Of a DNA stretch of 64,000 bases, positions 1 through 64,000 are shown piece after piece. The position numbers were made by a program, and so were the translations under genes. Numbering within the stretch: position 1 is the stretch's first letter; every line of letters starts with the position of its first letter. Source of the DNA: Deltaproteobacteria bacterium (GTDB lineage: Bacteria; Desulfobacterota; Desulfomonilia; UBA1062); assembly GCA_017992605.1 (NCBI GenBank), contig JAGOOG010000004.1:1-64000 (forward strand), read 5' to 3'. Under the pieces are notes generated by a model. The model ran no database searches, was not told the origin of the DNA, and worked only from the letters and a program-made list of their open reading frames with translations.

Positions 1-119
1 GGCGAGATCTTGATCACCATGATGGGAAAGGTGAGGAACATGAACCACGCCGCGGCGAGGAGCGACTGGGCGACCTCGCTCAGCGCCTTCCTGATGAGGG
101 GTTTCCAGTCGACGGTCAT
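1..119 (-). CDS. livM: LivM-type branched-chain amino acid ABC permease, N-terminal fragment
   Basis: The first 39 residues of a membrane protein are present and the rest lies beyond the left edge. The ATG at 119 follows the livH stop by 13 bp on the same strand. The visible residues are a short basic N-terminus followed by the hydrophobic segment LLAAAWFMFLTFPIMVIKI, as expected for the first membrane span of LivM. In the family this subunit pairs with LivH to form the channel for leucine, isoleucine and valine uptake. The call rests mainly on gene order (livK-livH-this gene); only about a tenth of the protein is visible. Confidence 0.72.
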   Translation of the reverse strand, partial: MTVDWKPLIRKALSEVAQSLLAAAWFMFLTFPIMVIKIS

Positions 120-132
120 GTGCCCGGCGCCC

Positions 133-1032
133 TCACACCTTCTCCGAGGTGGTCCTGCCGAGGATGCCGGCAGGCCTGAAGATGAGGATGAACACGAGCA
201 GACCGAAGGCGAACACGTCCTCGTAGTCGCTGGACACGTACCCGGTGGCGAAGCTCTCGGTGCAGCCGAGCACCATGCCGCCGAGCACGGCGCCGGGTAT
301 GCTGCCGATGCCTCCCAGCACCGCGGCGGTGAATGCCTTGATGCCCGCGATGAAGCCGATGTAGAAGTTGATCTGCCCGATGTGCGACGAGATGAGCACG
401 CCGCCTACGGCAGCCAGGGCGCTGCCGATGATGAAGGTCACCGAGATGACCCGGTTCACGTTCACGCCGAGCAGCATGGCCATGGTCTTGTCCTGGGCCA
501 CGGCCCGCATGGCCCTGCCCATGCGCGTGAACCTGATGAACACGGTGAGCAGGGTCGTGGCCACGGCCGTGGCCACGAAGATGACGAGCTCGGAGGAGCG
601 CATGATAGTGACGTTCTCCATGAAGGGGAACTCCTCGATGAGCGCCGGGAACGACAGGAAATCGGAGGTCTGGGCCAGGAGCACGTAGTTCTGCAGGAAG
701 ATGGACATACCGATGGCGCTGATGAGCGGGGAGAGGCGGGGGGCCTTGCGCAGGGGCTTGTACGCGATCTTCTCGAGGGTGAACCCGTAGGCGGCCGAGT
801 AGACCATGGCCACGATGCCGGCCAGGATCAGCAGGGACCACCCGTTCATGCCCAGGAGCGTGAGGGCGCTCGCCACGATGAGCGCGGTGAAGGCGCCGAT
901 CATGTAGATCTCGCCGTGGGCGAAGTTGATGAGCTCGATGATGCCGTAGACCATGGTGTACCCGAGGGCTATGAGCGCGTAGATGCTGCCCCGGGTGAGC
1001 CCGCCGAAGAAGAGTTCCAGGAAGTATTCCAT
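133..1032 (-). CDS. livH: LivH-type branched-chain amino acid ABC transporter permease
   Basis: A 299-residue integral membrane protein of the usual LivH length. Its N-terminus (GSIYALIALGYTMVYGII, then ELINFAHGEIYMIGAF) carries the family hallmark NFAHGE, and the middle holds GRAMRAVAQD, the cytoplasmic coupling loop that contacts the ATPase. Multiple hydrophobic spans follow, ending in LLVFILIFRPAGILG. It forms half of the inner-membrane channel of a HAAT-family importer. It lies between livK upstream and livM downstream. A stem-loop separates it from livK, which probably keeps permease expression below that of the binding protein. Substrate specificity is inferred from family and could be branched-chain amino acids, other amino acids or amides. 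Confidence 0.93.
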   Translation of the reverse strand: MEYFLELFFGGLTRGSIYALIALGYTMVYGIIELINFAHGEIYMIGAFTALIVASALTLLGMNGWSLLILAGIVAMVYSAAYGFTLEKIAYKPLRKAPRLSPLISAIGMSIFLQNYVLLAQTSDFLSFPALIEEFPFMENVTIMRSSELVIFVATAVATTLLTVFIRFTRMGRAMRAVAQDKTMAMLLGVNVNRVISVTFIIGSALAAVGGVLISSHIGQINFYIGFIAGIKAFTAAVLGGIGSIPGAVLGGMVLGCTESFATGYVSSDYEDVFAFGLLVFILIFRPAGILGRTTSEKV

Positions 1033-1065
1033 CGAGCGAGTGTTTTACCTCTGTCCGGATACAAG

Positions 1066-1092
1066 AAAGGGAGCAGGCTGCCTGCTCCCTTT
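1066..1092 (-). terminator. Intercistronic stem-loop between livK and livH
   Basis: A perfect 12-bp stem (AAAGGGAGCAGG against its complement) with a 3-nt loop lies directly after the livK stop codon and before livH. The U-tract on the minus strand is poor, so this is more likely a partial attenuator or a 3' stabilising hairpin than a full terminator. Such hairpins after the binding-protein gene are common in ABC operons and give the binding protein an excess over the permeases. Confidence 0.7.
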
Positions 1093-1111
1093 CCGGGTCT
1101 TGCCGTTGAAG

Positions 1112-2224
1112 CTACTTGCCGACCTCCACGTACACGCCCTTCTGGACCTGGTACATGGCAAAGCCGATGCCCTTGGCATCGCCGTTCTCGTCGAAGCTGA
1201 TCTTCCCGAGCGGGGTCTCGAACCAGTTGGCGCGCAGGGCCTTGGACACCGCGTCATAGTCGGTGGAGCCGGCCTTGTTGATGGCCTCCAGCAGGCACAC
1301 GCTCGCCGCGTAGGCGTTCAGGTAGAAGGCGCCGGGTTCGGCTCCGTAGACCTTCTTGTGCTGCTCGATGGCGGCGACGGCCATGGGGTTCTTGGTGGTG
1401 TCGATGGGGCCGGTCGCGTAGACGCCCTCGGCGTACTGACCCGCCACCTTGATGAAGGTGTCGTCACGCACGCCGTCGTCGGAGATGAACTGGGTCTTCA
1501 TCTTCTTCTTCTTCATGCCCGAGACGATCTTGGCCGCCTCGGGGTGGTACCCGCCGTAGAGCACCAGGTCGGCGCCTGAGGACTTGATCTTCATGACGAT
1601 GGCCGAGTAGTCCACCGCACCGGGGGTGATGCCCTCGAACAGGACCGGCTTGACGCCCTTCTTCTCGAAGAACCCCTTGGCGAACTCGGCGATGCCCTTG
1701 CCGTAGTCGCCCTTGTCGTGAATGATGGCGACCTTCTTCACCTTGAGCTTGTTCAGGGCGAAGTCGACCTGGAGCTGCGCCTGGGCGTCGTCAGGGGAAA
1801 TGGTCCTGAAGAAGTTGGGGTAGTCGCCGCTCTTGGTGAGCTCCACGTTGGTGGCCGAAGGAGACATGGTGACGATCTTCGCCTCCTTGTACATGCTGAG
1901 CGCCGCCTTGGTCGCGCCGCTGCAGATGTGGCCGAGAATCACGGACGCCTTCTCGGACACCAGCTTGGTGCCGACGTTGGCCGCGACCTCGGGCTTGCAC
2001 ACGTCGTCTTCCGCGAGGATGACGACCTTCTTGCCGAGCACGCCGCCCTTGGAGTTCATGTCGCCGACCACGAGCTTGGCCGCATTCAGCGACGGCAGGC
2101 CGTAGGATGCCAGGTCTCCGCTGTGCGCCCCCGGCACGCCGAGCTTTATCGTGTCAGCGGCAAAGGCCTCTCCGGCGAGAAGCATGCATACACACAGCAC
2201 CAGGATGATCTGTAATCGTTTCAT
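1112..2224 (-). CDS. livK: Periplasmic branched-chain amino acid binding protein (LivK-like)
   Basis: A 370-residue type I periplasmic binding protein. Residues 1-23 are a Sec signal peptide (basic MKRLQ start, hydrophobic core, cleavage after AFA). The mature part starts DTIKLGVPGAHSGDLASYG, as in Peripla_BP_6 proteins, with two alpha/beta lobes (VILGHICSGATKAAL; VAIIHDKGDYGKGIAEF). It captures the substrate in the periplasm and hands it to LivHM. The ATG follows a strong GGGAGGGGG ribosome site, and a promoter is recognisable 66-94 nt upstream. Its precise ligand cannot be read from sequence; Leu/Ile/Val or related amino acids are most likely. Confidence 0.9.
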   Translation of the reverse strand: MKRLQIILVLCVCMLLAGEAFAADTIKLGVPGAHSGDLASYGLPSLNAAKLVVGDMNSKGGVLGKKVVILAEDDVCKPEVAANVGTKLVSEKASVILGHICSGATKAALSMYKEAKIVTMSPSATNVELTKSGDYPNFFRTISPDDAQAQLQVDFALNKLKVKKVAIIHDKGDYGKGIAEFAKGFFEKKGVKPVLFEGITPGAVDYSAIVMKIKSSGADLVLYGGYHPEAAKIVSGMKKKKMKTQFISDDGVRDDTFIKVAGQYAEGVYATGPIDTTKNPMAVAAIEQHKKVYGAEPGAFYLNAYAASVCLLEAINKAGSTDYDAVSKALRANWFETPLGKISFDENGDAKGIGFAMYQVQKGVYVEVGK

Positions 2225-2289
2225 TCCCCCTCCCGTTCTCTCTTGATTTTATTTCCTTTTATTGTCTTCTGAACAAAGCGTTTCGGGCT

Positions 2290-2318
2290 GACATAGCATT
2301 AATGCTTCACCCTGTCAA
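2290..2318 (-). promoter_or_regulatory. Sigma70-like promoter of the liv operon
   Basis: On the minus strand TTGACA (2313-2318) is followed after exactly 17 bp by TATGTC (2290-2295). It lies 66 bp ahead of the livK start and leaves a leader of roughly 60 nt. The match is seen directly; activity is inference. Confidence 0.55.
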
Positions 2319-2443
2319 ACACAGCGCTTCCTTCCTGGATAGTCAATCTATCCCATGTGCGCCCTGCAGGTCAATAAGGCGTCTCACGAAGGGTGCGATT
2401 ACCGTTCCTTCCTACCAGATTCTTCTCGAAACAGACGATCCGT

Positions 2444-2713
2444 AAATGGGGTCAGAGTCGATTTTTCATCACGGTCAGTACATGGGGCGAAATGGCGTCA
2501 GAGTCGATTTTCCATCACTGCTCGTGGATATTCGTATGGAAGGAACACCAAAATCGACGCTGACCCTATTTACCAGTGGATATCGTATGAAAGGAAAACG
2601 GAAATCGACTCTGACCCTATTTACCAGAAAGGAACACCAAAATCGACGCTGACCCTACTTACCCTTGGATATTCGTATGAAGGGAATACGAAAATCGACT
2701 CTGACCCCATTTT
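2444..2713. repeat. Array of six GGGGTCAGAGTCGA repeats with a satellite unit
   Basis: Two direct copies (2444-2466, 2489-2512) and four inverted copies (about 2550-2571, 2599-2622, 2639-2660, 2691-2713) of a 22-24 bp element, core GGGGTCAGAGTCGATTTT. Some carry single changes (GGCGTC, GACGCTGACCCTATTT). Three of the inverted copies are preceded by a second conserved stretch beginning TGGATATTCGTATGAAGG, giving units of about 70 bp. The array fills the space between the M48 gene's 3' end and the liv promoter. It is not a CRISPR: copies are inverted, uneven and diverged. It looks REP-like and is the richest locus of a family found at six places in the window. Confidence 0.9.
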
Positions 2714-2725
2714 CCTGGTGATGGC

Positions 2726-3691
2726 TCAGTACCACGGCCTGAACCAGTTCCAGGTCGGTGAGCGCTCCACCCGGGGGATGTGCGGGGGGAGCATGTCCTG
2801 GCCGTCGATCTCCACGGCCGCCTCGTCCTTGTCGTGCGCCAGGGCCGCCAACCGTTCGAGCCGCTGCCTGGTGTGCGGGTGGGTCCGCAGCATCGAGGGC
2901 TGGGGGTTCCTCCGGCCGGGCAGGAAGACGAGGTTCCAGATGCTCTGCTCGGCGTGGTCCATCTTCTTCAGGGCCGACGCCAGGCCCATGGGGTCGCCGG
3001 TGAGCGCGGCCGCGCCGAGGTCGGCGTCGTACTCCCGGGTCCGCGACAGGGCCAGCTGGAGGAGCACGCTCACGGCGGGCGCGAAGATGAGGACGAGGAT
3101 GGGCACCAGCGGGATGTCCGTCTTGGAGAACAGGGCCATGGGCAGGTAGAAGACGATCAGGATCTGCCCGAGGAAGGAGAACAGCGAGGTGATCCTGGTC
3201 ATGAGGTCGGCCAGGGCATGGAGCCTGAGGTCGTTGTTCCTGATGTGGGTGATCTCGTGGGCGAGCACGCCTGCCATCTCGCGCCAGCTCAGGTAGCGGA
3301 TGAGACCGTCGGACAGGGCGACGGCCGACGCCGCGGGCGACCCCACGCTGAAGGCGTTCATGACGCGGCTGGGCACGTAGTAGACCTGCGGCGCCGAGGG
3401 CAGGCCTGCCCGCTGCGAGATCCTGCCGGCCAGTTCGATGAGCCCGGGGGCCTCCTGCTGAGAGAGTTTCCTGGCCCGGTACATGCGGAGCACCATCCAG
3501 GGCGACACCCTGGGCGTGGTGACGAAGAGGACCAGGGTGATGGCCAGGGACCAGAGCATCCCGGCGGTCCCGAAGAGGATCCACCCGAGCAGCCCGAACA
3601 GCCCCGCCATGCCGGCGAGGATGACGAGCGTCTGGAACAGGAGGTGGAACTTGCCGTGGGTGTAGGGTGTCTGGTTCGTGTCCTGATTCAT
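2726..3691 (-). CDS. htpX: M48-family membrane zinc metalloprotease (HtpX-like)
   Basis: A 321-residue HtpX/Ste24-type protease. Two hydrophobic N-terminal segments (about residues 20-65) precede the catalytic motif HEITH (HExxH), with another hydrophobic pair after it and a later acidic-rich REYDADLGAAAL segment expected to supply the third zinc ligand. Family members cleave damaged inner-membrane proteins. I chose the ATG at 3691 because GAAGGAAGG stands 5 nt before it; an in-frame ATG at 3715 has no such site. The gene is unusual in being bracketed by nearly identical 44-bp inverted repeats (2665-2708 and 3783-3826), as if it were a cassette. Whether it belongs to HtpX proper or a sister M48B clade cannot be decided here. 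Confidence 0.88.
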   Translation of the reverse strand: MNQDTNQTPYTHGKFHLLFQTLVILAGMAGLFGLLGWILFGTAGMLWSLAITLVLFVTTPRVSPWMVLRMYRARKLSQQEAPGLIELAGRISQRAGLPSAPQVYYVPSRVMNAFSVGSPAASAVALSDGLIRYLSWREMAGVLAHEITHIRNNDLRLHALADLMTRITSLFSFLGQILIVFYLPMALFSKTDIPLVPILVLIFAPAVSVLLQLALSRTREYDADLGAAALTGDPMGLASALKKMDHAEQSIWNLVFLPGRRNPQPSMLRTHPHTRQRLERLAALAHDKDEAAVEIDGQDMLPPHIPRVERSPTWNWFRPWY

Positions 3692-3778
3692 CGGTACCTT
3701 CCTTCTATAGGGCATCGCGACCCGAAAGACAACGACGGCACGAGGGGCACACGATCCTTTTCCCCTTCGATCGGAGAG

Positions 3779-3862
3779 AATTGGGGTCGGAGTCGCTTTT
3801 CAGGTTCCCTTCATAAGAATATCCAACTGCAGTTATGGAAAATTGACTGTGACCCCATTTCC
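3779..3862. repeat. Degenerate pair of GGGGTCAGAGTCGA-type repeats upstream of the M48 gene
   Basis: A direct copy at 3779-3800 (GGGGTCGGAGTCGCTTTT) and an inverted copy at 3838-3862 (AAAATTGACTGTGACCCC). Positions 3783-3826 match the reverse complement of 2665-2708 at 38 of 44 positions, including the satellite stretch GAATATCC. The element lies between the divergent M48 and metallo-beta-lactamase genes. Confidence 0.8.
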
Positions 3863-3931
3863 ATTTCCCGCAATTTCCTGGCTCAGTTGTCGGGGTTTAC
3901 AACCTCATCGCCTGGATGGTAGACCATCCCC

Positions 3932-4708
3932 ATGAACACGACCATCACGACAAGGCGCGGCACAGCCATCGAGGTCATCAACTGCGGCAACTTCCTCCTG
4001 GACGGGGGCACCATGTTCGGCAGGGTGCCCAAGGTCATGTGGGAGAAGTGGTTCCCCACCGACGGGAAGAACCGCATCACCATGGCCACCAACGTCCTGC
4101 GCATCGTCAAGGACGGCCGCACCTATGTCGTGGAGACCGGTCTCGGTTCGCTCTATACTGCCAACGACTGGGAGATCATGGGCACATCCCTCGACAGGGT
4201 AAGGCTGCTGACCGACCCGGTCGACTGCCTTATCTGCACCCACCTCCACTGGGACCACTGCGGCGGCATCCAGGACATGGAGGTGCGCTCCGAGGTGATA
4301 GTCTCCCGCATGGAATGGGAGGACGCCCGGGGAGAGAACCCCCTCAGCAAGGGCAGCTACCGGGCGGCCGACCTCGAGAAGGTGGAAAAGATCCTGCGCC
4401 TGGCCGACCCGCCCGAGGACGTGGCCGACGGCATCCGGCTCATCCCCACACCGGGCCATACAAGGGGCCACATGAGCGTGCTCATCGATGACGAGGTCTT
4501 CTATCCAGGCGACCTCATCCCCACCGCGGCCCACGTGCACCTGCCCTTCATCATGGCCTACGACCTCTATCCGCTCACCGTGCTCGAGACCAAGAAGAAG
4601 ATCCTGGATGAAGCAGTCCGGAAGAACTGGACCCTCGTCTTCGAGCACGACCCCTACCGGCCCGTGGGCACCATCAGGATCGAGGGCACGAGGTATTCGT
4701 CGGCCTGA
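3932..4708 (+). CDS. Metallo-beta-lactamase-fold hydrolase (lactonase-like)
   Basis: A 258-residue single-domain MBL-fold enzyme. The metal-binding motif HLHWDHCGG (HxHxDH) is near residue 108, the second histidine site is in GHTRGHMSV, and a metal-bridging aspartate is expected in FYPGDL. A final histidine lies in VFEHD. The organisation resembles N-acyl-homoserine lactonases of the AiiA/AttM group, but many MBL hydrolases share it and I cannot assign a substrate. No Shine-Dalgarno precedes the ATG. Instead TTTACA (3896-3901) and TAGACC (3920-3925) with an 18-bp spacer end 6 nt before it, so the mRNA may be leaderless. It is not obviously linked to its neighbours. Confidence 0.85.
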   Translation: MNTTITTRRGTAIEVINCGNFLLDGGTMFGRVPKVMWEKWFPTDGKNRITMATNVLRIVKDGRTYVVETGLGSLYTANDWEIMGTSLDRVRLLTDPVDCLICTHLHWDHCGGIQDMEVRSEVIVSRMEWEDARGENPLSKGSYRAADLEKVEKILRLADPPEDVADGIRLIPTPGHTRGHMSVLIDDEVFYPGDLIPTAAHVHLPFIMAYDLYPLTVLETKKKILDEAVRKNWTLVFEHDPYRPVGTIRIEGTRYSSA

Positions 4709-4752
4709 GACTGTCGGGGGAGTTTATGCATAAATGGAACTATCGATATACA

Positions 4753-4773
4753 GTACGGTAAAGGCGTACTTTT
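4753..4773 (+). terminator. Weak terminator-like hairpin after the MBL gene
   Basis: GTACG and CGTAC form a 5-bp stem with a 7-nt loop followed by TTTT, 45 nt after the MBL stop and before the convergent vapB gene. The stem is short, so termination here is uncertain. Confidence 0.3.
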
Positions 4774-4803
4774 ATCAAATCCATGTCACCTGTCTGTTCT
4801 CTA

Positions 4804-4992
4804 TCATCCCCTCTTGTAATCATACAGTGTTTCTGGGTCCATCTTTCCAAAGAGATCACCTATGGCAGTCTGCTTCCGCCTCTTGATGAATTTCTTGAGT
4901 GCTGAATGCGCTGTGTCTTTCTTCGTTTTCAAGCCCCCTATTCTCTGGGCTTCATTCAATAACTCCGTATCTATTTCAAGAGCAGGAACCAT
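4804..4992 (-). CDS. vapB: Orphan VapB-type antitoxin
   Basis: A 62-residue protein matching the VapB/DUF2191 layout: an N-terminal beta strand (LEIDTELLNEA), a helix-turn-helix-like RIGGLKTKKDTAHSALKKF, a basic stretch (KKFIKRRK), and an acidic toxin-binding tail with GDLFGKMD. VapB proteins bind their own operator and neutralise a PIN-domain RNase. The ATG at 4992 has GGAAG 6 nt upstream; longer in-frame extensions read through the divergent promoter region and lack a ribosome site. No toxin follows: the next 95 bp are non-coding and end at the convergent MBL gene. It is therefore an orphan antitoxin, possibly a remnant or an immunity gene acting in trans. Confidence 0.7.
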   Translation of the reverse strand: MVPALEIDTELLNEAQRIGGLKTKKDTAHSALKKFIKRRKQTAIGDLFGKMDPETLYDYKRG

Positions 4993-5058
4993 TGTGGACT
5001 TCCATTTGTTCACGCAATTGCATGGGACGGTGTATGTCAATAGAAGAGTAAAAAAACC

Positions 5059-5135
5059 TTGACATGAATGTGCATTTGCCTTAACAGTCGCCTTGGTTTG
5101 TTTACTACAATAAACATGCAGGCACACTTAAGTGT
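5059..5135 (+). promoter_or_regulatory. Promoter and palindromic operator of the polyamine operon
   Basis: TTGACA (5059-5064) and TAACAG (5082-5087) are 17 bp apart. Downstream are two inverted repeats: TGTTTA-N6-TAAACA (5099-5116) and the perfect 12-bp palindrome ACACTTAAGTGT (5124-5135), which ends just before the AGGAGG ribosome site. Their position suggests autoregulation by the XRE-cupin protein encoded next. The divergent vapB gene shares this 150-bp region. Confidence 0.5.
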
Positions 5136-5148
5136 CTAGGAGGACAGC

Positions 5149-5691
5149 GTGAAGATCGGCGAGAAGATAAAAAATCTCCGTCTGGCACAAGAGCTTACGC
5201 AGGAAGAGCTCGCCAACCGGGCGGACCTCACCAAGGGCTTCATCTCGCTCCTCGAGCGGGACCTCCAGTCTCCGTCGCTGGACACCCTGGAGCTCATCCT
5301 GAACGCGCTGGACACGAGCGCGAGCGAGTTCTTCGGCGAGGAAGAGCAGGAGGTCGTGGTCTTCCACCGCACGCAGCGCGTCACCATCACGGACGAGGAG
5401 GAGCCCGGGGTGAGGCGCGAGGTCCTCATCGCGGGGGCCCAGGACCGCGAGATGGACCTCCTCCTGGTGAGCCTGGCCCCGGGTGCCGGCACCTACCAGG
5501 AGCGGGCCCACTACGGCGACGAGTGCGGGTTCGTGATCGCCGGCAAGATCGTCATCACCATCGGCAAGGAGACCTTCCGCGCCGCGGCGGGGGATTCGTT
5601 CTACTACACGTCGAACAGGAAGCACTGGATCGAGAACAAGGCGGACAAGCCGGCAAAGTTCCTCTGGATCTCGGCACCGCCGAGCTTCTAG
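5149..5691 (+). CDS. XRE-family transcriptional regulator with C-terminal cupin domain
   Basis: A 180-residue regulator starting at GTG, with AGGAGG 5 nt upstream. Residues 1-60 are an HTH_3 DNA-binding domain (LTQEELANRADLTKGFISLLE). Residues about 105-175 form a cupin_2 sensor (HYGDECGFVIAGKIVITIG, then AAAGDSFYYTS). Such XRE-cupin proteins (PuuR-like) often control neighbouring amine or amino-acid genes and sense a small metabolite in the cupin barrel. Here it is the first gene of a same-strand run with agmatinase-family and carboxyspermidine enzymes, so polyamine-responsive control is a reasonable inference. The palindrome at 5124-5135 is a candidate operator. Confidence 0.9.
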   Translation: MKIGEKIKNLRLAQELTQEELANRADLTKGFISLLERDLQSPSLDTLELILNALDTSASEFFGEEEQEVVVFHRTQRVTITDEEEPGVRREVLIAGAQDREMDLLLVSLAPGAGTYQERAHYGDECGFVIAGKIVITIGKETFRAAAGDSFYYTSNRKHWIENKADKPAKFLWISAPPSF

Positions 5692-5710
5692 AAAGGTGGG
5701 GGACACAGCG

Positions 5711-6538
5711 GTGAGCACCTTCATGGCATCGAAGCAGGACGGGGCGGTCTGCCTCTTCGGGGCGCCGTTCGACTCCACGGCGAGCTTCCGGCCGGGCGCC
5801 CGGTTCGGGCCGGCGGCCATCCGCGAGGCGTCGTACGCCCTGGAGACCTTCTCGCCCGTCCAGCTGGCCGACCTCGAGGAGTGCTCCTTCATGGACCAGG
5901 GCGACCTGGAGCTCCCGTTCGGCGACCCGGCCCCTGCCCTGGCCATCATAGAGGAGCATGCCCGGCAGATCGTCTCCGGCGGGAAGACCCCGTTCCTGCT
6001 GGGCGGCGAGCACCTCGTGAGCCTAGGCGCCGTCAGGGCCGCAGCACAGGCCTGGCCCGACCTGGTGGTCGTCCACCTGGACGCCCATGCCGACCTGCGG
6101 CACGACTACCTGGGCATGGAACTCTCGCACGCCACGGTGATGCGAAGGATCCTGGACCTGCTGGGCCACGACAGGGTCAGGCAGATCGGCGTCAGGTCGT
6201 GCACGCGCGAAGAGCATGGCCTCGTGACCGAACTGGCCTCGGCGCCGGACCGGGTCGTGCCGTGGGCAGGGGCGAGGCCCTGCTACCTCACCTGCGACCT
6301 CGACATACTGGACCCGTCCGTCCTGCCCGGGACCGGGACGCCCGAACCCGGGGGCCTCATGTTCGGCGAGCTGGCAGGCATCCTGGTGTCCGTGATCAAC
6401 AGGCTCGATGTCGTGGGCCTCGACGTGGTGGAGCTCGCCCCGCAGCTCGACCCCTCGGGCGTTTCCTCGGTGGCGGCGGCAAAGATCGTCAGGGAGTGCC
6501 TCATCGCGCTGGACTCGACGCGCAGGCGCCAGGCGTAA
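5711..6538 (+). CDS. speB: Agmatinase/arginase-family ureohydrolase
   Basis: A 275-residue ureohydrolase with all expected binuclear manganese ligands: GGEH, DAHAD, and the aspartates of CDLDILDP. The GTG at 5711 is preceded by the purine-rich AGGTGGGGGA; an earlier in-frame GTG at 5696 is possible. Family members hydrolyse agmatine to putrescine and urea, or arginine to ornithine. Because the next two genes convert a diamine to spermidine-type polyamines, agmatine is the likelier substrate, but no arginine decarboxylase is in view. It follows the XRE-cupin gene by 19 bp and precedes the dehydrogenase by 27 bp, so the four genes are probably one operon. Confidence 0.87.
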   Translation: MSTFMASKQDGAVCLFGAPFDSTASFRPGARFGPAAIREASYALETFSPVQLADLEECSFMDQGDLELPFGDPAPALAIIEEHARQIVSGGKTPFLLGGEHLVSLGAVRAAAQAWPDLVVVHLDAHADLRHDYLGMELSHATVMRRILDLLGHDRVRQIGVRSCTREEHGLVTELASAPDRVVPWAGARPCYLTCDLDILDPSVLPGTGTPEPGGLMFGELAGILVSVINRLDVVGLDVVELAPQLDPSGVSSVAAAKIVRECLIALDSTRRRQA

Positions 6539-6565
6539 CGAGAACACATGAACGGGAGGGGAGCC

Positions 6566-7773
<1,208 letters not shown>

Positions 7774-7777
<4 letters not shown>

Positions 7778-8937
7778 CGAACGCCCTGCCGCCGCACGTC
7801 TCAGCGGCGCTCCCTAAGATCGCCACGCCGGCCTACGTGGTCGACATGGCCCTGCTGAAACGGAACATGGCCGTCGCCAGACACATCCGCGAAGCAGCCG
7901 GCTGCCGCATCCTGCTGGCCACCAAGTCCTTCGCCCTGCCCGCCGTGTTTCCTCTCATGCGCGAATCGCTGGACGGGACCACGGCCAGCGGCGTCCACGA
8001 GGCGCGCCTGGGCAGGGAGGAGTTCGGCAGGGAGGTGCACACCTTCTCGCCGGCCTACACGTCCGGCAGCCTCGCCGAGCTGCTCGCCTACAGCGACCAC
8101 ATCTACTTCAACTCCGCCGACCAGGTCCTGCGTTTTCTCCCGGCCGTGAGGGGCGCCGGGCCCGCCAGGAAGGTCGGCGTGCGCATCAACCCGGGCTATT
8201 CGAGGGTGACGCTGGGCGGCAGCCTCTACGACCCCTGCTCGAGCCGGTCACGCTTCGGCGTGCTACCCACGGACCTCGAAAAGCTCCCCTGGGAGGAGAT
8301 CGACATCCTCCACGTCCACACCCTGTGCGAATCGCTGCACGACGGCTCCGTGGGCCTCATCGACCACGTGGCCGGGGAATTCGCCCCCTTCGTCAGAAAG
8401 GTCCGGGCCGTCAACTTCGGGGGCGGGCACTTCATCGGCAAGGCAGGCTACGACGTGGAGGCCCTCGTGAAGGCCATCCGCGAGTTCCGCGCCGCCTTCG
8501 GCGTGGAGGTCATCCTGGAGCCGGGCAGCGGCCTGGTGGTCGATGCCGGGTACCTGGCGGCCACGGTGCTCGATGTCGTGCGCAACGAGACCGACATCGC
8601 AGTCTGCGACGCCTCGGCGGCCTGCCACATGCCCGACGTCCTGGAGGTGCCGTACACGCCGCCGCTGTTCGGCGCCGCCAAGCCGGGCGAACTCCCGCAC
8701 ACCTGCACCCTGGCCGGCAACACCTGCATGACCGGCGACGTCATCGGCGAGTACTCGTTCGCGAAACCGCTGGAGCCCGGAGACCGGCTCGTCTTCGGCG
8801 ACATGCTCCAGTACAGCTTCGTGAAGAACAACACCTTCAACGGGACCCCCCTGCCCGACATCGGCCTGCTGCACGAGGACGGCAGGTACGAGGCGGTCAA
8901 GCGGTTCGGGTACGGGGATTTCAGGGCCCGGCTCTAG
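7774..8937 (+). CDS. nspC: Carboxynorspermidine/carboxyspermidine decarboxylase
   Basis: A 387-residue PLP-dependent decarboxylase of the alanine-racemase-fold (type III) group. It opens with the pattern IATPAYVVDMALLKRNM. The pyridoxal lysine is in LLATKSF, the glycine-rich phosphate site in VNFGGGHF and EPGSGLV, and the substrate cysteine loop in NTCMTGDVIGEY. It decarboxylates carboxyspermidine or carboxynorspermidine, the last step of the pathway. The ATG overlaps the TGA of the preceding synthase gene by 4 nt. This is the last gene of the operon; structured non-coding DNA follows. Confidence 0.92.
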
Positions 8938-8993
8938 AAAAGGTTTCAGCCGAACATGAACACCTGGCAGGGCTGATACAGCACAGACCTCTT

Positions 8994-9067
8994 CCTCACT
9001 GATCAGTACATCCCGACAGTCTCATGGTTGAGATGTCCTGATCAGTGAGGCCAACGCCGAAGGCGTT
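8994..9067. repeat. Long hairpin structure downstream of nspC
   Basis: CCTCACTGATCAG (8994-9006) and its perfect complement (9038-9050) enclose a 31-nt loop with an inner ACATC/GATGT pair. A second hairpin AACGCC-GAA-GGCGTT (9053-9067) follows. There is no U-tract, so a classical intrinsic terminator is not supported. It could be a 3' protective structure or a relic of a small mobile element. Confidence 0.55.
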
Positions 9068-9156
9068 GCGATGCCTTTCGCCCCGACCCGTATTTCATGA
9101 GATACTCGAGACCCCACGCTGGTGAGCTTTCGCTGATTCTCGTTTCACACACGTCC

Positions 9157-9183
9157 TTGACAACCATCATGTCATAATGACAT
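9157..9183 (+). promoter_or_regulatory. TTGACA box and 15-bp palindromic operator
   Basis: TTGACA (9157-9162) is followed by the odd-length palindrome ATGTCATAATGACAT (9169-9183), perfectly symmetric around its central A. The palindrome lies 22 bp ahead of the small zinc-ribbon gene. Its position across the expected -10 region suits a repressor site. The cognate regulator is unknown. Confidence 0.45.
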
Positions 9184-9204
9184 ACGGGCACAAGGAGGGT
9201 TCAC

Positions 9205-9378
9205 ATGCCGATCGACAAGGAACTGCTTGACATCCTCGTCTGTCCCAAGTGCAAGGGCGAGCTTGTCCTCGAGGAGGACGAAAGCGGGCTGATCTGCAAC
9301 GCGTGCAGGCTCAAGTACCGCATCGAGGACGAGATACCCATCATGCTCATCGACGAGGCCGTACCCCTGGACACCTGA
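9205..9378 (+). CDS. Trm112/YcaR-family small zinc-ribbon protein
   Basis: A 57-residue protein with two CxxC pairs (CPKCKG near residue 13 and CNACRL near 32) separated by an acidic stretch, and the conserved ending YRIEDEIPIMLIDEA. This is the bacterial Trm112-like (UPF0434) pattern, a zinc-binding helper of unclear function in bacteria; its eukaryotic relative activates methyltransferases. The ATG follows AAGGAGGG by 6 nt. The stop lies 2 bp before the purine nucleoside phosphorylase gene, so the two are almost certainly co-transcribed. A palindromic operator lies upstream. Confidence 0.88.
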   Translation: MPIDKELLDILVCPKCKGELVLEEDESGLICNACRLKYRIEDEIPIMLIDEAVPLDT

Positions 9379-9380
9379 GC

Positions 9381-10184
9381 ATGGACAGAGAGGCAAGGGC
9401 CGCAGAGGTCCTCCGGTCCTTTTACGGCATCAGCACGGCCGTCGTCCTCGGGACCGGACTGGGCGTCATGGAGCGTGAGATGGACATCCACGAGGCCTTC
9501 CCGTACGCCAAGATCCCGGGATTCCCGCAATCCACGGTCAAGGGCCACGCGGGCAGGCTGCTCATGGGACTTCTCGGGGGCAGGCAGGTGCTCGTCATGA
9601 GCGGCAGGTTCCACCTCTACGAGGGGTATTCGGCCGAGGACGTCACGGCGCCCATCCGGGTCTTCAGGATGCTCGGCGTGAAGAACCTGCTCATCTCGAA
9701 TGCGGCGGGAGGCCTGAGAAAGGACCTCGAGCCCGGCAGCGCCATGCTCATCACCGACCACCTCAACTTCACGGGCAGGAACCCGCTGGCCGGACCGAAC
9801 AGGGAGGAGTACGGCCCGCGCTTCCCGGACATGACGCAGCCCTACTCCCGAAGGCTCGCGGACCTGGCGAGAAAACGCGCGACGGAGAAGTCCATCGGGC
9901 TGCGCGAGGGCGTCTACGTCCAGGTCATGGGTCCGTCCATGGAGACCGCTGCCGAGACCAGGATGCTGCAGCGCATGGGCGCCGACGCGGTGGGCATGTC
10001 CACGGTCATGGAGGTGATCCAGGCCGTGCACTGCGGCATGGAGGTTCTCGCCGTCTCGGCCATCACGAACAACAACGATCCGGACAACTACGTGCCCGCC
10101 CCCATCGAGTCGGTCATCGCCAGCGCTGAGAAGGCGGGACCGGTCATCGCGGAGCTCTTCAGGGGCGTGCTGGAATCGATCTAA
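9381..10184 (+). CDS. Purine nucleoside phosphorylase (class I, trimeric type)
   Basis: A 267-residue PNP/MTAP-family enzyme. It shows VVLGTGLGVME (phosphate loop), GRFHLYEGYS, NAAGGLRKDLEPGSAML, the catalytic region VMGPSMETAAETRML, and the base-specificity segment AITNNN. The family cleaves purine nucleosides with phosphate to the free base and ribose-1-phosphate; Asn in the base site favours guanosine and inosine. It starts 2 bp after the Trm112-like gene and ends before a cluster of repeats that separates it from the convergent lon gene. Its likely role is purine salvage in the cytoplasm. Confidence 0.92.
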   Translation: MDREARAAEVLRSFYGISTAVVLGTGLGVMEREMDIHEAFPYAKIPGFPQSTVKGHAGRLLMGLLGGRQVLVMSGRFHLYEGYSAEDVTAPIRVFRMLGVKNLLISNAAGGLRKDLEPGSAMLITDHLNFTGRNPLAGPNREEYGPRFPDMTQPYSRRLADLARKRATEKSIGLREGVYVQVMGPSMETAAETRMLQRMGADAVGMSTVMEVIQAVHCGMEVLAVSAITNNNDPDNYVPAPIESVIASAEKAGPVIAELFRGVLESI

Positions 10185-10231
10185 TCCGGAAGACGGGCCC
10201 TGCAGGTCATCCCTGCAGAACCCTCAAAATG

Positions 10232-10375
10232 CAAAATGGGGTCAGAGTCGATTTTCGATCCAAAATGGGGTCGGAGTCGATTTTCCGCCATAAGGCTGGT
10301 TCAAGAAAATCGACTCCGACCCCATTTTTTCTCCATTTTTTCTTGTTCGGGAAAATCGACTCTGACCCCATTTTT
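10232..10375. repeat. Four GGGGTCAGAGTCGA repeats between convergent pnp and lon genes
   Basis: Two direct copies (10232-10255 and 10262-10284, the latter GGGGTCGGAGTCGA) face two inverted copies (10306-10329 and 10351-10374). The two inner copies carry the matching G/C change, so the array can fold into nested perfect hairpins. Runs of T follow the right-hand copies. The position between two converging 3' ends makes a bidirectional terminator role possible. Confidence 0.9.
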
Positions 10376-10396
10376 GGAAAGGGGCCCTTGTCCGCT

Positions 10397-12823
<2,427 letters not shown>

Positions 12824-12834
12824 GCCTGTGTCTC

Positions 12835-13236
12835 CTACGCTATCTCTATTCGCTTGACCTTCTTCGCCTCACCTTCGACCTTGGCGATCCTGACCCTGAG
12901 GATGCCGTCGACGAACCTGGCCTCGATCCTGGCCAGGTCGAACCGCTCGGGTATGTCAAGCTCCCTGGTGAACTTTCCGAAACCGCGCTCCATGCGTATG
13001 TAGCGCACTCCCCTGGCGGCGTGGGCGTCCTTCTTCATGCCCGTGACCACGAGCGAGCGCCCCATGACCTCCACGTTCACGTCGTCGGGGTTGACCCCGG
13101 GGATCTCCATCTCCACGCACAGCCCGTCGGCGCACTCGTAGACATCCAGCGGCGGATAGCACACCCCGAGCCGCTCCTCGTGGGCGTCCGGCCCCAGGAG
13201 CAGACCAATAACCTCTTGAAATCGCAAGTTAAACAT
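12835..13236 (-). CDS. hsp20: Hsp20/alpha-crystallin small heat-shock protein
   Basis: A 133-residue small chaperone. The alpha-crystallin domain spans about residues 28-125: [31 protein letters not shown], and the terminal-strand pattern [16 protein letters not shown] in place of the usual GVL motif. Small heat-shock proteins hold unfolding proteins for refolding or proteolysis. It is the first gene of an hsp20-lon operon whose promoter lies about 35-60 nt upstream. The N-terminal arm is short, as is common in deltaproteobacterial members. Confidence 0.93.
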
Positions 13237-13269
13237 CCGATGCTTTTCCTTTCCTGAATCCCTAGTACC

Positions 13270-13297
13270 TTTATAGGATTGGTTCCCGGCAAGTCAA
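13270..13297 (-). promoter_or_regulatory. Promoter of the hsp20-lon operon
   Basis: On the minus strand TTGACT (13292-13297) and TATAAA (13270-13275) are 16 bp apart. The -35 box overlaps the last codons of hypD. A sigma32 consensus is not evident, so basal expression appears to come from a vegetative-type promoter. Confidence 0.55.
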
Positions 13298-14406
13298 GAT
13301 GCAGTGCCTCTCTTCCCTGCACAGGGATACGCATACCACGTGAAGCAGGCTCCCTCCCGGGACACCATGCACGGCCCGATGGGGTGTGCCGGGTTGCACG
13401 CGTGCCCGAAGAGGGGACACTCGACCGGGCTGGCCTTTCCCCGCAGGATGACGCCGCACATGCAGCCCATGATGTCGCTGGATTCCATGATGGGGACATC
13501 CACCCTGGCCAGCGCGTTGAAGGAGGCGTACCCGTCCCTGAAGACGAGGCCGCTGTCGTCCACGACGCCCAGGCCCCGCCACTCGGCGGGGACGGCCGTG
13601 AAGACCTCTTCCAGCAGGTCTTTCATGACGGTGGGCCCGCCGGGCCCCGCCGGGTCGGCATACCGGTCCTCCACCTCGCGTCTCCCGTCTTCGATCTGCC
13701 CGAGGATCGCGGAGATGCCCTCCAGTATGCTCTCGATCCCATAGCCGATGATCGCCGCCCTGCCCTGTCCCGGGATGCCACCATAGCACTCGGGGCCGAC
13801 GACGGCCCCCACGGGTCCGGGGCAGAGCACGCCGTCGAGGGCGAGTTCCGGGTCGCCCAGGAGCATCCCGATGGTCGGCCGGATGGACCTGTACACGGAG
13901 AAGACCGAGAGGTTCGCGATCCCGTGCTCCGTGCAGGCCCTGACCAGGCATGCCGCCTCTGCGGCCGCGTCTTCGAATCCGATGCCCATGTAGACGACCT
14001 CTCTGCGCGGGTTCTCCCTGGCAGTCTCGAGCGCATCCAGGGGAGATGAGGCCTCCCGCACGTCGGCACCCTGTCCCGCGAGCTTCCTCAGGCTGCCGCC
14101 GCCGGAGCCCGGCACCGCGAGCATGTCGCTGCAGGCAAGGAAAATGACGTTCTTCCTGCCTGCCAGGACCAGGGCGGTGTCCACGTCCCTGCCCGGGGTC
14201 ACGCACACCGGGCAGCCGGGCCCCGACAGGAGCCGGATGTTCCCGGGCAGCGCCGCTCTTATGCCGAACCGGCCGATGGCGCTCGTATGCCTCCCGCACG
14301 TCTCGAGGAGCGTCACCGTCCTGCCGATGCGGTCCGCCTGCCCCCGGATCTCGTCGGTCAGCCGCAGGGCTCCGGCGCCGGGGTGGGTCTCGTTCACGCT
14401 GTTCAT
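13294..14406 (-). CDS. hypD: [NiFe]-hydrogenase maturation protein HypD
   Basis: A 370-residue HypD with its diagnostic cysteines: SGPGCPVCVTP near residue 70, GCMCGVILRG, HACNPAHPIGPCM and the C-terminal EGACFTWYAYPC that binds a [4Fe-4S] cluster. With HypC it forms the scaffold on which the Fe(CN)2CO centre is assembled. ATG 14406 was chosen for its AAGGAG site; an ATG at 14454 would add 16 residues without one. No other hyp gene or [NiFe]-hydrogenase gene is in the window, so it is separated from its usual partners. Divergent from umuD. Confidence 0.93.
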   Translation of the reverse strand: MNSVNETHPGAGALRLTDEIRGQADRIGRTVTLLETCGRHTSAIGRFGIRAALPGNIRLLSGPGCPVCVTPGRDVDTALVLAGRKNVIFLACSDMLAVPGSGGGSLRKLAGQGADVREASSPLDALETARENPRREVVYMGIGFEDAAAEAACLVRACTEHGIANLSVFSVYRSIRPTIGMLLGDPELALDGVLCPGPVGAVVGPECYGGIPGQGRAAIIGYGIESILEGISAILGQIEDGRREVEDRYADPAGPGGPTVMKDLLEEVFTAVPAEWRGLGVVDDSGLVFRDGYASFNALARVDVPIMESSDIMGCMCGVILRGKASPVECPLFGHACNPAHPIGPCMVSREGACFTWYAYPCAGKRGTAS

Positions 14407-14524
14407 GGTTGCCGTGGTCTCCTTAGCAGGGCCGGTGTCTCCGTGCAAGGACATCCTGCGCGAAGAGACCTGCCCCTCATCAAACCTCTCTCCATGTCAG
14501 GATCGGCTCGACCGGGGTCCTTTC

Positions 14525-14553
14525 TTTACACCCGGCTGTCCCGGTGCTACAAT
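14525..14553 (+). promoter_or_regulatory. umuDC promoter, adjacent to the start codon
   Basis: TTTACA (14525-14530) and TACAAT (14548-14553) are 17 bp apart. The predicted transcription start is within a few nt of the GTG at 14562, and there is no Shine-Dalgarno, so umuD may be translated from a leaderless mRNA. I could not identify a LexA box with confidence. Confidence 0.6.
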
Positions 14554-14561
14554 GGCTGGTC

Positions 14562-15005
14562 GTGAAAGAGGACAACCACACCCGCGTGAACGCCATCTGG
14601 GGGTTCGAGGCCAGGACCTCCCTCGAGGTCCCGCTCTTCACGGCAGGCATCTCGGCGGGCTTCCCCTCCCCGGCGGACGACTTCATCGACGCGAGGCTCG
14701 ACCTCAACGAGTTCCTCATCGCCCACCCGGCCGCCACCTTCTTCGTGCGGGTGGAGGGCACCTCCATGATCGAGGCCGGCATCCACCCGGGGGACATCCT
14801 CATCGTGGACAGGGCCCTGGAGGCCAAGCCGGGCAGCATCGTCATCGCGGTCATCGACGGCGAGTTCACGGTGAAGCGCTTCCACTGCGCGGGCGGCAGG
14901 CGCCTCCTGCTGGCCGAGAACCCGCGCTTCTCGCCCATCGAGATCACCGAGGGCATGAACGCCGAGGTGTGGGGCGTGGTGAGCTACGTGATACACAGGG
15001 TGTAG
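14562..15005 (+). CDS. umuD: UmuD-like LexA/S24-family self-cleaving protein
   Basis: A 147-residue S24 peptidase. It has the Ala-Gly cleavage site in GISAGFPSPADD, the UmuD signature FLIAHPAATFFVRVEGTSMI with the nucleophilic Ser, and the general-base Lys in GEFTVKRF. In SOS mutagenesis RecA triggers cleavage to UmuD', which joins UmuC as DNA polymerase V. I chose GTG 14562, which gives a normal UmuD length and lies just behind the promoter. umuC follows after 141 bp containing a striking inverted repeat. Confidence 0.9.
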   Translation: MKEDNHTRVNAIWGFEARTSLEVPLFTAGISAGFPSPADDFIDARLDLNEFLIAHPAATFFVRVEGTSMIEAGIHPGDILIVDRALEAKPGSIVIAVIDGEFTVKRFHCAGGRRLLLAENPRFSPIEITEGMNAEVWGVVSYVIHRV

Positions 15006-15039
15006 GAGAAACGAATAAACGGCTCGAGAGAATGAACCC

Positions 15040-15121
15040 CCTCGAATCGAGCATTTCCCTGTCCAACAGGTCCTTCATTCTGCAGGACAACCGAGAGGAC
15101 AGGGAAATGCTCGATTCGAGG
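15040..15121. repeat. 25-bp perfect inverted repeat between umuD and umuC
   Basis: Positions 15040-15064 and 15097-15121 are exact reverse complements over all 25 bp and enclose a 32-nt loop with a further 5-bp inner pair (GTCCT/AGGAC). Each arm contains the smaller palindrome CTCGAATCGAG. In RNA it would form a very stable hairpin 26 nt before the umuC start; in DNA it resembles the ends of a miniature mobile element. No U-tract follows. Confidence 0.85.
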
Positions 15122-15146
15122 AGGCCAAATTAAAAACCCTGAATCT

Positions 15147-16418
15147 ATGGCAACGGACAAGACCTTCGCCCTCGTCGACTGCAACAACTTCTACGCGTCC
15201 TGCGAGCGGGTGTTCGACCCGACGCTTGCGGGCAGGGCCGTGGTGGTGCTCTCCAACAACGACGGGTGCATCATCGCGCGGTCCGAGGAGGCCAAGGCAT
15301 TGGGGATCCGCATGGGGCAGCCGCTCTTCGAGTGCCGGGACCTCATCGCCCGGCACGGGGTGCACGTCTTCTCCTCCAACTTCGGGCTCTACGGCGACCT
15401 GTCGCGCCGGGTCATGGAGACGCTTGCCTCCTTCACGCCGGACATGGAGGTCTACTCCATCGACGAGGCCTTCCTCGACCTCGCGGGCATCCCGGGAGAC
15501 CCGGCCGCGTACGCCGGGACCATCCGGAGGACCGTGCAGCAGTGGGTGGGCATCCCGGTTTCCATCGGCATCGGTCCATCCAAGACCCTGGCCAAGGCCG
15601 CGGCGAAGGCGGCCAAGAAGCACCCCGCGTGCGGCGGCGTCCTCGACGTGGCGGGCCGCGAGGAGGAGACGCTCGCCGGCATCGGGGTGGAAGACGTCTG
15701 GGGCGTGGGGCGCCGGTACGCCAAACTGCTCAGGAGCCACGGGATCCTCACCGCCCTCGACCTCAGGAACGCGCCGGATGCCTGGGTGAAAAAGCACATG
15801 ACCGTCGCGGGACTGCGCACGGTCCTGGAGCTCAGGGGAACCTCCTGCCTCCCTCTCGAGGACGCCGAGCCGCCGAGGAAAGCCATCCTCTGCTCCCGGT
15901 CCTTCGGCAGGAAGGTCTACCGGATCGAGGAACTGGAGGAGGCGGCGGCCGCGTACGCGGCCCGGGCCGCCGAGAAGCTCCGGGACCAGAACTCCGCGGC
16001 CTCTGCCATCCAGGTGATCCTCATCGAGTTCCCCTTCAACGAGGGCTACCCGAAGACCCGGCTCTGCTCGGCGACGCTGCCCGTGGCCACGGCCTACACC
16101 CCGGAGCTCATCCGCGCCGCCAAGGCCCTGCTGCGGCGCGTCTACCGGAAGGGCCCGGCCTACCGGAAGGTGGGGGTCATGCTCTCGGGCATCGTGCAGC
16201 GGGGCCAGGTGCAGCTGAGCCTCTTCCACGAGGGCCGCGAGGGGGACCGGGAGATCGGCCTCATGCACACCGTGGACGCGGTGAACCGGCGGTGGGGCCG
16301 CGGCACGCTCGCCTTCGCCGCATCGGGCTTCGCGCGGCCCTGGTGGATGCGCCAGGCGAGAAGGTCCGGCCAGTTCACCACGTCGTGGAACGACCTGCCG
16401 AGGGCGAAGGCGTGCTGA
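15147..16418 (+). CDS. umuC: DNA polymerase V catalytic subunit UmuC (Y-family)
   Basis: A 423-residue Y-family polymerase. It starts with FALVDCNNFYASCERVF, followed by the catalytic acidic pair in VYSIDEAFLD, the helix-hairpin-helix region (GVEDVWGVGRRYAKLL), the little-finger domain, and the UmuC C-terminal domain with FFHEG-like SLFHEG and the ending WWMRQ. It performs error-prone translesion synthesis with UmuD'. Length and domain order are normal. The inverted repeat upstream may tune its level relative to UmuD. I see no second error-prone polymerase nearby. Confidence 0.95.
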   Translation: MATDKTFALVDCNNFYASCERVFDPTLAGRAVVVLSNNDGCIIARSEEAKALGIRMGQPLFECRDLIARHGVHVFSSNFGLYGDLSRRVMETLASFTPDMEVYSIDEAFLDLAGIPGDPAAYAGTIRRTVQQWVGIPVSIGIGPSKTLAKAAAKAAKKHPACGGVLDVAGREEETLAGIGVEDVWGVGRRYAKLLRSHGILTALDLRNAPDAWVKKHMTVAGLRTVLELRGTSCLPLEDAEPPRKAILCSRSFGRKVYRIEELEEAAAAYAARAAEKLRDQNSAASAIQVILIEFPFNEGYPKTRLCSATLPVATAYTPELIRAAKALLRRVYRKGPAYRKVGVMLSGIVQRGQVQLSLFHEGREGDREIGLMHTVDAVNRRWGRGTLAFAASGFARPWWMRQARRSGQFTTSWNDLPRAKAC

Positions 16419-16460
16419 ATCCTCCGTGGACGGTCGCTGCCTCGACCTCCGGCTTCTTTC

Positions 16461-16874
16461 TCACTCCCGCTCCGGCGATATGAGCCTTACCCCGGGGAAA
16501 CACGATGCGACCCGGGCGGTATCCCGGGTGATGAGGGGCCACCCCGCCACGGCGGCATGGGCGCCGATGAAAAGGTCAGGCAGGGGAGAGGTCTTTTTGC
16601 CGGATCGCCTCCGGTAGGCAAGAAAGGCCTTGCCGGCCAGGAACAGCGCTTCCCTGGGGATCTCCTCGAAGACGATGCCGCTTCCTTGGATGACTGCTTC
16701 GAGCTCTTCGATCCGAGAAAAACCGATCGAGACTTCCGCGTATATGACCGGGTTGATGCTGAGCACGTGGCTCGTCCGGTAGCGATCGAGGATCCCCTCC
16801 GACCAGTCTCCCCAGCCGGGGTCGTTCTCGAACACATCGAGCAGGACGTTCGAGTCCACCAGGACGCGGTTCAT
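16461..16874 (-). CDS. vapC: VapC-type PIN-domain toxin
   Basis: A 137-residue PIN-domain ribonuclease with the expected acidic residues: Asp in VLVDSNVLLD, Glu in IYAEVS, Asp in SPLPDLFIGAHA and the TRD near the C-terminus. VapC toxins cut tRNA or rRNA until the antitoxin binds them. It overlaps the upstream AbrB-type antitoxin gene by 4 nt, a typical toxin-antitoxin arrangement, and converges on umuC with a 42-bp gap. The active site appears intact, so the pair is probably functional. Confidence 0.9.
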   Translation of the reverse strand: MNRVLVDSNVLLDVFENDPGWGDWSEGILDRYRTSHVLSINPVIYAEVSIGFSRIEELEAVIQGSGIVFEEIPREALFLAGKAFLAYRRRSGKKTSPLPDLFIGAHAAVAGWPLITRDTARVASCFPGVRLISPERE

Positions 16875-17098
16875 TCGTCCACCCTCGTGAGCTTCATGAT
16901 CTCGTCGGTGGTCATCTTCACCGTCGCGCTCCCGCGGAATCTCCTAAATCCGCTCCGCTTCATCTCAGGGTGGTTCTTCTTGACAAGCACGACTTTTCCG
17001 TCCTTCTCGATGAATTCCACCTCGGCGCCGGGCCGTATGTTCATCTTCTCCCTGATGTCCTGGGGGATGGTTACCTGTCCCTTGACGGTGACGCGCAT
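16871..17098 (-). CDS. vapB: AbrB/SpoVT-family antitoxin
   Basis: A 75-residue protein with an N-terminal swapped-hairpin AbrB domain (RVTVKGQVTIPQDIREKMNI, then RPGAEVEFIEKDGKVVLVKK) and a basic, toxin-binding C-terminal tail ending TRVDE. It pairs with the overlapping PIN-domain toxin and should repress the operon. A GGAGGGACC sequence precedes the ATG. A palindromic operator lies directly upstream. Confidence 0.9.
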   Translation of the reverse strand: MRVTVKGQVTIPQDIREKMNIRPGAEVEFIEKDGKVVLVKKNHPEMKRSGFRRFRGSATVKMTTDEIMKLTRVDE

Positions 17099-17114
17099 GG
17101 TCCCTCCTGCATGA

Positions 17115-17137
17115 GTAATACCGGTAATAGTATTACC
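17115..17137 (-). promoter_or_regulatory. Operator of the AbrB-VapC pair
   Basis: Two overlapping GTAATA-type half-site pairs occur 17-39 nt before the antitoxin start. The core GGTAATAGTATTACC (17123-17137) is a 15-bp palindrome, and a further half-site GTAATACC lies at 17115-17122. This is the expected site for cooperative autorepression. Confidence 0.6.
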
Positions 17138-17179
17138 ACGGGCATGGCAAAGAGTCTATCGATGAAGCGTGAAGGGCAA

Positions 17180-17851
17180 TCAGTCCTTTCCCGTCTCCTG
17201 CTCCACTTCGCGGTCGAAGTCGCCCTGCTGCCAGTTCTCGTCGGGCCGGTACTCCCTGATGAAGGTCTCCATGATGGCCTCGATGGGCACGTCGGCGAAC
17301 TCGCCGCGGTAGCCGAGGTATTCCATGTGCATGTTCCCGTCGAGGTCGAAGGGGTGGTAGATGGAGTCGGTGCGGCCGTCGAAGTTCAGGGGCCGCAGGC
17401 GGAACTTCTCGCAGAGCTCGATGTTGAAGGCGGGCGTTGCCTTGACCCACTTCCCCTCCAGGTGGATGGACGTGTAGCCGTGCCAGTAGAACACGTCGGT
17501 CTTCATCTGCTCGCGCATGCGCGCCGTGGTGAGGTGGTTGCGCACGTCCGCGTATCCCAGGCGCGCGGGGATACCCTTCACCCTGCAGCAGGCGGCCAGG
17601 AGGATGGCCTTGGCCACGCACCAGCCCCGCCGCGTGCGCAGCGTGGTGCTGGCCCTCAGGCCCTCCACGGACAGGTCCAGGGTGTACGGGTCGTAGCGGA
17701 TGTCGTCGCGTACGGCATAGTAGAGCCTGACGGCCTGGTCCACCGGGTCGGGCGAGTCACCGGCGTTCCCTGTCGCATAATCGACGATGGTCGGGTGGTC
17801 GCAGTCGATGGTGGGCGTGCACGCGAGGTAGGGGAGCATGTCTTCGTTCAT
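17180..17851 (-). CDS. Transglutaminase-like cysteine protease-fold protein
   Basis: A 223-residue cytoplasmic protein of the transglutaminase-like superfamily. The nucleophile is in RRGWCVAKAILLAACCR and the histidine in FYWHGYTSIHLEGKW. The Asp normally found about 15 residues after the His is replaced by Thr (KATPAFN); an Asn nearby may substitute, as in a recognisable subgroup. Members include peptidases and amidases; function here is unknown. ATG 17851 has AAAGGAG 13 nt upstream; an upstream ATG (17878) and GTG are alternatives. It is alone on its strand, followed by an array of repeats. Confidence 0.8.
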   Translation of the reverse strand: MNEDMLPYLACTPTIDCDHPTIVDYATGNAGDSPDPVDQAVRLYYAVRDDIRYDPYTLDLSVEGLRASTTLRTRRGWCVAKAILLAACCRVKGIPARLGYADVRNHLTTARMREQMKTDVFYWHGYTSIHLEGKWVKATPAFNIELCEKFRLRPLNFDGRTDSIYHPFDLDGNMHMEYLGYRGEFADVPIEAIMETFIREYRPDENWQQGDFDREVEQETGKD

Positions 17852-17899
17852 GGCGTTCTTTATACTCCTTTCGTCCATCCCTGTCACCGCATGTATCTT

Positions 17900-18060
17900 A
17901 AAATGGGGTCAGAGTCGATTTTCCCTAACCCCTTTTTACTCACGAGCTGAAAAATCGACTCTGACCCCATTTTGCCCACACGAGCTGGAAAATCGACTCT
18001 GACCCCATTTTTCCCCCATTTTGCCCACACGAGCTGGAAAATCGACTCTGACCCCATTTT
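17900..18060. repeat. Four GGGGTCAGAGTCGA repeats upstream of the transglutaminase-like gene
   Basis: One direct copy (17900-17922) and three inverted copies (17950-17973, 17988-18012, 18037-18060). The inverted copies are separated by a repeated spacer containing GCCCACACGAGCTGG, so the array seems to have grown by tandem duplication of a unit of about 38-49 bp. It lies between the transglutaminase start and the formate dehydrogenase terminator. Confidence 0.9.
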
Positions 18061-18077
18061 TCCTGCAGTGCTTCTCG

Positions 18078-18110
18078 GGAAAAAGAAAGGGCCCCGGTCG
18101 GGGCCCTTTC
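18078..18110 (-). terminator. Intrinsic terminator of the fdnGHI operon
   Basis: A perfect 12-bp GC-rich stem (GAAAGGGCCCCG, 18085-18096, with 18099-18110) and a 2-nt spacer is followed on the minus strand by TTTTT. It lies 22 nt after the cytochrome subunit stop. Confidence 0.85.
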
Positions 18111-18131
18111 CGTGTCGATTCCTTCAGGCTT

Positions 18132-18779
18132 CTATGCGATCTTGGTCTCGTCGTCTTTCTTGCCTCGATCCGCGTACCAGCGCGGGCAGTGGGTCTGGCA
18201 CCAGGCCTTGGACACGTACCCGGTGATCATGGCGGAGACCGTGCCCGGGTTGCCTGCCGTGCCCAGGTAGATGTGGATCATGATGAAGGCTGCCAGCACG
18301 ACCACGGCTCCTGCGTGGAGCATGTACATGATGCGCGCCAGCACGACCGGGACCGCGGCCGGGTTCCACAGCCACATGAACAGTCCCGTAACCACGATGA
18401 CGATGCCGCAGGCGATGAGGCACCAGAAGAATGCCTTCTGGCCTGCGTTGTACTTGTAGACCGGGGGCAGGTCCTTGACCGGCCAGAGGTAGCCGCCCGC
18501 CTTGAGGACCCACTGGAGGTCGGGCTGCTCGAACTCGCAGTCCTTCTTCCAGAGGTAGTAGGAGTAGACGAGCATGCCGCCGAAGATGAGGCCCGAGTAG
18601 ATGTGCATGAGCTTGGCGGCATAGTGTCCGCCCAGCAGCGTGGGGATGAAGCTCCAGGAGTGGAACATCAGGCCGACACCGGTTATGATGCAGAAGAGAC
18701 AGCTGGCCGCGAGCACCCAGTGCACGACCCGCTCCTCCACGTCCGTGATCCGTACCATATTCTCTTCATGGGCAGACAT
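18132..18779 (-). CDS. fdnI: Formate dehydrogenase cytochrome b subunit (FdnI-like)
   Basis: A 215-residue inner-membrane cytochrome b of the formate dehydrogenase gamma family with four hydrophobic spans. Candidate haem histidines are in RVVHWVLA, AKLMHIYSG, YMLHAG and MIHIYLG. It would take electrons from the FeS subunit and pass them to quinone or a periplasmic carrier. It starts 2 bp after fdnH and ends the operon just before a strong terminator. Confidence 0.88.
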   Translation of the reverse strand: MSAHEENMVRITDVEERVVHWVLAASCLFCIITGVGLMFHSWSFIPTLLGGHYAAKLMHIYSGLIFGGMLVYSYYLWKKDCEFEQPDLQWVLKAGGYLWPVKDLPPVYKYNAGQKAFFWCLIACGIVIVVTGLFMWLWNPAAVPVVLARIMYMLHAGAVVVLAAFIMIHIYLGTAGNPGTVSAMITGYVSKAWCQTHCPRWYADRGKKDDETKIA

Positions 18780-18781
18780 GC

Positions 18782-19567
18782 TTACTCACCCCCTTCTTCT
18801 TTCTTCTCGTGGACCTTGTGGGGACCCTTGGTGAGGTAGTGCAGGAAGGCCCCGCCGATGACGGCACCCATGCCGATGAGCGTGAACGGCTTGAACAGGT
18901 TCTTCCACAGGAGCACGGAGAGCGGCATGGACGGGTTCGCATTCGTGTGCGAGAGGTCATCCGCAGCTATGCCCGCAGGCAGCACGTACAGCACGTGGGT
19001 CTCGTACTTCGGGTTGTTGGGGTAAACCGTTCCGCCTATGGCCTCGGCCCGCTTGTGGGCCTTCTCGACCATCTCCTCCTTGAGGCCGAACGTGAGACAG
19101 CCCGTGGGGCACGCAGTCACGCACGCGGGCTGCTTGCCCTCGGTGATGCGGTCGTAGCACAGCGTGCACTTTGCCATCTTCTCCAGCTCCGGGTTGTTCC
19201 GGGGGATGTCGAAGGGGCACGCCGCGATGCAGGCCTTGCAGCCGATGCAGTACGTGGGGTTGTGCACCACCGCACCCTCGGGCATCTTCACCAGGGCGCC
19301 GGGAGACGGGCAGGCCTTGACGCAGGCAGGCCAGTCGCAGTGCATGCACGCGTCGTGGCGCATGACGAAGTGGAGCTGTCCGTCCTTGACGACCTCGTCG
19401 AACCGGATCAGCGTCCAGGTATTGTATGTCAGGTCCTTCGGGTTCTGCAGGGATCCGGTGAACATGGTCTGCTCCGCCGGAAGGCTGTTCCAGTTCTTGC
19501 ATGCCACCTGGCAGCCGCGGCACCCGGTGCACTTCGATACGTCGATGAGCTTGATGTATTCAGCCAT
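18782..19567 (-). CDS. fdnH: Formate dehydrogenase iron-sulfur subunit (FdnH-like)
   Basis: A 261-residue electron-transfer subunit with four [4Fe-4S] cysteine sets: CTGCRGCQVAC, CMHCDWPACVKAC, CIGCKACIAAC and CTLCYDRITEG with CVTACPTGC. A C-terminal hydrophobic segment (KPFTLIGMGAVIGGAFLHYL) anchors it to the membrane, as in E. coli FdnH. It connects the catalytic FdnG subunit with the cytochrome b subunit. It sits 13 bp downstream of fdnG and 2 bp before fdnI. Confidence 0.95.
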   Translation of the reverse strand: MAEYIKLIDVSKCTGCRGCQVACKNWNSLPAEQTMFTGSLQNPKDLTYNTWTLIRFDEVVKDGQLHFVMRHDACMHCDWPACVKACPSPGALVKMPEGAVVHNPTYCIGCKACIAACPFDIPRNNPELEKMAKCTLCYDRITEGKQPACVTACPTGCLTFGLKEEMVEKAHKRAEAIGGTVYPNNPKYETHVLYVLPAGIAADDLSHTNANPSMPLSVLLWKNLFKPFTLIGMGAVIGGAFLHYLTKGPHKVHEKKEEGGE

Positions 19568-19580
19568 GTGTCACCCCCTC

Positions 19581-22500
19581 TCAAGCCTTTTCAATGTTGA
19601 CCAGGAAGGCCTTGTATTCCGGGATCATGGTGTTGGCGTCCCCGATGTAGGGCGACAGGTCGTTGGCGATGGCCCCGGTGACCCGTCCCTTGTACCCGAA
19701 ATGCCATGTCGTTCCCACCATGTGATGTTTCTGTCCCTTGATGACGAAAGGCTTGAGGCGTTTCGTCACCATGGCGTAGGCCTCGATGCCCTCGAGATTC
19801 CTGACACAGGTGAGCCGAACCTTCTGGCCGTTGATGATGCCCTTTTCCCTGGCGAGTTCCTCGCCGATCTCCACGAACTGGTGAGGCACCAGCTCGCCGA
19901 GCCACGGCAGCCAGCGCGTCATCTGACCGGTCTGCCAGTGCTCCACCACGCGGTAGGTCGAACAGATGATCGGGAATTCCTTGGCCTCCTCGCTCCCGAA
20001 GGTGGCGGCGATGCAGCCTTCCGCCAGCATGGGATCGCAGACCTCCTCGGCGACCTTCTTGTCCCACCTCATGATGACCGGTGAAATCTGCTGGGAGGAT
20101 ATGGTGTTCTGCACATTCGTCTCCAGCGGCTCGTAGTGCTCGGGGAACGGACCGTCGTTCATGCCGGCGGAGAAGAGCATGGCCCGACCGTGGGGCACCA
20201 TGATGAAGGGGTGCTTGGCCCCCGGGTCTCCGCCACCGTCAGGGACATCGCCCTGCCAGACCTTCTTGAAGCCGCTCCACCAGATGACGGGCTTGTCCTT
20301 GGCCCAGGGATTTCCCTGCATGTCGACGCCGGCACGGTTGTAGATCACCCGGCGGTTCATGGGCCATGCCCAGGCCCAGTTGTGGTAGAAGCCCAGGCCC
20401 GAGGGGTCGGCATTGTCGCGCTTCATGAGCTTGTTCTCGGTGTCGCTCACCGAGTTGCAGTAGATCCAGCAGCCGCTGCAGGTGCTGCCGTCGTCCTGGA
20501 GCATGGGGAAGCCGGGCACCATGTCGCCGGCCTTGAACTTCGTGACCGCCCCTGTTGCGGCATTCACGATCTCCTTGTCCGTGACGAAGTAGCCGTTGAT
20601 CTCCTTGGCCACCTCGCGTGGCGACGGGTGACCTTCCTTGCCGTAGTTCCAGGTGAGGTTGAGGATCGGGTCGGGGAAGGCCCCGCCTTCCTTGTTGTAG
20701 AGGTCCTTCATGCGGTTGACGATCTCGTTGATGATCCACAGGTCGTCCTCGGCGTGTCCCACGGGGTCGATGGCCTTGTAGCGCCACTGGCCCCAGCGGC
20801 TGGAGTTGGAAACCGAACCCTCCTTCTCGACGGATGACGCGGCCGGGAGAAGAAATACCTCGGTGGCGATGTCCGCCGGGTTCACGCCGGCATCCTTCTG
20901 CCAGAAGGCGCTCGTCTCGGTCTCCCACAGGTCGACGGCCACGAGCCAGTCGAGCTTGGCCAGGGTCCTGCGGACCATCTTGGCGCTGGGTGCGCCAACG
21001 GCCGGGTTCATGCCCCAGGCGAACATGCCCTTGATGTTGCCTTCGGCTATGGCCTCGAAGATGGGCAGGTAGGAGTAGTTCTTGCCCACGTCGATCTTGG
21101 GCAGGTAGCCGTATGCGGTCTCGAGGTCAACGTCCCGCCACCAGGCCTTGAGCAGGCTCGCGCTGTACTTCGGCGTGTTGCCCCACCAGTTGATGCTCAT
21201 GGGATCGTTGGACTTGGGTGTGTTGTCCTCGTTGTACTTGGTCAGCGTCGGCTGGCTGGCCAGGGGGTACTTGAGGTAGCCGGGCAGGATGTGGAACAGG
21301 GCCGCGTGGTCCGTGGAGCCCTGGACGTTCGCTTCCCCGCGCAGGGCATTGATGCCTCCGCCCATGACCCCCATGTTGCCGAGCAGGATCTGCATCACCG
21401 AGAAGGCGCGCACGTTCTGCGAGCCGTAGGTGTGCTGCGTGGTGCCCATGGCGTACATGATGGTGCCCGACTTCTCGGGCTTGTAGGTGGAGGTGAAGAC
21501 GTCGCAGACCGTCTCCAGGTCCTTGATGTCCGTGCCCGTGAGCTCGCTGACAACCTTGAGGGTGTACCGTGCGTAGTGCCTCTTGAGGATCTGGAACACG
21601 CACTGGGGATCCTGCATCGTGACGTCCCTCTTGGGAACGCCGTTCTCGTCCACCTGGTAGGTCCAGGTGGCCCTGTCGTACTTGGAGCCGTTCAGGCCTG
21701 AATACACCCCGTCTAGGTCGGCCGCACCCTGGAAGTCGGGGTTCACGAGGTATGTCGCGTCGCTGTATTCCCTGACGTAGTCCCACTGGATGCGGTCCTT
21801 CTCGATGGCGTAGTTGATCATGGCACCCATGAAGGCGATGTCCGTGCCCGGCCTGAGGCGGGCATAGTGGTCTGCCGTGGCCGAAGTCCGGGTGAACCGG
21901 GGATCGACATGGATGAGCTTGGCCCCGCGCTTGGCGCGCGCCTCGTTCACCCACTTGAAGGAGATGGGGTGGTTCTCCGCCGCGTTGGATCCCATGATGA
22001 GGACGACGTCCGCATGCTGGATGTCGTTCCAGGAATTGGTCATCGCACCGCGACCGAATGATGCCGCCAGACCGGCGACCGTCGCGCTGTGTCAGATACG
22101 GGCCTGGTGTTCCACCCACACCAGGCCGAGCGCCCTGTTCATCTTGGTCAGGGCGTAGACCTCTTCGTTGTCGAGCGCCGCCCCGCCGATGGAGGCCACG
22201 CTCTCGAGCCGGTTCACGAGCTCGCCCTTGGCGTTGGTGGTGACGAACTTGGCGTCTCGTTCCCTCTTCAGGTTGGCGGTGATCTTCTCCAGGGCCCAGT
22301 CCCACTCGACCTCTTTCCAGTCGCCAGCCCCGGGTGCCCGGTACAGGACCTTCTGGTTGCGCCGGTCGTTGTTGGCGATCTGGAACAGGGAAGCCCCCTT
22401 GGCGCAGAGCGCACCCCTGTTGACCGGATGGTCCGGGTCGCCCTCCGTGTTGATCACCTTGCCGTTCTTTACATGGACGATGATACCGCAGCCCACGCCG

Positions 22501-22649
22501 CAGTAGGGACAGATGGTCGGCACTTCCTGCGCGTGCTGGACCTTTCTCGGCATGGCCAAGGCCGGCGTGACGCCGACACCGGTGCCGATACCGGCCGCAG
22601 CGAGGGTGCCTCCCGCGATCTTGAGGAAACTCCTCCTCGTGATATCCAT
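19581..22649 (-). CDS. fdnG: Formate dehydrogenase catalytic subunit, selenocysteine-containing (FdnG-like)
   Basis: A molybdopterin oxidoreductase of about 1,022 residues read through an in-frame TGA (22092-22094) as selenocysteine. The context ARI-U-HSATVAGLAASFG matches formate dehydrogenases, and a SECIS hairpin follows. The N-terminus MDITRRSFLKIAGG is a twin-arginine signal with a cleavable hydrophobic stretch, so the enzyme is exported folded. A [4Fe-4S] motif (CPYCGVGCGI) precedes the Sec site; the cofactor-binding domains end with a C-terminal dinucleotide-binding region. It oxidises formate to CO2 in the periplasm, passing electrons to FdnH and FdnI. The promoter contains a TGAA-N6-TTCA operator. 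Divergent fdhE supports maturation. Confidence 0.96.
22061..22094 (-). promoter_or_regulatory. Sec codon and SECIS element of fdnG
   Basis: The UGA at 22092-22094 is followed after 14 nt by a stem CGCC-GGTCT-GGCG (22065-22077, minus strand). The GGUCU apical loop is the SelB-binding loop known from E. coli fdhF and fdnG. Confidence 0.88.
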
Positions 22650-22691
22650 AAGCACTCTCTCTCCCTTTGTGGATTTTCTTGCTCTCTCGAT

Positions 22692-22726
22692 ACTAAATGA
22701 ACAGCCATTCATTGTAAATTGTGTAA
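22692..22726 (-). promoter_or_regulatory. fdnG promoter with inverted-repeat operator in the spacer
   Basis: On the minus strand TTTACA and TAGTAT are separated by 17 bp. The spacer contains TGAATGGCTGTTCA (plus-strand 22698-22711), extended to AATGAA-N6-TTCATT. A repressor bound there would block RNA polymerase. Closely similar 14-bp sites occur at 23995 and 60919. Confidence 0.6.
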
Positions 22727-22798
22727 ATAAATGCATATATCTGGCGTTTCGGCCAGGATTGCCTTGACTTGCACCCGGATATCACTTAGGTTTACACG

Positions 22799-23503
22799 AT
22801 GGACTGGAACGCACTGCTGATGGCATATCCGCAGCAGACCGACGTCATACTCGGTGTGAAGATACTGCGGGAGAAGATCGAACGGGCCATGCAGGACGTC
22901 GACATCCCTGTCATCGACCTGCCGTGCCGGGAAATGGAGGATCTGACCCCCTTCGTCCCCGCCCTCGCCCCTGCCTGCGAACAGGTCTGGAAGGACCTCA
23001 CCGGAGCGGCACCCGAGTTCGCTATGGATGAGGCGCTCAAGGTCCTCGCCGTGAAGGGCGACGTGCCGTCCATGTCCGAACAGGACCGGGAGCGTCTCGA
23101 CGCCATAACCCAGAATGCGTTCTCCCGCTTTCTCTTCCTGCTGAGGGACAAGAACGGCAGGCTGGTTCCTCCGGCATGGCACCAGGGCGACTGCCCCTTC
23201 TGCGGTGAATATGCCCGGATCGGCTTCGACGAGGAGGACAAGAGAACGCTCCACTGCCTCTCCTGCGGCCATGCCTGGCGCTTCCCCCGCCTCAGGTGCC
23301 CGTCGTGCGGAACTTCGGACCATACGAACCTCGGCTACTTCGAGGCCGAGGGGTTCGAAGGAGTCAAGGTCTACTACTGCAGGGAGTGCATGCGCTATTA
23401 CAAGGTCGTGGACAGGAAGACGAGACCGTCTCATGACGCAGAGACCGAGGATGCACTGACCCTGGAACTGGACGACCTGGCGAGGAAAGAGAACTTCTCC
23501 TGA
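22799..23503 (+). CDS. fdhE: Formate dehydrogenase accessory protein FdhE
   Basis: A 234-residue FdhE-type protein. The C-terminal half carries four CxxC motifs (CPFC, CLSC, CPSC, CREC) forming two rubredoxin-like metal sites. FdhE is required for active Tat-exported formate dehydrogenases and contacts the catalytic subunit in the cytoplasm. It diverges from fdnG, as expected for a dedicated maturation factor. There is no Shine-Dalgarno: TTGACT (22764-22769) and TAGGTT (22787-22792), 17 bp apart, end 6 nt before the ATG, so the message may be leaderless. Confidence 0.93.
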   Translation: MDWNALLMAYPQQTDVILGVKILREKIERAMQDVDIPVIDLPCREMEDLTPFVPALAPACEQVWKDLTGAAPEFAMDEALKVLAVKGDVPSMSEQDRERLDAITQNAFSRFLFLLRDKNGRLVPPAWHQGDCPFCGEYARIGFDEEDKRTLHCLSCGHAWRFPRLRCPSCGTSDHTNLGYFEAEGFEGVKVYYCRECMRYYKVVDRKTRPSHDAETEDALTLELDDLARKENFS

Positions 23504-23523
23504 GGACTCGGCTCTCGCCGCCC

Positions 23524-23889
23524 CTATTCCCCCCTGTTGCCAGGCCTCCACTGCGGACAGATCTGGGACGACCCCGGCCGGTAGTTTCTGCACAGGCCGG
23601 GCCTCGTTTCGTAGATGGAACACACCGCGCCGTTCTCGTCCCACGCCAGGAACGGGCAGCACGTGAGGACCCTGCCGTCCCGGGCGGACACGAAGTGATC
23701 CCCTGCCCAGAATGCCTGTTCGTTGTCGATGATGTGGAAGATGTCATCCCTGCCTTGACTCTTCCACCGGGCCACGTCGTCCTCGGTGACGTACCCGATC
23801 ATGTCGGCGAGGCAGCAGGTCCCGCAGCGTTTGCAGGCGATGGTCTCCGGAGGGTTCACTTCCAAGGTATACTGCACCCCGGCGACCAT
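23524..23889 (-). CDS. YkgJ-family cysteine-cluster protein
   Basis: A 121-residue protein of the YkgJ/CxxCxxCC family (putative zinc or iron chelating). The cysteines are in CKRCGTCC near residue 18, TCCPFL, VCSIYETRPGLCRNY and a final IC. Such proteins bind a metal or Fe-S cluster, and their roles are mostly unknown. Start choice is uncertain: ATG 23889 gives the usual spacing to the first cysteines, ATG 23952 would add 21 residues, and still longer forms would run through the TGAA-N6-TTCA operator. It converges with fdhE (20-bp gap) and is divergent from the thiolase gene. Confidence 0.72.
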   Translation of the reverse strand: MVAGVQYTLEVNPPETIACKRCGTCCLADMIGYVTEDDVARWKSQGRDDIFHIIDNEQAFWAGDHFVSARDGRVLTCCPFLAWDENGAVCSIYETRPGLCRNYRPGSSQICPQWRPGNRGE

Positions 23890-23987
23890 GTGCAAGACCC
23901 GATCCTGTCTCTGTAAGGCAATATGTCCGGCCGTGCCGCGGCACTGATTCATATATCTATTGCTCTTTACAGGGATACGCCTTTCAT

Positions 23988-24015
23988 TGTAAAGTGAACG
24001 GCGGTTCATTTCATT
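23988..24015 (+). promoter_or_regulatory. TGAA-N6-TTCA operator between the YkgJ-like and thiolase genes
   Basis: A perfect inverted repeat TGAACGGCGGTTCA (23995-24008) lies in a 17-bp spacer between TTGTAA and TTCATT, weak -35/-10 candidates for the thiolase gene. The arrangement copies that of the fdnG promoter. Confidence 0.55.
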
Positions 24016-24068
24016 GGCCATCAAACACGCGGGCCTCAGACGGGCCCACTGAGAAAAGGGGGATTCAC

Positions 24069-25322
24069 ATGAAGGATGTAGTCATTGTATCTGCATGCAG
24101 GACAGCCATCGGGACCTTCGGGGGCACGCTCAAGGACATGATAGCCGCCCGCATCGGGAGTGTTGTGATGAAGGAAGCGGTCAGGCGAGCGGGAATCGAC
24201 CCCTCGACGATCGACGACGTGCGGTTCGGGTGCTGCATGGACCCGGCCGACACCCTGAACGTGACACGCGTGGCGGCACTGCTCGCCGGCATCCCGGAGA
24301 CCATCACCGCGGTCACCATCAACCGGGTGTGCATCTCGGGCATGGAGGCGGTGCTCAGCGGCATGGCCATGATCCAGGCCGGCATGGCGGACATCATCCT
24401 GGCCGGCGGCATGGAGCACATGTCGGGCGTCCCGTACATCTCCACAGATGCCCGCTGGGGGTGCAGGCTCCAGGACAAGGTCTTCGTGGACGCACTGATC
24501 AGGGCGCTCCACTGCGGGTCCTACGTGCAGCCCCTGGACGAGGGCAGCCCCATTCACGGCTACCCCTTCTTCGACATGTTCAAGGGAAAGCCCTACATCA
24601 TGGGCGTGACGGCCGAGTTCATCGCCCAGATCCACAACATCAGCCGCGAGGAGATGGACGAGGTGGCGCTCAAGAGCCACAACGGCGCCGAGCGGGCCAC
24701 CAAGGAGGGCGCCTTCAAGGAGGAGATCGTGCCCGTCGAGCTGCCCCAGAAGAAGGGCAAGCCTCCCAAGATCTTCGACAAGGACGAGCACTATAGGCCC
24801 GACCTCACCATGGCCGACCTGGCCGCCCTGCCGCCTGCCTTCATCCCCAAGATCGGCAAGGTCACGGCGGGCAACTCGTCGGGCCTCAACGACGGGGCAT
24901 CGGCCATGGTCATCATGTCCGCGGACAAGGCGAAGGAGCTCGGCCTCAAGCCGCTTGCCCGCATCCGGGCCTTCGGCAGGGGCGCGGTCCATCCCTCGGT
25001 CATGGGGCTCGGCCCGGTGCCGGCCGTCAGGGACCTCCTGAAGAGGAACCCGGACCTCAACCTCGGCAGCTTCGAGCTCATCGAGCTCAACGAGGCCTTT
25101 GCAGGCCAGTACCTCGGCTGCGAGAAGGAGCTCGGCATCAACCGCGACATCACGAACGTGAACGGGAGCGGCATCGGCCTGGGCCACCCGGTGGGGAGCA
25201 CGGGGTCCCGCATCATCGTCACCCTGATCCACGCCCTGAAGAAGCGCGGCAAGACCCTCGGGCTGGCAACGCTGTGCGGCGGCGGCGGCGTGTCCATGGC
25301 CACGGCCGTCGAGATCCTCTAG
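24069..25322 (+). CDS. Acetyl-CoA acetyltransferase (thiolase family)
   Basis: A 417-residue thiolase. The acyl-accepting cysteine is in INRVCISGMEAV, the catalytic histidines are in NEAFAGQY and GIGLGHPVGSTGSRI, and the second catalytic cysteine is in TLCGGGGVSMA. It is about 25 residues longer than typical acetyl-CoA acetyltransferases because of extra sequence in the cap loop (around HGYPFFDMFKGKPYIMG). The enzyme makes or cleaves acetoacetyl-CoA or a longer 3-ketoacyl-CoA. The ATG follows AAGGGGGA. Its convergent neighbour is a 3-hydroxyacyl-CoA dehydrogenase, so the two may serve the same acyl-CoA route without sharing a transcript. Confidence 0.93.
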   Translation: MKDVVIVSACRTAIGTFGGTLKDMIAARIGSVVMKEAVRRAGIDPSTIDDVRFGCCMDPADTLNVTRVAALLAGIPETITAVTINRVCISGMEAVLSGMAMIQAGMADIILAGGMEHMSGVPYISTDARWGCRLQDKVFVDALIRALHCGSYVQPLDEGSPIHGYPFFDMFKGKPYIMGVTAEFIAQIHNISREEMDEVALKSHNGAERATKEGAFKEEIVPVELPQKKGKPPKIFDKDEHYRPDLTMADLAALPPAFIPKIGKVTAGNSSGLNDGASAMVIMSADKAKELGLKPLARIRAFGRGAVHPSVMGLGPVPAVRDLLKRNPDLNLGSFELIELNEAFAGQYLGCEKELGINRDITNVNGSGIGLGHPVGSTGSRIIVTLIHALKKRGKTLGLATLCGGGGVSMATAVEIL

Positions 25323-25328
25323 CCACTG

Positions 25329-25398
25329 AAAATGGGGTCAGAGTCGATAAAAATGGGGTCAGAGTCGATTTCTCGTGCAGAAAAGCGACTCTGACCCC
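25329..25398. repeat. Three GGGGTCAGAGTCGA repeats between thiolase and hydroxyacyl-CoA dehydrogenase genes
   Basis: Two abutting direct copies (25329-25348 and 25349-25371) and one inverted, slightly altered copy (25381-25398, AAAAGCGACTCTGACCCC). They fill the 84-bp gap between two convergent genes and could form a hairpin acting on both transcripts. Confidence 0.9.
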
Positions 25399-25406
25399 GC
25401 TGTCCT

Positions 25407-26261
25407 TCACTTCGTATAGTCGTACACGCCCTTGCCGGTCTTTCTGCCGAAGCGTCCGGCACGGACCAGCTGGACGAGCGCGGGGGCGGGACGGTACTTG
25501 TCTCCCAGCTCCTCGTGAAGTCCTTCTATGACGTGCAGGAGCGTCTCGAGCCCGACCAGGTCAGCCAGCGCCAGCGGCCCGATGGGGTGGTTGCACCCGA
25601 GGACCATGCCCTTGTCGATGTCCTCGGCGCTGGCAAGCCCTTCCCCCAGGGCGAAGAACGCCTCGTTGATCATGGTGCACAGGATCCGGTTCACCACGAA
25701 GGCGGGTGCCTCGTTCACCACGATGCAGTCCTTGCCGATCTTCTTCCCCCAGTCGAGCGCCGCCTGCAGGGTCTCGTCGGAGGTCTCGTAGGCCCTGATG
25801 ACCTCGAGGAGCTTCATGACCGGCACCGGGTTGAAGAAGTGCGTGCCGATGACTTTCTCCGGCCGTTTCGTGAAGGACGCCATCTCGGTGAGGCTCAGGC
25901 CCGAGGTGTTGCTGAAGAACAGGCAGTGCGCAGGCACGATCTCCTCGAGTTCCCCGAACACCTTCTTCTTGACGTCCATGACCTCGATGACCACCTCCAC
26001 GACGACGTCCGCGTCCCCTGCCGCTTCCTTCAGGTCCAGCGTTGGTGTGATGCGCGCAAGTATCGCGTCCATCTCCTCGGCGGTCTTCTTCCCCTTCTTC
26101 ACGTCGTTGCCGAGGTTCTTCCTGATGGTGTTCATGCCGTTGTCGATGAAGCGCTGCTCGATGTCCCGCAGGGCGACACGGTAGCCCGCCTGTGCGCACA
26201 CCTGTGCGATGCCGTTGCCCATCAGACCTGCCCCCAGAACGCATATCTTTCTTATATCCAC
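25407..26261 (-). CDS. 3-hydroxybutyryl-CoA dehydrogenase
   Basis: A 284-residue NAD-dependent dehydrogenase of the usual length. The Rossmann motif is [20 protein letters not shown]. The catalytic dyad is expected in [16 protein letters not shown] and the following NRI helix ([13 protein letters not shown]), with the C-terminal domain ending in [13 protein letters not shown]. It interconverts 3-hydroxybutyryl-CoA and acetoacetyl-CoA. Together with the convergent thiolase it could work in butyrate-type metabolism or beta-oxidation; direction depends on the organism. Repeats flank the gene on both sides. Confidence 0.95.
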
Positions 26262-26314
26262 GCGAAATCCTCCTTTGTGTGGAATCGTCAGTACACAGGT
26301 TTCCGCCTCCCGGG

Positions 26315-26392
26315 AAATGGGGTCAGAGTCGATTTTTCCAAACCCGCTGGATATCCTGTGTTTCAGGGAAAATCGACTCTGACCCCATTTTT
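26315..26392. repeat. Inverted pair of GGGGTCAGAGTCGA repeats between hbd and cobO
   Basis: A direct copy (26315-26336) and an inverted copy (26368-26392) are separated by 31 nt. The full cores are complementary over more than 20 bp, so transcripts would fold into one strong hairpin located between two same-strand genes. Confidence 0.9.
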
Positions 26393-26405
26393 CGATCCGG
26401 CCGGA

Positions 26406-26939
26406 TCAGCTCTCTATACCCTCCCGGGCATCGATACCCCTGGTATAGTAATGCTTGACCTCGCGCATCTCGGTGACCAGGTCGGCAGCCTCGATCATGC
26501 GCTGCGTGGCGCCCCTGCCCGTGATGACGAGTTCCATGCCCCCGGGTCTCGAGGCGATCGCCGCGAGCACATCGTCCTCGGTGATGAGCCTGAACAGGCA
26601 GGCGGTCGTCATCTCGTCGGCGACGAGGATGTCGCAGGCCTTCGCGTCCATGAGCTCGCGGATGCGCTCCAATGCCGACGCTGCCCGCTCGACGTCTGCA
26701 GGATCGGGTTCCTTGCCGAAGGAGCAGAATTCGGGGTGTCCGAACTGCTCGACAATGATGAGGCCGCCGGTCATCTTCACGGCGTCGAGTTCGCCGTAGT
26801 GCCGGCCCTTCATGAACTGGACGATGCAGGTCTTCAGTCCCCTGCCGGCCGCGCGCAGCGCGAGGCCCAGGGCGGCCGTGGTCTTGCCCTTGCCGTTGCC
26901 GGTGTAGATGTGGACGCAGCCCGTGCCGATCGGCGCCAT
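26406..26939 (-). CDS. cobO: Corrinoid adenosyltransferase (CobO/BtuR type)
   Basis: A 177-residue ATP:cob(I)alamin adenosyltransferase. The P-loop is GNGKGKTTAALGLALRAAG, followed by VQFMKGR and the Walker-B-like DILVADEM, with ELVITGRGA near the end, all typical of CobA/CobO/BtuR. It makes adenosylcobalamin. It starts 11 bp after the icmF stop with a strong AGGAAGGG site, so it is co-transcribed with the B12-dependent mutase that needs its product. It differs from the PduO-type enzymes more often linked to mutases. Confidence 0.95.
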   Translation of the reverse strand: MAPIGTGCVHIYTGNGKGKTTAALGLALRAAGRGLKTCIVQFMKGRHYGELDAVKMTGGLIIVEQFGHPEFCSFGKEPDPADVERAASALERIRELMDAKACDILVADEMTTACLFRLITEDDVLAAIASRPGGMELVITGRGATQRMIEAADLVTEMREVKHYYTRGIDAREGIES

Positions 26940-26950
26940 CGAATCCCTTC

Positions 26951-29900
26951 CTACATGTTCCTGCGGTACTTCCCGCCGACCTCGTAGAGGGCATGCGAGA
27001 TCTGGCCCAGGCTCGCCACCCGCACCACGTCCATGAGCCCGGCGAAGATGTTGCCGCCGGAGAGGGCCGTGTCCTTGAGCCTGGCCAGCGCAGCCTTGCC
27101 CTCCTTGGCGTGCTGCTTCTGGAACCTGCGGCAGTTGTTGAGCTGGGCCATCTTCTCCTCGTGCGACGCCCTGGTGAGCTGGATGCAGCTGCCTGCCGGC
27201 TTGTACTCGGCACCCTCGGCGTCGGGGTTCTCGAAGGTGTTCACCCCGATGATGGGGAGCCTGCCCGAATGCTTGAGGTGCTCGTAGTGGAGGGACTCCT
27301 CCTGGATCTTCGCGCGCTGGTACTGCGTCTCCATGGCACCCAGCACGCCCCTGCGGTCGCTGATGCGCTCGAACTCCGCCAGCACCGCCTCCTCCACCGC
27401 GTCGGTCAGCCACTCCATGAAGAAGGAGCCCTGGAGCTGGTTCTCGTTCATGGAGGGCCCGAACTCCCGGTTGATGATCATCTGGATGGCCATGGCACGG
27501 CGCACCGACTCCTCGGTGGGCGTGGTGATGGCCTCGTCGTATGCGTTGGTGTGCAGCGAGTTGCAGTTGTCGTTCAGCGCGGTCAGGGCCTGCAGCGTGG
27601 TCCGGATGTCGTTGAACTGGATCTCCATGGAGTGCAGCGACCTGCCCGAGGTCTGGATGTGGTACTTCAGCCGCTGGGACGACTCGTCCGCGCCGTAGAG
27701 GTCCCGCATGGCCACGGCCCAGATCCTGCGGGCCACGCGGCCGAGCACGCTGTACTCGGGGTCCATGCCGCTGCTGAAGAAGAACGAGAAGTTCCTGGCG
27801 AAGTCGTCGATCTTCATGCCGCGGGACAGGTAGTACTCCACGTAGGTGAAGCCGTTGGCGAGCGTGAAGGCCAGCTGGCTTATGGGGTTGGCCCCGGCCT
27901 CGGCGATGTGGTAGCCGCTGATGCTGACCGAGTAGAAGTTCTCCACGCCCTTCTCTATGAAGTATTCCTGGATGTCGCCCATCATCTTGAGCGCGAACTC
28001 GGTGGAGAAGATGCACGTGTTCTGGCCCTGGTCCTCCTTGAGGATGTCCGCCTGCACCGTGCCGCGGACCGTCCTGAGGACCCGCTCCCTGATGGCCTCG
28101 CGCTCGGGGGCGGTGGGCGCCCTCCCCTTCCCCTTCCTGAAGGCCTCGGCCTGCTGGTCGATGGCCGTGTTGAAGAACATGGCGGTCATGATGGGGGCCG
28201 GGCCGTTGATGGTCATGGACACGCTCGTGTTCGGCGAGCACAGGTCGAAGCCCGCATAGAGCTTCTTCATGTCGTCCAGGGTGCAGATGCTCACCCCGCT
28301 CTCGCCGATCTTGCCGAATATGTCCGGCTTCTCGTGGGGGTCCTCGCCGTAGAGCGTCACGCTGTCGAAGGCCGTGCTGAGCCGCTTGGCCTCGTCGTGG
28401 CGGCAGAGGTAGTGGAACCGCCTGTTGGTCCGCTCCGGCCCGCCCTCGCCCGCGAACTGCCGCTTGGGGTCCTCCCAGTCGCGCTTGAAGGGGAACACGC
28501 CCGCCGTGAACGGGAACGACCCCGGCAGGTTTTCTTTCCTGAGCCAGGCGTAGAGGTCTCCCCTGTCGGTAAACGCGGGCAACGCGATCTTCGGGATGTT
28601 CAACCCGGAGAGTGATTCCCTGGTGAGCGACACCTGGATCTTCTTGTCGCGCACCGTGTACGAGTAGGTCCTGGACCGGTATCGCTCGCTCATCCGTTCC
28701 CACCCAGCCACGAGCTCCAGGTCTTCCCTGGCGACCCCCTTCTTTATCTCCGAGAGCCTCCTGCGCAGTGCTGCGGCCTCCGGGGCCGCGCCGTCTCCGG
28801 ACAGGAGGTCCTCGACGGCATGAACCCTCCGGATCCTGCGGGCCACCTCCCGGGACCGGGCGTGGTAGGCCCGCACGGCCTTCGCGATCTCGCCCAGGTA
28901 GTGCTGCCTGGCCGACGGCACGATGCCCTCGTGCGCCTTCTCCTGGTCCGCAGAAGGTTCTAAGGCGCGCTTCCATCGGATGAGGCCCCTGTCGATGAGC
29001 GACCCCACGAGGTGGGCGAAGGCCCTGTCCATGCCGGGGTCGTTGTACCTGCTCGCCACGGTGCCGTAGACGGGCAGATCCTCCGGGTTCCTGTCGAACA
29101 GCTCGTGGTTGCGCATGTACTGCTTGCGGACGTGCTTGAGGGCGTCGAGCGACTTCTCCTGCTCGAACTTGTTGATGAGCACCATGTCCGCGAAGTCGAG
29201 CATGTCGATCTTCTCGAGCTGGGTCGGGGCGCCGTAGTCGGCGGTCATGACGTAGAGCGAGACATCGCTGATGCCGGTGACGGCCGTGTCGCCCTGCCCG
29301 ATGCCGCTCGTCTCCACGATGACGAGGTCGTAGCCGGCCGCTTTCACGATGTCGAGCGCGTCGCCGATGGCGTCCGACAGCTCGCCCCTCGATGCCCGGG
29401 TGGCCATGGAGCGCATGAACACGCGCTCGTCGTCGATCTGGTTCATGCGTATACGGTCGCCGAGCAGTGCCCCGCCGCTGCGCGAACGCGTCGGGTCGAC
29501 GGAGATGACGGCAACGGTCCTGTCGGGGTACTGGTTCAGTGTCCTGCGCAGGAGCTCGTCGATGATGGAGCTCTTCCCCGAGCCGCCCGTGCCGGTGATG
29601 CCGATGACGGGGCTCTTCGCGTCGATGCCCTTCAGGAAGGCCCTCATGGGCTCGAAGTCCCTGTTCTTGAGCGAGCGCGACCGCTCCGCCGCGCTGATGA
29701 GCCTGCCCACGATGACAGGGTCCCGCGAACCGATCGCCCGCGCATCCATCTTCACCTCGGGGATCGTGACCCCGCTGGCGATGTCCATCATGTGCGCGAT
29801 CATCCCCTTGAGCCCCATGGCCTTGCCGTCCTCGGGCGAGTAGATCTTGGAGACCCCGTACGCCTCGAGCTGCCTGATCTCGTCGGGCACGATGACCCCG

Positions 29901-30199
29901 CCGCCGCCTCCGAAGACCTTCACGTAGCCGCACCCGCGCTCGCCGAGCAGGTCGATGAGGTACTCGAAGAATTCCACGTGCCCGCCCTGGTACGAGCTCA
30001 CGGCCACGCCGTGGGCCCCCTCCTGGACGGCCGCGTTCACGATCTCTGCGACGCTCTTGTTGTGCCCCAGGTGGATCACCTCGGCCCCGGCGTCCTGGAG
30101 GATCCGGCGCATGATGTTGATGGACGCGTCGTGCCCGTCGAAGAGCGATGTGGCCGTGACGAACCTGAGCGGTTCTCTTGCTGTTTCCCGTTTCTTCAT
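26951..30199 (-). CDS. icmF: Fused acyl-CoA mutase IcmF (isobutyryl-CoA mutase with G-protein chaperone)
   Basis: A 1,082-residue three-part protein. An N-terminal B12-binding domain carries DGHDASIN near residue 21, with the lower axial His. A MeaB-like GTPase domain has the P-loop GITGTGGSGKSS near residue 200. The C-terminal (about 540-1080) is the mutase barrel (GPAPIMTAMFFN, GYHIAEAGANP). This order is diagnostic of IcmF, which interconverts isobutyryl- and n-butyryl-CoA, and sometimes isovaleryl/pivalyl-CoA, while the GTPase protects the cofactor. ATG 30199 follows GGAGGGG. The 3' neighbour makes its adenosylcobalamin. The exact acyl substrate is not readable here. Confidence 0.95.
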   Translation of the reverse strand: MKKRETAREPLRFVTATSLFDGHDASINIMRRILQDAGAEVIHLGHNKSVAEIVNAAVQEGAHGVAVSSYQGGHVEFFEYLIDLLGERGCGYVKVFGGGGGVIVPDEIRQLEAYGVSKIYSPEDGKAMGLKGMIAHMMDIASGVTIPEVKMDARAIGSRDPVIVGRLISAAERSRSLKNRDFEPMRAFLKGIDAKSPVIGITGTGGSGKSSIIDELLRRTLNQYPDRTVAVISVDPTRSRSGGALLGDRIRMNQIDDERVFMRSMATRASRGELSDAIGDALDIVKAAGYDLVIVETSGIGQGDTAVTGISDVSLYVMTADYGAPTQLEKIDMLDFADMVLINKFEQEKSLDALKHVRKQYMRNHELFDRNPEDLPVYGTVASRYNDPGMDRAFAHLVGSLIDRGLIRWKRALEPSADQEKAHEGIVPSARQHYLGEIAKAVRAYHARSREVARRIRRVHAVEDLLSGDGAAPEAAALRRRLSEIKKGVAREDLELVAGWERMSERYRSRTYSYTVRDKKIQVSLTRESLSGLNIPKIALPAFTDRGDLYAWLRKENLPGSFPFTAGVFPFKRDWEDPKRQFAGEGGPERTNRRFHYLCRHDEAKRLSTAFDSVTLYGEDPHEKPDIFGKIGESGVSICTLDDMKKLYAGFDLCSPNTSVSMTINGPAPIMTAMFFNTAIDQQAEAFRKGKGRAPTAPEREAIRERVLRTVRGTVQADILKEDQGQNTCIFSTEFALKMMGDIQEYFIEKGVENFYSVSISGYHIAEAGANPISQLAFTLANGFTYVEYYLSRGMKIDDFARNFSFFFSSGMDPEYSVLGRVARRIWAVAMRDLYGADESSQRLKYHIQTSGRSLHSMEIQFNDIRTTLQALTALNDNCNSLHTNAYDEAITTPTEESVRRAMAIQMIINREFGPSMNENQLQGSFFMEWLTDAVEEAVLAEFERISDRRGVLGAMETQYQRAKIQEESLHYEHLKHSGRLPIIGVNTFENPDAEGAEYKPAGSCIQLTRASHEEKMAQLNNCRRFQKQHAKEGKAALARLKDTALSGGNIFAGLMDVVRVASLGQISHALYEVGGKYRRNM

Positions 30200-30308
30200 G
30201 AACGAACCCCTCCGGAGTTGTGAAAACATCAACATACAGACTTACAGTGCATGTCACCCATCTTGATAGCAGAAAAAAGAGAAAAATGCCAATTCATCCA
30301 GGCCGCTT

Positions 30309-30851
30309 TCAGCCGTTCAGTTCCTCGAGGCCCTCAGAGATGTTGTCCCGGATGAGGTTGAGCACCTCCATGCAGTTCAAAGGCACCTGGCCGAGGCCTT
30401 CCCGGATCTCCCGGGTATCGAGGACATACTCCCTGCCGTCTTTGCTGTGCCGGTAGACGAAGTCGATGCCGGGGCTCCCGAGGATGAGCATGGTGACGAC
30501 CCCGGCGATGTCGCCCAGCGGCTGCCGGTCGATGTGGGAGTGCCTGAACTCGGCACGGACCACCGTGCCCCTGCCCGGTTCGGACTCCAGGGAAAACCTC
30601 CCCTGCGCATTGTGGGCCGCCTGCTTGAGCATGGGCAGCCCGAGCCCGATGCGCCTGACCTTCTTGGTGGTATAGAACGGGTCCAGGGCCTTTTCCATGG
30701 TAGCGGAGTCCATGCCGTGGCCGTCGTCCCTGATCTCCAGGGAGAAGACGTCCTGCTGAAGGTCCTCCACGATGGTTATCTCGACGAGGCTCGCCCCGGC
30801 CCTCGATGAGTTCTCCGCGATGTCGAGCACGTGCAGGGCGAGTTCCAGCAT
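30309..30851 (-). CDS. Stand-alone histidine-kinase-like ATPase
   Basis: A 180-residue protein with a HATPase_c domain but no dimerisation/phosphoacceptor domain. It has the N box (DIAENSSRAGAS), G1 box (RDDGHGMD), F box (FYTTKK) and G2 box (GLGLPML). A C-terminal region of about 60 residues is unassigned. In Clostridia and Deltaproteobacteria such proteins sit with PHP and DRTGG proteins next to [FeFe]-hydrogenase/NuoE genes, and a sensory role is suspected. Here it is last in a five-gene set, 3 bp after the PHP gene. Confidence 0.82.
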   Translation of the reverse strand: MLELALHVLDIAENSSRAGASLVEITIVEDLQQDVFSLEIRDDGHGMDSATMEKALDPFYTTKKVRRIGLGLPMLKQAAHNAQGRFSLESEPGRGTVVRAEFRHSHIDRQPLGDIAGVVTMLILGSPGIDFVYRHSKDGREYVLDTREIREGLGQVPLNCMEVLNLIRDNISEGLEELNG

Positions 30852-30854
30852 GGG

Positions 30855-31592
30855 TCACTCCATGACATACCTTCCCATCCGCCGTGCCAGGGCCAGCCCG
30901 ATCTCGGCAAAGGTCGGGCTTTCGAGGAACATGCGGATGGAAGCCCTGCCGATGTCACCGATGAAGTGGGCGTCGGAGGAGGTGATGAACTGGTAGTCCT
31001 TGAGCTCGGGGTAACGCTGCCGCGCCTGGGGGATGCCGAGGCCCGCCGATACCTCCAGGGCGTCGAAGGGGACGTCCGGGGGCACGAAGCCGAGCTGGCC
31101 GATGAGGCCGAAGGCCGGCCTGTCGATGTGGGACGCGACGGCGAGACCGCCGAGGGAGTGGATGAGGTCCACGGCCCTGTTCAGGGAGATGCCCGTGGCA
31201 CCGATGAGGAGGTGCTCGTTGAACCCCTCCACCTCGCCCGCCTCGTTCACGATGGCCTGGATGCCGAAGGCATCCTCGTCGTTGACACCGGCGAGGTTCC
31301 CGTACACGGTCCCCTGCAGAGCCTCGAGCTCCTCGAGCCGCTCGAAGATCGCCACGAGGTGGACCTCCTCTTGGGTGCAGAGCTCCATGCCGGGTATGAC
31401 CACGAGGCCGGTGCCGGCGGCCGCCCTCTGGACATACGGCACGTTCTCGGATGCATTGTGGTCACAGACGGCAATGACGTCAAGTCCTTGGGCGATGGAC
31501 TCCCTCACGATGGATGCGGGGTGCATATCGAGCTCTGCACACGGAGACAGGCAGGTGTGCATGTGGAGGTTGCAGCGGTATACCCTTCCCAT
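30855..31592 (-). CDS. PHP-domain metal-dependent phosphoesterase
   Basis: A 245-residue PHP protein. The metal-binding residues are in NLHMHTCLSPCAE near the N-terminus, VCDHNASENV, GMELCTQEEVHLV, SHIDRP and the terminal SSDAH. PHP proteins hydrolyse phosphoesters, such as nucleotides or histidinol phosphate. The start at 31592 leaves 19 bp after the DRTGG gene. Its placement between a DRTGG protein and an HATPase protein is a conserved hydrogenase-associated order; the substrate is unknown. Confidence 0.87.
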   Translation of the reverse strand: MGRVYRCNLHMHTCLSPCAELDMHPASIVRESIAQGLDVIAVCDHNASENVPYVQRAAAGTGLVVIPGMELCTQEEVHLVAIFERLEELEALQGTVYGNLAGVNDEDAFGIQAIVNEAGEVEGFNEHLLIGATGISLNRAVDLIHSLGGLAVASHIDRPAFGLIGQLGFVPPDVPFDALEVSAGLGIPQARQRYPELKDYQFITSSDAHFIGDIGRASIRMFLESPTFAEIGLALARRMGRYVME

Positions 31593-31611
31593 GGCCGACT
31601 CGGCCCCGACC

Positions 31612-31956
31612 TCAGTCTCCCGCAGGATACAGGAGCTGATAGAGCCTGCCGACCACCTCGAATTCCGCCATGTCCGCCACGAGGATCGGGATGCCCTCCT
31701 TCGTCGCCTTGTCGAGGGTCTCCTTCTCCGGCGTCGCACCCTGGACGATGACGATGGCGGCGTGTTCCTTCAGCGACGCCACGGCCACGATGTTCTGGTG
31801 GACCTGCCTTGTCACCCAGATGTTGCCCGCGGTGCTGTTGGCCATGACGTCGCTCAGGAGATCCCCGGCATATCCCCCGGTCACTTCCCTCTTGAGGTTC
31901 TCCCAGCAGCACTTGCACTTCAACGAGAGCCGTTCACAGATAGTTTCAAGTGTCAT
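31612..31956 (-). CDS. DRTGG-domain protein (second copy)
   Basis: A 114-residue single-domain DRTGG protein: AGDLLSDVMANSTAGNIWVT in the first half, then AIVIVQGATPEKETLDKAT and IPILVADMAEFEVVGRLYQL. DRTGG domains are thought to bind a nucleotide or regulate partner proteins. It has two cysteines in a CKCC motif near residue 14, absent from the other DRTGG copy. It lies 23 bp after the anti-sigma-like gene and 19 bp before the PHP gene. Confidence 0.85.
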   Translation of the reverse strand: MTLETICERLSLKCKCCWENLKREVTGGYAGDLLSDVMANSTAGNIWVTRQVHQNIVAVASLKEHAAIVIVQGATPEKETLDKATKEGIPILVADMAEFEVVGRLYQLLYPAGD

Positions 31957-31979
31957 ATCGTCTTCACGTCCCTGCCCTG

Positions 31980-32426
31980 TTATTTTCCATTGAGCATGAT
32001 GGTGCTCTTGACGCGGGTCCCCCTGCCGATCTCCGAGGTGATCTCGAAGATGTCGGAGGACTTCTTGATGTTCGCCAGCCCCATGCCGGCACCGAACCCC
32101 ATCTCGCGGATGGAGTCGTCCGCGGTGGAATACCCCTCCTGGAGGGCCAGATCGATGTCCTCGATGCCCTGCCCTTCGTCGATGGCCTCGAAGACGATGG
32201 AGTCCGGCAGGATGTAGTAACTGATCGTCCCGCGAGTGGCGTAGGAGATGATGTTGACCTCTGCCTCGAAGGCGATCACCGCGATCCTCCGGATGATGTC
32301 CTCGTTGATCCCCTTGGCCTTCAGCCCCTTCTTGATCCGGCTCGAGACGAGGCCCGCGTCGACGAAGTCGCGTCCCTCGACCTCGAACCTGCCCTGAAGG
32401 TATCTGTCGTTGTCGTTATCCGGCAC
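31980..32426 (-). CDS. RsbW/SpoIIAB-like ATP-binding protein
   Basis: A 148-residue GHKL ATPase of the anti-sigma type: an N box in RIAVIAFEAEVNIISYA, the G1 box FEAIDEGQGIED, and GMGLANIKKSSD. Such proteins act as serine kinases or partner-switching regulators. GTG 32426 is preferred because GAGGAAAAG precedes it and it overlaps the upstream gene by only 11 bp; a GTG at 32459 would overlap 44 bp. In relatives an Fe-S or [FeFe]-hydrogenase-like protein is often encoded just downstream; here the next gene is a second DRTGG protein. Confidence 0.82.
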   Translation of the reverse strand: MPDNDNDRYLQGRFEVEGRDFVDAGLVSSRIKKGLKAKGINEDIIRRIAVIAFEAEVNIISYATRGTISYYILPDSIVFEAIDEGQGIEDIDLALQEGYSTADDSIREMGFGAGMGLANIKKSSDIFEITSEIGRGTRVKSTIMLNGK

Positions 32427-32796
32427 TGGTCTTTTCCTCAATGCGAATTTCCCTGACACACCCGGTGATCCCCGCCTGGTGCAGCCTTCCGCACGTCTCG
32501 AACATGATCAGGGGGGTCCACAGGACCGGGATGCCGAGCTCCCCGGCGATCTCCACGAAGGGGTCCGCCAGCGCCTTGCCCCTGCATATCACGATGGCCG
32601 CGATATCGAGGGCGTAGGCGGTCCTGACCGCCTGCAGGTTGGCCAGCCCGGTGATGAGGAGACATCCTGCTCGGGCGAATGCCAGCACGTCGCTCATGAG
32701 ATCGGCACCGAAGGCGGTATGGACCTCGAGGTCGAGCCTGTCCTCTCCGACAACCACTTCCGCATCCAGGAGATCCCTCACTTCGGCAAGCGTCAC
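32416..32796 (-). CDS. DRTGG-domain protein (first copy)
   Basis: A 126-residue single-domain DRTGG protein (GADLMSDVLAFARAGCLLIT, then IAAIVICRGKALADPFVEIA and IPVLWTPLIMFETCGRLHQA). It resembles the second copy in layout but is diverged in sequence. It leads a five-gene same-strand set (DRTGG, RsbW-like, DRTGG, PHP, HATPase). The order matches the regulatory module that accompanies [FeFe] hydrogenases in many anaerobes, so redox or hydrogenase signalling is the best guess. Confidence 0.85.
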   Translation of the reverse strand: MTLAEVRDLLDAEVVVGEDRLDLEVHTAFGADLMSDVLAFARAGCLLITGLANLQAVRTAYALDIAAIVICRGKALADPFVEIAGELGIPVLWTPLIMFETCGRLHQAGITGCVREIRIEEKTSAG

Positions 32797-32850
32797 GGTG
32801 CTCTCCGTCGTCCCCGAGAAGATTGCAGTACACTACGACATGCAGCTTGT

Positions 32851-33498
32851 TTATACACCAACGAATGTGTCCGGGTCCAGACCCTTGAGTTCAGGCATGG
32901 TCTTGAGCTTGTCAATGCCCGTGACGCCGTTGACCGTGACGATGATCACTCTCCCGAAGCCCTTCCCCAGGGCGTTGGTGAAGTCGTAGAAGGCGCCGAC
33001 CACGGCAAGTTCGCCCTGGTCCACGAGAGACCGGTACCGGGCGACCGCGGCACCGACCTGGTGGAGAATGTTGGCCCGGATGTTCTTCACGAGCTGCTCG
33101 TCGGTGATGCCCCCGCCCGGGGCCGGCAGCGCGCCTCTGAGGTTGTCCAGCTCGGCCTTGATGGCATCGTTCTCGTTGTCGTATCCCTTCATGTAGGCCT
33201 TGATGGCGCCGCAGTCGCTGTGCCCCAGGACGAGCAGGACCGGGGTGTGGAGGTGGAGCACCCCGTAGTCCACCGAGCCCTGCGCCGAGGCCATCTGGTT
33301 GCCGATGGTCTCGATGGTGAAGACCTTGTCGATGGGATCGGCATTGACGACCATGGGCTGGACCCGCGAATCGCAGCAGGAGATGAGGGTTACCCGGGGG
33401 TGCTGGGCGGCCGTGTGCGGCCTGAAGTACGCCTCGCCATGGGTGGAAACGAAGGAGCTGTTGTCCTCTATGATGCCTCTGATGATGTCGTTGACCAC
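32851..33498 (-). CDS. Beta-class carbonic anhydrase
   Basis: A 215-residue beta-carbonic anhydrase. The zinc ligands are the Cys of CDSR (VTLISCCDSRVQP) and the His and Cys of GHSDCGA, with the Asp-Arg dyad in place. The enzyme interconverts CO2 and bicarbonate. In an organism with two formate dehydrogenases it may handle CO2 released from formate. GGAGGAGAG precedes the ATG. It has its own gap on both sides and is probably monocistronic. Confidence 0.94.
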   Translation of the reverse strand: MVNDIIRGIIEDNSSFVSTHGEAYFRPHTAAQHPRVTLISCCDSRVQPMVVNADPIDKVFTIETIGNQMASAQGSVDYGVLHLHTPVLLVLGHSDCGAIKAYMKGYDNENDAIKAELDNLRGALPAPGGGITDEQLVKNIRANILHQVGAAVARYRSLVDQGELAVVGAFYDFTNALGKGFGRVIIVTVNGVTGIDKLKTMPELKGLDPDTFVGV

Positions 33499-33573
33499 GA
33501 TCTCTCCTCCCTGGGAATGTCAGGATTCATTCTTTATGGGTGAAAACGCCCGGATTGTAAAGACATATGTGGG

Positions 33574-33603
33574 TTGACAGGCCCCCCCCCGAACGGGTAC
33601 AAT
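33574..33603 (+). promoter_or_regulatory. Promoter of the glucosylglycerate operon with a C9 spacer tract
   Basis: TTGACA (33574-33579) and TACAAT (33598-33603) are separated by 18 bp that include nine consecutive C residues (33582-33590). The start codon lies 47 bp downstream. Gain or loss of one C would change the spacer length, and so promoter strength, by slippage. Confidence 0.6.
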
Positions 33604-33650
33604 GAAAAAATATCCTTTCCAATCAAGACGATATTTACTCCACACTCGCC

Positions 33651-34511
33651 ATGAGAAAAGAGGTACAGACCAGAGAGCCGAGAAGGCTCATTGTTTTCAC
33701 GGACCTGGACGGGACGCTGCTGAACCACGGCGACTACTCCTGGGAGGCCGCCCGGCCCGCGCTCGAGAAGACACGGGCGCTGGGTATCCCCCTGGTCATC
33801 TGCACGAGCAAGACCAGGCCGGAGGTGGAGCTCCTCCGCGCCGAGATCGGCGTTGCCGGACCCTTCATCGTGGAGAACGGAGGCGGAATCTTCTTCCCCC
33901 GAGAATACGACGACCTCCCCGTGGGCAGTTCCCTCGTCATGGACACCTACCGGTGCATCCCCCTGGGCATTCCGTATGCCAGGATCAGGGCCTTCATCGA
34001 AGAGACCGCCAAAACCTCTTCCATCACGGGCTTCGGCGACATGACGGTGGAGGAGGTGTCGCGCCTTACGGGCCTCGACGCCCGCAGGGCGTCCCTGGCC
34101 CGACAACGCGAGTTCTCCGAGCCCTTCGTCCTCGCCCGGGAGGAGGAGCTGCACGAGATCGAACGCCTCGCCCACCTCAAGGGGCTCGCCATAACCCGGG
34201 GCGGCAGGTTCTACCACTGCATGGGCTACGGCAACGACAAGGGCGGCTCCGTGAAACGGGTGAGGGATATCTTTGCGCGGCACTGGAGGGGGGGGGTCAC
34301 CGCCATCGGCTTCGGGGACAGCCCCAACGACTTCCCCCTCCTGGAGGCCGTGGACATACCCGTGCTCATACCCCACGACGACGGCTCGTACGAGGGACTC
34401 GACCTGCCGGGGCTCGTCCACGCCCCGTACCCGGGCAGCAGGGGATGGAACGCTGCCGCCCTGTCGGTCATCGCGGGTGCCGATGGCGGCATCCGAGACG
34501 GCCAATCCTGA
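33651..34511 (+). CDS. Mannosyl/glucosyl-3-phosphoglycerate phosphatase (HAD family)
   Basis: A 286-residue HAD phosphatase of the MpgP type. The nucleophile motif is FTDLDGTLL, motif II is VICTSKTRPEVELLR, and the closing acidic motif is GFGDSPNDFPLLE. IVENGGGIFFP is characteristic of the MPGP subfamily. It removes phosphate from mannosyl- or glucosyl-3-phosphoglycerate to release the solute. The next two genes encode glycosyltransferases, one resembling glucosyl-3-phosphoglycerate synthase, so a glucosylglycerate-based solute is likely. It is the first gene of the operon. Confidence 0.87.
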   Translation: MRKEVQTREPRRLIVFTDLDGTLLNHGDYSWEAARPALEKTRALGIPLVICTSKTRPEVELLRAEIGVAGPFIVENGGGIFFPREYDDLPVGSSLVMDTYRCIPLGIPYARIRAFIEETAKTSSITGFGDMTVEEVSRLTGLDARRASLARQREFSEPFVLAREEELHEIERLAHLKGLAITRGGRFYHCMGYGNDKGGSVKRVRDIFARHWRGGVTAIGFGDSPNDFPLLEAVDIPVLIPHDDGSYEGLDLPGLVHAPYPGSRGWNAAALSVIAGADGGIRDGQS

Positions 34512-34533
34512 CGACGCGAAAGGAGGAACCGCC

Positions 34534-35778
34534 ATGACCTCGACCAGGAGATTTTCCACTGCCCTGCGGGACTATGCCCGCGAAAAGATCGAACGCCTCG
34601 GCAACGCGGAGATCCTCGTGGGCATCCCGTCCTATCTCTGTGACAACTCCATCGTGAACGTGATCAAGACCGTCCGCAAGGGACTGGACACCCATTACAA
34701 CGGGGCCAGGGCACTGATCATGATCTCCGACGGGGGATCCACGGACGACACCCGGGACACGGCCAACGCTTATGACGTCAAGTCATTCAACATAGAGAAG
34801 ATCATAACCATCTATCGCGGCCTTCCGGGCAAGGGGTCGGCCCTGCGGGCCATCTTCGAGGTTGCCAACTTCCTCAAGCCCAAGGCGGTGGCGGTCTTCG
34901 ACTCGGACCTCGTCTCCATTTCGCCCCTGTGGATCAAGAACCTCATCGAGCCGGTCCTGAACGGCTACGACTTCGTCGCACCGGACTACATGCGCTACAA
35001 GTTCGACGCCACCATAACCAACTCCATCGCCTACAACCTCACCCGGTCGCTCTACGGGTGCCGCATCCGCCAGCCCATAGGGGGGGACTTCGGGGTCTCT
35101 CCCCGGCTCGCCAAACACTACCTCGACCAGGAGGATGTCTGGGAAACAGACATCGCCCGGTTCGGGGTGGACATCTGGATGACCACCACGGCCATCGTGG
35201 GAGGGTTCAACATCTGCCAGGCCAGGCTCGGGGTCAAGATCCACGGCGAGAAGGACCCGGCCGGCGACCTCGGCCCCATGTACCGCCAGGTGGTGGGGAC
35301 GAGCTTCAGGCTCATGGAGATGTACCAGGACTACTGGAAACAGGTGAAGGGTTCCCGCGACATCCCCTCCCTGGGGGACTACCCCCATGAAGAACCGGCC
35401 CCCTTCGAGATCAACCAGGACGACCTCATAGAGTACTTCCAGACCGGCTATTACAACTTCGGCGGCGTCTGGCGGCAGGTCATCGACGAGCAGGACATGG
35501 CGGTCTACCGGGACCTCGCCGAGAAGGGAGGGACCGACATCCACCTGCCCACCGAGACCTGGGTGCGCACCGTGTACCGCTACGCCAACGCATTCCACTC
35601 CACGCCCCGGCAGCGCATGAAGGTGCTCAACACCATGATCCCCCTCTACTACGCCCGGGTGGCGTCCCTGGTGAACGAACTGAAGGACAAGGACGCCAGG
35701 CAGTCGGAGGCCATGTTCCAGGACCACGCCCAGGCCTTCGAGGACATGAAGGGCTATCTTCTCCAGATCTGGTCATAA
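34534..35778 (+). CDS. Glycosyltransferase, candidate mannosylglucosyl-3-phosphoglycerate synthase
   Basis: A 414-residue GT-A-fold transferase: EILVGIPSYLCDNSIVNVI, MISDGGSTDDTRDTA, a donor-binding VAVFDSDLVSI (DxD) and later WMTTTAIVGGFNICQARLGV. The ATG has AGGAGGAA upstream. Flanked by an MPGP-type phosphatase and a GpgS-like synthase, it occupies the place of the second transferase in the mannosylglucosylglycerate pathway known from Petrotoga (GpgS, then MggA, then MggB). That identity is inferred from context; a role in adding another sugar to a related acceptor is also possible. Confidence 0.7.
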   Translation: MTSTRRFSTALRDYAREKIERLGNAEILVGIPSYLCDNSIVNVIKTVRKGLDTHYNGARALIMISDGGSTDDTRDTANAYDVKSFNIEKIITIYRGLPGKGSALRAIFEVANFLKPKAVAVFDSDLVSISPLWIKNLIEPVLNGYDFVAPDYMRYKFDATITNSIAYNLTRSLYGCRIRQPIGGDFGVSPRLAKHYLDQEDVWETDIARFGVDIWMTTTAIVGGFNICQARLGVKIHGEKDPAGDLGPMYRQVVGTSFRLMEMYQDYWKQVKGSRDIPSLGDYPHEEPAPFEINQDDLIEYFQTGYYNFGGVWRQVIDEQDMAVYRDLAEKGGTDIHLPTETWVRTVYRYANAFHSTPRQRMKVLNTMIPLYYARVASLVNELKDKDARQSEAMFQDHAQAFEDMKGYLLQIWS

Positions 35779-35789
35779 GGAGGACCGCC

Positions 35790-37001
35790 ATGGCAGATTT
35801 CTACCAGCACACCACGATCGCCACGCTGCAGAAGCTCAGGGACAGGCCCGTCGAGGAGATCGAGGACGAACTCCGCCTCATCAGCCTCAAGCGCAAGATG
35901 GTCCTGCTCCTGCCGGCCCTGGTCACCGAGTTCGACACCCCGTCCATGCCGAGGATCATCGACGAGCTCACCAGTGTCACCTATCTCAACAAGATCGTGC
36001 TCTCCCTGGACAGGGCGTCGTGGGACCAGTTCGAGGAGGTCAAGAAGAAGATGGCCGTGCTGCCCGCCGAGGTGAAGGTGGTCTGGCACGACGGTCCCCG
36101 GCTCCAGAGGCTCTACGACGAGCTTCGGGCCAACGACTTCCAGCTTGAGGTGCCGGGCAAGGGCCGGTCCGTGTGGATGACCATCGGGTACATCCTCGCG
36201 GACCGCGACGTGGACGCCATCGCCCTGCACGACTGCGACATCGTGAACTACCGGCGGGAGATCCTGGCCAGGCTCTTCTACCCCGTGGTGCACCCGGCGC
36301 TCGACTTCGAGTTCAGCAAGGGCTACTACGCCCGCGTCACGGACCGGATGTACGGCCGGGTGACGCGTCTCTTCTACCTGCCGCTCATCACCACGCTGAA
36401 GCGGATCATGGGGCCCAACCCCTTTCTGGAGTACCTCGGTTCGTTCCGGTACGCGCTCTCCGGCGAGTTCGCCATGATCAACACCCTGGCCCGCGGCATC
36501 AGGATATCGCCCACCTGGGGGCTCGAGGTGTCGCTCCTCAACGAGGTGTACCACCGGACGTCCCCCAACAGGATCTGTCAGGTCGAGCTCATCGACACCT
36601 ACGAGCACAAGCACCAGACGCTGGAAAAGGACAAGCCGGACACGGGACTCATCCGCATGGCCACCGACATCGCCGAGGCCCTCATGAGGGTTCTCAGCCA
36701 GGACGGGGCCGTCCTGAGCGAGCCCTTCTTCAAGACCCTGTTCACCTCGTACATCGAGGAATCACGGATCATCATCGAGAAGTTCCACGCCCTGGCCCTG
36801 ATCAACGGTCTGACCTACGACCGGCACAGCGAGATCGAGGCCACCGAGGCCTTTGTCGACTGCCTCAAGCACGCGGCCCAGAACTACACCTCCGACCCCG
36901 TGGGCATCCCCATGATGAGCGCCTGGGCCAGGATCAGGGCGGCCATACCCGACTTCCAGGACCGGCTGAACGAGGCGGTGGAAGAGGACAACAGCAGGTG
37001 A
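35790..37001 (+). CDS. gpgS: Glucosyl-3-phosphoglycerate synthase-like glycosyltransferase
   Basis: A 403-residue transferase resembling archaeal/bacterial glucosyl-3-phosphoglycerate synthases. The N-terminal part is MADFYQHTTIATLQKL, the metal-binding DxD is in IALHDCDIVNYRREIL, and the acceptor region ALSGEFAMINTLARGI is followed by a C-terminal helical extension. It would join glucose from a nucleotide sugar to 3-phosphoglycerate, the committed step to glucosylglycerate. It follows the other transferase by 11 bp with an AAGGAGG site. The reaction is inferred from family likeness and operon context. Confidence 0.78.
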   Translation: MADFYQHTTIATLQKLRDRPVEEIEDELRLISLKRKMVLLLPALVTEFDTPSMPRIIDELTSVTYLNKIVLSLDRASWDQFEEVKKKMAVLPAEVKVVWHDGPRLQRLYDELRANDFQLEVPGKGRSVWMTIGYILADRDVDAIALHDCDIVNYRREILARLFYPVVHPALDFEFSKGYYARVTDRMYGRVTRLFYLPLITTLKRIMGPNPFLEYLGSFRYALSGEFAMINTLARGIRISPTWGLEVSLLNEVYHRTSPNRICQVELIDTYEHKHQTLEKDKPDTGLIRMATDIAEALMRVLSQDGAVLSEPFFKTLFTSYIEESRIIIEKFHALALINGLTYDRHSEIEATEAFVDCLKHAAQNYTSDPVGIPMMSAWARIRAAIPDFQDRLNEAVEEDNSR

Positions 37002-37012
37002 CCCGGACGCGC

Positions 37013-37996
37013 TCAGCCTGCGCAGAGTGCCCGGACCACCACGTACGCACAGTATCCTGAAAGCAGGGCAGCGCCCTCGATCCGGGTGATCTTCCTCCTG
37101 GACGTGAGGGAGACGGGCAGCAGGATGAGGGAAAAGAGCAGCATCGCCACGAGATCGAGCCGCCCGCCGGCAGGCACGTCCACCGGCGAGACCGTGCACA
37201 CCAGGCCAAGGATCAGGGACAAATTGATGATGTTCGAGCCCACGACATTGCCCACGGCGAGCTCGGGCTCGTTCTTCAATGCCGCGATCATGGACGTGGC
37301 GAGCTCCGGCAGGGAGGTGCCCACGGCTATGACGGTGAGCCCTATGAGGGCGTCGGACACCCCCAGGGCAGACGCCAGGCCCACCGCCCCGGTCACGGCC
37401 AGCTTTCCCCCTGCCGCGAGCAGGCCCAGCCCTGCCAAAACCATGATGCCGCCGATGGACATGCTCTCTTTCGGCCGCGACGGGATGTGCTCCTCCACCT
37501 GGACAAGGTACTCCTCCTCGCTCCTCCTCCGCAGCGCGTCTTTCACGTTGTAGAAGATGAAGACCACGAGCAGGAGCAGGAGGATGAGGCCGTCGGGACG
37601 CGAAAAGGAATCGGCCGCAGCCGTGAACACGCCGTCGATACCCGTGATCACCGCCACGAGCGCGACCAGGATCATCATGGGGATCTCCCTGACGATCACC
37701 ATGCCCGTCACCCTCAGGGGGCTTACCAGGGCGGTCAGGCCGAGGATGAGCCCGGTGTTGGAGATGTTCGACCCGATGACGTTCCCGAAGGCCAGGCCGT
37801 CGTTTCCCCTGATCAGGGCTGCGATGTTCACGACCAGCTCCGGGGCGCTCGTGCCGAAGGCGACGACGGTGAGCCCGATCACCAGCGGTGAGACGTTCAG
37901 TGACCGGGCGATCCCGGAGGCGCCGCGGACAAGGAGGTTTCCTCCGCCGAGCAGCATGGCCAGGCCTGCGGCGAGCAAAAGAGAACATGAAAGCAT
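37013..37996 (-). CDS. Na+/Ca2+ exchanger family antiporter (YrbG-like)
   Basis: A 327-residue CaCA-family antiporter with about ten hydrophobic spans. The two inverted alpha repeats are visible: GTSAPELVVN with GNVIGSNISN, and GTSLPELATS with GNVVGSNIIN, which form the ion pathway. A short charged loop (RRRSEEEYLVQVEEH) separates the halves. It would exchange Na+, K+ or H+ for Ca2+ across the inner membrane. It converges with the glucosylglycerate operon (11-bp gap) and is divergent from the ClC gene, in a region rich in ion transporters. Confidence 0.93.
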   Translation of the reverse strand: MLSCSLLLAAGLAMLLGGGNLLVRGASGIARSLNVSPLVIGLTVVAFGTSAPELVVNIAALIRGNDGLAFGNVIGSNISNTGLILGLTALVSPLRVTGMVIVREIPMMILVALVAVITGIDGVFTAAADSFSRPDGLILLLLLVVFIFYNVKDALRRRSEEEYLVQVEEHIPSRPKESMSIGGIMVLAGLGLLAAGGKLAVTGAVGLASALGVSDALIGLTVIAVGTSLPELATSMIAALKNEPELAVGNVVGSNIINLSLILGLVCTVSPVDVPAGGRLDLVAMLLFSLILLPVSLTSRRKITRIEGAALLSGYCAYVVVRALCAG

Positions 37997-38088
37997 GTGT
38001 CAGCAGCTCCCCTCTTGGGACTGGAAATATCCCATGAGTTAGATATATCTATGTCCATGCAGACGTCAATCATCCTCGAGATACGGGC

Positions 38089-39816
38089 ATGACCACTACC
38101 GGTGACCTGCTGCGCAGGTTCGTCGCCATGGTCCGCGGGCTGCCGGAGAACACCCGTGATCTCCTGCACACGATCCTGCTTGGCGTCGCGTCAGCCCTGT
38201 CCGCGGTGGCCTTCCTGCTCCTGACCAATTACGTTTTCAAGGTGACCTACCTGGCCTTCATGGAACGTTCTCTCACGTTCTTCATGACAGCGAGCTTCTG
38301 CGTCATCATGGGGACATCGCTGGCAGTAGGCCTGCTGCTCTCCAAGATCGAGCCGGATGCTGCGGGGAGCGGGATCCCCCAGCTCAAGGCGGCATACTGG
38401 AAGGAGGTCGGGTACGTGCACTGGCGGCCGGTCCTCGTCAAGTTCATCGCCGGCGTGCTCAGCCTCGGGGGCGGGGCCAGCCTCGGCCGCGAAGGCCCCA
38501 CCGTGTACATCGGGGGCGGCCTCTCCTCGGTCATATCCGGCTTCCTGGGCTACCCCAAGAGGCTCCGGCGCGGCACCATGGTCATCGGCGCCTCGGCAGG
38601 GCTCGCGGCGGCCTTCAACACCCCCCTTGCCGCCATCACGTTCGTGCTCGAGGAGATCATAAGCGACATCAACAGCCGCATCATCGGGCGGGTCGTGCTC
38701 ACTTCGGTTCTGGGCGCCTTCGTCGTCTACGCCATCGTGGGCAGGCAGCCCGCCTTCACCCTGCCCGCCATCGACACGGTTTCGTGGAAAGTCTATGTCC
38801 TCTACCCGCTCGTGGCCCTCATCGCCTCGCTGGCAGGCGTCGTCTTCCAGCGCGCCACTCTGTCGTTGAGAGACCGGCTCAAGGGCCAGGCCTCCGTGCC
38901 CCCCTGGTTCCTTCCCTGCTGCGGCGGGTTCATCACCTGGGTCATCGGGAGCGCCTGTTTCATCGCGACGGGCAAGGTCGGGATCTTCGGCCTGGGGTAC
39001 CACGACCTCTCGGAGGCCCTCTCCCACGGCTTCATCTGGTGGGTCGCCGGTGTCCTGCTGGCCGGGAAGCTCCTGGCATTCATCGTCTCCTACGGTTTCG
39101 GCGGCTGCGGCGGCATCTTCTCCCCGAGCCTCTTCATAGGCGGCATGAGCGGTTTCTTCCTCTCCGGCATTGCCGGGTTCTGGCTGGACCTTTCGCCCTC
39201 GGACCACATCGCCGCGGCCGCGGTGGGCATGACGGCGTGCCTGGGCAGCATCATCAGGGCACCCCTGACCTCCCTGCTCATCGTGTTCGAGATGACGCAC
39301 CAGTTCGCCCTGGTCCCCGGCCTCATGATCGCGATCATCATCAGCAAGATCGTGACCCGGCGATCGGGTGACCTGAACTTCTACGACGCCGTGCTCGTCC
39401 ACGACGGCCACGAGCTCATCAGGATACGGCCTCCCGTGGACATCAGGGCCTGGCAGAACCTGCCCGTCTCCGCCATCGCGAACCACCGGCCCGTCATCGT
39501 CGAAAGCCTCGAGAAGGACGCACTGCGGGAGGTCGTCGAGAAGCACCCGTACAATGGCTTCCCCGTGGTCATGGACGGGAAGCTCACAGGGCTCGTCACG
39601 AGGGCCCGGATCGAGGAGGCGCTGCGTTCGGACGGCACCGTGACGCTCGAGGACGCGGTCACCTGTCACTTCGACCAGCCGGTACGCGACGTGGCGGACA
39701 AGTTCATCGAATCGCCGGCCGGCGTCATGGTGGTGATGGACCGGGTCACGGGGCGCGTGGCCGGCATCATCACCCTGCACGACCTGCTCCGGGCCCAGGC
39801 GTCCATGATGGACTGA
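38089..39816 (+). CDS. ClC-family chloride channel/antiporter with CBS pair
   Basis: A 575-residue ClC protein. Anion-pathway motifs are GSGIPQ near residue 92, GREGPTV (gating glutamate) near 137, GGIFSPSLF near 345, and a conserved acidic LEEII segment after the gate. Two cytosolic CBS domains occupy about 445-575 and may sense nucleotides. The Arg-Glu of GREGP points to a Cl-/H+ type rather than a fluoride exporter. It lies in an ion-transport island. No convincing ribosome site precedes the ATG. Confidence 0.93.
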   Translation: MTTTGDLLRRFVAMVRGLPENTRDLLHTILLGVASALSAVAFLLLTNYVFKVTYLAFMERSLTFFMTASFCVIMGTSLAVGLLLSKIEPDAAGSGIPQLKAAYWKEVGYVHWRPVLVKFIAGVLSLGGGASLGREGPTVYIGGGLSSVISGFLGYPKRLRRGTMVIGASAGLAAAFNTPLAAITFVLEEIISDINSRIIGRVVLTSVLGAFVVYAIVGRQPAFTLPAIDTVSWKVYVLYPLVALIASLAGVVFQRATLSLRDRLKGQASVPPWFLPCCGGFITWVIGSACFIATGKVGIFGLGYHDLSEALSHGFIWWVAGVLLAGKLLAFIVSYGFGGCGGIFSPSLFIGGMSGFFLSGIAGFWLDLSPSDHIAAAAVGMTACLGSIIRAPLTSLLIVFEMTHQFALVPGLMIAIIISKIVTRRSGDLNFYDAVLVHDGHELIRIRPPVDIRAWQNLPVSAIANHRPVIVESLEKDALREVVEKHPYNGFPVVMDGKLTGLVTRARIEEALRSDGTVTLEDAVTCHFDQPVRDVADKFIESPAGVMVVMDRVTGRVAGIITLHDLLRAQASMMD

Positions 39817-39823
39817 GGAATTC

Positions 39824-41563
39824 CTACCCCTTATCCTCTTCGCTGCCTGGCTTCGGGGGTTCGCCCGTGCCGACTTCGAGAGAGACCTCCCACTCGTCGG
39901 CAGGGTCGCCTATCTTGAGCCGGTGCTCCGGGAGATGCGTCCTGAGGTAGGACAGGAGAGCCTCGTTCATGCGGGATGTGGCCTTGCGCGATCCGGTGTC
40001 CCTGAAACGCTCGGGGTTCTTGAGGCACACCGCCGCAACGATGTCGTCCCGTTGGCTGACTGTCTCCATGGCGGCATCCATGTCCCGGGCCAGCCGCGAT
40101 CCATACACGGGGTACCGGAAACGACAGATCACCCGCGGGAGCCTCTGCTCGACCACCGAGACATCCATGCCGGTCTCTTTCCTGATCATGGAGGCGATGA
40201 GCCCCGTCGCCTCCGTGGACAGCGGCTCGTCCGCGATCCTGAACAGGGTGAGCTCGGTGCCCCGTGCGTGGAGGGCACACCTCCAGTCGTAGGCGCTCAC
40301 GGCGGGAACCTGTTCGTTCATCGCCGAGATGGCCTCCTCCAGGGAGATCCTGAGCAACTCCTCGTGGCGCGAGGCGGTCTCGTCGGCGGGACGCAGGGCA
40401 ATGCCCGGGGCCGGCGCCTGCCTGGCGGAGTCCATGGTCTCCATGAGCCTGTTGAGGAACTCGCTGCCCGTCTTGAAGGTCTTGCTCACATACTCCTCGG
40501 ACGGGATGAAGTCCACCGAGAGGCTGGGGGTTTCTCCCATGACGAGCCTGAGCGTCACCTTCAGGTCTTCCACGATCTCCTCTCTCTTTTCCGGGTCGCC
40601 CACGATGGTGAGCCTGAGCGTCACCTTCCTGCCGTCGAGGATCTGCTGCCTGCTCAGGATGCGGTACTTCTTCTCGTACTCGGCGAGGACCCGGTTGATG
40701 TTCGTCTTGGTGTTCACCTCCCAGGCCACCTGAGACAGGGCCGACGAGAGGGGGAGCGCGACGATGACCACGAACACGAGCGGCAGGGCTATCTTCAGGC
40801 GGGCCCACCTCAGGGTCTTGCGTTGGGCGATGTGGAGCGACTTCACGAACCGGTAAGTCCTCGATGCCTTCTGCCTGTCCCCGACCACCTGCTCCTCGAG
40901 GAGCTCCACATCGACGTGGGCAAAGCCCACCAGGAGAAAGAAGAGGTCCGAGACCAGGATGATGGCCGCGAGGTTCGCGATGAAGAGCAGGGTCGAGCCC
41001 ATGAACACCCTGCCGTCCAGGATGCCCAGCCCGAATCCCATGACGCACAGCGGCGGCACCAGGGCGATGGATATGGCGGTTCCGGCTGCTGCGGTCACCG
41101 TGTCGCTCGCCTGACGGGCCGTGGTGAGTGACGCGACCACGGCGCAGAACAGGGCCACGAAGAGGTCCAGCGCGTTGGGCTGGGTGCGGGCCGCTATCTC
41201 CGGGGTGATCTGCTCGAAGGGGAGGATCATGGTGGTCAGGGCGGCGAAGACCACCACGCCCAGGGTGCTCAGGAAGACCCTGATGAGCGACCGCAGTGCC
41301 AGGTAGAGGTTTCCCGCGGCAAAGGCCATGCCGGTCTGCACGAGCGGGGTCATCAGAGGCGAGACGAGCATGGCCCCGATGACCACGGCCGTGGAGTTCA
41401 TGACGAGGCCGAAGAATGCTATGCCGGCCGAGATGGCGAGGTAGACCCAGTATACGGCAGGGTGCTGCTCCGTCGAGGCGAAGAGTTCCCTCGCCACATG
41501 CTGGATGCGGGTCTCCGGCAGACCGATGAGGTTCTGTATCTTTCTCTGCACGGACCGGTTCAT
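39824..41563 (-). CDS. DUF389 integral membrane protein
   Basis: A 579-residue protein. The first 270 residues carry five to six membrane spans with the DUF389 pattern (SAGIAFFGLVMNSTAVVIGAML, MTPLVQTGMAFAAGN, ISIALVPPLCVMGFGLGIL). The rest is a soluble domain of about 300 residues. DUF389 proteins are widespread and functionally uncharacterised. TTGCAA and TATAGT (minus strand, 41570-41597, 16-bp spacer) end 6 nt before the ATG and there is no Shine-Dalgarno, so the mRNA is probably leaderless. It converges with ClC (7-bp gap). Confidence 0.85.
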   Translation of the reverse strand: MNRSVQRKIQNLIGLPETRIQHVARELFASTEQHPAVYWVYLAISAGIAFFGLVMNSTAVVIGAMLVSPLMTPLVQTGMAFAAGNLYLALRSLIRVFLSTLGVVVFAALTTMILPFEQITPEIAARTQPNALDLFVALFCAVVASLTTARQASDTVTAAAGTAISIALVPPLCVMGFGLGILDGRVFMGSTLLFIANLAAIILVSDLFFLLVGFAHVDVELLEEQVVGDRQKASRTYRFVKSLHIAQRKTLRWARLKIALPLVFVVIVALPLSSALSQVAWEVNTKTNINRVLAEYEKKYRILSRQQILDGRKVTLRLTIVGDPEKREEIVEDLKVTLRLVMGETPSLSVDFIPSEEYVSKTFKTGSEFLNRLMETMDSARQAPAPGIALRPADETASRHEELLRISLEEAISAMNEQVPAVSAYDWRCALHARGTELTLFRIADEPLSTEATGLIASMIRKETGMDVSVVEQRLPRVICRFRYPVYGSRLARDMDAAMETVSQRDDIVAAVCLKNPERFRDTGSRKATSRMNEALLSYLRTHLPEHRLKIGDPADEWEVSLEVGTGEPPKPGSEEDKG

Positions 41564-41588
41564 GGTTGTACTATACCCGCCTGTTCAA

Positions 41589-44297
41589 TCATTGCAAGAC
41601 ACGCCGTGCCCGGGACCGCACGATCCGCTTCTCCACGCCGACCACCACCATGACGAGAGCACCCGCGACGAGGATGCGAACCCAGGCCTCCAGTCCGATG
41701 GGGCTGCTGCCGAAGGCCGTGTTCATGAACGGGGCGTAGGTGAAGAGGAGCTGCAGGAGCACCATGAGCCCTGCCCCGCCGAAGACCCACGGGTTGGAGA
41801 AGAACCCCACCTCGAAGACCGACTTGGTGAGCGAACGGCAGTTGAAGAGATAGAAGAGCTCGGCCATGACGAACACGTTCACCGCGACGGTCCGTGCCTC
41901 TGCGACCGTCGCCCCTGCGACCGTCATTTCATACTTGAAGAGTCCGAAAGACCCCAGGAGCAGCAGACATCCCACGAGGATGATCCGCCATAGGATTCCG
42001 CTGGTGAGGATGGCTTCGGCGGGGTTGCGCGGCGGCCTGTCCATGATGTCAGGCTCCTTGGGCTCGAAGACCAGCATGAGGCCCAGCAGCACGGCCGTGG
42101 TCATGTTGATCCACAGGATCTGCACCGGCATGATGGGCAGCATGGTCCCGATGAGGACGGCCGCCAGGATCACCAGGCCCTCGCCGATGTTTGTGGGGAG
42201 CGTCCACACGATGAACTTGGTGAGGTTGTCATAGGTGCCGCGCCCCTCCTCGACGGCGGCCTCGATGGAGGCGAAGTTGTCGTCGGTGAGGACCATGTCC
42301 GAGGCCTCCTTGGCCACGTCCGTACCCGTGATGCCCATGGCCACGCCGATATCGGCGCGCTTCAGGGCGGGGGCGTCGTTCACCCCGTCGCCGGTCATGG
42401 CCACGACATTGCCCTTGGCCTGGAGGGCCTCCACCAGGCGGAGCTTCTGCTCGGGCGCCACCCGGGCGTACACCGAGACCTCGTCCACGATGCCGACGAC
42501 CTCCCTGTCGCTCATCCGTGCCAGATCCCTGCCCGTGACGGCCCGGTCGGCATTGCGCAGCCCGATCTGCCGTGCGATGGCCGAGGCCGTGATCGCGTGA
42601 TCGCCCGTGATCATCTTCACGTGGATGCCGGCGTCGTGGCAGTCCCGCACCGCCTCGATCGCCTCCTTCCGGGGCGGGTCGATCATGCCCTGCAGGCCGA
42701 GGAAGGTCAGGCCCGAGGCGATGTCCTTGTGATCGATGGTCTGCACTCCTTTCTGTACGGCCTTCATGGCGAATGCGAGGACCCTGAGACCCCTCCGGGC
42801 CATGGCGTCCACGGCCGCGTTTATGGCGGGCACGTCGGGATCGACCCGGTTCCCCTCATGGTCCAGGGATGAGGCGCACCGCTCCAGCATGGCCTCCACC
42901 GAACCCTTCACGTAGGCTGCCGCATTGTCCCCGCCAGGCGCTGCATGGAGGGTGGCCATGTACTGGTGGTGCGATTCGAAGGGGATCGTGTCGAGACGCC
43001 TCCACTGCGATCCTTCCTTCTCCATGGTCAGCCCGGCCTTGCCCGCCGACACGATGAGCGCCCCCTCGGTGGGGTCCCCCTGTACGGTCAGGCGACCGTC
43101 CTCCTCCACCAGCCGGCTGTCGTTGCACAGCAGACCGCACCTGAGGATCTCGGTGAGCGCGGTGGGGGCGGGTTCCCCGACAGGCTGGTCACCCCGCGAG
43201 ATCACGCCATCGGCCCCGTAGCCGGTGCCGCTGACCGCGAAGACTTCATTTCCCGCCACGATCTCCTGGACGGTCATCTGGTTCTCGGTGAGCGTGCCCG
43301 TCTTGTCCGAGCAGATCACCGTGGTGCTGCCCAGGGTCTCCACCGCGGGCAGCTTGCGGATGATGGCACGCCTGCGCGCCATGCGGGCCACGCCGATGGC
43401 CAGCGTGATGGTCATGGCCGCGGGAAGCCCCTCGGGGATGGCGCCCACGGCCAGTGCCACGGCCGCCATGAACATGTCGAAGGCGCTCTGTCCCCGCAGG
43501 ACGCCCACCAGGAAGGTGACGGCCGCCAGGGCCAGGATCACGTAGAGCAGCACCCTGCTGAAATCGGCGATCTTGCGCAGGAGGGGGGTCTGCAGCTCCT
43601 CGGTCTCAGAGATGAGCTGGGAGATGCGGCCCACCTCCGTGTGGTCCCCGATGGCAACCACGACCCCGGACGCCTGCCCGAAGGTGACCAGGGTGGATCC
43701 GTAGGCCATGTTGCTCCGGTCGGCAAGCACCGTGTCGTGAGGCAGGACCTCCTGGGCCTTCCTGGCCGGGACCGACTCGCCGGTGAGGGCGGACTCGTCG
43801 ACCTGGAGGTCCCGGGCGGTCGTCAGGCGGAGATCCGCAGGGACCTTGTCCCCGGACTGGAGCAGGACGATGTCTCCGGGCACCACCTCTGCCGACGAGA
43901 TGCGCGTCTTTTCGCCTGCCCTCAAGACCGTTGCCTCGGTGACCATGGTCCTGGCAAGTGCCTCCATGGCCTTGACCGCCCTCGCCTCCTGGACAAAGCC
44001 TATGACGGCGTTGACGAGGACCACCCCGAAGATGACCCCGGCGTCGACCCATTCCTGGAGCATGGCCGTGATGATCCCCGCAGCCAGGAGGATGTAGATC
44101 AGGGGCTGGTGGAACTGGAGGAGGAAGCGGAGCAGGGGACCCTTGCCCTTCTTCGTGGTGATGACGTTTTCACCGAACCTGGCACGACGCTCCCCGACCT
44201 CGAACAGGTCGAGCCCCTTCTCAGAGTCGCTCTCCAGGATATCGAGGACCTCGTCCGCAGGCATGTGGTGCCAGTGTTTTCCTATGAGTTGATCCAT
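41589..44297 (-). CDS. Cation-transporting P-type ATPase (Ca2+-ATPase-like, P2 type)
   Basis: A 902-residue P-type ATPase: N-terminal cation ATPase domain, actuator TGES near residue 170 (ALTGESVPAR), PEGLP in M4 (GAIPEGLPAAMTI), phosphorylation site CSDKTGTLTENQ near 332, nucleotide domain, hinge MTGDGVNDAPALK near 640, and a six-helix C-terminal domain with NMTTAVLLGLMLVFEP. PEGLP is typical of Ca2+/Mn2+ or Na+ pumps of the SERCA/PMR1 group. AAAGGAG precedes the ATG and a TATAAT box lies about 100 nt upstream. Ion specificity is uncertain. Confidence 0.93.
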   Translation of the reverse strand: MDQLIGKHWHHMPADEVLDILESDSEKGLDLFEVGERRARFGENVITTKKGKGPLLRFLLQFHQPLIYILLAAGIITAMLQEWVDAGVIFGVVLVNAVIGFVQEARAVKAMEALARTMVTEATVLRAGEKTRISSAEVVPGDIVLLQSGDKVPADLRLTTARDLQVDESALTGESVPARKAQEVLPHDTVLADRSNMAYGSTLVTFGQASGVVVAIGDHTEVGRISQLISETEELQTPLLRKIADFSRVLLYVILALAAVTFLVGVLRGQSAFDMFMAAVALAVGAIPEGLPAAMTITLAIGVARMARRRAIIRKLPAVETLGSTTVICSDKTGTLTENQMTVQEIVAGNEVFAVSGTGYGADGVISRGDQPVGEPAPTALTEILRCGLLCNDSRLVEEDGRLTVQGDPTEGALIVSAGKAGLTMEKEGSQWRRLDTIPFESHHQYMATLHAAPGGDNAAAYVKGSVEAMLERCASSLDHEGNRVDPDVPAINAAVDAMARRGLRVLAFAMKAVQKGVQTIDHKDIASGLTFLGLQGMIDPPRKEAIEAVRDCHDAGIHVKMITGDHAITASAIARQIGLRNADRAVTGRDLARMSDREVVGIVDEVSVYARVAPEQKLRLVEALQAKGNVVAMTGDGVNDAPALKRADIGVAMGITGTDVAKEASDMVLTDDNFASIEAAVEEGRGTYDNLTKFIVWTLPTNIGEGLVILAAVLIGTMLPIMPVQILWINMTTAVLLGLMLVFEPKEPDIMDRPPRNPAEAILTSGILWRIILVGCLLLLGSFGLFKYEMTVAGATVAEARTVAVNVFVMAELFYLFNCRSLTKSVFEVGFFSNPWVFGGAGLMVLLQLLFTYAPFMNTAFGSSPIGLEAWVRILVAGALVMVVVGVEKRIVRSRARRVLQ

Positions 44298-44396
44298 GAT
44301 CCTGTGCTCCTTTCAGGGCGATATGCACGGTGCGGCATCTTGACCGGACCGGGAGTGCGTCCGCAATGTTCGTCATGTACGGTGAAACAGCCCCTC

Positions 44397-44402
44397 ATTA
44401 TA
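44397..44402 (-). promoter_or_regulatory. TATAAT -10 box upstream of the P-type ATPase
   Basis: A consensus TATAAT on the minus strand, about 100 nt before the ATPase start. The hexamer 17 bp upstream (TTTCCT) is a poor -35 box, so this may need an activator. The rest of 44298-44536 shows no further feature. Confidence 0.35.
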
Positions 44403-44536
44403 GCAAATGCCTCAGTGAAAGGAAACCTAATTGGTCCATTCCGGTTTCCAGACAGTGGACAGAAACATGTATTTCCGGTAGGTGCTTGGCAAGACGCCGG
44501 GCGAGATCGCTCCCGTCAACTCGCAGGGAAGAAGAC

Positions 44537-44770
44537 ATGCTCTACGGTGACGCGACAAGGACGACGTATAACCCTGAGCCTGATTTCACCAGGCCGTTAT
44601 ACGAAATGGCAGGCACCATCCGCCAGGTGATGTTGCGAAGGCTGCAGGTTCTCTATCCCGAACCCGCGGCCCGGTCCACCATGGCCGAGTTGGAGCGTAT
44701 CCTCCGGCTGCTCATCGGTGACCGGAGTATCACCCCGAAAGCATGTCTTTTGAAGAGGCCGGGAAGATGA
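44537..44770 (+). pseudogene. 77-codon ORF resembling the N-terminus of a GH13 sugar phosphorylase
   Basis: An ATG with AGGGAAGAAG upstream opens 77 codons. The middle (IRQVMLRRLQVLYPEPAA, then MAELERILRLL) resembles the short helical N-terminus that precedes the catalytic barrel of sucrose/glucosylglycerate-type phosphorylases. The frame then ends against the convergent mgtE gene, leaving no room for the roughly 500-residue catalytic part. I read it as a truncated remnant, notable because such phosphorylases consume glucosylglycerate, whose synthesis genes lie 8 kb away. A genuine small protein cannot be excluded. Confidence 0.4.
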
Positions 44771-44772
44771 GG

Positions 44773-46125
44773 TCACCCGGCAAGCCCCAAGATGTTCGAG
44801 GCAATGGAGAAATAGATCGCCAGCCCCACCACGTCCGCAATGGACGTGACCAGGGGGCTGCTGGCCACGGCAGGGTCCATGCGCAGACTGCTCAGGATGA
44901 AGGGCAGTCCTGCACCGAGCAGGTTGGTCACCAGGACGATGCCGGCCATGGCCAGGGAAACCACCAGGGCCATCTCGATGCCGCCCCGGTAGAACCCGAG
45001 CAGCCACGCGAGGAGCCCGAGGCTGATCCCGAGGACAAGCCCCATCACGAGTTCCCTGCCCACCACCCATGCATACTGGCCGGGTTTTACGTCCCCCGTG
45101 GCCATGGCCCGCACCATGAGGGTAGCGGACTGGGCCCCGGCGTTTCCCCCGGTGGCGATGAGCAGGGGTATGAAGAAAGCCAGAGCGATTGAAGACGCGA
45201 GGAGGTCCTCGTGGTAGGCGATGATGCCCCCCGACGCCAGGTTCACGATGACCAGCACTGCGAGCCACCCGACCCTCTTGCTGAACAGCGAGGAGAGGGT
45301 GGCGTCCCGGTAGCCGGTTCTCAGGGGGGTTACGGCGGCCGATCTCTGGAAGTCCTCGGTAACCTCCTTCTGGGCCACGTCGAGCACGTCGTCGACGGTA
45401 ACGATACCCAGGAGCACGCCATCGGAATCCACCACGGGCAGGGTGACGAGGTCATAGTGCTGAATCCTCCGGACCGCCTCTTCGCGGTCCTCGAAGGCGT
45501 TGATGCTCACAAAGGAGTGATCCATGAGCTGCTCCACCGTGTCGTCGGGGCCGGCCAGTATGAAGCGTCTCAGGCTCAGGGTGTCCAGGAGCTTCCACCA
45601 GGGATCCACCACGTGGATCACATGGATGGTTTCGCTGTCCTGCCCCCGCTCCCGTATGTGCTTGAGCGCCTCGGCCACCGTCCATTCCGGGCGGACGGCA
45701 ACGTAGTAGGGGGTCATGAGCCTGCCCACGCTTCTCTCCGGATACCCCAGCAGCTGCAGCGCCTCGAGCCGGTCGTCACGGTCGAGGAGATTCAGGAGCC
45801 GCTGGGTCGCCCTGCCCGGCATCTCCTCGAGGAACTCGGCAAGATCGTCTGGGTAGAGGTCGGCAAGGAGTTCTTTCGCCTCCTCGTCTGACAGCTCCTT
45901 GAGCAGGTCGTCCTTCTGGGAAGACTCGAGGTATGAGAATGCATCCGACGCCTGCGACCTGGGAAGCAGGCGGAACAGCAGGATACGGTCGTTCTTGGCC
46001 AGAGCAAGGAGGAGGTCGGCGATGTCTGGTGCCGGGACGTCGCGGAGAAGGTTCCGCGCTCCTGCCCAGTCCTTGAGGAAAAGCAGCTCCTGTACGTGCA
46101 TTACGGGGTTGTCCTGTTCATCCAT
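44773..46125 (-). CDS. mgtE: MgtE-family magnesium transporter
   Basis: A 450-residue MgtE. The N-terminal superhelical domain (about 1-130; ADLYPDDLAEFLEEMP) is followed by a CBS pair (about 135-255), a connecting helix and five C-terminal membrane spans with PLLIATGGNAGAQSATLMVR and the pore region LLGAGLPFIL. Mg2+ binding between the cytosolic domains closes the channel when Mg2+ is plentiful. Length and order are normal. GGAGAGG precedes the ATG. It follows the YjdF-like gene by 34 bp and may share its transcript. Confidence 0.95.
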   Translation of the reverse strand: MDEQDNPVMHVQELLFLKDWAGARNLLRDVPAPDIADLLLALAKNDRILLFRLLPRSQASDAFSYLESSQKDDLLKELSDEEAKELLADLYPDDLAEFLEEMPGRATQRLLNLLDRDDRLEALQLLGYPERSVGRLMTPYYVAVRPEWTVAEALKHIRERGQDSETIHVIHVVDPWWKLLDTLSLRRFILAGPDDTVEQLMDHSFVSINAFEDREEAVRRIQHYDLVTLPVVDSDGVLLGIVTVDDVLDVAQKEVTEDFQRSAAVTPLRTGYRDATLSSLFSKRVGWLAVLVIVNLASGGIIAYHEDLLASSIALAFFIPLLIATGGNAGAQSATLMVRAMATGDVKPGQYAWVVGRELVMGLVLGISLGLLAWLLGFYRGGIEMALVVSLAMAGIVLVTNLLGAGLPFILSSLRMDPAVASSPLVTSIADVVGLAIYFSIASNILGLAG

Positions 46126-46159
46126 GTGTGCCCTCTCCTGTCCATTCCCGGCTGCCTGT

Positions 46160-46891
46160 TCAGGTTCCGAACAGCCCAGGGTTGCGTTCTATGAACCGCC
46201 GTATCCAGACCTCGATGAACGACTGCCGTTCGCGTATCATGTACCACCAGCCCAGTATGCTGATGGTCAGCGCACCCAGGGTATCGACGATGAGATCCCA
46301 CATCGTGTCCGTCAGACCGAACGGGTCACCGGCCATGGGCTTCTGCATGTTCGTGCCAAAGAGACGGTCCATGGAGAACTCGAAGATCTCCCACAGCGCC
46401 CCCATGGCCACGGCAAAGGTGAAGGCGAAGAAGGCGACGAACCGCGGGAGCATGTGGACGTCCACTCGCTCATTCTCGTTGAGCACATAGACGAGGAGGA
46501 AGCCGAGGATTCCCAGCAGCAGACCGGACGTGGTGTGCAGGGCGATGTCCCACCACCAGATTCTCTCGTAGAAGCTCCTCACCTCACCGAGGAAGAGGGA
46601 CGCGAACACGAAGATCATGGCCAGAAGCAGGAACTCTGGGGGTATGTTCACCGGGAGGTGTTTCCTGAAAACGATGGGAGCCGCCGTGATCGCCATGATG
46701 AGGGCCACGGTGAAGGCGGCCATCCACTGACCCTCCAGGAGAACGGCCACGAATTCCACCGCCATGATGACCTGGAGCGCTATGACTACCCAGCGGTGGA
46801 CGTGCGCAGCTGTGCTCGTTGAAGCCCCCCTGGAGGTGTGAGCGATGTCGTCTCCCTCGTCAGGTCGTTCCCGTTCCGGGTTGTCGTGCAT
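46160..46891 (-). CDS. YjdF-like (DUF2238) membrane protein
   Basis: A 243-residue membrane protein. A hydrophilic N-terminus of about 40 residues precedes six or so hydrophobic spans. It shows WWWDIALHTTSGLLLGILGF and MGALWEIFEFSMDRLFG, then DTMWDLIVDTLGAL, the pattern of DUF2238/YjdF proteins, whose function is unknown. The ATG at 46891 has AAGGAGGGGG 4 nt upstream; an ATG 30 nt earlier lacks one. It is 34 bp upstream of mgtE on the same strand. Confidence 0.82.
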   Translation of the reverse strand: MHDNPERERPDEGDDIAHTSRGASTSTAAHVHRWVVIALQVIMAVEFVAVLLEGQWMAAFTVALIMAITAAPIVFRKHLPVNIPPEFLLLAMIFVFASLFLGEVRSFYERIWWWDIALHTTSGLLLGILGFLLVYVLNENERVDVHMLPRFVAFFAFTFAVAMGALWEIFEFSMDRLFGTNMQKPMAGDPFGLTDTMWDLIVDTLGALTISILGWWYMIRERQSFIEVWIRRFIERNPGLFGT

Positions 46892-46949
46892 CGCACCCCC
46901 TCCTTCATGGCAGCATTGCAACCATGCTCACTGTGATGAATGGAACCTG

Positions 46950-47234
46950 TCAGAGCCCGGAAACCATGTCTTCGTACAGCCTCTCGGCATCCTCCCTCCG
47001 GCACAGCTCAGTTCCCGGCGTCATGTCCGCCGCCGTGCCTGCCGACACGCCGGAAAGGATAGCTTCCCTGAGCCGCTTTCCCCTGGCAAGGCTCAACACG
47101 ATGCCGGCGACCATGCTGTCTCCGGCACCCACTTTGCTGACGATCGGTACCGTCGGTGGATGGACATGTTCGGTGAACTCCCTGGAAACCATCAGAGCAC
47201 CGGCTGCGCCGAGAGAAATGACCAGAACTGGACA
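46950..47234 (-). pseudogene. Truncated PfkB-family sugar kinase (C-terminal remnant)
   Basis: The reading frame encodes CPVLVISLGAAGALMVSRE, then VPIVSKVGAGDSMVAGIVLS and ILSGVSAGTAADMTPGTELC. This is the last third of a PfkB/ribokinase-fold 1-phosphofructokinase, including the GAGD catalytic anion-hole motif. Upstream of 47234 the frame loses similarity and there is no N-terminal domain or plausible start. It is therefore a decayed gene fragment. It lies between the YjdF-like gene and the RelA-like gene. Confidence 0.7.
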
Positions 47235-47407
47235 TCGACCCGCCCGCCTTCTTCCCGTGAACCCCGGGATAGTGCTTTGCCATGCATTGGCACCCCTGGC
47301 CGTTCCTGCCCTTCATGCACCACATGCGGATGGAGAGCAAGACGCGGCCTAGAGAAATGAGCAGCGTGGTCCTGTCATGCTCCTTCCCGGCCAGGGGTTC
47401 GTAAGAA

Positions 47408-48454
47408 CTAGACACTGTCTCTCCCCTTCCAGGCCACCGTCCCTCTGAGAAGGCGCTCCTTCACCTTGGCCATCCTCCGGGCCTTGTATCGGTCATGGCT
47501 CGCTTCTCCCTGTTCATTGGTGATGTTCGACACCTTGTCCACGATCTGGAACTCCGCAAGGACATGCACGACCCTTGACGACAATTCGATCCCGGGTGCC
47601 CACACCTCCAGCTGCCGGTCATCCAGGCGCAGGGGGAGATCGACGATGAAGTTGGCCGACTTGAACGTGTTGCTCGTGTCCGGGTTCGACGGCCCGCGCA
47701 TGTCGTGTTCATACATCAGATCCACCTGAAATGCCTGTATCATCTTCGAGACGCGCGGGTGACGATCGAGGAAATCCGTGAAGTCGAAGATCGTATTGTG
47801 GCTCTCGCCCGGCACGATACAGTGAAACGGAAAGAGGTGTTCGCTGAGGTATGCCACCACGGGCACGATCTCCTCGACGGTTGCGGTGACAAGCCGGAAG
47901 CGTATCATGTCATAGAGGAACGCCCTGTTTCCCTGTCTCTTGCTCAGCAGTTTGGTGATGATGGAGTCATGGGACTTGTGACTGCTCTGGAAATCGATGA
48001 TGGGGTATCCCTTCTCCTGCATCTCCCGGACGACGCGTGAGGTCTTCTCCTCGAGAAGGTGGTAGAGTTCCCTGTCCGATATATTCAGCCTGGACTTGAG
48101 TTCCATCGCATGAATGTGATGCACCACATTCATCACCTTCAACACCATGCAGGCCTGACTCCTGACCGCCGATCTCCGGCCGGAAGCAAGGAGCATGAGA
48201 TGCCCAATGGATGCGGCATCACATATCTCGCGGGCGAAGGTGAGCCCTGCATTCCTCTGAAGATACTCGATGGCGCTCATGCGTATCCAGCATAAATGAG
48301 CCTCGTCCTCTTCTGGGATGAACCCGTTCACCCGAAGGAGGGAATCGCATTCACCAAGGGAGGTCATCCCCAGGCTCCGCCAGTCGAGAACCGACCCGCC
48401 GCGCAGTACCAACCGCGCACGCTCGATCTCACCCAGAGACAGCTCGACGATCAT
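47408..48454 (-). CDS. TIGR04552-like protein with RelA/SpoT-like central region
   Basis: A 348-residue soluble protein resembling the deltaproteobacterial TIGR04552 group. After an alpha-helical N-terminus, the segment SSHKSHDSIITKLLSKRQGN and the following FLYDMIRFRLVTATVEEIVP mimic the start of RelA/SpoT nucleotidyltransferase domains (Lys/Ser-rich strand, then D-x-x-R-x-R). The later SNTFKSANFIVDLPLRL is similarly placed to a catalytic strand. Function is unknown and the nucleotidyltransferase link is inference. AAGGTG precedes the ATG. No operon partner is evident. Confidence 0.6.
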   Translation of the reverse strand: MIVELSLGEIERARLVLRGGSVLDWRSLGMTSLGECDSLLRVNGFIPEEDEAHLCWIRMSAIEYLQRNAGLTFAREICDAASIGHLMLLASGRRSAVRSQACMVLKVMNVVHHIHAMELKSRLNISDRELYHLLEEKTSRVVREMQEKGYPIIDFQSSHKSHDSIITKLLSKRQGNRAFLYDMIRFRLVTATVEEIVPVVAYLSEHLFPFHCIVPGESHNTIFDFTDFLDRHPRVSKMIQAFQVDLMYEHDMRGPSNPDTSNTFKSANFIVDLPLRLDDRQLEVWAPGIELSSRVVHVLAEFQIVDKVSNITNEQGEASHDRYKARRMAKVKERLLRGTVAWKGRDSV

Positions 48455-48603
48455 GGTGCACCTTGCTTAAAGGCCGGCTTCATGCAGCCTGAAGACGTTC
48501 AATGCGTCCTGACATGCAGACATGTATAGATCCCTTGAAGCCGCTGTCAAGTGCCCTGTACCCCAATACATCCGTGCCTGCGCTCCGGCTTGGTGGGACA
48601 GTC

Positions 48604-48639
48604 CGAAAAAAACCGGTGCCGGGCATGACGCCCGGCACC
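48604..48639 (-). terminator. Intrinsic terminator of pal
   Basis: A perfect 10-bp stem GGTGCCGGGC with its complement (48615-48624 and 48630-48639) and a 5-nt loop is followed on the minus strand by seven T residues (48606-48612). It lies about 70 nt after the pal stop. The remaining DNA of 48455-48603 shows nothing else I can support. Confidence 0.88.
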
Positions 48640-48709
48640 CTGAAGATGTATGAAGGGTTATGTGGGGTGTTTCACGCATGTGCACAGCGGGGAAAGGATG
48701 CCCTGCACG

Positions 48710-49264
48710 TTATCTGTTGCTGATCACGACCTGGCCCCGCCTGTTCTTGGCCCAGGCCTCCTCGTTGCTCGCCGGGTCAATGGGCCGCTCCTCCCCGTAG
48801 CTCACCGTGGTCAGCCTCTCCCGGGCTATCCCCATGGTCACGAGATAATCCGCGGCTGCCTCGGCCCGCCGGTCGCCCAGGGCCATGTTGTACTCAGCCG
48901 TTCCCCGCTCGTCGCAGTGACCCTGCACCTCCACGGCAAGGTCGGGGTTGGCCTTCAGGAACAACGCCTTCCTGTCGAGCGTGGCAGCCGCATCAGGGGT
49001 GAGGGTGTATCTGTCGAAGTCGAAATAGATGACTTCGTTTTCGAAGGCCTTGACCTCCGCCTCGCGGCCCGAGATGGAGACAGGCTCCTGTGCGGCCGCC
49101 CGGGCCTGGTCAAGTGCGCCTGCAGCCTGTTCAGTCTTCATCCCATCCTGGACGGGGGGCTGTGTCTCCTTCTCCACGATCTGCTTCTTCGCGCATCCGG
49201 TGCTCAGAAATACCGCGCCGGCTACCATGAGGACCACCAATCCGACACGTCTTCTCTCTCTCAT
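48710..49264 (-). CDS. pal: Peptidoglycan-associated lipoprotein (Pal/OmpA family)
   Basis: A 184-residue lipoprotein. The signal peptide ends in the lipobox LSTGC, so Cys 23 should be acylated. The OmpA-like peptidoglycan-binding domain covers about 70-184: IYFDFDRYTLTPDAAATLD, VQGHCDERGTAEYNMALGDR and VSYGEERPID. Pal ties the outer membrane to the cell wall in the Tol-Pal system; no tol genes are present here. AAAAGGAGGAA precedes the ATG. A structured leader element lies about 150 nt upstream and a strong terminator follows. Confidence 0.93.
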   Translation of the reverse strand: MRERRRVGLVVLMVAGAVFLSTGCAKKQIVEKETQPPVQDGMKTEQAAGALDQARAAAQEPVSISGREAEVKAFENEVIYFDFDRYTLTPDAAATLDRKALFLKANPDLAVEVQGHCDERGTAEYNMALGDRRAEAAADYLVTMGIARERLTTVSYGEERPIDPASNEEAWAKNRRGQVVISNR

Positions 49265-49414
49265 GACATTCCTCCTTTTCCTTCCCCGGTACGTGCGGGG
49301 GCATGACGTGGTGCCGAAACCTGCACATGCTCCCTGTCCGTCGTTCTCGTCCCTGGGATTTGGTCGGAACCTCCCGGGATCTCCCTGACGGAAGGTACGT
49401 GAAAAGCAAAGACA

Positions 49415-49496
49415 GCCATCCGTCTTGTCGACAGATGGCGGCCCGACCATCCGCCAGTCCTGCGGTGACCGGCCCTCCGGTCACTCCCCCCCTGTA
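49415..49496 (-). ncRNA. Structured leader element, copy A (upstream of pal)
   Basis: On the minus strand a GTGACCGG/CCGGTCAC hairpin is followed by CAGGA, then CGGATGGTCGGGCCGCCATC and AAGACGG. The same string with identical spacing recurs at 49938-50009. Two mutually exclusive pairings are possible: GGATGG with CCATC, or GCCATC with the downstream GATGGC. This looks like a cis-acting RNA switch or a family of small elements; no known class matched. Confidence 0.4.
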
Positions 49497-49520
49497 CGCA
49501 TGAACATGTCTTGGTGTTGT

Positions 49521-49868
49521 CTAGTGCACTCGTGTGACTATCGCATGGGCGAGTACCCAGAACAACCCGGCCGCTGCAATGAGCTTGATGGCATATCGTG
49601 CCAAATCCCTCATGGTTTCGGGTTCATTCTCCTCTGTATGCCCATGGTATACAGAGATGTCCACGTACCGAGTCACGATGAGCCCGGCGACTGCAATCCA
49701 GAAGACCACATCGAGAACAGCCCGTGATTCGTGCGAACCGACAATGATCAGAATGAGCAGGATGACAAGGAGAAAGTTGCCGAGAACCTTCCAGGTGAGA
49801 CGCACCATGCGTGCGGCGACGTCATCGTTTTCTGTCTCTACGACATGCTGCTGCGGTATCTTATCCAT
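49521..49868 (-). CDS. PsiE-like small membrane protein
   Basis: A 115-residue membrane protein. A hydrophilic N-terminus is followed by three to four hydrophobic segments (VLGNFLLVILLILIIVG, VLDVVFWIAVAGLIVTRYVD, LIAAAGLFWVLAHAIV), with the acidic loop HGHTEENEPE between. Topology and the VTRYVDISVYHG motif resemble PsiE/phosphate-starvation-inducible proteins, but sequence support is modest. GGAGGC precedes the ATG. The duplicated leader element lies about 85 nt upstream. Confidence 0.6.
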   Translation of the reverse strand: MDKIPQQHVVETENDDVAARMVRLTWKVLGNFLLVILLILIIVGSHESRAVLDVVFWIAVAGLIVTRYVDISVYHGHTEENEPETMRDLARYAIKLIAAAGLFWVLAHAIVTRVH

Positions 49869-49937
49869 AAACGCCTCCAGAGAGTGTGCCCATGGAGCGT
49901 GATGAATCCATGGACTCGTCGGACAGGGGAGTACACC

Positions 49938-50009
49938 CGTCTTATCTCTGGATGGCGGCCCGACCATCCGGAAATCCTGAAGCGACGAAACCGCAGGCCG
50001 CTTCACCCT
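49938..50009 (-). ncRNA. Structured leader element, copy B (upstream of the PsiE-like gene)
   Basis: It shares with copy A the 20-bp identity GATGGCGGCCCGACCATCCG (plus strand 49951-49970), the box CCGTCTT 7 nt to the left and TCCTG 4 nt to the right, all without gaps. Its 5' hairpin (minus strand) is GAAGCG/CGCTTC, different in sequence from copy A but in the same position. The alternative pairing CATCC with GGGTG is preserved. Confidence 0.4.
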
Positions 50010-50108
50010 TGATGACTCGCGCACCATGTCTTGTCGGACGACATGGTAAGATCATTTTTTATACTATCTTTTCCTTTCGGTCAACAATGTCCCCGTAGTG
50101 CCCCTCGA

Positions 50109-50136
50109 TTGAAAACGCTGCCCCGTGGGATATGTG
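50109..50136 (+). promoter_or_regulatory. Candidate promoter for the fluoride riboswitch transcript
   Basis: TTGAAA (50109-50114) and TATGTG (50131-50136) are 16 bp apart and end about 14 nt before the riboswitch, so transcription would start just ahead of it. Confidence 0.4.
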
Positions 50137-50150
50137 TCGGGTACCGTACC

Positions 50151-50211
50151 GGGGATGGAGTCCCCCTGCAACCGCCGGATATGGCTGATGACTCCCGGCA
50201 GAGCGATCTGC
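50151..50211 (+). ncRNA. Fluoride riboswitch (crcB motif) with adjoining hairpin
   Basis: The order and spacing fit the fluoride aptamer: GGGGATGGAGTCCCC (first stem-loop), AACCGCC, a short loop, then GGCTGATGACTCC. The loop GGAGTC is complementary to GACTCC, giving the required pseudoknot, and GCC pairs with GGC. A GCAGA/TCTGC hairpin (50198-50211) follows directly and abuts the AAGGAG ribosome site at 50212-50217, so control of translation is likely. Known aptamers switch on crcB or ClC-F exporters at toxic fluoride. Here only a 43-codon ORF follows. Confidence 0.85.
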
Positions 50212-50223
50212 AAGGAGTTTTTC

Positions 50224-50355
50224 ATGGTTTCGGCATCAGAGAACAGTCCCACCCGTGGCAGGTCCGGCGTGATCGAGGAACTGATCCGGCGTCTCGCCGC
50301 CCGGCAGACAGGGGAGCACGGATCTCCTGTTCATGGCCGAGAGAGGGAACGCTGA
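50224..50355 (+). CDS. 43-residue protein under fluoride riboswitch control
   Basis: ATG 50224 is 6 nt behind AAGGAG, which itself abuts the riboswitch expression platform. The product is short and charged: MVSASENSP at the start, an amphipathic helix GVIEELIRRLAARQ in the middle and a tail ending RERER. It has no membrane segment and no family I recognise. It is not a fluoride exporter. It could be a small regulatory peptide, the remnant of a longer fluoride-responsive gene, or chance coding behind an orphan riboswitch. The convergent MFS terminator begins 28 nt after its stop. Confidence 0.45.
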   Translation: MVSASENSPTRGRSGVIEELIRRLAARQTGEHGSPVHGRERER

Positions 50356-50382
50356 GACACCTTGTAGACCGGGTGGATGGGT

Positions 50383-50418
50383 ATAAAAAGGGCAGGCCGG
50401 GATTCCTCCGGGCCTGCC
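50383..50418 (-). terminator. Intrinsic terminator of the first OFA carrier gene
   Basis: GGGCAGGCC (50389-50397) and its complement (50410-50418) form a stem with a 12-nt loop partly closed by CCGG pairs. On the minus strand it is followed by TTTTTAT. It lies 25 nt after the MFS stop. Confidence 0.8.
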
Positions 50419-50442
50419 CTCTCTTTTCACATTCTGTTGCGG

Positions 50443-51696
50443 TTAGGCCGTTCTGTGCATCGGTTTCTTGTAGACCAGCGCGATGACGAAGCCCACTGCG
50501 AGCAGTGCCGCCGCGGCGTAGAGGGCGCCCTGGAAGCTCTGGGTGGCCTCGTAGATCCTGGCGAATATGAGCGGGCCGACAACGCCTGCCACACCCCACG
50601 CGGTGAGCATGATGCCGTAGATGCGCCCGATGTTCTTGGGCCCGAAGGCATCAGCCGCAAAGGCCGGCATGGTGGCGAAGCCGCCGCCGTAGCAGGCGAG
50701 CAGGTAGCAGGCGATGATGGTGAACATGAGCTGGTTGGTGATCTTGGGGAAGAGGATGTAGAGGATCGCCTGGCTGAGGAACATGGTGATGAACACGCCC
50801 TTGCGGCCGATGAAGTCGGAGGTCCACGCCCAGAAGAGCCGGCCCGCGCCGTTGAATATGGAAGCGATGGCCAGGATCGAGCCTCCTGCAATGGCCAGCG
50901 CTTCAGGGGTGATCTCCGGGATATTCAACTTGACCACGTTCTGTGCCATGGGCGAAAGCTGCGAGATGAGGCCGATGCCTGCGCTGATGTTGAGACAGAG
51001 CATGGCCCAGAGCATCCACCACTGGGGGGTCCTGATGGCCTCGCCCGTCTCGTAGGAGTCAGCGGCGCTCGCACCGCCGCCCGCTGCCGGGGAGAACCCT
51101 GCAGGCAGCCAGCCTGCCGGGGGATTCTTGTAGAACTGGGCGGAAAGCGTCACCAGGACCAGGAAGATGGCGCCCCACATGTAGAACGTGTTGGCCACGC
51201 CCATGCTGACGATGTTCGCCGGTGCGATCTTGCCCATGAAGAACGCGCCCATGCCGAAACCCATGACCGCCAGGCCGGTGACCAGGCCGCGCTTGTCGGG
51301 GAACCATCGCACCAGGGTGGCGATGGGGGTGATGTAGCCGAAGGCGTTGCCGATGGCTGCGATCACGCCGTAGCCCAGGTAGAGGAGCCAGAGGCTTCCG
51401 ATATGATCGGCATAGCCGGCCAGTATGGTCCCGGCGCCGAACAGTATCCCGCCCAGGGTACCGGTGAACCGGGGCCCCTTCTTGTCCAGGATGGTCCCGC
51501 CGAACGCGCAGAACAGGCCGATGAGGCCGATGCACAGGACAAAGGTCATCTGGGTCTGGGTCTCGGTCCATCCATGGCTCGCAATGAGCGCCTTCTTGAA
51601 CACGGACCATGCATAGACGGTTCCCAGACTGAGCTGCATGACAATTGCAGCGATCGCGATAATCCATCTTTTGCTTTCAAGATTTTCGTTGGCCAT
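50443..51696 (-). CDS. OFA-family major facilitator (oxalate/formate antiporter type)
   Basis: A 417-residue MFS carrier with twelve hydrophobic spans. It shows SLGTVYAWSVFKKAL in span 1, WFPDKRGLVTGLAVMGFGMGA in the conserved loop between spans 4 and 5, and NGAGRLFWAWTSDFIGRK between 8 and 9, all OFA hallmarks. OFA members exchange oxalate, formate or other carboxylates; the exact substrate is unknown. With two formate dehydrogenases nearby, formate or a related acid is plausible. It is divergent from a second, distinct OFA gene. GAGGGGG precedes the ATG. Confidence 0.9.
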   Translation of the reverse strand: MANENLESKRWIIAIAAIVMQLSLGTVYAWSVFKKALIASHGWTETQTQMTFVLCIGLIGLFCAFGGTILDKKGPRFTGTLGGILFGAGTILAGYADHIGSLWLLYLGYGVIAAIGNAFGYITPIATLVRWFPDKRGLVTGLAVMGFGMGAFFMGKIAPANIVSMGVANTFYMWGAIFLVLVTLSAQFYKNPPAGWLPAGFSPAAGGGASAADSYETGEAIRTPQWWMLWAMLCLNISAGIGLISQLSPMAQNVVKLNIPEITPEALAIAGGSILAIASIFNGAGRLFWAWTSDFIGRKGVFITMFLSQAILYILFPKITNQLMFTIIACYLLACYGGGFATMPAFAADAFGPKNIGRIYGIMLTAWGVAGVVGPLIFARIYEATQSFQGALYAAAALLAVGFVIALVYKKPMHRTA

Positions 51697-51856
51697 ACAA
51701 CTACCCCCTCGATGTGCTTTTTATATACAGGTTACGGACAGAGCACTACCCTCTCTGAGCCTCATCTCTCATACCCTAATATCGTATGGATTAGCAACAG
51801 TTTCCGTGGGCCTTTCAGGATAATGTATGTGCCCTGGAGAATGAACCACTATTCAA

Positions 51857-51885
51857 TTGACAGATCCCGTTGACCCGGGTATAAA
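51857..51885 (+). promoter_or_regulatory. Promoter of the second OFA carrier gene
   Basis: A near-consensus sigma70 site: TTGACA (51857-51862), 17-bp spacer, TATAAA (51880-51885), about 47 nt before the start codon. The 235-bp divergent region also serves the opposite OFA gene, whose -10 is less clear. Confidence 0.7.
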
Positions 51886-51931
51886 CCCCGGCTATTGTTT
51901 CCAATTTTTGGTGATGGAGAAGGAGGTTTCT

Positions 51932-53413
51932 ATGTCTGACAGCTCGAAGCTCTTTGGAATGGATGCCGAGTCCGGGAGGTGGATGTTCGTCGTCCTCGGC
52001 CTGATCATCAACCTCTGCCTCGGCAGCGTGTATTCCTACAGCGTGTTCAAGAACCCGGTGGAACTGAGCTTCAACAGGGTCGCTGCCCAGCAGGCAGTCC
52101 CTGAAGTCGGGGATTTCTCCGACGACCTCCTGGGCAAGGTGTTCGCCCTCAAGACCGAAGGCGCCGAAGAGCTCAGGGCGAATTTCACCACCCTCGATGC
52201 CGGGGCTGTGACAAACCTGTTCAAGCTCGACCCTGAAAAGGACTTGCCCAGGGCCGAGCAGTACGCGGCACAGCTCAAGGCCCTCGCGCCGGAACAGATC
52301 GACCGTCTTCTGTCCATCGAGAAGGTCTCTTCGTTCCAGAGCAACCTGCCCTTCATGGCCTTCCTCGCCTTCTTCTCCATCCTCATGTTCTTCGGCGGGC
52401 GCATACTCGAGAAGCTCGGTCCCCGCAATCTCGCCATCATCGGGGGTGTCATCGTGGGAGCGGGATGGTACCTGTCGAGCTTTGCCACCACCATCAACAC
52501 CCTGACCCTGACCTATGGCGTGATAGCAGGCGGCGGCGTGGGCCTGGCGTACGGCTGCCCCCTCGCTGTCTGCGCACGCTGGTTCCCGGACAAGAAGGGC
52601 CTCGCGGTGGGTCTTTCCCTTGCCGGCTTCGGCGGGTCAGCCCTTCTCACGGCAAAGATCGCGGACGTGCTCATCAACTCCGTGGGCCTTGCCACCACGT
52701 TCAAGTATTTCGGCGTCGCGTTCCTGCTCATCATCGTGATCCTCTCCCTGCCGCTGAAGTTCCCGGCTGCCGGCTGGAAGCCCGCAGGCTGGGTTCCTGC
52801 GGCCGGTGCTGCAGCCGCAGCGGAGCTCACCACGGGTGAGATGGTCAAGACCGGCGCCTTCTGGGGCCTCTTCCTCTGCTACATCATCGGCTGCCTTGCA
52901 GGGCTCATGGCCATCGGCATCTCGAAGCCCGTGGGGACCGAGGTCATCAGGCTCGACAAGGTCTTCGCCACGACCCTGGTCGGTGTCTTCGCCATCTTCA
53001 ACGCCGTGGGCCGTCCGCTCTTCGGCGCGCTCACCGACAAGATCACCCCGCGTGGTGCCGCGATCCTGAACCTGCTTCTCGTCCTCGTGGTGTCCGGCAT
53101 GATGCTCGTTGCCAAAGAAGGCAGCACTGCCCTCTATACCATAGCGTTCATGGGATTCTGGCTCTGTCTGGGCGGCTGGCTTGCCATCGCCCCCACGGCC
53201 ACGGTCACCTTCTTCGGCATCAAGAACTACGCCGGCAACTACGGGGTGGTCTTCTTCGCTTACGGTCTCGGCGCCATTCTCGGCGGCCTTATTTCCGGCA
53301 AGGCCAAGGACCTGTTTGGCTCCTTCACCTTCGCCTTCATCCCCACGGCGGTCCTTGCGATCATCGGCATCATTCTCGCGTGGCTTCTCATCAAGCCGCC
53401 GAAAACGGCATAA
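51932..53413 (+). CDS. OFA-family major facilitator with an extended first periplasmic loop
   Basis: A 493-residue MFS carrier related to the preceding one. It shows NLCLGSVYSYSVFKNPVELS in span 1, WFPDKKGLAVGLSLAGFGGSA and FNAVGRPLFGALTDKITPRG. It differs by a hydrophilic insert of about 95 residues between spans 1 and 2 (roughly residues 40-132), which is largely acidic and helical and should face the periplasm. This is a recurrent variant among OFA proteins and may bind substrate or a partner. AAGGAGG stands 6 nt ahead of the ATG. A strong terminator follows the stop. Confidence 0.9.
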   Translation: MSDSSKLFGMDAESGRWMFVVLGLIINLCLGSVYSYSVFKNPVELSFNRVAAQQAVPEVGDFSDDLLGKVFALKTEGAEELRANFTTLDAGAVTNLFKLDPEKDLPRAEQYAAQLKALAPEQIDRLLSIEKVSSFQSNLPFMAFLAFFSILMFFGGRILEKLGPRNLAIIGGVIVGAGWYLSSFATTINTLTLTYGVIAGGGVGLAYGCPLAVCARWFPDKKGLAVGLSLAGFGGSALLTAKIADVLINSVGLATTFKYFGVAFLLIIVILSLPLKFPAAGWKPAGWVPAAGAAAAAELTTGEMVKTGAFWGLFLCYIIGCLAGLMAIGISKPVGTEVIRLDKVFATTLVGVFAIFNAVGRPLFGALTDKITPRGAAILNLLLVLVVSGMMLVAKEGSTALYTIAFMGFWLCLGGWLAIAPTATVTFFGIKNYAGNYGVVFFAYGLGAILGGLISGKAKDLFGSFTFAFIPTAVLAIIGIILAWLLIKPPKTA

Positions 53414-53425
53414 GGTTTTCCGAGC

Positions 53426-53460
53426 AAAAGAGAAGCGGCGTCAACGGCCGCTTCTCTTTT
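53426..53460. terminator. Bidirectional intrinsic terminator
   Basis: A perfect 14-bp stem (AAAAGAGAAGCGGC with its complement, 53426-53439 and 53447-53460) with a 7-nt loop has T-runs on both strands. It serves the OFA gene on the plus strand and fdhA on the minus strand. Confidence 0.88.
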
Positions 53461-53476
53461 CAGTCTCAATGCCTTC

Positions 53477-56164
53477 TCAGGCAACCTTGCGCATCTTCAC
53501 CGCGCAGACCTTGTACTCGGGGATGTTCGCCACCGGGTCGATGGCCTTGTTCGTGAGCCTGTTCACCGCTGCCTCGCTGTAGTGGAACGGGATGAACACG
53601 ACCCCCTCGTCGCACTTGCGCGACACCTCGGCCGTGACCTCGATGGTGCCCCTGCGGCTGGCCACCTCGACCTTGTCCCCGTGGCCGATGCCCAGCTTCT
53701 TCGCATCGGCCGGGTTGACCTCGACAAATGCATCGGGTGTCCGCGAGACGAGACCCTTCGAGCGTCGGCTCATGGTGGAGGTGTGGTACTGGTAGAGGAT
53801 GCGGCCCGTGGTGAGCATGAGGGGATACTCCCTGTCGGGCAGCTCGGCCGGCGGGATGTGCTCGCACACGGTGAAGAGGCCCTTGCCCCTCGTGAAGGCG
53901 GCACCGTGGAGGATCGGGGTGCCGGGGTGTCCGGGAGTGGGGCACGGCCACTGGAGGCCTTTCCACTCGATGCGGTCGTAGGTGATGCCCGCGTAGGACG
54001 CCGTGACGCGCGCGACCTCCTCGAACACGGCCTGGGCGCTGTCGTAGCTCCAGGGAGCTCCCATCTTATCGGCGATGGCGGTGATGATCGCCCAGTCGTC
54101 CCTCGCCTCGCCGGGGGCGTCGACGGCCTTGCGAATGCGCTGGACCCGGCGCTCGGTGTTGGTGAAGGTCCCTTCCTTCTCGGCCCAGGCCGAGCTCGGC
54201 AGGACCACGTGGGCGAGCTGAGCCGTCTCGTTGAGGAAGATGTCCTGGACGATGAAGAGGTCGAGGTTCTTCAGGGCGTGCTCCACGTGGGCCGTGTCCG
54301 GGTCGGACATCATGGGGTTCTCGCCCATGACGTAGAGGGCCTTGACCGTCCCGTCGGCCGCGCCGTCGATGATCTTGGGTATGGTGAGTCCCGGCTTGGC
54401 AGGCAGCTTCACCCCCCAGGCCTCCTCGAAGGGCTTGCGCTCGGCGTCCTCGGCCACCCGCTTGTAGGCCGGCAGGTTGCCGGGCAGGCAGGCCATGTCG
54501 CAGGCGCCCTGCACGTTGTTCTGGCCGCGCAGCGGGTTCACACCGGTGCCGGGCCTGCCGATGTTGCCCGTGAGCATGGCCAGGTTGGCACACGACTTCA
54601 CGTTGTCCGTACCCGTGATGTGCTGGGTGATGCCCATGGCGTACAGGATGGCCGACGCCCCGGAGGTCGCGTAGAGCCTGGCGGCCTTCTTGAGATCCTC
54701 GGCCGGGATGCCGGTGATGGACTCGACATGCTCGGGGGTGTACTTCTTGACCGTCTCCTTGAGCGCCTCGAAGTTCTCGGTGCGCTCTTCGATGAAGGTC
54801 TTGTCGTGGAGGCCCTCACTGATGATCACGTTCATCATGCCGTTGAGCCAAGCTATGTCGGTGCCAGGCTTCTGGCGGAGCCAGACGGTGGCGAACTTGG
54901 CGAGGTCGATCCTCCTCGGGTCCACCAGGATGAGCTTGGCGCCCTTCTGGGTCACGGCCCGCTTCACGAAGGTGGAGATCACCGGGTGATTCTCCGTGGT
55001 GTTGGTGCCGGTGATGAGGAAGCACTTCGCATCCTCGATGTCGGCGATGGAATTCGTCATGGCGCCCGAACCGAACGCGGTGGCCAGACCGGCCACGGTG
55101 GAACTGTGTCAGAGCCGGGCGCAGTGGTCGACGTTGTTGGTCCCCACCACCGCGCGGAGGAACTTCTGGAACAGATAGTTCTCCTCGTTGGTGCAACGGG
55201 CCGACGCGAAGCCTGCGACGGCGTCCGGGCCATGGGTATCCCTGATCGCAGTGAGCTTCTCGGCGATGTAGCCGATGGCCTCGTCCCAGCTCGCCTCCTT
55301 GAGCTCGCCGTCGATCCTGATCATGGGCTTGGTGAGCCGGTCAGGGTGATCGATGAAGTCGTACCCGAAGCGCCCCTTGATGCACAGGCTGCCGTAATTG
55401 GGCGGCGGGGCGTTCCACCGGGGGGTGGTCACCTTGACTATCTTGCCGTCCTTCACGTTGAGCTCGAGCTGGCAGCCCACGCCGCAGTATTCACAGGTGG
55501 TGCGCACCTTGCGGGCCTCACCCGCCCTGCTCTTGAAACGGCCCTGCTTCTCGAAGAGCGCACCCACCGGGCAGAGCCTCACGCACTCGCCGCAGAAGAC
55601 GCACGTCGAATCCTCGTAGGTCAGCCCGAAGGCGGGACCCACGCTCGCCGTGGGGCCGCGCCCGGAGAAGTCGAGGACCTGGTTGACCTGGATCTCGTTG
55701 CACGCCCGCACGCACAGGCCGCACAGGATGCACTTGTTCATGTCGCGCACGATCATCTCGTTGGCCTGCTCCAGGGGTTTGTAGGTTTCCGGCTCAGGGA
55801 AGCGCGGGGTGTCGATGCCCAGCGAGTAGGCCAGGCTCTGGAGCACGCAGTCGCCGTTGCTCTCGCACACCAGGCAGTTGTGGTGGCCCTGGGTGAGGAG
55901 CAGTTCGACCGTGAGCCTGCGGGCATTGAGAACCCGTTCGGAGTTGGTGGTGACCACCATGCCTTTTTCGGCGGGCATGGCGCAGGACGCCACCAGGGAG
56001 CGGGCCCCCTGGACCTCGACCACGCAGACCCGGCACGCGCCCACGGGCTTGAGCTGTTCCTGGTGGCAGAGCACCGGGATGGGGATACCGTTGTCCCTGG
56101 CCACCTCGTAGACCGTCTGGCCGGGGGTGAATGTACATTCCTTGCCGTCAATCACTATCGTCAT
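53477..56164 (-). CDS. fdhA: Cytoplasmic formate dehydrogenase alpha subunit, selenocysteine-containing
   Basis: A molybdopterin enzyme of about 895 residues read through TGA (55109-55111) as Sec in the context CARL-U-HSSTVAGLATAFG. The N-terminus is that of NuoG/HndD: a [2Fe-2S] domain (CHQEQLKPVGACRVC), a His/Cys cluster site (HHNCLVCESNGDCVLQ) and two [4Fe-4S] motifs (CILCGLCVRAC, CVFCGECVRLC). Then CEYCGVGC leads into the catalytic domains. There is no signal peptide, so it is cytoplasmic. This layout is used when formate is coupled to NAD and often ferredoxin via NuoEF-like partners, which are encoded upstream. AGGAGG precedes the ATG. Confidence 0.95.
55080..55111 (-). promoter_or_regulatory. 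Sec codon and SECIS element of fdhA
   Basis: UGA at 55109-55111 is followed by GTGGCC-GGTCT-GGCCAC (55080-55096, minus strand), a 6-bp stem with the same GGUCU apex as in fdnG. The stem differs while the loop is kept, as expected for a SelB target. Confidence 0.9.
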
Positions 56165-56464
56165 GAGTGTCCTCCTGGGAACAGAGAATGTGCACCGCAT
56201 GTGTACCGCGTGACAGAATACGAATGGATTCGGTGCGCTCGCAATGATGTGTAGAGTTCTTCATGAATCAGTATGCTCGTTTTTACACAATTATAACTTA
56301 TTGATATATGATGCTTTTGCTAGCTATATGTCACATAGAGTTCATGGTACAGAAAACCATTATCATCCTCTGTCAGGAAAATCCAGAGAAAATTTCCCAT
56401 GGGTCTCAGATTCGTGGAAAAAACATGACAGCCAGCCGGACAATCCAGGTAAGGGTATGGTGGG
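56165..56464. other. AT-rich upstream region of fdhA
   Basis: About 300 bp with much lower GC content than the surroundings. On the minus strand a consensus TATAAT lies at 56290-56295, but no good -35 box is 16-18 bp upstream; the fdhA leader would be about 120 nt. I see no coding sequence and no known riboswitch. An activator-dependent promoter is possible. Confidence 0.4.
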
Positions 56465-56575
56465 CTACGACTTCTCTCCGGCGTCGTCGAGAAGACTCAC
56501 CTCATACGGAAAAGGAGACAAAGCCCGTCTCAACACCCCGTGAACATGGGAGATGGCCAGCCTAGAGTTGGTCAT
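56465..56575 (-). CDS. Possible 36-residue protein between the hndC-gltD fusion gene and fdhA
   Basis: An ATG with AAGGAAG 5-6 nt upstream opens a 36-codon frame (starts MTNSRLAISHVHGVL, ends DDAGEKS). It has the same strand as the operon on either side and lies 148 bp beyond the hndC-gltD terminator. No family is recognised and composition is unremarkable. It may be a small protein, or the gap may simply hold decayed sequence. Confidence 0.25.
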   Translation of the reverse strand: MTNSRLAISHVHGVLRRALSPFPYEVSLLDDAGEKS

Positions 56576-56721
56576 GGGAACTTCCTTCTCCTCGGTTGCC
56601 CGTATCCTGCCGGGCATCTCCTGGCGGTTGATCATGGAGCCGCCACAGTGACTGATGCGTTTGTTCTCCGCGATACCCCTGTCCAGGATGGGCCCTCCAT
56701 GCATGTCCAAGGCCGGGTCCT

Positions 56722-56761
56722 TGGAAAAAAGACCTTTACCCTCTATGAGCGTAAAGGTCTT
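56722..56761 (-). terminator. Intrinsic terminator after the hndA-hndB-hndC-gltD operon
   Basis: A perfect 11-bp stem AAGACCTTTAC with its complement (56729-56739 and 56751-56761) is followed on the minus strand by a run of T. It lies 110 nt after the fusion gene's stop, which suggests that the fdhA transcript is separate. Confidence 0.8.
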
Positions 56762-56870
56762 CGGTGGGTCCTTCTCGTTCCCCTCAAGGTCAGCCCCAGG
56801 GGACCTCCCTCGCAGGCTCGTTGTCGGGATGCGCGTATGCTTACGTTATAGTGTTCTCCTGCCGGTCGCC

Positions 56871-59800
56871 CTACAGTTCCGCGTCGCAGCGCAGGCACCT
56901 GCAGGACTCTTTGTGCGCGGTCTTCTTCGAGTAGCCCAGCTCCACCTCCTTGAAGGTGATCCGCCGCTCGGACTTCTTGAGCTCGGGCATCTTGCCCCTG
57001 GGCGTCTCGACGACCTCCTCGTCCACCTCGAAGGGGATCTCGATCTCTTCCTCGGGTGGTCTCCGGTACGCAGGCTCGTTGTTCTGGGCCCGGATGAAGC
57101 TGTCCACATCGTCCGCTGTCCTGTGCCCCATGGCGATGGCCTCGACCACCGTGGCCGGGCCGCTGGCCGCGTCGCCTGCTATGAACACGTTCTCTGCCGT
57201 GGTCTTGTTCTTGGCCTTGCCCGTGGTCTGGATGCCGCCCCACTTGTTGATGGCCACATCGGAACCGGCCGGGATGAACGTGGCATCGGTGTTCTGGGAG
57301 ATGGCCGGGACAATGGTGTCGATGGCCAGGGTGAATTCGCTGCCGGGAATCGGGACGGGCTTGCGGCGGCCCGAACGGTCGAACTCGCCGAGTCTCATGC
57401 GCTGGCATTCGACTCCCACGAGCTTGCCGTTCTTGCCGATGAGCTTGGTCGGGGCAGCCAGGTACACGATCTTGACGCCTTCATGCTCGGCAGCCACGAT
57501 CTCGTTTTCCCAGGCGGGCATGTCCTTGCGCTCGCGCCGGTAGATGATGGTGACGTCCTTGGCTCCCAGTCGCACGGCCGTACGGGCAGCGTCGATGGCT
57601 GAGTTGCCGCCGCCCACGATGGCGACCTTGGACCCCACGTTCACCTTCTTGCCCAGGTTGACTTCGCGGAGGAACTCCACAGCCCCCCAGACACCGGAGA
57701 GGTCCTCGCCCTCGATGTCGAGCTTCCAGCTCTTGTGGGCACCGACTGCAAGGACGACCACGTCGAAGTCCTTGCGGAGCTGCTCGAAACTGATGTCTTT
57801 GCCGACCCTGGTATTGGTCCTGATCTCAACACCCAGTGCCCGGATGTCGCCGACCTCCTGCTCCACGATGTCCCTGGGCATGCGGTACTCGGGGATGGCG
57901 TAGCGCATCATGCCGCCCGCATAGGGGAGTTCCTCGAACACGGTGACCTTGTAGCCCCGCAGGCACAGGTCCTGGGCCGCGGTGAGGCCGGCCGGGCCGC
58001 CGCCGATGACCGCGATCTTCTGCTTCCGGGTCACGGGCACCTGGTCGATCTTGGGCCGCTTGGCGTTGTCCGCGATGTACCGCTTGATCCATGCGATGGC
58101 CATGGGTTCGTCGAGCTGGCCCCTGCGGCACTTGTTGGTGCAGAACTGGGGGCAGACCCTGCCGCACACGCCCGGGAACGGGTTGGTCCGCTTCATGACC
58201 TTGAAGGCGTCGGTGAGCCTGTTCGCCCGCACCAGTGCCATGTAGGAAGGCACGTCCATCTCGATGGGGCATGCGTGCTGGCAGGGGGACTTGAAGAGCT
58301 TGGAACAGACCACCGCCGGGCACTTCTTGTCGTAGATGTGCGCCTCGTACTCGTGCCTGAAGTAACGGATGGTGGAAAGCACCGGGTTGGGTGCCGTCTG
58401 ACCGAGACCGCACAGGGCGGAGTCCTTGATGATGGCCGCCAGGTCCTCCAGCAGCTCGATATCGCCATCTCTGCCCTCTCCGTTGCAGATCCGCTTGAGG
58501 ATCTCGAGCATGCGCTTGGTGCCTTCACGGCACGGGGTGCACTTGCCGCACGACTCTTCCTGGCAGAACTCCATGAAGAACTTGGCCGTGTCCACCATGC
58601 AGGTGTCCTCGTCCATGACGATCAGCCCGCCCGAGCCCATGATGGCGCCGAGCTTGATGATCTCTTCGTAGTCGGTGGGGGTGTTGAGCGCCTCTGCCGG
58701 GATGCAGCCGCCGGACGGGCCGCCCAGCTGGGCCGCCTTGTACTGCTTTCCGTTGCGGATGCCGCCGCCGATGTCGAAGATGATGTCGCCGATGGAGGTG
58801 CCCATGGGGACTTCCACCAGGCCCACATTGTTGACCGCACCGGTGAGCGCGAACACCTTGGTGCCCTTGGAGCGCTCGGTGCCCATGGAGGCGTACCACT
58901 CGCCGCCATGGAGGATGATCTGTGCGATGTTGGCATAGGTCTCGACGTTGTTGAGCACCGAGGGCTTCTGCCACAGGCCCTTGCTGGCCGGGAACGGCGG
59001 GCGTGGTCGCGGCATGCCGCGCTTGCCCTCGATGGAGTTCATGAGCGCCGTCTCCTCACCGCACACGAAGGCGCCGGCGCCCTGGTAGACGTTGATGTCC
59101 AGGCTGTAGTCCGTGCCCAGGATGTTCTTGCCGAGCAGGCCGTATTCCCTGGCCTGCTCGATGGCTATGTTGAGCCGTTTGATGGCCAGCGGATACTCGG
59201 CGCGGCAGTAGATGTAGCCCTCGTTGGCACCGATGGAGTACCCGCCGATGATCATGCCTTCGAGCACGGCATGGGGATCGGCCTCGAGGATGGAGCGGTC
59301 CATGAACGCTCCCGGGTCGCCCTCGTCGGCGTTGCAGAGGATGTACTTGACGTCGCCAACCGACTTGCGGGCAAAGGACCACTTCATACCGGTGGGAAAC
59401 CCTCCGCCCCCACGGCCGCGGAGACCCGACTTCTTCACCTCTTCGATGACCTCGTCAGGACTCATCTGTGTCAAGGCCTTGGCTGCCGCCATGTATCCTT
59501 CGCGGGCGATATACTCGTCGATCTTTTCCGCATCGATGAGGCCCCTGTTCTTGAGCGCGATGAGCTTCTGCTTGCCGAAGAAGGGAATGTCGAGCATGTG
59601 GGGAATGGGCTCTGCCGTGGTGGGCTCCTTGTACATGAGCCTCTTGACCGGGCGCCCCTTGACGATATGTTCCTCGATGATCTCCGGCACGTCCTCGGCC
59701 TTCACGTACTGGTAGAAGGTGCCTTCCGGATAGATGACCATGATGGGCCCTGCGGCGCAGAACCCGTTACAGCCGGTCTCCACCACGCAGACCTCTTCGT

Positions 59801-59912
59801 TGAGATTCTTGGCGATCAGCTCCTGGACCACGGCCCTGTGAACGGCGTCGCCCCCGCTGGCGCGGCAGCCCGTGCCGCCACAGACAAGTATATGTGCGCG
59901 AAAGACGTTCAT
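56871..59912 (-). CDS. HndC/NuoF-like NADH-binding subunit fused to a GltD/SfrB-like flavoprotein
   Basis: A 1,013-residue fusion. Residues 1-120 form a thioredoxin-like [2Fe-2S] domain (CGGTGCRASGG, ETGCNGFCAAGP). About 130-530 is NuoF (GLRGRGGGGFPTGMKW FMN/NADH site, CNADEGDPGAFMDR, and a [4Fe-4S] CGKCTPCREG). About 540-1013 is a glutamate-synthase-small-subunit-like domain with CPAVVCSKLFKSPCQHAC, CGRVCPQFC, FAD motif VIGGGPAGLTAAQDL, NAD(P) motif VAIVGGGNSAIDAA and a Cys-rich tail. The GltD part replaces the usual two-cluster ferredoxin tail. It probably links NAD(H), a second nucleotide or ferredoxin, and formate oxidation by FdhA. Confidence 0.93.
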   Translation of the reverse strand: MNVFRAHILVCGGTGCRASGGDAVHRAVVQELIAKNLNEEVCVVETGCNGFCAAGPIMVIYPEGTFYQYVKAEDVPEIIEEHIVKGRPVKRLMYKEPTTAEPIPHMLDIPFFGKQKLIALKNRGLIDAEKIDEYIAREGYMAAAKALTQMSPDEVIEEVKKSGLRGRGGGGFPTGMKWSFARKSVGDVKYILCNADEGDPGAFMDRSILEADPHAVLEGMIIGGYSIGANEGYIYCRAEYPLAIKRLNIAIEQAREYGLLGKNILGTDYSLDINVYQGAGAFVCGEETALMNSIEGKRGMPRPRPPFPASKGLWQKPSVLNNVETYANIAQIILHGGEWYASMGTERSKGTKVFALTGAVNNVGLVEVPMGTSIGDIIFDIGGGIRNGKQYKAAQLGGPSGGCIPAEALNTPTDYEEIIKLGAIMGSGGLIVMDEDTCMVDTAKFFMEFCQEESCGKCTPCREGTKRMLEILKRICNGEGRDGDIELLEDLAAIIKDSALCGLGQTAPNPVLSTIRYFRHEYEAHIYDKKCPAVVCSKLFKSPCQHACPIEMDVPSYMALVRANRLTDAFKVMKRTNPFPGVCGRVCPQFCTNKCRRGQLDEPMAIAWIKRYIADNAKRPKIDQVPVTRKQKIAVIGGGPAGLTAAQDLCLRGYKVTVFEELPYAGGMMRYAIPEYRMPRDIVEQEVGDIRALGVEIRTNTRVGKDISFEQLRKDFDVVVLAVGAHKSWKLDIEGEDLSGVWGAVEFLREVNLGKKVNVGSKVAIVGGGNSAIDAARTAVRLGAKDVTIIYRRERKDMPAWENEIVAAEHEGVKIVYLAAPTKLIGKNGKLVGVECQRMRLGEFDRSGRRKPVPIPGSEFTLAIDTIVPAISQNTDATFIPAGSDVAINKWGGIQTTGKAKNKTTAENVFIAGDAASGPATVVEAIAMGHRTADDVDSFIRAQNNEPAYRRPPEEEIEIPFEVDEEVVETPRGKMPELKKSERRITFKEVELGYSKKTAHKESCRCLRCDAEL

Positions 59913-60307
59913 TTGCCAACCCCCTTCTTGTCGTGCTCAGAGCCCCTGGCCATGACGAAGTCCGTCTGCACCTCGCCGTTCATGACGTGGCGCTTGAAGA
60001 TCTGCCTGGCCTTGTTGGGGTTCAGGTATTCGTAGACGATCGGGTCCTTGCCCTGCTCCTCGACGGTCGCCAGCGGCTCCCTGCTGCAGATGCCTATGCA
60101 GCCCGAGGTGGTGACGAGCACGTCGTTCACGTTGTTCTCGCTGATCTCGCTCATGAAGGTATCCAGGATCTCCTTGGCGCCGGAGGCGATGCCGCAGGTG
60201 CCCATGTGCACGGTGAGCTTCATGCGCTTGGTGCCAGCCCTGAACTGGTCCTCTTTCTCAACCCGTTCCTTGATCTTTTTCAGGTCGTCAATGGTCAGCT
60301 TAGCCAT
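59909..60307 (-). CDS. HndB-like (2Fe-2S) ferredoxin subunit
   Basis: A 132-residue protein with a thioredoxin-like [2Fe-2S] ferredoxin domain. The cysteines are in VHMGTCGIASGA and TSGCIGICSREP. A hydrophilic 25-residue N-terminus precedes it. It resembles HndB of NADP-reducing hydrogenases. It overlaps the NuoF-GltD gene by 4 nt and follows hndA by 9 bp. It should relay electrons between the HndA and HndC-like parts. Confidence 0.9.
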   Translation of the reverse strand: MAKLTIDDLKKIKERVEKEDQFRAGTKRMKLTVHMGTCGIASGAKEILDTFMSEISENNVNDVLVTTSGCIGICSREPLATVEEQGKDPIVYEYLNPNKARQIFKRHVMNGEVQTDFVMARGSEHDKKGVGK

Positions 60308-60316
60308 GGAATCCTC

Positions 60317-60823
60317 CTAGTTGTACTTCGCGAGCACCTGCTCGAGTTTAGCCGCTTTCACCTGCCCGTGGGTGTCGCTGTCGACGACCACCACCGGGGC
60401 GAGCCCGCACGCACCGAGACAACGAACCGTCTCCAGCGAAAAATTCCGGTCCTCCGTGCACCCCCCCGGCTCGATGCCCAGTATATGGCTTATCCTGTCC
60501 AGGATGTTCTGGCTTCCCCTGACGTAGCAGGCCGTGCCGAGACACACCCGGATGACATGCTTGCCCCTGGGGATCATGGTGAAGAAGGAGTAGAAAGTGA
60601 CCACGCCGAACACGTTGGCAATGGGAATGTTGAGCCCGTCCGACACCACTGTCTGGATTGCCATGGGCAGGTACCCGCACACCTCCTGGACCTGCTCCAG
60701 CACGGGGATCAGGGCACCGGGTTTGCCCCGGTGGTCCGCAATGATCTTGTCCACCTGCGCAAGCTGTTCGGCCGTGAATTCCGCCAGACCCGCATCCATA
60801 GTATCTGTATCGACTGCTGCCAC
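60317..60823 (-). CDS. HndA/NuoE-like [2Fe-2S] subunit
   Basis: A 168-residue NuoE-family protein starting at GTG with AGGGGG upstream. Its helical N-terminal bundle (ALIPVLEQVQEVCGYLP) precedes a thioredoxin-fold [2Fe-2S] domain with CLGTACYVRG and CLGACGLAP. In Hnd, Nuo and NAD-dependent formate dehydrogenases it pairs with the NuoF-like flavoprotein. It leads the operon. A TGAA-N6-TTCA operator lies about 100 nt upstream. Confidence 0.93.
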   Translation of the reverse strand: MAAVDTDTMDAGLAEFTAEQLAQVDKIIADHRGKPGALIPVLEQVQEVCGYLPMAIQTVVSDGLNIPIANVFGVVTFYSFFTMIPRGKHVIRVCLGTACYVRGSQNILDRISHILGIEPGGCTEDRNFSLETVRCLGACGLAPVVVVDSDTHGQVKAAKLEQVLAKYN

Positions 60824-60911
60824 GGTGTACCCCCTATTGTGTAGTAAGTCGCGTCGATGACGTTACTCTTTCGAGGATATTTCCTTATCATGCATTGCCT
60901 GAGTCATCAAG

Positions 60912-60938
60912 AGTAAACTGAATGGTGGTTCAGGTCTC
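60912..60938 (-). promoter_or_regulatory. TGAA-N6-TTCA operator upstream of the hndA operon
   Basis: TGAATGGTGGTTCA (60919-60932) is the third copy of the inverted repeat seen at fdnG and the thiolase gene. On the minus strand weak CTGAGA and TTTACT boxes flank it at 17 bp, again placing the operator in the promoter spacer. The surrounding 60845-61119 shows no gene. Confidence 0.5.
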
Positions 60939-61119
60939 AGGGACATCACAACGACTCGCCAGGTGCAGCCTCGACAATCAGTGTCATAACGGCAACAGGA
61001 GCCCTACGGAAGCTCCCCACATGCCTGTCTTTAAAATCTTCAATACGGCAACATGTGTCTTTGTTTCCTGTTTCTGGCCGTCATGCCATTCAATTGTTTT
61101 TTGACAGGAGAGATATCCA

Positions 61120-61719
61120 TTGACTGCCTGGGACAATCTCTCTAAAGAACCTTTCATGACGGGGGTCGTGCTCGTGGGCGGGAAGTCGAGGCGGTTCGGA
61201 AGGGACAAGGTGCTCTCCGAGTTCAAGGGCACACCGCTGCTCGACCATGTGGTGGGAGTCCTTCGCCCCCTCTTTGACGAGGTCATCCTGGTCGGGCACA
61301 GGCGCAAGGGCCTCGAGCGGCACAGGGTGTTTGAGGATATCAGGCCGGGCTGCGGACCTCTCGGGGGCATCTACACCGCCCTGCACGCAACCTCTGCGGA
61401 GCACTGCTTCGTCTGTGCGGCGGACATGCCGCACATGAACCCCGGGTTCATCTCCCACATGACCTCGCTGGCCGACGATCACGACATCATCCTGCCCGTC
61501 TGGTCCAAGGGAAGGGAACCGCTCCACGCCGTGTACCGCAGGACCGTTCTCCCCCTCGTGGAAGAACTCCTTGCCAAGGGGTGCTTCAAGATCTTCTCCC
61601 TCGTCGAGCAGGTCGACACCCTCTTCATTCCCGAGGACGCCATCAGGCGCTATGGCGATCCCGCGGTCATGTTCTCCAACATCAACACGCTGCACGACAT
61701 GGAACGCATGATATCCTGA
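61120..61719 (+). CDS. mobA: Molybdenum cofactor guanylyltransferase (MobA)
   Basis: A 199-residue nucleotidyltransferase. It has the GTP-binding VVLVGGKSRRFGRDK, the FEDIRPGCGPLGGIYTAL segment and the metal-binding CAADMPHM. MobA attaches GMP to molybdopterin to give the bis-MGD cofactor required by both formate dehydrogenases in the window. The TTG at 61120 is supported by AGGAG 9 nt upstream; ATG 61156 is an alternative that would remove 12 residues. Confidence 0.92.
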   Translation: MTAWDNLSKEPFMTGVVLVGGKSRRFGRDKVLSEFKGTPLLDHVVGVLRPLFDEVILVGHRRKGLERHRVFEDIRPGCGPLGGIYTALHATSAEHCFVCAADMPHMNPGFISHMTSLADDHDIILPVWSKGREPLHAVYRRTVLPLVEELLAKGCFKIFSLVEQVDTLFIPEDAIRRYGDPAVMFSNINTLHDMERMIS

Positions 61720-61762
61720 GCCCAGATCTCATCTGCCGGAGATCGACCCCGCTCCATACCCT

Positions 61763-61792
61763 TTGAAAACCCCCGGCCCCTTGTGCTATACA
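61763..61792 (+). promoter_or_regulatory. Fumarase promoter adjacent to the start codon
   Basis: TTGAAA (61763-61768) and TATACA (61787-61792) are 18 bp apart and end 7 nt before the ATG at 61800. No ribosome site is present, so a leaderless mRNA is likely. Confidence 0.55.
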
Positions 61793-61799
61793 GGGCCCC

Positions 61800-62678
61800 A
61801 TGGAGAGCAGCCGGCTGCAGCGAAGCATGTATGAGCTCATACGCCGCACCTGCACCGAACTGCCGGCCGACGTCACCGCAGCCCTCGATCGAGCGAGAAA
61901 CGCGGAATTAGAAGACTCCACGGCATACCGGACCCTTGACATCATCCTGAGGAGCACATCGCTCTCCCGGGAGAAAGGACTCCCCATCTGCCAGGACACC
62001 GGTGCACTGCTGGCAGTCATACGGTCCAGACCGGACGATGGAGTCCTCCTCATCGAGCAGGCCATCGTGAGCGCCGTGAGGACCCTTACCCGGGAAGGCA
62101 TCCTCAGGCAGAACTGCGTGGACCCCCTCACAGAGAAGAACACCGGCGACAACACAGGGGCTCACGTACCCCGGGTACACTTCGAGCCCGCCGACGGACC
62201 TCCCCGCATCGGCATCATGCTCAAGGGCGGCGGATCGGAGAACATGAGCACCCAGTACAGCCTCCCCTGCCCCGGGATCGACGCGGCACGCGATCTCGAA
62301 GGGGTGCGGCGATGCGTCCTCGATGCCGTGTATCAGGCCCAGGGCCGCGGGTGCGCGCCGGGGATCCTGGGCGTGTGCATCGGGGGAGACCGGGCATCGG
62401 GGTATCTCTTGGCCAAGATGCAGCTCTTCCGGGACCTCAAGGATGTCAATCACGTCCCTGTGCTGGCAGCCCTGGAAGAAACGATCCTGCACGAGGCCAA
62501 CGGGCTCGGCATCGGCCCCATGGGACTGGGGGGCAAGACGACCCTGCTGGGCTGCAAGATAGGCACCGCGGGCAGGCACCCGGCAAGCTATTTCGTGACC
62601 GTGAGCTACTCGTGCTGGGCAACCAGGCGTTACCGGGTGGAGCTCGACGGGCGTGGAGACATCAGGCAATGGATCTGA
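61800..62678 (+). CDS. Class I fumarase/tartrate dehydratase alpha subunit
   Basis: A 292-residue alpha subunit of the two-subunit Fe-S hydro-lyase family. Cluster cysteines are expected in LPICQDTGAL, the SLPCPG segment and GVCIGGDRASGY, and MGLGGKTTLLGCKIG is conserved near the end. With the beta subunit it would interconvert fumarate and malate; tartrate dehydratase is an alternative. Its stop overlaps the beta start by 10 bp. The oxygen-sensitive cluster suits an anaerobe. Confidence 0.92.
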   Translation: MESSRLQRSMYELIRRTCTELPADVTAALDRARNAELEDSTAYRTLDIILRSTSLSREKGLPICQDTGALLAVIRSRPDDGVLLIEQAIVSAVRTLTREGILRQNCVDPLTEKNTGDNTGAHVPRVHFEPADGPPRIGIMLKGGGSENMSTQYSLPCPGIDAARDLEGVRRCVLDAVYQAQGRGCAPGILGVCIGGDRASGYLLAKMQLFRDLKDVNHVPVLAALEETILHEANGLGIGPMGLGGKTTLLGCKIGTAGRHPASYFVTVSYSCWATRRYRVELDGRGDIRQWI

Positions 62679-63268
62679 AGCGCATCTCGTCCCCTCTTTC
62701 CGCTGAGGTCATCGGGGGTCTCGCCGTCGGTGACATGGTGAGCCTGTCCGGTACCGTCGTCACGGGCCGCGACCAGGTCCACAAGTACCTGGCATCCGGA
62801 GGTACGCCGCCCGTGGATCTCGAGGGCCTGGTGATCTATCACTGCGGCCCGGTCGTGATCGAAGAGAAGGGCGCCTGGAAAATCACGGCCGCAGGGCCTA
62901 CCACCTCCATACGGGAGGAACCCTACGAGCCCGAGGTCATTGCCCGGTTCAGGCCCGGCGCCATCATGGGAAAGGGCGGCATGGGCGGGAACACACGAGC
63001 CGCGCTGAAGGAGCATGGCTGCGTATACCTCCACGTTGTCGGCGGCGCCGCCCAGTACCTGGCCGAGCGTATCGTGCGGGTTCAGGCCGTTCACCTGGAG
63101 GAATTCGGACAGCCCGAGTCCCTGTGGGTACTCTCCGTACAGGACCTGCCCGCCCTGGTGACCATGGACGCCCGGGGCGGTTCTCTCCACGACGCCATCC
63201 AGACTGAATCCCTTCGCAGATTGCATGCGCTGTTCGAGCACAGGTTCGCAGGCAGCGACCCCCTATGA
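62669..63268 (+). CDS. Class I fumarase/tartrate dehydratase beta subunit
   Basis: A 199-residue beta subunit. It carries the swivelling-domain pattern GDMVSLSGTVVTGRDQVHKYL, then LEGLVIYHCGPVVIE, AAGPTTSIREEPYEPEVI and IMGKGGMGGNT, all typical of fumarase C-terminal domains. It completes the active site with the alpha subunit. Its ATG lies 10 bp inside the alpha gene. The SDR gene follows after 31 bp and may be in the same transcript. Confidence 0.92.
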   Translation: MDLKRISSPLSAEVIGGLAVGDMVSLSGTVVTGRDQVHKYLASGGTPPVDLEGLVIYHCGPVVIEEKGAWKITAAGPTTSIREEPYEPEVIARFRPGAIMGKGGMGGNTRAALKEHGCVYLHVVGGAAQYLAERIVRVQAVHLEEFGQPESLWVLSVQDLPALVTMDARGGSLHDAIQTESLRRLHALFEHRFAGSDPL

Positions 63269-63299
63269 TCGAAACCAACCACCACAAGGAGGATATTCC

Positions 63300-64000
63300 A
63301 TGAACGTGAAAGAGATGTACGACCTCAAGGGCAAGGTCGCCATCGTCACCGGCGGCGGCAGAGGTTTGGGCAGGTTCATCGCGGAAGGCCTGGCGGAAGC
63401 GGGAGCAAGCGTCGTCATCGCCTCACGCAAGCTGGCGAACTGCGAGAAGGCGGCCGGGGAGATCGCCAAGCTCGGCGTGAAGACACTGGCCGTCAAGTGC
63501 GACACCGCGTCCGCCGAGGATATCGACAACCTGGTGAACGCCGCCATGAAGGAATTCGGCGCCATCGACATCCTGGTGAACAATGCCGGCATCACCTGGG
63601 GCGCCCCGACCCTGGATTTTCCCCTGGACAAGTGGGACAAGATCTTCGCCGTGAACGTCCGGGGCGTGTGGATCCTCACCCAGAAGGTCGCCAACATCAT
63701 GAAGGACAAAGGCGGCGGCAAGGTCATCAACATATCGTCCATCTTCGGGTCGCGCGGCTCCATCGAGGAGGGTCACCCGGCTGTTGCCTACAACCCCTCC
63801 AAGGCCGCCATCGAGGTGCTCACCAAGAACCTCGCCGTGAAGCTCGCCCGTCACAACATCATGGTCAACTGCATCGCCCCGGGCTTCTTCCGCACCGACA
63901 TGATGGAATACATCTTCAAGCCGGAGATGAAACCCATCCTCGACCTGACCATCGCCCAGATCCCTCTCCTGAAGTACGGAGAGGAAGACCATATCAAGGG
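63300..64000 (+). CDS. Short-chain dehydrogenase/reductase, 3'-truncated by the window
   Basis: The first 233 residues of a classical SDR. The cofactor motif is VTGGGRGLGRFIAEGLAEAG, the NAG motif is ILVNNAGITWG, the catalytic Ser is in INISSIFGS and the Tyr-Lys pair is in AYNPSKAA. Only the C-terminal end is missing. The acidic or Arg residues after strand 2 (ASRKLANCEKA) favour NADP(H) and resemble gluconate 5-dehydrogenase or 3-ketoacyl reductases. AAGGAGG lies 7 nt before the ATG. Substrate unknown. Confidence 0.88.
   Translation, partial: MNVKEMYDLKGKVAIVTGGGRGLGRFIAEGLAEAGASVVIASRKLANCEKAAGEIAKLGVKTLAVKCDTASAEDIDNLVNAAMKEFGAIDILVNNAGITWGAPTLDFPLDKWDKIFAVNVRGVWILTQKVANIMKDKGGGKVINISSIFGSRGSIEEGHPAVAYNPSKAAIEVLTKNLAVKLARHNIMVNCIAPGFFRTDMMEYIFKPEMKPILDLTIAQIPLLKYGEEDHIK

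Follow-up and report, generated by a model that had tools for sequence, protein, structure and literature searches.

The fluoride riboswitch of the window, i.e., the whole 64,000-nucleotide stretch of DNA that was analysed, is very probably an orphan, left behind when an in-frame deletion of ~520 codons reduced the dynamin-like GTPase gene under its control to a 43-codon scar. The sequence supports this reading through the switch itself, its expression platform, the synteny with related genomes, the absence of the gene, and a relic of the GTPase C-tail within the scar. We further infer that the switch responds to its ligand, that the deletion was a single event, and that the 43-residue product is functionless. 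The locus would thus be a clear natural case in which a riboswitch has outlived its gene and the deletion scar can still be read; the riboswitch class is a known one found in an unusual state, and of lasting interest is the link to the GTPase to which the orphan led. The anatomy of the locus (Table 1) matches that given in the preliminary description far beyond chance.

Table 1. Features of the probably orphaned fluoride switch locus and its surroundings (positions in the window)
Feature	Position	Strand	Basis and remarks
Possible promoter	50109..50136	+	Putative: TTGAAA 50109-50114, 16-nt spacer, TATGTG 50131-50136
Fluoride riboswitch aptamer (crcB motif)	50151..50195	+	Rfam RF01734, 42.3 bits
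Expression platform hairpin	50190..50219	+	GACUCC (3' pseudoknot strand) pairs with Shine-Dalgarno GGAGUU
Shine-Dalgarno AAGGAG	50212..50217	+	Sequence; aligns with the Shine-Dalgarno of G002 and G004
43-codon ORF	50224..50355	+	Start and first ~7 codons, C-terminal relic, run-on
GTPase C-tail relic, codons 8-26	50245..50301	+	C-tail profile match, consensus SkTeGqTeeIrrlieeLee
Terminator-like hairpin between convergent units	50389..50420	+	T-rich tail on + strand; -28.3 kcal/mol, z -5.6
Convergent MFS transporter (OxlT-like by eye)	50443..51696	-	66-67% identity to G004/G002 copies; syntenic marker
Formate-dehydrogenase-like (molybdopterin oxidoreductase) gene	53477..55096	-	80-83% identity to same-contig copies of G002/G004; named by translation alone

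The aptamer scores well above the RF01734 gathering score of 34 bits (E value of 2.3e-8 for the window) and is the sole match to this family in the 2.71-Mb genome, which is 98.5% complete. The crcB-motif hallmarks noted in the preliminary description are borne out by this score and by the two pseudoknot strands, GGAGTC (50157-50162) and GACTCC (50190-50195), which are mutually complementary. As in other fluoride riboswitches, P1, P3, the long-range pseudoknot, and the conserved UGAUGACUCC are all present, and the cmscan alignment of the window shows no broken pairs. By the established workings of this riboswitch class, a leader of the translational type would have its Shine-Dalgarno closed without fluoride, and fluoride would close the pseudoknot and open the Shine-Dalgarno. 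The window follows this ON-switch logic, based on competition for the 3' pseudoknot strand, from which the platform hairpin (-16.3 kcal/mol, z -3.7) is built so as to tie up the Shine-Dalgarno; the reach of this hairpin to AAGGAG had been noticed before. Pairing of the Shine-Dalgarno with the 3' pseudoknot strand was found in all 13 leaders of the translational type, the window's included. The platforms were judged by single-sequence folds and not by covariation of the outer stem, since ACUCC, belonging to the aptamer, does not vary and an extra base of the window is wrongly placed in the alignment. The leader of the window resembles a translational ON switch that looks functional and would respond to its ligand. 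Its putative -35 box lies at the position of the relatives' TTGACA and its -10 box is poor; a TTGAC is present 26 to 52 nt upstream in 37 of 44 homologous leaders. With TTGAAA and TATGTG in the window and TTGACA in most relatives, the promoter may have been weakened, although this comparison is only suggestive.

What sets the window apart from the known switches is the downstream gene, which reads as a deletion scar. Published targets of fluoride switches comprise exporters, Na+/H+ antiporters, mutS, and genes of K+/Cl- transport and formate hydrogen lyase (PMC11139923, PMC2864571), and none of the target types named there stands behind the switch of the window. The 43-codon ORF is its only possible target, as had been proposed. 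The terminator-like hairpin and then the convergent MFS gene follow, and the start codon and the MFS stop are just 219 bp apart. Residues 8 to 26 of the ORF (SPTRGRSGVIEELIRRLAA) align gap-free with the consensus of the GTPase tail. Short as it is, with 19 residues and 7.6 bits, this match has a score that was reached by none of 1,979 real 43-residue pieces of the window and by a single one of 5,000 shuffles. Moreover, pairwise scores of the ORF against 53 GTPases peak in their last 45 residues among all stretches tried (z 3.8). An N-terminal GTPase fragment, suggested by an alignment made by eye, was unsupported by a profile of the N-termini, and it is the C-tail that matches instead. The 43 codons contain none of the GTPase motifs GQFKAGKSS, DTPG, and TKxD and gave no Pfam match, the first seven codons show no significant similarity past the start region, and the 3' breakpoint is invisible at the DNA level, the DNA comparison giving no signal there.

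The identity of the lost gene comes from two congeners, G004 and G002. In G004, homologues of the genes at window positions 39824-44297 are followed, after ~3.6 kb, by the switch (L032:7413), a 553-codon GTPase gene directly behind it (L032:7485-9146), a convergent MFS gene homologous to that of the window (66% identity), and formate-dehydrogenase-like genes homologous to window positions 53477-56200. The order in G002 is switch, GTPase (L033:8284-9945), CPA2 antiporter, one ORF, and then the convergent MFS and formate-dehydrogenase-like genes. DNA homology of the window with both genomes is unbroken through the aptamer, the hairpin, the Shine-Dalgarno, and the start codon (74-76% identity, E value of 3e-15). 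The window thus shares with these Syntrophales loci the position, leader, platform, Shine-Dalgarno, start, and flanks as well as the C-tail, present as a relic, whereas ~520 codons of the GTPase that is intact in both are missing from it. The preliminary description would have counted as refuted by relatives that carry the same switch before an intact exporter and do not conserve the 43 codons; this is what we found, with a GTPase replacing the exporter. No member of the switch-linked GTPase family, which is present in 12 of 25 genomes searched, and no fragment of one was detected anywhere in the 98.5%-complete genome of the window, nor was the CPA2 antiporter that G002 has in its operon. Two further congeners point to a system that is dispensable in the genus: G001 has neither the GTPase nor an above-cut-off switch, its MFS copy adjoining other genes, and G003 (86% complete) gave no GTPase match and no good switch match.

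Synteny therefore upholds the view that the switch was orphaned by gene loss, although what was lost is a gene for a dynamin-like GTPase and not the exporter that had been suspected. A search of 42 genomes of the class gave no CrcB that passed the Pfam cut-off, and the genome of the window has none either; exporter loss is therefore not the history of this locus and is not supported. The only ClC protein of the genome (38089-39816) was also considered and rejected as a fluoride exporter: it carries GREGP, and the signatures of ClC-F, GNNLI/GMGLI, GREGT/V, and GEVTP (PMC11139923), are all lacking. The search for crcB or ClC-F elsewhere in the genome, suggested at the outset, thus yielded neither.

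We propose a model in which the ancestral leader acted as a translational ON switch that governed a bacterial dynamin-like GTPase of ~553 codons. Without fluoride, GACUCC of the aptamer would pair with the Shine-Dalgarno GGAGUU, resulting in a block of translation; with fluoride, GACUCC would be pulled into the pseudoknot with GGAGUC, thus freeing the Shine-Dalgarno. An in-frame internal deletion, spanning roughly codons 8 to 530, would then have removed ~520 codons and left the switch, the start codon, the first ~7 codons, the last ~20 to 25 codons, and a short run-on to the stop. Since every leader element is kept, this deletion probably happened recently compared with the split from G002 and G004, whose MFS proteins are 66-67% identical to that of the window. 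The intact look of the aptamer and platform is unlike that of an old relic, so either the deletion is recent or the switch is kept for something.

One such function could be a fluoride-induced micro-protein, i.e., a deletion product retained, perhaps in the form of a small amphipathic helix, and this would account for the intact switch. The switch, Shine-Dalgarno, start codon, and reading frame are indeed all intact, and the part that was kept is equivalent to the C-terminal helix in the model of the GTPase (536-552 in G004). However, the 43-residue sequence has no homologue among 40 relatives, its last ~15 codons are a low-complexity charged run-on, and G001 and G003 (the latter only 86% complete), which gave no GTPase match and no good switch match, show no sign of such a peptide. 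A wider search for a micro-protein family in 41 genomes and plasmids yielded chance matches only. The unrecognised fluoride-response micro-protein first envisaged thus turns out to be an unconserved ORF that is partly a relic of another gene; a conserved micro-protein is unlikely, and we give a functional one very little credence. It is just as improbable that the GTPase gene exists in the organism and was collapsed out of the assembly. The genome is a draft of 63 contigs, which makes a misassembly at the locus formally possible, but the contig is 176 kb long, the sequence from the switch to the MFS gene is unique and holds a run-on and a terminator of its own, with no clean join, and the nearly complete genome contains no GTPase fragment. 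Least probable of all is a decoy or regulatory RNA, acting in trans or tuning the convergent MFS mRNA, since, even though the fluoride-responsive transcript would be short (about 270 to 310 nt) and would meet the 3' end of the convergent MFS gene at a hairpin common to both, the translational-type platform common to all close GTPase leaders points to control of an ORF and no second stand-alone switch locus was seen among the switches read.

The GTPase found behind these switches matches Pfam Dynamin_N at 84.6 bits (cut-off of 27), and its AlphaFold model (pLDDT 84.5) consists of a G domain and a long helical bundle, with Foldseek E values of 1e-18 to 1e-17 against IniA and BDLP. BDLP1 (2j68/2j69), the Campylobacter DLP pair (5owv), and IniA (6j72) are its nearest solved relatives and its best matches in both sequence and fold, albeit distant ones (15-19% identity by structure alignment). 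To our knowledge, none of the three is under a fluoride switch.

The association of fluoride switches with such GTPases extends far beyond the genus. A fluoride switch was detected at an E value of ≤0.001 in 27 of 60 genomes searched, sampled from genus to phylum, and the gene just behind the 26 strong switches outside the window encodes a dynamin-like GTPase in 18 cases; most of the remaining 8 have a CPA2 antiporter as first or later gene. Conversely, a scan with the GTPase alignment, limited to one genome per species, gave 80 loci (L074-L153), which were searched with a covariance model made from the 26 switches. In 60 of these 80 loci, a same-strand switch lies no more than 144 nt from the GTPase, and in another 12 it lies 0.9 to 2.9 kb upstream on the same strand (one of them, L142, weak at 23.5 bits), for a total of 72. 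In nine of the 12 distant cases, the genes after the switch look like an operon, commonly with a CPA2 antiporter and/or an enolase and then the GTPase; L141 and L152 are not readable as operons, and in L130 a small ORF on the opposite strand intervenes. The GTPase loci cover several phyla, including genomes of Spirochaetes, Bacillota, and Bacteroidota/Ignavibacteria/Chlorobiota. Altogether, in Syntrophales and in some members of these other groups, the switch precedes the GTPase far above chance, and the class genomes searched have no CrcB above the Pfam cut-off.

Complexes of fluoride with aluminium and magnesium imitate the GTP gamma-phosphate, and HF passes through membranes. Both properties make a membrane-remodelling GTPase in the fluoride response a testable idea, and one that is unreported as far as the open literature shows. 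Tentatively, the switch-controlled GTPases, in operons with CPA2, enolase, and HIT genes, could represent an unrecognised arm of fluoride defence that is prominent where CrcB is absent; the lineage of the window would have given it up, while perhaps still producing a C-terminal peptide of the GTPase upon induction by fluoride. No open-access report of a link between fluoride switches and dynamin-like GTPases was found, although Baker et al. 2012 may list it.

Several observations were made on the neighbours of these switches. Some loci (e.g., among L134, L135, and L151) show switch-CPA2-enolase-GTPase operons, in part with a HIT gene at the end. Enolase is a known member of fluoride operons. 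Antiporters are likewise known from them (PMC11139923). Another dynamin-like GTPase, of a second and diverged type (~31-37% identical), also occurs directly behind fluoride switches (L004, L006, L007, L011, L014, L017, L021, L022, L024, and L029); by eye, its leaders in L004, L011, L017, and L029 have a terminator-like platform and not Shine-Dalgarno sequestration. In 14 loci (L098:5679-6347 and 13 related ones), the fluoride-controlled GTPase is adjoined by a family of ~223 residues whose start looks P-loop-like by eye and which gave no match in Pfam or NCBIfam. In L028, a 159-codon ORF without Pfam match (1730-2206, + strand) is the first gene behind the fluoride switch, before a CPA2 antiporter.

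The window also contains an nhaA-I riboswitch (Li+-I class; RF03057, 52.5 bits) at 49950-50008 on the - strand, divergent from the fluoride switch and ~140 bp away from it. It precedes a predicted membrane protein of 115 residues (49524-49868, - strand) with no Pfam or NCBIfam match. Deltaproteobacterial nhaA-I variants that have terminators and stand before genes of unknown function apparently sense an ion other than Li+ (PMC9646797). A second nhaA-I-like aptamer (49433-49488, - strand), below the cut-off at 31.6 bits and with its conserved GGAUGGUCGGGCCGCCAUC half intact, is overlapped by a terminator-like hairpin (49439-49415) and precedes the gene of an OmpA-family (Pal-like) lipoprotein.
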